20,870 bases of DNA from a virus. Within the stretch, counting starts at the first letter, position 1. Every line of letters begins with the position of its first letter. The translations under genes and the position numbers were made by a program. Below, piece by piece: positions 1 through 20,870 of this stretch. The DNA lies in the IMG/VR virus record IMGVR_UViG_3300024048_000018, positions 1 to 20,870 of that record, one strand, 5' to 3'. The notes below the pieces were generated by a model that saw nothing but the letters and a program-made list of their open reading frames with translations, was not told the DNA's origin and searched no databases.

Positions 1-64
1 TTGAGTCTTCAATTATTTCTCTAAATTGTTTACCGTAAAAATCTACGGTTATAATGCTGATCAT
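1..64 (-). CDS. Partial CDS running off the left edge
   Basis: The N-terminal 21 residues of a gene that continues beyond the window are visible, starting MISIITVDFYGKQF. The ATG at 64 is preceded by AGGATTAAAAAC, a weak Shine-Dalgarno followed by the A-rich, C-ending context seen at many starts in this genome. It lies downstream of two hairpins (78-142) that separate it from the preceding small gene, so it may be separately controlled. Too little is present to assign a function. Confidence 0.6.
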   Translation of the reverse strand, partial: MISIITVDFYGKQFREIIEDS

Positions 65-77
65 GTTTTTAATCCTA

Positions 78-110
78 TCTCTGCTCTGATATGCACCGTC
101 AGAGCAGGGA
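78..110 (-). other. Stem-loop in leader of the left-edge gene
   Basis: A perfect 9-bp inverted repeat (CTGCTCTGA at 81-89, TCAGAGCAG at 99-107) encloses a 9-base loop, and further pairing extends it to 78-110. In minus-strand RNA it lies just upstream of the AGGAT ribosome-binding sequence and ATG at 64. No U-run follows in the minus direction, so a plain intrinsic terminator is unlikely. It could be a processing site, a protein-binding hairpin or a translational control element. Confidence 0.5.
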
Positions 111-116
111 GAGAAT

Positions 117-150
117 GGGGAAGAGATTTTTTTCTCCTCCCCAATTTTTT
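117..150 (+). terminator. Intrinsic terminator-like hairpin, plus orientation
   Basis: The arms 117-126 and 133-142 pair at nine of ten positions around a T6 loop. On the plus strand the stem is followed by AATTTTTT (143-150), the layout of a rho-independent terminator. No plus-strand gene is visible here, so it would stop antisense transcription entering from the left. In the minus direction there is an A-run before the stem but no U-run after it. It could instead be a structured leader of the gene starting at 64. Confidence 0.4.
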
Positions 151-155
151 GGAAC

Positions 156-422
156 TTATTCATATCCACCACCTCGCTGACTCATTATTCTGAAGTCTTC
201 TTTTCTCTCTGCTTCTTTTTGTTTTGCTTTAATAAACTTCTTGCAAATATTCATCAGCATAATGTTTTTGTTTGTGGGATTCTTTTCATACAATCTTCTG
301 TATCTATTATAATGCGCTATCCAGTAATAACATTCAGGACAATACCCATTAGTGAATCCCTCTTCATTTGTTTCTCTGTATCCGTATTCTTCTTTGCAAT
401 TTCCGCATCTTCTAATTAGCAT
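156..422 (-). CDS. Small zinc-ribbon protein of unknown function
   Basis: An 88-residue basic protein with two Cys pairs near the N-terminus (CGNC and CPEC, about 18 residues apart), the pattern of a small treble-clef or zinc-ribbon fold. A Lys/Glu-rich helical region follows and the C-terminus is glycine-rich. The ATG at 422 is chosen over the in-frame GTG at 431 because GAGGAGGTG sits 8 bases upstream of the ATG and the GTG lies inside that Shine-Dalgarno sequence. It is the last of five closely packed small genes with strong ribosome-binding sites. A nucleic-acid-binding role is possible but only inferred from the zinc motif and charge. Confidence 0.7.
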   Translation of the reverse strand: MLIRRCGNCKEEYGYRETNEEGFTNGYCPECYYWIAHYNRYRRLYEKNPTNKNIMLMNICKKFIKAKQKEAERKEDFRIMSQRGGGYE

Positions 423-435
423 TGTCCTCACCTCC

Positions 436-690
436 TCAATGTTCCTTAATTACTCCAGTTGCTTTCATTTTAAGTAAAATATGAATACCTTTCCACTGAC
501 TTTTAGCGATTGATTTCGCAGTGCTGACTAATTCTTGAATTACTTTAAGAGAAGCAAAGCTCGCATCGTCAAAATTTCCTAGCTGACGAAATATTTCTTT
601 CTCTAAGAGATTTATCATCTCATAGGTGGCTCTCCACTCCTCCTCTGCGGACAACACTTCATCAAGTGTTACAATCTTGACTTTGCCCAT
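436..690 (-). CDS. Hypothetical helical phage protein
   Basis: An 84-residue protein that I do not recognise. It looks mostly alpha-helical, with an acidic N-terminal half (around LDEVLSAEEEW) and a more basic C-terminal half; no Cys pairs, signal peptide or membrane segment is evident. The ATG at 690 has a strong Shine-Dalgarno (GGGAGGTGAT) 9 bases upstream. It sits between a small HNH-like gene and a zinc-ribbon gene in the leftmost operon, spaced 14 bases from each. The start and its being a real gene are well supported; the function is unknown. Confidence 0.65.
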   Translation of the reverse strand: MGKVKIVTLDEVLSAEEEWRATYEMINLLEKEIFRQLGNFDDASFASLKVIQELVSTAKSIAKSQWKGIHILLKMKATGVIKEH

Positions 691-704
691 AGCTTATCAC
701 CTCC

Positions 705-953
705 CTATCCATAATTCGTTTCAAAGTTTTTCTTCCAGTTCTTGCCTTCTCGTTTCTTCATCCTGTCGGCTCTTAATAAAACGGCTGATGCTTCTTTGAA
801 GTTTCGGTTGCCGAATAATAAGTGAAATGCTGAGTGTCTGTTTTCATCAAACAGAAACATATTCTCTGGTTTCTTTACGCCACCTCTCGCCTTAGCTTTA
901 ATGTGATGCCGATTCCTCCTCCCTTTCCTTTTTAAGTATGTTCGTTTTGCCAT
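705..953 (-). CDS. Small HNH-like protein
   Basis: An 82-residue very basic protein. Residues about 14-50 carry an HNH-like core: a double His (RHHI), a following GG turn, an Asn-containing strand (KPENMFLFD) and a downstream RHSAFHLLFGN segment that supplies further His. This matches a short phage family with an HHI...N..L...H..FH pattern. It lacks the Cys pairs that often flank HNH cores and is shorter than typical HNH endonucleases, so it may be a minimal nuclease or a non-catalytic relative. The start at 953 has an excellent Shine-Dalgarno (AAGGAGGTGATG). Its 5' end overlaps the upstream gene by 56 bases. Confidence 0.65.
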   Translation of the reverse strand: MAKRTYLKRKGRRNRHHIKAKARGGVKKPENMFLFDENRHSAFHLLFGNRNFKEASAVLLRADRMKKREGKNWKKNFETNYG

Positions 954-1092
954 CTCTCATCACCTCCTTGTCTATCGGTTTTTTGAATTTCCAACAATAG
1001 TTATCTTTCATATCATAAACGACATTGCATGGGCAACCCTTACATTCTCCTGAACATTCTTTTACTCGATCGTTGCAATCAGTATTTTCCAT
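898..1092 (-). CDS. Small cysteine-rich protein
   Basis: A 64-residue protein with six Cys in its first half (positions 6, 13, 17, 20, 22 and 33), including a CSGECKGCPC cluster, which suggests metal binding. The C-terminal third is charged (Lys/Glu). The ATG at 1092 follows AGGAGGAAACGAA, a strong Shine-Dalgarno. Its 3' end overlaps the next gene by 56 bases in another frame, unusually long for this genome, where junctions are typically 1-8 bases. Both genes have strong ribosome-binding sites, so both are probably real. Function unknown. Confidence 0.6.
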   Translation of the reverse strand: MENTDCNDRVKECSGECKGCPCNVVYDMKDNYCWKFKKPIDKEVMRDGKTNILKKEREEESASH

Positions 1093-1124
1093 TTCGTTTC
1101 CTCCTGTTCCAATTGTTAAAAGAA

Positions 1125-1307
1125 CTATTTTACTCCTGTCTTATTAATTTTAATAAAAATTGAAACCAACTTAATCCATACATACATTGGAATCCATCTT
1201 GGTTTTGGTTTCATCGCATTGCCTATTATTTGAGCCATTTCTTTTGCTTCTTCTTTTACATCTCTACGATATATTTGTCTTATTTTTTTAGATTTTTTTT
1301 CGTTCAT
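1125..1307 (-). CDS. Short basic protein with C-terminal hydrophobic helix
   Basis: A 60-residue protein. The N-terminal half is basic and helical (around KKIRQIYRRDVKEEAKEMAQ) and is followed by a KPKPRW turn and a hydrophobic, aromatic segment at about residues 39-55 (PMYVWIKLVSIFIKI) that could associate with membrane. The ATG at 1307 overlaps the stop of the methyltransferase gene as ATGA, implying translational coupling; there is no separate Shine-Dalgarno. Proteins of this plan occur in other tailed phages, but I know of no function for them. Confidence 0.6.
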   Translation of the reverse strand: MNEKKSKKIRQIYRRDVKEEAKEMAQIIGNAMKPKPRWIPMYVWIKLVSIFIKINKTGVK

Positions 1308-1780
1308 AATGGTTTTTTTAATTTAATTCTATATGCCCATTCGTTTCTTATTTCATCTTCGATCTTTATAAATAATCTGGCGTCTGTATTTCTTTTTGCA
1401 AATGCATTTCCGAACTTATTCCCTTTAGTAAAGTACCAGAATGTTCTTGCTGTCCATGGTGATAGGTGAGTCGGGTCCTGATAAAATTGAACTGTGCCTG
1501 CCATCGGTACTTCGATATGAAGTATTCCTCCTGGCTTTAATAATTCATAAAAAAGCTTCATTGCTTTTACTCTGTTCTCTGGTTTCAAATGTTCTAAAAT
1601 ATGAAATGCTCTGATCTCATCTACTGTTCCTATCGCTATCCCATGTTGATTATAACTCCTCGTTATAAAATCTTCATTTTCTATGTCAGCACAAATATCT
1701 GCCCCGACTTTAGGATCCTTATCAACTGTGATATAATCTTCAAAATTTTTTCTTCCTGATCCGATATCTAGTTTAATCAT
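1304..1780 (-). CDS. Class I SAM-dependent methyltransferase
   Basis: A 158-residue Rossmann-type methyltransferase. Motif I is LDIGSG at residues 4-9, an acidic residue follows at D20, the HILEHL segment (60-65) is typical of the Methyltransf_11/25 type, and LKPGGILHIEVP (81-92) is the post-motif strand. There is no DPPY/NPPY motif, so a DNA N6-adenine or N4-cytosine methylase is unlikely; a small-molecule, sugar or protein substrate fits better. The start at 1780 has GGAGGG about 10 bases upstream and overlaps the replication gene by 8 bases. The substrate cannot be deduced here. Confidence 0.8.
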   Translation of the reverse strand: MIKLDIGSGRKNFEDYITVDKDPKVGADICADIENEDFITRSYNQHGIAIGTVDEIRAFHILEHLKPENRVKAMKLFYELLKPGGILHIEVPMAGTVQFYQDPTHLSPWTARTFWYFTKGNKFGNAFAKRNTDARLFIKIEDEIRNEWAYRIKLKKPL

Positions 1781-2555
1781 TTTTCTTTTCCCTCCATTCT
1801 ATTTTGTCTTCGCTCTCTGCAAATGTTTTCCATTCGCCATCTACTAAAACTTTCCAAATACCAAACATCTTTTTCATTCTATCTCCTCTGAAGTATGGAT
1901 CCTTTTCTGGCTCTTTCATTTTATCTCCTTTGTATTCGTCTTCCCATCGTCTTTGGTTTATATAAGTCGTTGGATGTGGGAAGTATTTTCCATTTTCTTT
2001 TTGCCATGCTTCAGTTGGTTTTCTCTCCTCGAGGTCTTTCAAAATAATATCTAGCAATTCTTGACTTGGTTTTAGTAGTTTCCACTTAGCGAGTGCCTTG
2101 TCTTTGGCCACTCTTCTTTTGGGATGATATGCTTTTAAGAAAACATCAAATTTATAATCTGATGTATCTTTTTTCTTTTTTGGTTTACCTCCTCCGAATA
2201 ATGGTATCTGTCCTTGCACTTGTTTCTCAAAATATTCCTCAATGATGTCCTGCGCTTTTAATAAATCTATTCTAAAATGAACTGTTGCCGGTTGCCCTGC
2301 TATCTTCTCTTCTAATACTCCAAGTTTCTTTCCTATTCCTCTGGCTGTTTCCTGTTCTTTTCTCGACAGTCCTGTTTCTTCGTATATATCTTTTTGCGTT
2401 TTATAAATCCATCCATCCGGATCCTTTGTTTTGTCGTGCCAATAATATAATTGTGACCATAGTATTCCTAGCTTAACCGATCCAACTGCTTTTGCCACGA
2501 TCGCATTGTATGCAACTGGTCGTTTTAATAATTCCGTGATGATTGTTTGCTTCAT
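1773..2555 (-). CDS. Phage replication initiation protein (O-like, winged helix)
   Basis: A 260-residue protein with two recognisable parts. Residues about 25-100 form a winged-helix domain (LWSQLYYWHDKTKDPDGWIY, TGLSRKEQETAR), as in DnaD-like and phage O-type initiators. Residues about 133-210 carry the C-terminal block common in phage replication proteins (F..AYHPKRRVAK, A...WK.LKP, FPHPTTYINQRRWEDE). The linker contains QIPLF (116-120), which fits a sliding-clamp-binding QxxLF motif. Translation is read from the ATG at 2555, not the in-frame ATG at 2609, because a consensus promoter lies between them and its predicted +1 is the A of the 2555 ATG. It is the first gene of the third early unit. 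Confidence 0.8.
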   Translation of the reverse strand: MKQTIITELLKRPVAYNAIVAKAVGSVKLGILWSQLYYWHDKTKDPDGWIYKTQKDIYEETGLSRKEQETARGIGKKLGVLEEKIAGQPATVHFRIDLLKAQDIIEEYFEKQVQGQIPLFGGGKPKKKKDTSDYKFDVFLKAYHPKRRVAKDKALAKWKLLKPSQELLDIILKDLEERKPTEAWQKENGKYFPHPTTYINQRRWEDEYKGDKMKEPEKDPYFRGDRMKKMFGIWKVLVDGEWKTFAESEDKIEWREKKND

Positions 2556-2561
2556 GATTAT

Positions 2562-2601
2562 ATTATAACTTATTTTTAATATTTCTCCAAGTGGATTACT
2601 T
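2562..2601 (-). promoter_or_regulatory. Early promoter P3 with operator-like motif; leaderless
   Basis: The -35 TTGGAG (2585-2590), a 17-base spacer and a perfect -10 TATAAT (2562-2567) lie upstream of the replication gene. Six bases separate the -10 from the ATG, so transcription should start at the A at 2555. The motif AAGTAATCCACTT (2589-2601) overlaps the -35 and matches, with one change, the motif at two other promoters. It is a short imperfect dyad (AAGT/ACTT) containing a DnaA-box-like core. Confidence 0.8.
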
Positions 2602-2602
2602 T

Positions 2603-3073
2603 TTACCAATCTTTATAACTAACTTCTCGAGGATACGGGATATACAAGGATAGTCCACTATCTTGGCTTAGTCCGCTTGGCTTGGTTGGTAAGGCGGCCC
2701 AGTGAATACACTTCTCCCAGTATTCCCGGTATGCTTTGTCGTTTAATTCTGTCGTACTCATCACTCTTTCGTATCTATATTTTCCATCCTTTGATCTTTC
2801 CTCTGTCTTAAGATGTAGCCGTCTGAGTAATTCGTGCGCTTCTTGATCCGAGATGTCCATCGCCTCTGCTACCATTCTAACTACCACTGCATGATAAAAC
2901 TTTTCCTCCTGGCGTGATCTGTTTTTCGAGTATGGTTTTACTATTACCTGAAGTCGTTTGCCATCGTATGGTATTAAATGATTGCTGAATCTTCCCTCGT
3001 CGTTATAATAAAGCCTACCTCCTCTGGCTGTTGCCTCCCACTTTGGATATATTTTGCGTTCTTTTAGTGCCAT
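2603..3073 (-). CDS. NinB-like recombination-associated protein
   Basis: A 156-residue protein whose layout resembles the NinB/Orf group of phage recombination accessory proteins: an N-terminal beta region, a short stretch rich in Arg, Ser and Gln (NRSRQEEKFYHAVVVRMVAEAM) corresponding to the RS.QN-type segment, a helical SDQEAHELLRRLHL region, and a C-terminal YREYWEKCIHWAA helix. In lambda, NinB/Orf binds single-stranded DNA and helps load the recombinase; that role is an inference here. It shares a transcription unit with a Bet protein and exonuclease, which fits. The ATG at 3073 has no Shine-Dalgarno and the context AAAAAC-ATG. The stop at 2603 directly abuts the operator of the next promoter. 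Confidence 0.55.
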   Translation of the reverse strand: MALKERKIYPKWEATARGGRLYYNDEGRFSNHLIPYDGKRLQVIVKPYSKNRSRQEEKFYHAVVVRMVAEAMDISDQEAHELLRRLHLKTEERSKDGKYRYERVMSTTELNDKAYREYWEKCIHWAALPTKPSGLSQDSGLSLYIPYPREVSYKDW

Positions 3074-3079
3074 GTTTTT

Positions 3080-3556
3080 TTATATTTTATTTTGGTATGC
3101 AAACTCGCCATATAATTCTATTGCCTTTTTATTATAAACGAGTGCGGCTTCTATTTCGGTTTTGAACCAACCAAGCCAATATCTTTTATAATCACATGTT
3201 ATATAAGCACGCCACGGCTTGATCTTTGCTTTTCCTGTATTCCAATGATTCTTTTCATATGTCACTCCTTGATATTTAGAATAAATTGCAGTGCCCTTTC
3301 TTTTCCCTCTGTGCGAAGCCTGCGAATGTGTTACTTTTAATAAATTATTTTTTCTACAATCCAATCTGTTCATATTTATATGCGTTATTTCTGTATTTCC
3401 ACAAATCAGTAAATTAACCATTTTAATTGCTTGTTGTGTATCGTTTCTAATAGGGTTCCCGTTTTGGTCTAACCCCCACTTAAATCGACTTAAGTAAGGA
3501 TAATCCTCGTCATCTACTATTGCAAATTTTCCTTGTGTTAATGGTATCTTTTTCAT
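3080..3556 (-). CDS. AP2/HNH homing endonuclease-like protein, degenerate HNH
   Basis: A 158-residue protein. Residues about 45-80 correspond to an HNH homing core (THINMNRLDCRKNNLLKVT), but the usual YxHR of the first strand reads IKMV and the DHIN motif reads THIN, so first-strand His and metal-site Asp are absent. Residues about 93-155 form an AP2 DNA-binding domain (YSKYQGV, WRAYI, YWLGWFKTEIEAALVYNKKAIELYG). The start at 3556 is chosen because GGGGGAGG lies just upstream; an in-frame start at 3583 would place this Shine-Dalgarno inside the gene. The SD contrasts with its SD-less neighbours and suggests acquisition. Probably a mobile gene now acting only by binding DNA, or inactive. Confidence 0.75.
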   Translation of the reverse strand: MKKIPLTQGKFAIVDDEDYPYLSRFKWGLDQNGNPIRNDTQQAIKMVNLLICGNTEITHINMNRLDCRKNNLLKVTHSQASHRGKRKGTAIYSKYQGVTYEKNHWNTGKAKIKPWRAYITCDYKRYWLGWFKTEIEAALVYNKKAIELYGEFAYQNKI

Positions 3557-3558
3557 AC

Positions 3559-3903
3559 TTAGTACCTCCCCCACGGGTCCCATTCCCCGAACTTCTTATT
3601 TAATAATTCCTTGATCTCTAATAAATCTATTGCCTTTGAATACTTTTTTAATGTTTCGTTATCTGCTCGATTGAACATGATCCAATTTAATCTTGTTTTA
3701 ATCTCTTGCTCTTTTTCTCTATCGTGTATTGATTTGGCCATCGGCAGTATGCACCATTTCTCATTCACTTGTTTGCCTGCGAATATAAAATTGTGATGCC
3801 ATTCTATTTTTTCCTGTATTCTTGTCCTGCCTGTTATGCAACATCTATGATACCACATATCTATCTCAAGTTCCTTTTTTAATTTTTGTGGGATTGCTCT
3901 CAT
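3559..3903 (-). CDS. HNH-type (WHH) phage protein
   Basis: A 114-residue protein with a CC..G...Q..IEWHHNFIFAGKQ core (double His at 36-37), a later Trp-CILP segment and H60. This is a recurrent phage family in which a WHH motif is followed by N.ILP...IH. It resembles a compact HNH fold and could be a nuclease or a structure-specific recombination factor; catalysis is not proven. The ATG at 3903 overlaps the stop of the TM2 gene as TAATG, so it is preferred over the in-frame ATG at 3915. No Shine-Dalgarno is present, and translation is probably coupled to the upstream gene. Confidence 0.6.
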   Translation of the reverse strand: MRAIPQKLKKELEIDMWYHRCCITGRTRIQEKIEWHHNFIFAGKQVNEKWCILPMAKSIHDREKEQEIKTRLNWIMFNRADNETLKKYSKAIDLLEIKELLNKKFGEWDPWGRY

Positions 3904-4127
3904 TAGTTCGACCATTTAGTTATTACATTTCCTTGCTTGTCTTTGAATGCTCCGGCTAATATCATAATCCAATCTATCAATGTCCACAGCCCGAATCCTC
4001 CGAGCGTGAGTAACATCAGGATTCCGGTGCCGACTTTTCCCACATAAAATCTATGTACACCAAGTCCTCCGAAGAATGTGCATAGCAGAAACGCTATGAT
4101 CCTTAATTTTTTTGATTCTTGTTTCAT
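3903..4127 (-). CDS. TM2-domain membrane protein
   Basis: A 74-residue protein that is essentially one TM2 domain. A first membrane helix with FFGGLGVHRFYVGKVGTG (about residues 17-36) leads into a second helix (LTLGGFGLWTLIDWIMIL, about 40-58), then a short FKDKQGNVITKW tail. The HRFY and G-rich turn between helices are hallmarks of the family. It is predicted to sit in the cytoplasmic membrane. Its place between an exonuclease gene and an HNH-like gene in a recombination unit is odd; superinfection exclusion or membrane attachment of a complex are guesses. The start context is TAA-AAAC-ATG without Shine-Dalgarno. Confidence 0.85.
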   Translation of the reverse strand: MKQESKKLRIIAFLLCTFFGGLGVHRFYVGKVGTGILMLLTLGGFGLWTLIDWIMILAGAFKDKQGNVITKWSN

Positions 4128-4131
4128 GTTT

Positions 4132-4731
4132 TTATAATAATTTATCCTCGCACATTTTACCTATGGCCTCCCATGCTTTTTTAATTCTCACTTCCATCTT
4201 TAGTATGTCCGATAGTTTTCTCTCTGTCCTTATTCTATGTATATCTCCTGTGAGTTCCACCTTGCCGTCTGGTAGCTGTTTCGTAGGGATATAAACCAAT
4301 TCTATGTCTTGAGGTATCTTGCCCGTCCTGGCCCTGATTATCGTACAATACAGAGTGATCTGTCCGTGGTTGTCTACTTGCTTTTGGCTCCATGATGTTT
4401 GGCCTGTTTTATATTCTTTGAATGCACTCAGGTTTTTCTTGGCCGTATCTGCTTTCCCGTATAATGGTATCTCTGTTTTTCCTAATTTCAGCGTTGCCTC
4501 GAGCTCTGCTTCCATAATTTCAAATTTAGGTATTTGAGATATTAATAAATCTTTAATCGGATCGCCTGTTGCCTCTTCTTTTTCAAGCGCGTCTGCTATT
4601 TCTTTTCCGAATGCCATCCCTCGATTGATTGACATTCTACTCTCATCGATATAAATATCCATATATCTTTCCAGTGAGCTTTCAAAAAGCGTGAGTTGAC
4701 TCCATGATAAATATGGTCGTGGTCTTATCAT
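4132..4731 (-). CDS. PD-(D/E)XK exonuclease
   Basis: A 199-residue nuclease of the PD-(D/E)XK (Cas4/AddB/RecB C-terminal) class. Motifs in order: LSWSQLTLFESSLERY (8-23), GMAFGKEIADALE, GKAD with D95, FKEYKTG with E106 and K108, and the Q-rich helix QVDNHGQITLY (118-128). D95, E106 and K108 are the expected metal-binding and catalytic residues. It starts at 4731 overlapping the Bet stop by ATGA, so the two products should be translated together, a typical phage annealase-exonuclease pair analogous to Redbeta/Redalpha. It would resect DNA ends to give single strands for the annealing protein. The four Cys that mark Cas4 iron-sulfur clusters are not seen. Confidence 0.8.
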   Translation of the reverse strand: MIRPRPYLSWSQLTLFESSLERYMDIYIDESRMSINRGMAFGKEIADALEKEEATGDPIKDLLISQIPKFEIMEAELEATLKLGKTEIPLYGKADTAKKNLSAFKEYKTGQTSWSQKQVDNHGQITLYCTIIRARTGKIPQDIELVYIPTKQLPDGKVELTGDIHRIRTERKLSDILKMEVRIKKAWEAIGKMCEDKLL

Positions 4732-5639
4732 TTTAATAATTCTTTTAATCTTGAATCAATCGCTTTGATTAATTCCCTTTTTTGTGTTGCGTTATACTTC
4801 TTGGATCCGTTGACCTTTCCTTTCATGTCTTCTAATCCGTCAAACTTGGCTCTTGCAATCATTCCTTTCACTTTATGAAATTCACTCTCTACCTGTTTGT
4901 TTGGATCTATGGTCGCTCCTCCTTGATCCATTTCTTCTGGTGCGTATAATCCTGATAACTGTTTTGGGAATGCTTTGCGCAATGCTAATGCCTCAGCACA
5001 TTTTCCTAACTGTCCGAATGGCATTTTGTGCCACATGTATCCAATCCTCTCTCCCGGATAATATTCACTCCATCTGGCTGTTGCTGTGAATGCGTATCTC
5101 TCTCCGTTGTCCATTAGCTTATGGACGGTAGCTGTTGCTGATCCTGGCACTTGCATTTTTGTCTTTGCCAATTCAACTTCTTTTTCATCCTTAAATACTA
5201 CATCTTCTGATCCTGCATATCTTCCGGACATTTCAGCGATTGATCTAAACCCATCAATGCCGACTTGGATCACTCCTACTTCTCTACCTGCTTTTGAATC
5301 CCATCTCTTCACGAAGTGAACTTGTCTGACAAATGGATCTAACTTTGTATTCCTGCATACGGTAATAAATAACTTTAACTCATCATCTGTTGCTCCTTTG
5401 GCTACCTGTGTCTTGATTAATTCTATCTGTGGTCTTGTCAATCTATCAAATGGATTTTCTTCATTCTTTGTTATTACATTCTGAATAACTTTGACTTGAT
5501 TCTTCTCTTTAGCTGATAGCTCCTTTGGTTCTACCACTATCTCTGGTTTTACTTCTTTGACCTCTTTTTCCTTTTTAGGTTTGATCTCCTTTTTCTTAGG
5601 AGAGGTCTTGATCATTTTATCTTTTGGTGATTTTTTCAT
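4728..5639 (-). CDS. bet: Bet/RecT-family single-strand annealing protein
   Basis: A 303-residue recombinase-type annealing protein. After a Lys/Glu-rich, probably disordered N-terminus (1-46), the conserved core shows GATDDELKLFITVCRNTKLDPF (82-103), a VGIDGFRSIAEMSGRYAGSE block (126-145) and a W..MPFGQLGKCAEALALRKAFP block (203-225) ending GLYAPEEM, all typical of phage recombination protein Bet. It would anneal complementary single strands produced by the exonuclease encoded directly downstream. The start at 5639 overlaps the upstream gene by 23 bases, has no Shine-Dalgarno and carries the ACAATCAC leader motif just before ATG. An internal ATG at residue 9 is an alternative start. Confidence 0.92.
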   Translation of the reverse strand: MKKSPKDKMIKTSPKKKEIKPKKEKEVKEVKPEIVVEPKELSAKEKNQVKVIQNVITKNEENPFDRLTRPQIELIKTQVAKGATDDELKLFITVCRNTKLDPFVRQVHFVKRWDSKAGREVGVIQVGIDGFRSIAEMSGRYAGSEDVVFKDEKEVELAKTKMQVPGSATATVHKLMDNGERYAFTATARWSEYYPGERIGYMWHKMPFGQLGKCAEALALRKAFPKQLSGLYAPEEMDQGGATIDPNKQVESEFHKVKGMIARAKFDGLEDMKGKVNGSKKYNATQKRELIKAIDSRLKELLK

Positions 5640-5937
5640 GTGATTGTTTTTTAATTAATTTTTTACGTCCGAATACGTCGTATGGTGATTTTGACATCAC
5701 TCGCTCATCTCCGGACTTTTCAATAAATATTATTTGCTTGTCATCGACCTTGACAAACACATCGCAAATTTCTGGCCAGTTATAATCTTTAGGAACTACA
5801 TGTCCTACTATTAATATAAATTTGCCTTCAACTATTAAGTCAAATTTAATAGCTTCTGTTTCTGAAAAATCCTTTACGCTATATCCAAACTTCCATAGCT
5901 TTTCTTTTACTTTTGTGATTGCTTCTTTTCTTTTCAT
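5617..5937 (-). CDS. Unknown first gene of the Bet/exonuclease unit
   Basis: A 106-residue protein. Residues about 30-65 alternate hydrophobic and charged residues (KFDLIVEGKFILIVG, CDVFVKVDDKQIIFI), suggesting a small alpha/beta fold; the order of D, K and hydrophobic strands faintly recalls restriction-endonuclease-like folds, but I would not assign catalysis. The ATG at 5937 lies six bases after a perfect TATAAT, so the mRNA is predicted to be leaderless. Being first in the unit and overlapping bet by 23 bases, it probably serves in recombination or its control. Confidence 0.7.
   Translation of the reverse strand: MKRKEAITKVKEKLWKFGYSVKDFSETEAIKFDLIVEGKFILIVGHVVPKDYNWPEICDVFVKVDDKQIIFIEKSGDERVMSKSPYDVFGRKKLIKKQSHEKITKR
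5640..5660 (-). promoter_or_regulatory. Shared leader motif before bet
   Basis: Read on the minus strand, this is TTAATTAA, an A-run, then ACAATCAC directly abutting the ATG. Almost the same element precedes the genes starting at 10380 and 10675. It replaces a Shine-Dalgarno sequence and could be a translational enhancer or the target of a shared translational regulator. At bet it lies inside the coding sequence of the upstream gene, so coding constraint alone does not explain the match. Confidence 0.45.
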
Positions 5938-5943
5938 AGTTTT

Positions 5944-5983
5944 ATTATAATCTATTTATAATTTATTCTCAAGTGGATAACTT
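5944..5983 (-). promoter_or_regulatory. Early promoter P2 with operator-like motif; leaderless
   Basis: The -35 TTGAGA (5967-5972), a 17-base spacer and the -10 TATAAT (5944-5949) are followed by six bases and then the ATG at 5937, so the predicted +1 is the first base of the start codon. AAGTTATCCACTT (5971-5983) overlaps the -35 and is identical to the motif at the promoter at 10742. The motif also encodes the last codons (KLST, stop) of the upstream HNH gene. Confidence 0.82.
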
Positions 5984-6586
5984 ATTGAATTTTTTAGAAT
6001 TACATTTTCCGCATAATGCTTGTATGTTCTGCTTGTCGCCACACTTGTATCTTGGTTTGTTTTTATTCGACCACTCGATCCATTTAGAAATTGGAATAAC
6101 ATGGTCTATTGTGAGTTTCTTTTTGAGTCCACAAATTTTACATTTGTTATTTTGAAACTTTTTTATTTCTTTCCATTCTCTTTCAGTAAGAGATCCTCCT
6201 GACATTATTTCTCTTTCTCTTCTTCGATTGTATATGATGGCTCTTTTTTCTGGGTTATTTTTTGCCCACTTATTTTTCGATTCTCTGACCTTTACGATAT
6301 TCTTTTCGTTCCATAATTTTTGTTTTAACATTATCTTTTTTCTATTCTTAATTCCATATTCCCTGTCTGATTTTTTCTTATCATATCCACCTTTCCACAT
6401 CGGATTTTTTGAGCCCATTTTTGATGCTGACAAAGTCGGGCACTTCTTGCCTGCGTTCCAAGTCGGTTTTCCTTTTTTGAATTTATATTTACATTCATTA
6501 GAACAAAATACACCCTTTCTAACCTTTATGCGACTTGAATATGTTTCAAATTCTTTCCCGCAAATTTTACATATAACTTTTATCAT
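5969..6586 (-). CDS. HNH homing endonuclease with NUMOD3 motif
   Basis: A 205-residue nuclease. The N-terminus has a zinc ribbon (C6, C9, C28, C32). A NUMOD3-like DNA-binding segment follows (about 46-67, with GSKNPMWKGG), then a basic helical linker. The C-terminus has a full HNH core: C149/C152, LTIDHVIPISK (D161, H162), N187 and C192/C195. All expected HNH residues appear present, so it may be active. NUMOD3 is typical of intron- or intergenic-encoded homing enzymes, implying mobility. It sits between the helicase gene (stop at 6591) and promoter P2, and its last codons form part of that promoter's -35 and operator. There is no Shine-Dalgarno. Confidence 0.85.
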   Translation of the reverse strand: MIKVICKICGKEFETYSSRIKVRKGVFCSNECKYKFKKGKPTWNAGKKCPTLSASKMGSKNPMWKGGYDKKKSDREYGIKNRKKIMLKQKLWNEKNIVKVRESKNKWAKNNPEKRAIIYNRRREREIMSGGSLTEREWKEIKKFQNNKCKICGLKKKLTIDHVIPISKWIEWSNKNKPRYKCGDKQNIQALCGKCNSKKFNKLST

Positions 6587-6590
6587 ATCT

Positions 6591-8048
6591 TCATTTTATC
6601 ATACGATGGGACAATCTGTCAATCAATTCATTAAAAACCGAACCGTGCCTTACTTTCTTTTTGTTCCCGTCAAGTATTTCATTAACAATTCCCTCTTTTA
6701 CTCCCAACAATTTCATAATGTCCTCTTCTATTGTGTCCTTGCAAATATAATAATAAACATTTATCATTCTGTTTTGCCCAATTCGATGGGCTCTTGAAAT
6801 CGCTTGATTGTGAACTTCCGGTGTCCAATCCATATCAGCAAATATTACTATGCTTGCCTCTGTTAGCGTGATCCCAACTCCTCCTGCTTTTATGTTTGCT
6901 ACGAATACTTTAACTCTTTCGTTCTCTTGAAACGAATCAACTGCTTTTTGTCTATCGTTCTGTTTTGTTGCTCCTGATAAAACTGCGACATCTATCGGCT
7001 CCATTTTTGGCTTTCCATAGTTATCTGTTTCTCCAAAGTCATATTTTATCTTTTCCATTCCTGCTTTAATGTTCTCGAGTGTTTTAACGTATTGAGTGAA
7101 TACTATAACTTTTGATCCTTGCTCGATTGCGTTCTGCGCGTCTGTTACTATCTGATCAACTTTAACTCTTGAGCATACCTGCTTTAATTTCTGAATCTCT
7201 ACCAACTGTCTTGTGGCCATTATGTTTTTTATATTCTCCGGTGGATTCATTTTGAGGTATTCCATGTATGAATCCCATGCATTTTCGTATTCTCTCCTTT
7301 GACTTGGGTTCATCTTCACTTCGATCACATCAATTATCTTTGCAGGCAGATTCAACACTTCATTCTTTTTTCTCCTGATCATGCATTCAATTAAATTCTT
7401 TCTTAATATATTTAGGTTTGTTGCTCCGCTCTCATCCCAGAATCTAATTGGCGGGCCGAATCTTCTTATCAATGTTTTAAGATGTCCACCACAAAACATT
7501 GTTGAGAATCTACTTCGCGCTCCCTTTCTTATCGTTATTGGATGTTCGATTGCCACAAGTAAATTCCATAATTCTATTGGCCTATTTAATAATGGCGTTC
7601 CTGTTAAGCAATAAACTCTGTCTGCCTCTTTGACTATTTCTATTGTTGCCTTTGCTCGAATGCTCCTGCCTTTAATATAATGCGCTTCGTCAAGAATAAC
7701 ATTCTGAATACGATCCTGCTTTACCATTCCTCCAATCCATTCTTTGTGATAATTAATAACATCGTAATTGATTATGATCCATTTGCTTTTCTCTGCCTCT
7801 TCCTGCTTTTCTTGGCTGAGTGTCCTGCCATTTAATATTGTTATTCTATCCCATGGTCGCGCGTTCTTTATCTCTCTTTGCCAGTTAATCTTAATCGATG
7901 CCGGACATATTACTATTGTATTGCCATGATCCTCTACTGCCTTTATGGATTGAATCGTTTTACCAAGCCCCATTTCATCTGCGAGGATAGCTTTTTTGTT
8001 TTTCTTTAAGAACTCTATTCCAGTTTTCTGGTGATCAAATAATTTCAT
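6591..8048 (-). CDS. SNF2-family DNA helicase/translocase
   Basis: A 485-residue superfamily 2 ATPase of the SNF2 type. It shows a Q-like FDHQKTGIEFL start, Walker A ADEMGLGKT (23-31), DEAH box (120-123), LTGTPLLNRP (148-156), SGATKQNDRQKAVDSFQ, and AGGVGITLTEAS with a C-terminal SRAHRIGQ (motif VI). The length is that of a bare two-lobe SNF2 core without accessory domains, as in many phages. It probably translocates on double-stranded DNA in replication or recombination. Its ATG overlaps the stop of a 50-residue gene as TAATG, so expression is coupled. Confidence 0.93.
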   Translation of the reverse strand: MKLFDHQKTGIEFLKKNKKAILADEMGLGKTIQSIKAVEDHGNTIVICPASIKINWQREIKNARPWDRITILNGRTLSQEKQEEAEKSKWIIINYDVINYHKEWIGGMVKQDRIQNVILDEAHYIKGRSIRAKATIEIVKEADRVYCLTGTPLLNRPIELWNLLVAIEHPITIRKGARSRFSTMFCGGHLKTLIRRFGPPIRFWDESGATNLNILRKNLIECMIRRKKNEVLNLPAKIIDVIEVKMNPSQRREYENAWDSYMEYLKMNPPENIKNIMATRQLVEIQKLKQVCSRVKVDQIVTDAQNAIEQGSKVIVFTQYVKTLENIKAGMEKIKYDFGETDNYGKPKMEPIDVAVLSGATKQNDRQKAVDSFQENERVKVFVANIKAGGVGITLTEASIVIFADMDWTPEVHNQAISRAHRIGQNRMINVYYYICKDTIEEDIMKLLGVKEGIVNEILDGNKKKVRHGSVFNELIDRLSHRMIK

Positions 8049-8200
8049 TATAATTTTTTAGCCTTTTCCTCGATCTCTTTTGCTTCTTGCTCGAGTTTCT
8101 CAGCCTCTTTATTTTTTTTCTCTGATTCCCATCGTCGTTGTCGCGCTTTGGTTTTCATCTTCCGCGCCTCGTTGAATAATATTGTTTTTGCATTTGCCAT
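8048..8200 (-). CDS. 50-residue charged coiled-coil protein
   Basis: A 50-residue protein (starts MANAKTILFNEARKMK) that is almost wholly Lys/Arg/Glu/Ala and should form one long helix or coiled coil. It fills the gap between the DnaJ-type gene (TAAC-ATG junction, one base between) and the helicase gene (TAATG overlap), which supports its being real. It could be a helper or tether of the helicase, but nothing beyond position suggests this. Confidence 0.7.
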   Translation of the reverse strand: MANAKTILFNEARKMKTKARQRRWESEKKNKEAEKLEQEAKEIEEKAKKL

Positions 8201-8201
8201 G

Positions 8202-8525
8202 TTATTTTTTTTCTATGTTTACTGTTTTACTTTTATCATCCTTTATCTGTGATTCTCCGTCTGCAATCCCTCGGTTGTAGCTGTCCTGTATTTTTTTCTC
8301 ATAGTGTTTATAAACCACCTCTGCAAATTCCACCATGGCCTTGCCTCTGATTCCATTCTTGATCATTAAATCAGTTATAAAATTATCCATTACTATCCCT
8401 GTTCCTCCGCAGATTTCACACGGTTTTTGCGCGACTGTTGATTCTTTATCCTCATTCTCTATCAGTCCTGTACCTTTGCACGTCGGGCATTGCATTGTTC
8501 TATTGAGTAATTCTTTTGTTTCCAT
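8202..8525 (-). CDS. DnaJ-type zinc-finger protein
   Basis: A 107-residue protein with two CxxCxGxG motifs, CPTCKGTG (13-20) and CEICGGTG (36-43), which together make one DnaJ central-domain-like zinc site. The remainder is a helical, charged region. There is no J-domain HPD, so it is not a full DnaJ. Such zinc modules in phages can mediate protein or nucleic acid contacts. It lies one base after the SSB gene (TAAC-ATG), so it is part of the replication operon, without a Shine-Dalgarno of its own. Confidence 0.75.
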   Translation of the reverse strand: METKELLNRTMQCPTCKGTGLIENEDKESTVAQKPCEICGGTGIVMDNFITDLMIKNGIRGKAMVEFAEVVYKHYEKKIQDSYNRGIADGESQIKDDKSKTVNIEKK

Positions 8526-8526
8526 G

Positions 8527-8973
8527 TTAGAATGGGATATTTTTTACATCTACTTCTCCATCCACTTCGACTACGGGGATGTCTTCATCTGATACTTTCC
8601 CTCGACTTGGCTCAGGATTTTCTTGTCCACCCTGGTTTGCTTTTGACTTCTGTCCGAATTCAAATCTCTCAGCGATAATATCTGTTTTGTATCTTTTCTT
8701 TCCTGTTTCCTTGTCATCCCACGAGCTTGTCTTTAATCTTCCGATGATGTATATCTCATCTCCCTTTAAGAAGTACTGGCTGATCACTTCGGCCGTCCTA
8801 CCGAATGCTGTGACATTATGGAACTCTGTTTCCTCCTGCTTCTGACCCTCTTTGTCTTTCCATGTTCGATTTGTTGCTACCGAGAATGATAGCACGACTA
8901 CTCCTCCTTGCGTTGTTCTCGATTCTGGCGTCTTTGTTAGACGTCCGCATATTTGCACTAAGTTAATATTCAT
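8527..8973 (-). CDS. ssb: Single-stranded DNA-binding protein
   Basis: A 148-residue SSB. The OB fold covers about residues 1-105 (NLVQICGRLTKTPESR, VVLSFSVATNR, TEFHNVTAFGRTAEVISQYFLKGD, IYIIGRLKTSSW, KTDIIAERFEFG). A Gly/Asn/Glu-rich linker follows, and the tip ends NIPF, close to the bacterial DDIPF tip that recruits partner proteins but with fewer acidic residues next to it; a second EDIPV lies internally. It coats single strands for replication and for the Bet/exonuclease system. No Shine-Dalgarno is present; seven bases before the ATG there is a GATAAT sequence. Confidence 0.95.
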   Translation of the reverse strand: MNINLVQICGRLTKTPESRTTQGGVVVLSFSVATNRTWKDKEGQKQEETEFHNVTAFGRTAEVISQYFLKGDEIYIIGRLKTSSWDDKETGKKRYKTDIIAERFEFGQKSKANQGGQENPEPSRGKVSDEDIPVVEVDGEVDVKNIPF

Positions 8974-8980
8974 GATTTTA

Positions 8981-9238
8981 TTATCTTTTTAATTTTTCTA
9001 AATTTCTAAAGGCTATAACTAGCCCCATGTCGACCTCTCCTTGTTTTATTATTTCTAAATTCTTTTTTGCTTTATGTTTCTTTGTGATTTGAAACCATTT
9101 AAGTTTTGCCATCTCATCTGATTCTTTTTTCTGTCCTCTCCATAACATTTCGATAAAGTTTACGATCTGTTCTTCATCTTTGATTCCTTTACACAATCCA
9201 ATTACTAATTCTTTTCTATCGTATTGATATGTTGCCAT
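8981..9238 (-). CDS. Hypothetical early protein
   Basis: An 85-residue basic helical protein without recognisable motifs. The N-terminal third holds YDRKELVIGLCKGIKDEEQIVNFIEML; the rest is Lys-rich. It is joined to the upstream 3D-domain gene by a TAAC-ATG junction with one base between and lies seven bases before ssb. Its conserved placement in an operon of replication genes supports it being a real gene, perhaps an accessory to SSB or replication, but no function can be read from the sequence. Confidence 0.6.
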   Translation of the reverse strand: MATYQYDRKELVIGLCKGIKDEEQIVNFIEMLWRGQKKESDEMAKLKWFQITKKHKAKKNLEIIKQGEVDMGLVIAFRNLEKLKR

Positions 9239-9239
9239 G

Positions 9240-9767
9240 TTAATTATAATCGTATATTTTAACCTGCGATCCTACTTTTCCCCATTCGATTGCCTGTTCT
9301 TTTGTTGTCATCCAAATGTCGAAGTAATTTTTATCTCGATATTTTTCTCCCATTCGATCCTCGCAAGTATATTTTTTTCCTTTTATTTCGACCTTTGTTC
9401 CGAATGCTATAAACTCCGGACATGCTATTGCTCCATCGTATACTATATTTCCGCTTGCCATCATGAATGGATTTGCGTCTGTTTGCTCTACCTCAGAGTT
9501 ATAAGCATAAATGGTTGCAAATATTTCCCTGTACTTCGGCTCTTCAAGCGCCGGCAATGTTTTAACCGGCACTTCTACTTTTATCTGATGACGATTGCAT
9601 TGCTCTTCCTGCCATTCCGTTAGATAAAAATTAGGATATTCTTGCGCCCATTCTTGCCACTTCATGCATTCTATTCTTTCATTCTTTTGCATTCCTTTTT
9701 CGGCCAGTAACATAAGTATTGTAATTAATACTATCGTTATTATTGTTATTGCTATTCTTTTGATCAT
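9240..9767 (-). CDS. Membrane-anchored 3D-domain protein (double-psi beta-barrel)
   Basis: A 175-residue protein. Residues 4-22 are a hydrophobic helix with a short cytoplasmic basic start, so a signal anchor is likely. A linker leads to a 3D domain (about 86-172): IYAYNSEVEQTDANP, GAIACPEFIAFGTKVEI, CEDRMG with D137, YFDIWM with D150, and AIEWGKVGSQVKIY. The 3D family shares the MltA/RlpA double-psi barrel and acts on or binds peptidoglycan. Its place among early replication genes rather than the lysis cassette is unusual. It could remodel the wall early, block superinfection or aid lysis. There is no Shine-Dalgarno, and the upstream gene is one base away (TAAC-ATG). Confidence 0.8.
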   Translation of the reverse strand: MIKRIAITIITIVLITILMLLAEKGMQKNERIECMKWQEWAQEYPNFYLTEWQEEQCNRHQIKVEVPVKTLPALEEPKYREIFATIYAYNSEVEQTDANPFMMASGNIVYDGAIACPEFIAFGTKVEIKGKKYTCEDRMGEKYRDKNYFDIWMTTKEQAIEWGKVGSQVKIYDYN

Positions 9768-9768
9768 G

Positions 9769-10380
9769 TTATTTAATTGCCATCTGACTTACTTCTCTGA
9801 CTTCTACTCCTGGCACATTGGCTCCTACTAGTGCGGCCCTCTTGGCTCTTGATTCATTCAGATCCCAGTATTCATGAGGCACTTTTTCACGATCCATAAT
9901 AAATGCTGTCCGTACCATTTTTCTTTGTATTTGCGAACTCCCGGTGCTAACGCTTTTTTGCTCTTCTCCTAATTCTTCCATTTTCTTTACTGCAGTTTCC
10001 TCTTTGATATTTCCTGTTTCTGCTCTCTTGGCAATTACATCTTCTTTTCTCTTTCGCTCATTCTCAACTTCTGTCATATACTGATCTGCTTTATTCTTTA
10101 GTTGATCCTCGGCCTCTTTGCACATCTTTTCGTATGGTAGGTATTTTGTGCGTGCTTCATTAATAATTTGCTGTGCCGGTTGCGTGTATTTCTCTTTTTC
10201 TGCTTTGACAAATTTTCCAAGCATTTTAATACTTTTTATTTTGTCTGATACTGATTTCAATTCTATCTCTGTAGTTACCTGTGTCTTATCAACCATTGCT
10301 TGCATCTCTTCTGATTTGGTTTTAATCTCGCCGAGATTCATTTGATCATCTGCTTTAATTATTTCTTTTGTTTTTGGCAT
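9769..10380 (-). CDS. Coiled-coil phage protein of recombination/replication regions
   Basis: A 203-residue charged protein, mostly helical coiled coil from about residue 15 to 140 (KIKSIKMLGKFVKAEKEKYTQPAQQIINEA, then Lys/Glu repeats). The C-terminal third is compact, with VPHEYWDLNESRAKRAALVGANVPGVEVREV. This C-terminal pattern, in which a VP.EYW precedes a predicted helix and PGVE strand, recurs in phage proteins found near RecT/ERF and SSB genes; their function is not established. Its ATG has the ACAATCAC leader motif and no Shine-Dalgarno. A host-nuclease inhibitor or recombination helper is possible but unproven. Confidence 0.65.
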   Translation of the reverse strand: MPKTKEIIKADDQMNLGEIKTKSEEMQAMVDKTQVTTEIELKSVSDKIKSIKMLGKFVKAEKEKYTQPAQQIINEARTKYLPYEKMCKEAEDQLKNKADQYMTEVENERKRKEDVIAKRAETGNIKEETAVKKMEELGEEQKSVSTGSSQIQRKMVRTAFIMDREKVPHEYWDLNESRAKRAALVGANVPGVEVREVSQMAIK

Positions 10381-10402
10381 ATTTGTGATTGTTTAATTAA
10401 TT
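10381..10402 (-). promoter_or_regulatory. Shared leader motif before the coiled-coil gene
   Basis: On the minus strand, TTAATTAATTAA is followed by ACAATCAC, then AAAT and ATG at 10380. It matches the elements before bet (5639) and the ArdC-N-like gene (10675). No Shine-Dalgarno is present. Its upstream part overlaps the last codons of the preceding gene. Confidence 0.45.
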
Positions 10403-10675
10403 AATTTTACTAACTTGTGGCTGAGCAAATAGGAATACTGGTCTTGGATATGTATCTCCCGTTTCCTCGTCCTTTATAAACGTTACTGACTTGATTGCTT
10501 TTTCTCCTTTTTTAACTGAGTACCCTCTTTGCCTCCATCCATTAAATGTGAAGCAGTTTTCTGTTGGATTATATTTCTGCGCTTCTTTTTTTCCAAACCT
10601 ATTTTTGATTTCTGCTCTTACAAATAATGCTGATCTGCCTCCCTTATAAATTGATGTTAATTTTTTTGTTTTCAT
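10397..10675 (-). CDS. ArdC N-terminal-like small protein
   Basis: A 92-residue protein resembling part of the ArdC N-terminal (single-stranded-DNA-binding) domain. The key run is a Trp (W47) followed by GYSVKKGEKAIKSVTF (51-66), the W..RG..V.KGEK.I signature, and then PVFLFAQPQV (79-88), matching the LF...Q.. strand. The metallopeptidase part of full ArdC is absent. Full ArdC proteins protect entering DNA from restriction; a DNA-binding or anti-restriction role is inferred by likeness only. As the first gene after the promoter at 10742 it would be among the earliest products. Confidence 0.6.
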   Translation of the reverse strand: MKTKKLTSIYKGGRSALFVRAEIKNRFGKKEAQKYNPTENCFTFNGWRQRGYSVKKGEKAIKSVTFIKDEETGDTYPRPVFLFAQPQVSKIN

Positions 10676-10700
10676 GTTTGTGATTGTTTTTTTAATTTAT
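10676..10700 (-). promoter_or_regulatory. Shared leader motif before the ArdC-like gene
   Basis: On the minus strand, ATTAA, an A-run and ACAATCAC precede AAAC-ATG at 10675. The untranslated leader from the predicted start near 10735 is about 60 bases long and also contains an AAAGGAAAGG run with no start codon nearby. The ACAATCAC element recurs before two other early genes. Confidence 0.45.
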
Positions 10701-10741
10701 TTTAATTGTTCGCTTTCGACCTTTCCTTTTGTTCTAACTCT

Positions 10742-10781
10742 ATTATAAGTCATTCATAATACTATTGCAAGTGGATAACTT
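10742..10781 (-). promoter_or_regulatory. Early promoter P1 with operator-like motif
   Basis: The -35 TTGCAA (10765-10770), a 17-base spacer and the -10 TATAAT (10742-10747) drive the early genes below 10675. AAGTTATCCACTT (10769-10781) overlaps the upstream edge of the -35, exactly as at 5971-5983. Unlike the other two, this promoter leaves a leader of about 60 bases. The core TTATCCACT differs from the DnaA-box consensus TTATCCACA only in its last base. Confidence 0.82.
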
Positions 10782-10807
10782 TTTGATTAAAAAATAATAA
10801 ATTACTG

Positions 10808-10834
10808 TTGTATTCTCTTGTTGTATTCTCTTGT
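10808..10834 (+). repeat. 13-bp direct repeat, two copies
   Basis: TTGTATTCTCTTG occurs twice in tandem (10808-10820 and 10821-10833). It lies between the AT-rich stretch next to P1 and the 22-bp repeats. It may be a protein-binding site of the same control or origin region; strand is arbitrary. Confidence 0.7.
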
Positions 10835-10846
10835 ATATAGAAGAGT

Positions 10847-10912
10847 ATGTCCGAATAGTGCAAACTCAATGTCCGAATAGTGCAAACTCAATGTCCGAAT
10901 AGTGCAACCTAA
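10847..10912 (+). repeat. Three tandem 22-bp repeats (iteron-like)
   Basis: ATGTCCGAATAGTGCAAACTCA is present at 10847-10868 and 10869-10890, followed by a third copy at 10891-10912 that diverges only near its end (CAACCTAA instead of CAAACTCA). The 22-bp period is two helical turns, so bound proteins would line up on one face, as at plasmid and phage iterons. No spacers separate the copies. The array sits 77 bases upstream of the P1 -35, next to an AT-rich stretch and a DnaA-box-like motif, and falls in the only long gene-free interval (10676-10930). An origin or a regulatory array is inferred. Confidence 0.85.
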
Positions 10913-10930
10913 TTGTGTAAGATAAAAAAA

Positions 10931-11404
10931 TTAATTCCTTACTCTCCCATATGATAATGGTTTTCTATTTAATGAATTGATGTAATCTTTAACTGCTTTA
11001 ATGATATTTTTATGGTATAGTCTTTGCGATCCAATCATCACCATCTCTATATTATATTTTGCGGCGGCATGGTTTATTATTCTAGCATCAACACTAATAA
11101 TTTCTTTAATATCTTTTTTATTTAATAATCCAGTCTGTTTGCGGTCTACCATCATGTTATATTTTGGCCTGCATTTTAGGATTAATTGAGATTCTAATTT
11201 ATCCATTTCTTTGTATCCACTACACTTAATATAAAAAGCTCGACTGAATTGCATCGCGTATTTATGATTCGCTATTCTGCCTATTAAATTAGTTTTGCTT
11301 TTGCCTACATATAATATTTCTCCGTCGTCGTTAGTTAATATGTATACTCCAATTTTACTTGGTATCTTTATTTCCTCTACTTCTTTGATTTGTATTATGT
11401 TCAT
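10931..11404 (-). CDS. GIY-YIG endonuclease with C-terminal helix-turn-helix-like region
   Basis: A 157-residue nuclease. The GIY-YIG core covers about residues 15-85: GVYIL (19-23), YVGKS (32-36), R43, H47, catalytic-type E71 and the closing N83 in PKYN. Residues about 103-142 (VDARIINHAAAKYNIEMVMIGSQRLYHKNIIKAVKDYI) resemble a MerR/excisionase-like helix-turn-helix and may bind DNA. It is a single-gene unit with its own promoter, an operator-like inverted repeat and a strong Shine-Dalgarno (AAGGAAAGGA), unlike its neighbours. This and its intergenic position suggest a free-standing homing gene, which might also repress its own promoter. Confidence 0.88.
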   Translation of the reverse strand: MNIIQIKEVEEIKIPSKIGVYILTNDDGEILYVGKSKTNLIGRIANHKYAMQFSRAFYIKCSGYKEMDKLESQLILKCRPKYNMMVDRKQTGLLNKKDIKEIISVDARIINHAAAKYNIEMVMIGSQRLYHKNIIKAVKDYINSLNRKPLSYGRVRN

Positions 11405-11437
11405 TTGTTTTTCCTTTCCTTATTAAGTTATGCCTTA

Positions 11438-11480
11438 AGTATATCTCACTTAGATAATCCAGTCAAGCATACTTATCTAA
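11438..11480 (-). promoter_or_regulatory. Promoter of the GIY-YIG gene with inverted-repeat operator
   Basis: The -35 TTGACT (11461-11466), a 17-base spacer and the -10 TATACT (11438-11443) lie upstream of a leader of about 27 bases with AAGGAAAGGA before the ATG. Two arms TTAGATAA (11450-11457) and TTATCTAA (11473-11480) form an 8-bp inverted repeat centred on the -35, the layout of a repressor operator. The distal arm overlaps the U-run of the late terminator. Confidence 0.8.
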
Positions 11481-11514
11481 AAAACCAAACACCGGCCAGA
11501 ATGCCAGTGTTTGG
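11479..11514 (-). terminator. Intrinsic terminator of the late operon
   Basis: A 12-bp stem with one mismatch (11485-11496 with 11503-11514) and a six-base loop is followed on the minus strand by six Ts (11484-11479). It lies downstream of the small membrane protein gene ending at 11566 and just before the GIY-YIG promoter, separating late from early transcription. Confidence 0.88.
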
Positions 11515-11565
11515 AGGTCGAACGTGCCTTGCACAATCACGAAGCAAAGCATCTATATTGTAGCA

Positions 11566-11751
11566 TTATTTTCCTGCGTACGGAAGTTTTTTTCCTGTTT
11601 CTCCTTTGTTTGCAAAGTAGAAAGTAAAAGCTGACATTGCCAGTACCATAAAGTCTTGCGACTCGAGCCTCCCGAAAAAGAAGCCGATGCATGCCGTGAT
11701 AGCCAGTAAAATAAAAACTATCTTTGAAGCTGATTTTATAATGTTTTTCAT
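11566..11751 (-). CDS. Holin-like small membrane protein
   Basis: A 61-residue protein with two predicted membrane helices (about 10-28 and 33-48) joined by a short RLESQD turn and ending in a basic tail (KGETGKKLPYAGK). Size, hairpin topology and position at the end of a cassette with a peptidase fit a class II holin, which would permeabilise the cytoplasmic membrane at lysis. It starts at 11751 overlapping the stop of the preceding 47-residue gene as ATGA. No Shine-Dalgarno is seen. Holins cannot be proven from sequence. Confidence 0.65.
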   Translation of the reverse strand: MKNIIKSASKIVFILLAITACIGFFFGRLESQDFMVLAMSAFTFYFANKGETGKKLPYAGK

Positions 11752-11891
11752 ATTAATTTGATTAATTTATAAATCCCATAAAAAATTAAAAGCGTTATTG
11801 CTATTCCGAGTATCGTTCCTATTCTCTCGTATATTTTTTCTCTCCTTTTCCATTTCAGTCCTGCCTTTGATTTTTTCCATCTTGATGTCAT
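11748..11891 (-). CDS. 47-residue single-membrane-helix protein
   Basis: A short protein beginning MTSRWKKSKAG with a very basic N-terminal 20 residues, then one hydrophobic helix (about 22-43) and a LIKLI end. The layout predicts a membrane protein with its N-terminus in the cytoplasm. An AAAGG lies about six bases before the ATG at 11891, and the stop overlaps the holin-like gene by ATGA. Pairing with the two-helix protein suggests an antiholin or pinholin-type partner, by analogy only. Confidence 0.65.
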   Translation of the reverse strand: MTSRWKKSKAGLKWKRREKIYERIGTILGIAITLLIFYGIYKLIKLI

Positions 11892-11900
11892 ATTCGACCT

Positions 11901-12860
11901 TTATTTAGATTTAATTACTGCCCAAGGGTCAACGATCTCATATCCGTCCAGGTTCTCTTTCCATTCTATTTGACCCTTAACGATCACCCCTGCCTCATGT
12001 AAATCATCTAAAATTATAGGATTGAAGATGTGACGAAGCTTTCCATCTTCTCCAACCACGTATTGTTTCTTATCTCTTTTGTCGCCTATTATTTTTAACA
12101 TAAATATTTTGCTTGGTGGATTCGGCATATCTAATAAAAAGGTTATATCGTATAACTCATATTTATTAGCGTTGTAGTATTTATAGTCAGTATCTCCCTC
12201 CCATAAATACCAATCCGAACCATCGCCATAGCTGTTAATGAAATGAATAAATCTTTTCCCGTCTTTTTTTCCGTATCCCTCAGCGTATACGCAGTGTCCT
12301 GACCACCCAGAAACAAATCCTCCAAATTGCCAGATCACTTGTTTCATGTTTTCCCAGTTCTCTTCAGTGAATGGAAATGCTGTATCCACGTAGACAAACT
12401 TTTTGCTCTTGTACGTTTCCATTATAACTGGCTTGTCTAACCATCCCTTATCACGCATGAACTCCTCTGTGGTGCGTGTTAAGTTTTCATATGATGGAAC
12501 TATCGACTCGAGGGCGCAACCAGTGTTTACGGCAAATTTAGCCCCATTTCTGATGTATGCTCCTCCATCTGGTAGTGCTATCATCGAATAAATTGATTTT
12601 GCAGATAAATCTATTTTTTTCAGTGTTTCTATCAAATTGAGCATCTCTTGATATTTTGACCATCCCTGTCCGACACATGAAAGGCTCAATCCTTGATGTT
12701 CTCTTTTTAATATTCCGTATCTCTCCTCGTTTGAAAATCCAACATTATAACTCGGACAGTTTGGATCCGGCACGAATGAAATATCTCCAAGCTTTATATC
12801 TCGATGATCATCTGGTTGTTTTTGACACCCATTATAATTTTTAGGCAATCTTTGTATCAT
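11901..12860 (-). CDS. Papain-like (C1) cysteine peptidase, possible endolysin
   Basis: A 319-residue protein. A papain-type catalytic set is visible in order: oxyanion Gln Q56, active Cys C62 in LSCVGQGW, His H189 in GHCVYAEGY and Asn H-bond partner N209 in INSYGDGSDW. The start DIKLGDISFVPD resembles the lead-in of other phage C1 proteins. A second domain (about 254-319) has KQYVVGEDGKLRHIFNP, a short module that resembles repeat modules of bacterial surface proteins and may bind a surface. There is no signal peptide. Its place between tail fibre and holin-like genes suggests lysis or wall penetration; a structural-protein protease is the alternative. Confidence 0.8.
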   Translation of the reverse strand: MIQRLPKNYNGCQKQPDDHRDIKLGDISFVPDPNCPSYNVGFSNEERYGILKREHQGLSLSCVGQGWSKYQEMLNLIETLKKIDLSAKSIYSMIALPDGGAYIRNGAKFAVNTGCALESIVPSYENLTRTTEEFMRDKGWLDKPVIMETYKSKKFVYVDTAFPFTEENWENMKQVIWQFGGFVSGWSGHCVYAEGYGKKDGKRFIHFINSYGDGSDWYLWEGDTDYKYYNANKYELYDITFLLDMPNPPSKIFMLKIIGDKRDKKQYVVGEDGKLRHIFNPIILDDLHEAGVIVKGQIEWKENLDGYEIVDPWAVIKSK

Positions 12861-12861
12861 G

Positions 12862-13158
12862 TTATTTTTTTTCCCTTTCCTCTAATATTGTTAAAACTTT
12901 GACCATGTCTTGTTGCATTAAATTAATATCTTTTTCTATGTGTGCTATATGATTTTCTTTGATCAGTCTTAAATCATCTGTATTTTGACCTATTAATTTA
13001 TCTATCTGATCATGTTTCATTACGCATTTTTCTCTGATCTGTTTTATTTCATATTTTGCTTTAATATCCGGGTCCCTAAAAAACTTATAAATAGCAAACA
13101 TGATTCCTAGTAATGTTAGTATTGAAATTATAAATTGTATATTTATAGCTGTTATCAT
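12862..13158 (-). CDS. Membrane-anchored coiled-coil protein of the lysis cassette
   Basis: A 98-residue protein with one N-terminal membrane helix (about 5-27) followed by a basic patch and a long charged helix with heptad-like spacing (about 33-95). The layout recalls XhlA-type hemolysin or spanin-like lysis partners, although XhlA has its helix at the C-terminus. Its ATG overlaps the upstream stop as ATGA, and the peptidase gene follows after one base (TAAC-ATG). A lysis role is inferred from position and topology. Confidence 0.6.
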   Translation of the reverse strand: MITAINIQFIISILTLLGIMFAIYKFFRDPDIKAKYEIKQIREKCVMKHDQIDKLIGQNTDDLRLIKENHIAHIEKDINLMQQDMVKVLTILEEREKK

Positions 13159-13364
13159 AGTTCTATTTCTATCCTTGATTTAAGCCAAGCGACTTTTTGT
13201 TTCTGTCCTGGTTCTATATTCTCTTTCAAAATATCATCGCAAAGTCTACTTATTCCATTCTTAAAGTTTTTATAGTTCTTTTTCGGAAGTTTCGAAGCTA
13301 ACTCTGGCCTTGCGTCAGTTTTATTTTTTGCTTCTTTAATTCTGTCTTTTGCTTTTTTATGCAT
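13155..13364 (-). CDS. Small basic protein downstream of the tail fibre gene
   Basis: A 69-residue Lys-rich protein without membrane segments or known motifs; the central part (NYKNFKNGISRLCDDILKENI) is probably helical. A weak Shine-Dalgarno (AGGA) lies about nine bases before the ATG at 13364. It overlaps the next gene by ATGA, so the two are coupled. Its function is unknown; the position at the fibre-lysis boundary does not decide between structural and lysis roles. Confidence 0.6.
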   Translation of the reverse strand: MHKKAKDRIKEAKNKTDARPELASKLPKKNYKNFKNGISRLCDDILKENIEPGQKQKVAWLKSRIEIEL

Positions 13365-13374
13365 GTATTTATTC

Positions 13375-14361
13375 CTAAAATTCTGTATTGATTACAATGT
13401 AATACTCTCCTCCAGCTCCACCGCCTCCGCCTCCGCCTCCGCCTCTACCATTAGCAGTTGTAGTATCTACAGCTCCTCCTGTTCCTCCTGTTCCTCCAGT
13501 TGATCCAACTCTTCCATTTTCTCCATTATCACCATCTCCTCCATTAGTTCCTGCAGCTCCTCCAGTTCCTGCAGCTCCTCCACCTCCTCCTAGTGTTTGA
13601 TGATTTGTTCCAGCTCCTCCAGCATATCCAGCTACAGAACTATTACCATAACCTCCAGGTCCTCCATCTCCACCATCTCCACCATCTGCTGTTATTGTTC
13701 CGGTATTAGCTGTTAATGTATTATAAATTATTACTGCAGTTCCTCCTGCTCCTCCGCCTCCGCCACCGGGTCCTCCTTTCAAATTAACTGGTTTCGTTCC
13801 ACTAGTTCCATTACCACCTGAAACATCTATATCTCCTGAAAAATCTAATGATCTAAAGCATTCAATTATTACCACTCCACCACCTCTGCCTCCTGCAGTT
13901 ACGCCTGTCCATGCTCCTCCATTACCTGCTCCTGCTCCTGCAATAGCTTTAATAACTTTACCTAAAATATTCAAAGCATATCCACATAGGTGAGTACTTA
14001 CTGCTCCAGTATCTCCTGCTTCTAAATAACCAATAGTTCCATACGAAGGAGTCTCTGCTATTGCTCCGCATTCACTTGCGTCTATTGTTCCTGCAATAGT
14101 TACATTTCCCTGAACTTTTATATTTACTATAGTTCCATTTGCATGGGGATTAATTATAGTTAATGTAAAACCTGATTGAATATCTAATGAAGAATAATTT
14201 TTAATTAATACTTCAGCACCACTAGCATCCAAATTTTCATTTGATGAAACAACTTTAGCTCCATCACTACCATCGCCACCAAATTTTACTACTTCATCAA
14301 ATTTATTGTTTAAGTCGTCGGCGTCTAATCTTTCGCCAGCAGACCATGTTTTGAAATCCAT
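13375..14361 (-). CDS. Tail fibre/adhesin with glycine-rich C-terminal region
   Basis: A 328-residue protein. The first residues (TWSAGERLDADDLNNKFDEV) match the W..GE.L.A.DLN start common in phage fibre proteins. A beta-rich middle (about 40-180) is followed by a strongly glycine-rich part (about 190-318) with runs such as GGPGGGGGGAGG and GGDGGDGGPGG broken by short VIIYN-type strands, and a hydrophobic C-terminus (EYYIVINTEF). Such Gly-rich blocks can form polyglycine-II layers, as in the T-even-like adhesin gp38 of phage S16. It probably binds the host receptor at the tail tip. Confidence 0.75.
   Translation of the reverse strand: MDFKTWSAGERLDADDLNNKFDEVVKFGGDGSDGAKVVSSNENLDASGAEVLIKNYSSLDIQSGFTLTIINPHANGTIVNIKVQGNVTIAGTIDASECGAIAETPSYGTIGYLEAGDTGAVSTHLCGYALNILGKVIKAIAGAGAGNGGAWTGVTAGGRGGGVVIIECFRSLDFSGDIDVSGGNGTSGTKPVNLKGGPGGGGGGAGGTAVIIYNTLTANTGTITADGGDGGDGGPGGYGNSSVAGYAGGAGTNHQTLGGGGGAAGTGGAAGTNGGDGDNGENGRVGSTGGTGGTGGAVDTTTANGRGGGGGGGGGAGGEYYIVINTEF
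13421..13444 (-). repeat. Hexanucleotide repeat in the fibre gene
   Basis: AGGCGG (coding strand) is repeated four times, encoding glycines near the C-terminus. With adjacent GG pairs it makes a G-rich, slippage-prone tract that could fold as a two-layer quadruplex in the mRNA or coding strand. Confidence 0.8.
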
Positions 14362-14365
14362 AGTT

Positions 14366-14875
14366 TTATGCGTTCGCCAACGTCAAAGTCCAATCTATTG
14401 TTAGCTTTTGTACGTTAGTTTTAGTTATATCTATATTTACGTGGCTTATTAAAATTCCAGTATCTGCTCCTGCACCACCATCACTGAATATCCCTGCTTC
14501 CTTAAACGTTCCAGTTACTTCTGTTTGATTAAAAAATGCTGTTGCATATGCAATGTTAGCCGAGTTAGTCATTGAAGCTATTAAATTTCTGTATGTTTCA
14601 GTTCCCAATACTGTATCTCCTATTACTACGGCCGTGGCGTCTGTTCCTAAAGCAGCATAATTTATCAGCATGTCATTGTCCGGTGTTAAATCCGTTAGGT
14701 TGTTTGTGATCAATGTAAAAGCGACAGTCGTGATGATGTTATGATAATATTTCACGATCTTCTTTCCTGTTTTGACGTCCTCGAGTGTGAATCTATATAT
14801 TCCAATAGCTCCGGCCTTTTCGCCGACTTGTTTTTTTATTTGTTTTATTTTGTTTAGAAATTCTTTATCTATCAT
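14366..14875 (-). CDS. Tail/fibre structural protein
   Basis: A 169-residue beta-rich protein. It shows a phage tail-fibre pattern: YHNIITTVAFTLI near residues 44-57, a YAALGTDATAV segment, an ETYRNLIASM segment, and FKEAGIFSDGG before a final IDWTLTL strand. Proteins with this LGTG..E..R....KEAGLF order attach to or form the distal tail and are often near fibres. The ATG at 14875 sits six bases after an extended -10 (TGCTATAAT), so its mRNA is probably leaderless. It lies between the hub-like gene and the glycine-rich fibre. Confidence 0.7.
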   Translation of the reverse strand: MIDKEFLNKIKQIKKQVGEKAGAIGIYRFTLEDVKTGKKIVKYYHNIITTVAFTLITNNLTDLTPDNDMLINYAALGTDATAVVIGDTVLGTETYRNLIASMTNSANIAYATAFFNQTEVTGTFKEAGIFSDGGAGADTGILISHVNIDITKTNVQKLTIDWTLTLANA

Positions 14876-14881
14876 AATTTT

Positions 14882-14890
14882 ATTATAGCA
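14882..14890 (-). promoter_or_regulatory. Extended -10 promoter for fibre genes; leaderless
   Basis: TGCTATAAT on the minus strand is a full extended -10. A -35 is weak (TTCGCC at 17 bases), as allowed for the extended -10 class. Six bases separate it from the ATG at 14875, so the start codon A is the predicted +1. It lacks the AAGTTATCCACTT motif of the early promoters, which fits a different timing class. Confidence 0.65.
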
Positions 14891-14894
14891 TAAA

Positions 14895-16385
14895 TTAAGT
14901 TAATGGCGAACCGCTAATGATGAAAACTCTTTTTGTCCCTACGGGCAGTTGTGGTCCAAGTACAAATTCCACGGCGTAATCTAATGCCTGCACGGTTACT
15001 ACATCTCCTATCTCTGCTTCTTCTATTTGCGGATAATCGTCTGTGTTTATTTCTACATCCTCATCTATTTCAACGTCTTCTATCGGAAATACTGTCTTTT
15101 CAAGAACGACATCTCCTTTTTCCTCGATCAACCTATCGCCTGCTTTTAATAATCCTATTAAGAAATCAATAATACCAACTGTTCTTAATGTGGCCAGTTT
15201 TACTTTGTATATAAAAGTTTCCCTGGTGATCATCTGAAATGCAACGCTTTGAATTAGGAAGTCTTCATTAACATTAAGTAATGTTGAATTAACATTTATG
15301 ATCATTCCGCTTCTTAGTCCTGATTCGTATGTATCAAATCCTCCCTCGATTATTCCATTTTGATATGCTTCTATTTCTGTCTTGGCATAACTGACGGCTT
15401 CCTCCCTACTCTTTATTGTTTTATCTATCTTGGCAAATTCAAACACTCCGTATCGAGCTATAGAGTTCGGCTCTTCTACTTGAACGACTAAATTATAAAG
15501 CGGTACTCCAACGATTTCCACATTGTCTGCTCCTGCTCCTGGCACGGTGTCTACCTTAAATCTTATATATTTCTGGTTGTAATCCCAGAAGCAATCAAAA
15601 TCGTCCTCGTTATCCAAGAAATCAATCCCAACTATTTGAGCTACCGAGTCTACTTCTACAACTGGTTTTGAACTGAACTTGTTTGCTGTTCTGAATAATA
15701 GTTTTACGCCATCTCCATCAAAAGGTTCACTCCTCGATGTTCCCTCTATCTCTCCTCCTTTTATAAAAACTCTATTTCTTATTTGCGATAAATCATTTGT
15801 TACATTAAGCGTTTCTGGTATATGGTTTCCATCGCCATCTGCTATATTAAAAGCCGCAGGATTTTTATTTCTTTCAAAAAAATGAATGTCCTTATCGTAA
15901 TCCACGTACCAACTATATCCTGTTAAGTCAGCCAGTTTTTGAATCGCAGCTGTCACGGTTATTCTATCGAACGTTATTTTCGTAATTGTTAATGCGCAAT
16001 CTACGTTCGTATCCGTGAATGTGCCGTCTGTAAAATTTGTTAAAATGTCATCTATAATAAAATTAACGGTCTTGTCGTCGTATCCCTCGATCACAAGTTG
16101 TCTATCTAAATCATAGGAATAATCCTTTGCTTTTACTTTATATCTAACTCTGTTATCTGATTCTATTTTTTTTTGTACGCTATGAATTACTCCGGCAAAT
16201 ATTTTTGTTACTCCATCGAGCATTTCTACTTCGCTGTTCGGTGCCGGTCTGAATGTTTGTCCTGTATGATAAATTATATCAAATTCTAAGGTATCAGTTT
16301 TTTGATTAATAACATCTGCTTTTTTAACCGAGCCAAATTCTACTATACTCGACTTGTCTACAGTATCAATCTTTATCGTGATCAT
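14895..16385 (-). CDS. Tail hub/baseplate protein (gp27/Tal-like)
   Basis: A 496-residue protein. The start (about 1-100: VDKSSIVEFGSVKKADVINQKTDTLEF, EMLDGVTKIFAGVIHSVQKK, VKAKDYSYDLDRQLV) matches the N-terminal barrel of hub proteins that thread the tail tip. The middle has an AIQKLADLTGYSWYVDYDKDIHF block, typical of phage Tal and gpD/gp27-type proteins. It follows the tape measure gene (ATGA overlap), the normal slot for distal-tail or hub genes. A C-terminal acidic region (around DVEIDEDVEINTDDYPQIEE) is unusual and could be a linker to fibres. Confidence 0.75.
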   Translation of the reverse strand: MITIKIDTVDKSSIVEFGSVKKADVINQKTDTLEFDIIYHTGQTFRPAPNSEVEMLDGVTKIFAGVIHSVQKKIESDNRVRYKVKAKDYSYDLDRQLVIEGYDDKTVNFIIDDILTNFTDGTFTDTNVDCALTITKITFDRITVTAAIQKLADLTGYSWYVDYDKDIHFFERNKNPAAFNIADGDGNHIPETLNVTNDLSQIRNRVFIKGGEIEGTSRSEPFDGDGVKLLFRTANKFSSKPVVEVDSVAQIVGIDFLDNEDDFDCFWDYNQKYIRFKVDTVPGAGADNVEIVGVPLYNLVVQVEEPNSIARYGVFEFAKIDKTIKSREEAVSYAKTEIEAYQNGIIEGGFDTYESGLRSGMIINVNSTLLNVNEDFLIQSVAFQMITRETFIYKVKLATLRTVGIIDFLIGLLKAGDRLIEEKGDVVLEKTVFPIEDVEIDEDVEINTDDYPQIEEAEIGDVVTVQALDYAVEFVLGPQLPVGTKRVFIISGSPLT

Positions 16386-18388
16386 AATTTTACTGTGTTC
16401 TTTAAGCTTTGCATAATACTATTTCCGATTCTTTCGGCTATTCCCTCTTCTCCTAAGAATTCGTTGCCTTGTATGTTGATTGTTATACCTCCTCCACCAC
16501 TATTTCCAATCTTTCCGTATTGTCCTGGTGTGAATAATTCGGGCCCACGCTCTCCTACTACATATGATCCTCCTGCTCTTACGGGTCCACCACTTGCCCT
16601 AAACAGAGTTGATGGTGTTGTCGCTCCTCCTGTATCAAAACCTAAACTTCCACCCATAAATGATAATCTTTTACTCATTGAATTAAGTATTCTTTGCGTG
16701 GTGCTTTCAGTTTTCTCAGCTCTACTATCTTCTTCTTCGGCTAATTTATCAGTATATTGTTGTTCTACGGATAACATTTCAGATTTATTCTTTTTTAATT
16801 CAGCGAGCTCTTGTTGCATTAAAGCTATTTTTTGATTGAATGCTTCTAATTCTTTAGCTCTTACTTTCATTAATGTTTCAACTCTCAATTCAAATTCTGT
16901 TAATTCTGCTTTTCTGCGTTCTTCTACTATTTCAGGATAAAGACCAACTTTCATTCGTTGGTGTTCATCTAATGCTGTTTGTTCTTTGGCTAATTGATCC
17001 TGTAATATTTGAAGTTCAGCCATAGCTGATTCTTTTTCAGCGGCCTGATTAACTTCATTTTGTTTTTCTTTTACTTGTTTTATTAATTCAGCAACTTTTT
17101 CTTCTTGTTGCACATAAGCTTCTGCCAATTCTTCTCGGTATGTTTTTTGTTTTTCAGAATTATCTTTTATTGTTTTTGTTATTTCTTCTTCAAGCTTCTT
17201 AATTTTATCAGTAGTTTCTTTAGTAGCTTCTCCCATTTCAACTATTGCTCCAGTTACTTCTTCTATTGGTTTTCTGGCATCTCTAAGTTTCTGTGCCATT
17301 TTAGCCGCATAATCACCGAGTCTTTGAGCACTTTCTATTTCTGCTTGTGCCTTTGCTCCTCCAAATGCTTCGTATGCCCAATAAGCAATCGTTGATAAAG
17401 CCACCGCTACCGCTACTAAAGGCCCAACACTTGTTATCATGGATACCTTTAATTTTCCGATTAATGTTATAACTCCTGGTAATACTAATCCTAAAAATCC
17501 AATTGTAGCTGTTAGTCCTGCAATTGCTGTTGCCGTTATAATAATGTATTTAGTAAGTTTTTGATTCTCTTCAACCCAATCAGCAAATTTATTTACTACT
17601 GGTAATACTTTATCTATAACAGAATTAAGAATTGGAATAAAAATATTCCCTATTTTTTCTGATAATTCCTTTGTTCTTTCTGCTAATTCTCTTTGTCTAT
17701 TAACAAGCGATCCCTGTGTTCTATGATAATCACCCTGGGCTTTTTTACTTTGCTCCATTGCTATTTGCAATGTGGCTTCTGCTCTCGCAGCTTTTAACGC
17801 AGTACCAGCTAATTTGTCAGTTCCATTTTCAATCAATTTTAATTTAAGGTCACTCTCTAAAATTACAATTCCAAGTCCTTTCAACATTTCTCTTTCGCCA
17901 AGCAAACCTTTAGTCAATGCTGCAACTGCTCCCGTCGCTCCTCCGGCATAATTTTGAAATGAAGCAAGGTCAATTCCAAGTTTAATTGTTTTGTCTGATA
18001 ATGATAATGCCTCGTCACCAGTCAATCCTATTCCGACCAATAAATCTCCTGTGCTGGCAAGCATTGATTTCGCAGATGACTCTGCCAGTCCCCAGCTATT
18101 TCTTAAATTCATTGCTACTTCTTCCGCCTTAACTCCAACATCATCAAATACTGTATCAAATTTACTGAATGTTTCTTGAGCATCTGCAGCCGCTTGAGTA
18201 GCCTTCCAAATACCAGCTCCAATAACAGCAAAAGCAACGGTTCCAGCCATCGCCATTTTTTGGAATGTTGGTTTCATCCGCTCTAATTTACCATGGACAG
18301 TATCCAAGCTTTTATTCACCGAGTTCATTGCTGTCTTGGTTCTGTTCTCGGCGTCTACTATAAGTTGTAGTTTGTGAGTTTGTGCCAT
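16382..18388 (-). CDS. Tail tape measure protein
   Basis: A 668-residue protein of the TP901-type tape measure family. It has an N-terminal helical part, membrane-like helices at about 46-66 and in the region about 285-345, a TP901 core (LASTGDLLVGIGLTGDEALSLSDKTIKLGIDLASF), a long charged coiled coil (about 370-560) and a C-terminal GGPVRAGGSYVVGERGPELFTPG motif. At about 0.15 nm per residue the tail would be near 100 nm. It starts two bases after the frameshift extension stop and ends overlapping the hub gene by ATGA. Confidence 0.92.
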   Translation of the reverse strand: MAQTHKLQLIVDAENRTKTAMNSVNKSLDTVHGKLERMKPTFQKMAMAGTVAFAVIGAGIWKATQAAADAQETFSKFDTVFDDVGVKAEEVAMNLRNSWGLAESSAKSMLASTGDLLVGIGLTGDEALSLSDKTIKLGIDLASFQNYAGGATGAVAALTKGLLGEREMLKGLGIVILESDLKLKLIENGTDKLAGTALKAARAEATLQIAMEQSKKAQGDYHRTQGSLVNRQRELAERTKELSEKIGNIFIPILNSVIDKVLPVVNKFADWVEENQKLTKYIIITATAIAGLTATIGFLGLVLPGVITLIGKLKVSMITSVGPLVAVAVALSTIAYWAYEAFGGAKAQAEIESAQRLGDYAAKMAQKLRDARKPIEEVTGAIVEMGEATKETTDKIKKLEEEITKTIKDNSEKQKTYREELAEAYVQQEEKVAELIKQVKEKQNEVNQAAEKESAMAELQILQDQLAKEQTALDEHQRMKVGLYPEIVEERRKAELTEFELRVETLMKVRAKELEAFNQKIALMQQELAELKKNKSEMLSVEQQYTDKLAEEEDSRAEKTESTTQRILNSMSKRLSFMGGSLGFDTGGATTPSTLFRASGGPVRAGGSYVVGERGPELFTPGQYGKIGNSGGGGITINIQGNEFLGEEGIAERIGNSIMQSLKNTVKL

Positions 18389-18390
18389 AG

Positions 18391-18540
18391 CTATTTTTTA
18401 TTTTCTTGCATTCTTTTCACTACATCTTCGACGGCTATTACAAACCATTCGGGTTGCCTCATGTAGATGTGATAATCCCACCCCATCACCATGCACAAAA
18501 ATGCTATGTCTTTGATTGATTGTCTTCCTATTCTAGTTCT
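18391..18540 (-). CDS. Frameshift extension of the tail assembly chaperone (GT)
   Basis: An open -1 frame of 49 codons follows the A-run at the end of the preceding gene and ends with TAG two bases before the tape measure ATG. It encodes R-T-R-I-G-R..., then GWDYHIYMRQPEWFVIAVEDVV, a Trp/Tyr-rich pattern typical of T-domain extensions. No own start with a ribosome-binding site is seen. Ribosomes slipping back one base on nine As would make a product of about 156 residues, the GT form that recruits the tape measure. Confidence 0.85.
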   Translation of the reverse strand, partial: RTRIGRQSIKDIAFLCMVMGWDYHIYMRQPEWFVIAVEDVVKRMQENKK

Positions 18541-18860
18541 TTTTTTTTACGTCTATTGCTAATCTCTTTAATTACAAATTCATAGTCATTTTCTGGTAAC
18601 TTGCCAACTGCATCGAGTACCTTTTCTTTCGATCCATCAACGCTGACTATAAACTTTTCAATCTCACGATGTGTTTGCTCTGCGATCACGTTTACATTAA
18701 ACTTCCCGGTTGACATCTTTCCTGATGCCTCTGGTTTAATATCAACGCCTGAAAGCAAAGCCTCGTCAATGTATTCTGCTTCTGCTCCAGTGATCCAATC
18801 TTTTATTTCAATTTCAATCTTGGCTTGTGGTGTTATTATTTTTTTAATTGATGTATTCAT
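18528..18860 (-). CDS. Tail assembly chaperone G
   Basis: A 110-residue protein between the tail tube and tape measure genes, the classical slot for chaperone G. Sequence features: a predicted helical KDWITGAEAEYIDEALL region, a KMSTGKFNVNVIAEQTHREIEKFIVSVDG segment and a basic end RRKKKELE. Its stop lies 13 bases after the slip site that gives the GT form. The ATG overlaps the tail tube stop as TAATG. The product would be needed during tail assembly but not be part of the finished particle. Confidence 0.8.
   Translation of the reverse strand: MNTSIKKIITPQAKIEIEIKDWITGAEAEYIDEALLSGVDIKPEASGKMSTGKFNVNVIAEQTHREIEKFIVSVDGSKEKVLDAVGKLPENDYEFVIKEISNRRKKKELE
18539..18548 (-). other. -1 programmed frameshift slippery site
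   Basis: On the minus strand this is AAAAAAAAAG, read in frame 0 as AAA AAA AAA G. A homopolymer of nine As lets both tRNAs re-pair after a one-base backward slip and matches the A-rich slippery sequences of G/GT genes. No obvious strong stem-loop was identified just downstream. Confidence 0.85.
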
Positions 18861-19858
18861 TAATCTTTGTCGTAGTCCGCTATTGTGTTTTGAACTACAA
18901 TATTAATTGCTTCTTCATCACTAGCTGAATAATGAGCTGTGAAATTCAAGTTATCTCGAACGATATCATCGATTGGTCTATCTGGGCTTGAGCTTTCAAA
19001 TGAAACCTTTGCTAATTGAATTATGATTGATGGATTGTATCCTCCCTCTAAATCTATATCTGACCTGCTTAGTGTTATCTGCATTGCTCTGTATGTTCCA
19101 TCCTTAAATAAGTCATGGTATGTATCTCCCTCATAATCAATTACTAAGTTTCCGGTGATCTCCATTAAATTAGCAATTATATCGGTTGGTGTAATCGTTC
19201 CAATGTTTTGCTGTGGTCTGCCGTTGTTTGCCATTGACAATGAAAATTCTTTCATGTTGAGTGCGCTTGCGGCTCCTAGCCCTGCTAAGTTTGCGGCCAG
19301 TTTAATCTCTACATCATACGGTCTGAATAAGTAATCACTTGTTTCAAATGTTGGTGTATAGTTTGCATGCTCTGCTTCATCGCGTGCGGCGAATTCTATT
19401 GTTGCATTGACTAAATCATCCACTGGTGTTCTGATTTCAAGTGATTGAACCAATACTCCATTGTATCCATAGTCTTGTTGTCCTGGTTGTGACAATCCTA
19501 ATGAGATAGATGGAAATTGTGGATCGTTTGGTAGCACTTCAAATGTATGGCTATTGACAGTTCCGTAAGCAACTTCTGTTGTACATTTACCCAATAAGCT
19601 TTTAAGAATGTATCCAATTAATTCTGATCTTAGATTAAATTCTAAATCACCAGAAGCTCTACGCTGTACTACTTCTGATCCTTGGCTTGATATTCCTGAC
19701 GCCTTTGTTTCTTTTATTAAAGCCTTGATGACTTCAACGTTTATTCCAGTTGGCGTCCTTGCTGGAATCCATCCTTGTGGAGTGACTATGGTTCCCCGCG
19801 CTGCCGGGTCCTCCATGCCAATCCCTAGGTTTAAGTCTTCTCCTTTTAGTAAACTCAT
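18860..19858 (-). CDS. Major tail tube protein
   Basis: A 332-residue beta-rich protein at the slot of the tail tube gene, directly before the chaperone pair. Features include LLKGEDLNLGIGMEDPAARGTIVTPQGWIPARTPTG at the start, VDDLVNATIEFAAR, a KEFSLSMANNGRPQQNIGTITPTDI segment and a YRAMQITLSRSDIDLEGGYNPSIIIQLAKV strand pair, the pattern of large phage tail tube subunits. It has its own near-consensus promoter and one of the few clear Shine-Dalgarno sequences in the late region (AAAGGA, 8 bases before ATG), fitting high copy need. No sheath gene precedes it, so the tail should be non-contractile. Confidence 0.82.
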   Translation of the reverse strand: MSLLKGEDLNLGIGMEDPAARGTIVTPQGWIPARTPTGINVEVIKALIKETKASGISSQGSEVVQRRASGDLEFNLRSELIGYILKSLLGKCTTEVAYGTVNSHTFEVLPNDPQFPSISLGLSQPGQQDYGYNGVLVQSLEIRTPVDDLVNATIEFAARDEAEHANYTPTFETSDYLFRPYDVEIKLAANLAGLGAASALNMKEFSLSMANNGRPQQNIGTITPTDIIANLMEITGNLVIDYEGDTYHDLFKDGTYRAMQITLSRSDIDLEGGYNPSIIIQLAKVSFESSSPDRPIDDIVRDNLNFTAHYSASDEEAINIVVQNTIADYDKD

Positions 19859-19888
19859 GTTTTTATCCTTTCTTTATTATTTATTTTT

Positions 19889-19917
19889 ATTATATCACGT
19901 TTTTTATTTACTAACAA
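19889..19917 (-). promoter_or_regulatory. Promoter of the tail tube gene
   Basis: The -35 TTGTTA (19912-19917), a 17-base spacer and the -10 TATAAT (19889-19894) with TG one base upstream (TGA-TATAAT) form an extended -10 promoter. The leader is about 24-25 bases and contains AAAGGA. The -35 overlaps the stop codon of the upstream gene. Confidence 0.75.
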
Positions 19918-20324
19918 TATTTTATGCAACGGAGCGTTATCTCCGCCACTCTATAAACTGCATCGCCTCTTGTTTCGTACTCCCATACGCTTGGAATTGG
20001 CTCTACCCAGTCACACGCGGCCCCTAGCGCGTCCCTTGGCTTAAATGCGGTTAATATCTCGTCTACTACTTCTTCGAGGGCTGTTTCGGCCTCCTCCTCT
20101 TCTGCTTCCTTTTCTATCGTATAATAAGCTCTTAACTTAAATACAAAAACAATCTTATCTTTTAAGGTTGATCCATAGTCTGCTTCGTTATCGCTTGGTG
20201 ACACGACAACTGCAGGTACTCCCTCTATTGTGCTTGGATCGTATCCATAAGTTTTTTGAACTTTAGTCAGTTCATCTACTTTATCAACGATCGCTGCACG
20301 TATGTCATGAAAGTCATTTGCCAT
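19911..20324 (-). CDS. Tail terminator/completion-type protein
   Basis: A 137-residue protein. The pattern of a first helix (HDIRAAIVDKVDEL), PAVVVSPSDNEADYGST, a KIVFVFKLRAYYTI strand, an acidic helix (EKEAEEEEAETALEEVVDEIL) and a closing YRVAEITLRCIKY strand resembles neck or tail terminator proteins of siphoviruses. It lies between the HK97 gp10-like gene and the tail tube gene, as expected for a protein that caps the tube and joins it to the head. Its ATG follows the upstream stop by one base, with no Shine-Dalgarno. Confidence 0.7.
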   Translation of the reverse strand: MANDFHDIRAAIVDKVDELTKVQKTYGYDPSTIEGVPAVVVSPSDNEADYGSTLKDKIVFVFKLRAYYTIEKEAEEEEAETALEEVVDEILTAFKPRDALGAACDWVEPIPSVWEYETRGDAVYRVAEITLRCIKYC

Positions 20325-20325
20325 T

Positions 20326-20781
20326 TTATTTGAATGTTTGTTTTACGGCTTTACTAAATTCTTTATTTATAAAACTTTTATTTTCATCTACTGCTTTTTG
20401 TAGGAATGGATTTTTCTTGGTTCCTGGATGATGAACTACTTTCCCGAATATCCTACCCTCTCTTTTATTTGCCAACACTTTTTTCTGTCTGACTCTTATA
20501 ATGTGTGGCCTCGTTCCCTCGTGAACGTATATTCCATAATTAGCTCCTACTTCTACTTTTCCTCTTGCGGGTCCTAGCATTATACTTCTGATACTTTGTC
20601 TTAGGTTTCCACCTCCACTCTGTTTATTTACTGGTGCATTTCTTTTTGCATCATTTTCTATTTTTGTTATGATTCTGTTTATTGCTTTTCCTAATTCAAT
20701 CGTCATCTTAACTGGCGCTATTTTGAATTTTGCTTTTATCTTATCAAGGTTTTTTACTTTAATTGATATTGCTACGCTCAT
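20326..20781 (-). CDS. HK97 gp10-like head-tail protein
   Basis: A 151-residue basic protein with the family order: an N-terminal helix, ENDAKRNAPV (about 42-51), GGGNLRQSIRS (about 56-66), a KVEVGANYGIYVHEGTRPH segment (about 75-93) and a C-terminal helix (NPFLQKAVDENK). The NAP...G.LR.SI...Y..YVE.GT signature marks the HK97 gp10-like family that acts at the head-tail interface. It overlaps the upstream partial gene by ATGA and has an AAGGAT about ten bases before its ATG. Confidence 0.85.
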   Translation of the reverse strand: MSVAISIKVKNLDKIKAKFKIAPVKMTIELGKAINRIITKIENDAKRNAPVNKQSGGGNLRQSIRSIMLGPARGKVEVGANYGIYVHEGTRPHIIRVRQKKVLANKREGRIFGKVVHHPGTKKNPFLQKAVDENKSFINKEFSKAVKQTFK

Positions 20782-20870
20782 GATTTGAATATCCTTATTA
20801 TAACTTCCATATGATTTGACCTTTTCAAAAAATTGTTATATTTCTCTACTCCAACGACTCTGTATGTATC
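20778..20870 (-). CDS. C-terminal fragment of a head-tail connector protein
   Basis: Thirty in-frame residues run from the right edge, beginning DTYRVVGVEKYNNF and ending IIRIFKS with TGA overlapping the next ATG. Head closure or adaptor proteins often end in a Y.V.GV...N...H.EV....F pattern and precede gp10-like genes, so this is the likely class, but the fragment is too short to be sure. Confidence 0.6.
   Translation of the reverse strand, partial: DTYRVVGVEKYNNFLKRSNHMEVIIRIFKS

Follow-up and report, generated by a model that had tools for sequence, protein, structure and literature searches.

Initiation of replication in bacteriophage lambda and in iteron plasmids involves initiator dimers on dyad iterons, distortion of an adjacent tract and its melting, loading of the helicase and help from transcription (PMC5043065, PMC7466680), and the lambda origin (ori-lambda) is activated by DnaA-stimulated transcription (PMC3985674). 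Here we analyzed a 20,870-base viral record (the window, meaning this whole stretch of DNA), whose genes lie on the minus strand, and within it a gene-free interval of 255 bases (10676-10930) flanked by two minus-strand open reading frames (table 1). An initial annotation had proposed this interval as a candidate replication origin. That proposal is supported by a composite of iterons and 13-mers that follows the O-like initiator and lies inside the initiator gene in distant phages. Judged by these sequence comparisons, the element is very likely the origin at which a tailed phage, whose hosts are probably Patescibacteria, starts theta-type replication with its own O-like initiator.

Read along the minus strand, the interval contains three iterons (TTGCACTATTCGGACAT), two 13-mers (AAGAGAATACAAC), an AT-rich tract, GTTATCCAC and the promoter TTGCAA-17-TATAAT. 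The iterons and the 13-mers, 14 bp beyond them, form two linked modules, each occurring once in the window sequence. More generally, the composite consists of dyad iterons at steps of ~22 bp (two helical turns), followed 9-17 bp on by two tandem 13-mers; it is single in each sequence examined and accompanies an O-like initiator. An Rfam scan of the window gave no match.

Table 1. Coordinates of the features of the proposed origin, its flanking genes and the initiator gene in the window.
Feature	Position	Strand	Description
O-like replication initiator, proposed iteron-binding protein	1773..2555	-	Start ATG 2555; predicted winged-helix N-terminal domain
Variant box of O-gene promoter	2591..2598	-	TAATCCAC; TATAAT spacing about as at the origin promoter
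First early-operon gene, ArdC N-terminal-domain-like	10397..10675	-	PF08401, E 2.5e-5
Early promoter TTGCAA-17-TATAAT	10742..10770	-	Drives the early operon, facing away from the iterons
DnaA-box-like motif	10770..10778	-	TTATCCACT, one mismatch from TTATCCACA; read as promoter element
AT-rich tract after the 13-mers	10780..10806	.	T- or A-rich tract in most lineages, weak in G005
Two tandem 13-mers, proposed strand-opening element	10807..10832	-	AAGAGAATACAAC; top-scoring place in the window
Iteron 3, closest to the 13-mers	10847..10863	-	TTGCACTATTCGGACAT, imperfect dyad TGCAC-N5-GGACA
Iteron 2	10869..10885	-	Identical 17-nt core, 22-bp spacing
Iteron 1	10891..10907	-	Identical 17-nt core, 22-bp spacing
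Open reading frame bordering the gap	10931..11404	-	GIY-YIG domain

The wider setting of the interval offers several separate observations. A strong terminator-like hairpin with a T run (11485-11514), after the holin-like gene, separates late from early transcription. The gene in the lysis position varies, encoding in the window a 319-aa protein without a Pfam match (11901-12860) and in the relatives L012 (1397-1879), L006, L008 and L013 a shorter, amidase-like protein. Between the helicase gene and the gene at 5617-5937 lies an HNH-type endonuclease gene (5969-6586); its absence from that place in L012 suggests a homing insertion. The contig L016 overlaps the left 2,761 bases of the window at 99.96% identity and runs on to terminase genes, which are preceded (2590-7733) by genes resembling glycosyltransferases, a LicD-like enzyme and a cytidylyltransferase-like enzyme.

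The three tandem 22-bp repeats described by the initial annotation are present at the positions and the start-to-start spacing given in table 1. Their 17-nt core is the same in all three copies, with the third copy 88% identical over 26 nt, and no further core was found elsewhere in the window even when three mismatches were allowed (chance expectation 0.12). A three-copy set was reached in none of 100 shuffles of the window. Each iteron is also an imperfect dyad, TGNNC-N5-GNNCA, a property previously overlooked; the pattern occurs five times in the window and five times in the relative G005 (31.7 kb), the array accounting for three of these and spanning 44 bp in both. The site thereby shows the dyad-symmetric tandem iterons of a lambda-type origin, with imperfect symmetry and a putative role in initiator binding. 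The iteron sequence diverges widely among lineages, the imperfect dyad being kept in most. When iteron matrices were trained with one lineage left out, the top match genome-wide was the held-out array in five of seven lineages (the window, L012, G004, G005 and G165, the last of these tied), and the matrices failed on G008 and G163. An exact-iteron search of viral contigs returned two chance matches inside unrelated sequence, which were discarded.

The 13-bp direct repeat, annotated before as a mere component of the interval, is exact (about 10806-10832) and proved to be the most conserved module, more strongly conserved than the iterons. Training units for the 13-mer matrix were picked by eye, and the held-out contigs were excluded from training. 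With a matrix trained on other clades, the site in the window ranked first, none of the 41,688 positions scoring higher, and its score was reached in 0 of 200 shuffles. Leave-clade-out matrices placed the tandem 13-mers as the single best place in all seven held-out contigs, with no position of the 18,552-63,302 per contig scoring above them and with a distance to the iteron array of 9-17 bp in each. The consensus across phages is CAGAGAnTACnAC. The six contigs with both the element and the O-like gene scored 24.4-34.5; the best score was 18.2 among 39 loci (341 kb) that share only the holin-like gene. An interpretation of the 13-mers as a DnaA-trio was inconsistent with the window units, which by inspection have no TAG/TAA run. 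The AT-rich run noted earlier is likewise present. About 2% of window positions equal or surpass it in 50-bp AT content, and the run is therefore unremarkable by itself; it probably extends the predicted unwinding region. Tandem 13-mers and AT tract together would represent the unwinding element that a lambda-type origin carries beside its iterons.

Related viral contigs were recruited via the neighboring early gene and the holin-like gene. The layout of the gap is kept at the head of the early operon in eight phage lineages, with diverging iteron sequence (L006/L008/L012; L013, G004; L015, G005; L024, G008; L079, G163; L081/L082, G165/G166; L083, G167). Loss of the repeats in close relatives that retain the replication genes had been named as evidence that would speak against an origin; wherever a close relative keeps the region, it has the array, with changed sequence. 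As a prospective test we used G167, which was recruited solely by its O-like N-terminal domain and is without the neighboring exonuclease-like gene. Its best 13-mer place, CATAGATTACAACAGAGACTACACAG, directly follows three 22-bp iterons. Among distant loci sharing only the holin-like gene, the element was absent from all 15 inspected. The holin-like protein has further relatives, mostly in genomes of Patescibacteria (among them Nomurabacteria, Taylorbacteria and Paceibacterota), and on this indirect ground the hosts are probably Patescibacteria. Searches of Patescibacteria genomes for the exonuclease-like gene, made to reach phage relatives, gave no match and then one distant match. In L079 (G163), the 13-mers and the boxed early promoter may be separated by a short transcription unit (~360-570) that has a promoter-like sequence of its own and a terminator-like hairpin.

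The O-like protein reported 8 kb away was confirmed as a member of PHROG 9773 ("replication initiation O-like", E 2e-31), providing the phage-encoded O-family initiator of a lambda-type origin. The ATG at 2555 was taken as its start because a longer TTG start at 2609 would overlap the promoter. From the gene to the 13-mers is 8,277 b in the window, and across its group the element lies 7.9-10.1 kb upstream of the O gene in transcription order. Four N-terminal domains of the group are 62-66% identical to that of the window, for which a winged helix is predicted (pLDDT 79); an AlphaFold model of the full-length protein (pLDDT 39) was set aside. In Foldseek the plasmid initiator structures 4pt7 and 4pql rank first, a result that is not significant (E about 0.01), and generic winged helices score as well as plasmid initiator domains. 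The fold is common and is by itself no proof of iteron binding. A search of PDB sequences with the domain gave no match. The protein also has no match to Pfam Phage_rep_O (PF04492), which lambda O does match, and the two are linked through PHROG families 678 and 9773 only. The O-like gene (2555-2567) and the gene at 5617-5937 (5937-5949) both start ~6 nt after TATAAT, and both mRNAs would therefore be leaderless.

A partition (centromere-like) or packaging (pac/cos) site could be built of comparable repeats, since tandem iterons occur in plasmid centromeres and repeats are possible in packaging sites. Either identity is extremely improbable here: the element tracks the O-like initiator, and its layout of 13-mers and AT tract would be unexpected for both kinds of site; no partition gene was seen among the scanned proteins of the window or L016, and the terminase genes lie elsewhere (L016 8256-10293), ~17 kb along in gene order.

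The position of the element relative to the initiator gene differs among phages. Within the window the O gene contains no iterons, and its best 13-mer score is 4.0, compared with 34.5 at the intergenic site; throughout the group, O genes are without the element. With the same 13-mer matrix we scanned annotated phages whose O-like N-terminal domain is 33-50% identical, over stretches of 8-41 kb. The best place falls inside the O-like gene in 14 of 16 of these distant phages, whose hosts include Klebsiella, Acinetobacter, Vibrio and Synechococcus, and in most of them the 13-mers directly follow ~23-bp repeats, as in lambda. In Klebsiella phage Kp4882-1, for example, the score is 34.7 in the O gene versus 8.9 outside. 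The weakest homologues, those of Fusobacterium phage phiBB and Lactobacillus phage Ld17, have no 13-mers in the O gene. In lambda the best place comes directly after iteron 4 with a marginal score (6.4 vs. 6.3). Repeated in-gene AGAnTAC units lie in different reading frames in several phages, indicating therefore a constraint on the DNA, not on the protein. A Patescibacteria genome (L100, 11983-12915) encodes an O-like protein whose gene carries 13-mers and iteron-like repeats (resembling TTGTGGGAAACCCACAA); the phylum thus includes both arrangements. As the O genes of the window's group are without the element, and distant relatives have the in-gene form, the simplest reading would be that in this group an O-type origin moved out of its initiator gene to a non-coding site 8-10 kb away. 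GC skew, including fourfold-degenerate skew, passes the site with no inflection or change of sign. Since every gene lies on one strand the skew is monotonic, and as a locator it neither supports nor refutes an origin here.

The annotated promoter, too, is present on the minus strand (table 1). The dyads of the 22-bp array are situated ~75-140 bp upstream of this strong early promoter in most lineages, and at ori-lambda an interaction of RNA polymerase with O protein is described (PMC3985674); the array might accordingly be read as an operator or upstream activator site, at which a phage regulator on the dyads controls early transcription. This we consider improbable, as distant phages carry the composite inside O coding sequences and not at an early promoter, and in G163 the iterons and 13-mers stay together with the boxed early promoter ~200 bp further. 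The elements are moreover single per sequence examined and absent from other promoters, a pure operator would leave the 13-mers without a function, and no group-wide repressor or activator gene was seen among the scanned proteins.

The DnaA-box-like motif that had been counted among the origin parts does lie by the promoter, but as an origin part it did not hold, since it recurs at other promoters. With ~5.7 one-mismatch matches expected per window by chance, the motif alone is not significant. TTATCCAC and TATAAT occur at the same spacing at 5973-5980 of the window and at other promoters of the relatives, and several relatives have the box displaced by 9-10 bp, close to one helical turn. A scan of ten Patescibacteria-type genomes found it 32 times at promoter spacing versus 7 at control spacing; in a 145-genome sample, genomes with a box match numbered 57 versus 39. 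From this recurrence at promoters and enrichment at promoter spacing in Patescibacteria genomes, the motif more likely belongs to the early promoter than to the origin, and we rejected it as origin-specific evidence. Boxes specific to the origin, as in a DnaA-dependent origin, were not found; G005 does have three boxes near the site. The promoter type GTTATCCAC(TTG)-N-TATAAT recurs in the window phage (10771-10778, 5973-5980 and 2591-2598) and in relatives, and such promoters are possibly DnaA-linked promoters in Patescibacteria. A DnaA-linked promoter beside the origin would still fit, because the lambda origin depends on DnaA-stimulated transcription (PMC3985674).

The mechanism we propose borrows its steps (dimer binding, melting, helicase loading, transcription help) from lambda and iteron plasmids. 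Using the winged-helix domain, dimers of the O-like protein would bind each iteron and, stacked together, form a DNA-bending O-some. The resulting strain would melt the AT tract together with the 13-mers, and the replicative helicase would load onto the opened strand. The early promoter, starting just past the AT tract and firing away from it, would leave negative supercoils in the unwinding region, and the box abutting its -35 element would link firing to host DnaA.

The locus would represent a sequence-supported replication origin for Patescibacteria phages, and would show that an O-type origin need not sit within the O gene. That the 13-mer occurs across phages from several phyla suggests a shared opening step, and a short 13-mer matrix can locate origins in uncultured phage genomes. 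The chances seem evenly balanced that CAGAGAnTACnAC is an undescribed signal for strand opening or helicase loading in O-like phage origins and that origin and initiator gene have become uncoupled in one group of Patescibacteria phages; its extension over Patescibacteria, proteobacterial and cyanobacterial phages, with a role comparable to that of oriC 13-mers or the DnaA-trio, might equally prove right or wrong. No described Patescibacteria-phage origin and no mention of this 13-mer was found in open-access literature, represented mostly by titles and abstracts, which is weak evidence of novelty.

Among described systems, ori-lambda resembles the window in its dyad iterons at steps of ~20-24 bp (the lambda iterons are annotated in L118) and AT-rich unwinding tract, and in its phage-encoded O-type initiator, nearby promoter and DnaA tied to that promoter (PMC5043065, PMC7466680, PMC3985674). 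It differs in that the window origin is non-coding, 8-10 kb from the O gene, and has only three iterons; the tandem 13-mers are strong in the window but marginal in lambda, and the O-like protein misses Phage_rep_O. Because the window resembles lambda in having dyad iterons, binding by dimers is expected, not by monomers. The iteron plasmids RK2, F, P1, R6K and pSC101 share direct iterons in helical phase and an A+T-rich opening region, which in RK2 has 13-mers, and several have DnaA sites nearby (PMC5043065); the window initiator, in contrast, belongs to the phage O-like family, and its DnaA box is better explained by the promoter. Phages of PHROG 9773/678 (Kp4882-1, Acinetobacter TRS1, Aaphi23, Burkholderia DC1 and others), whose initiator N-terminal domains are about 35-50% identical to that of the window, likewise have ~22-23-bp repeats followed directly by 13-mers (CAGAGAnTACnAC), with the element placed within the O coding sequence in these phages, whereas the window has it between genes, where the early operon begins.
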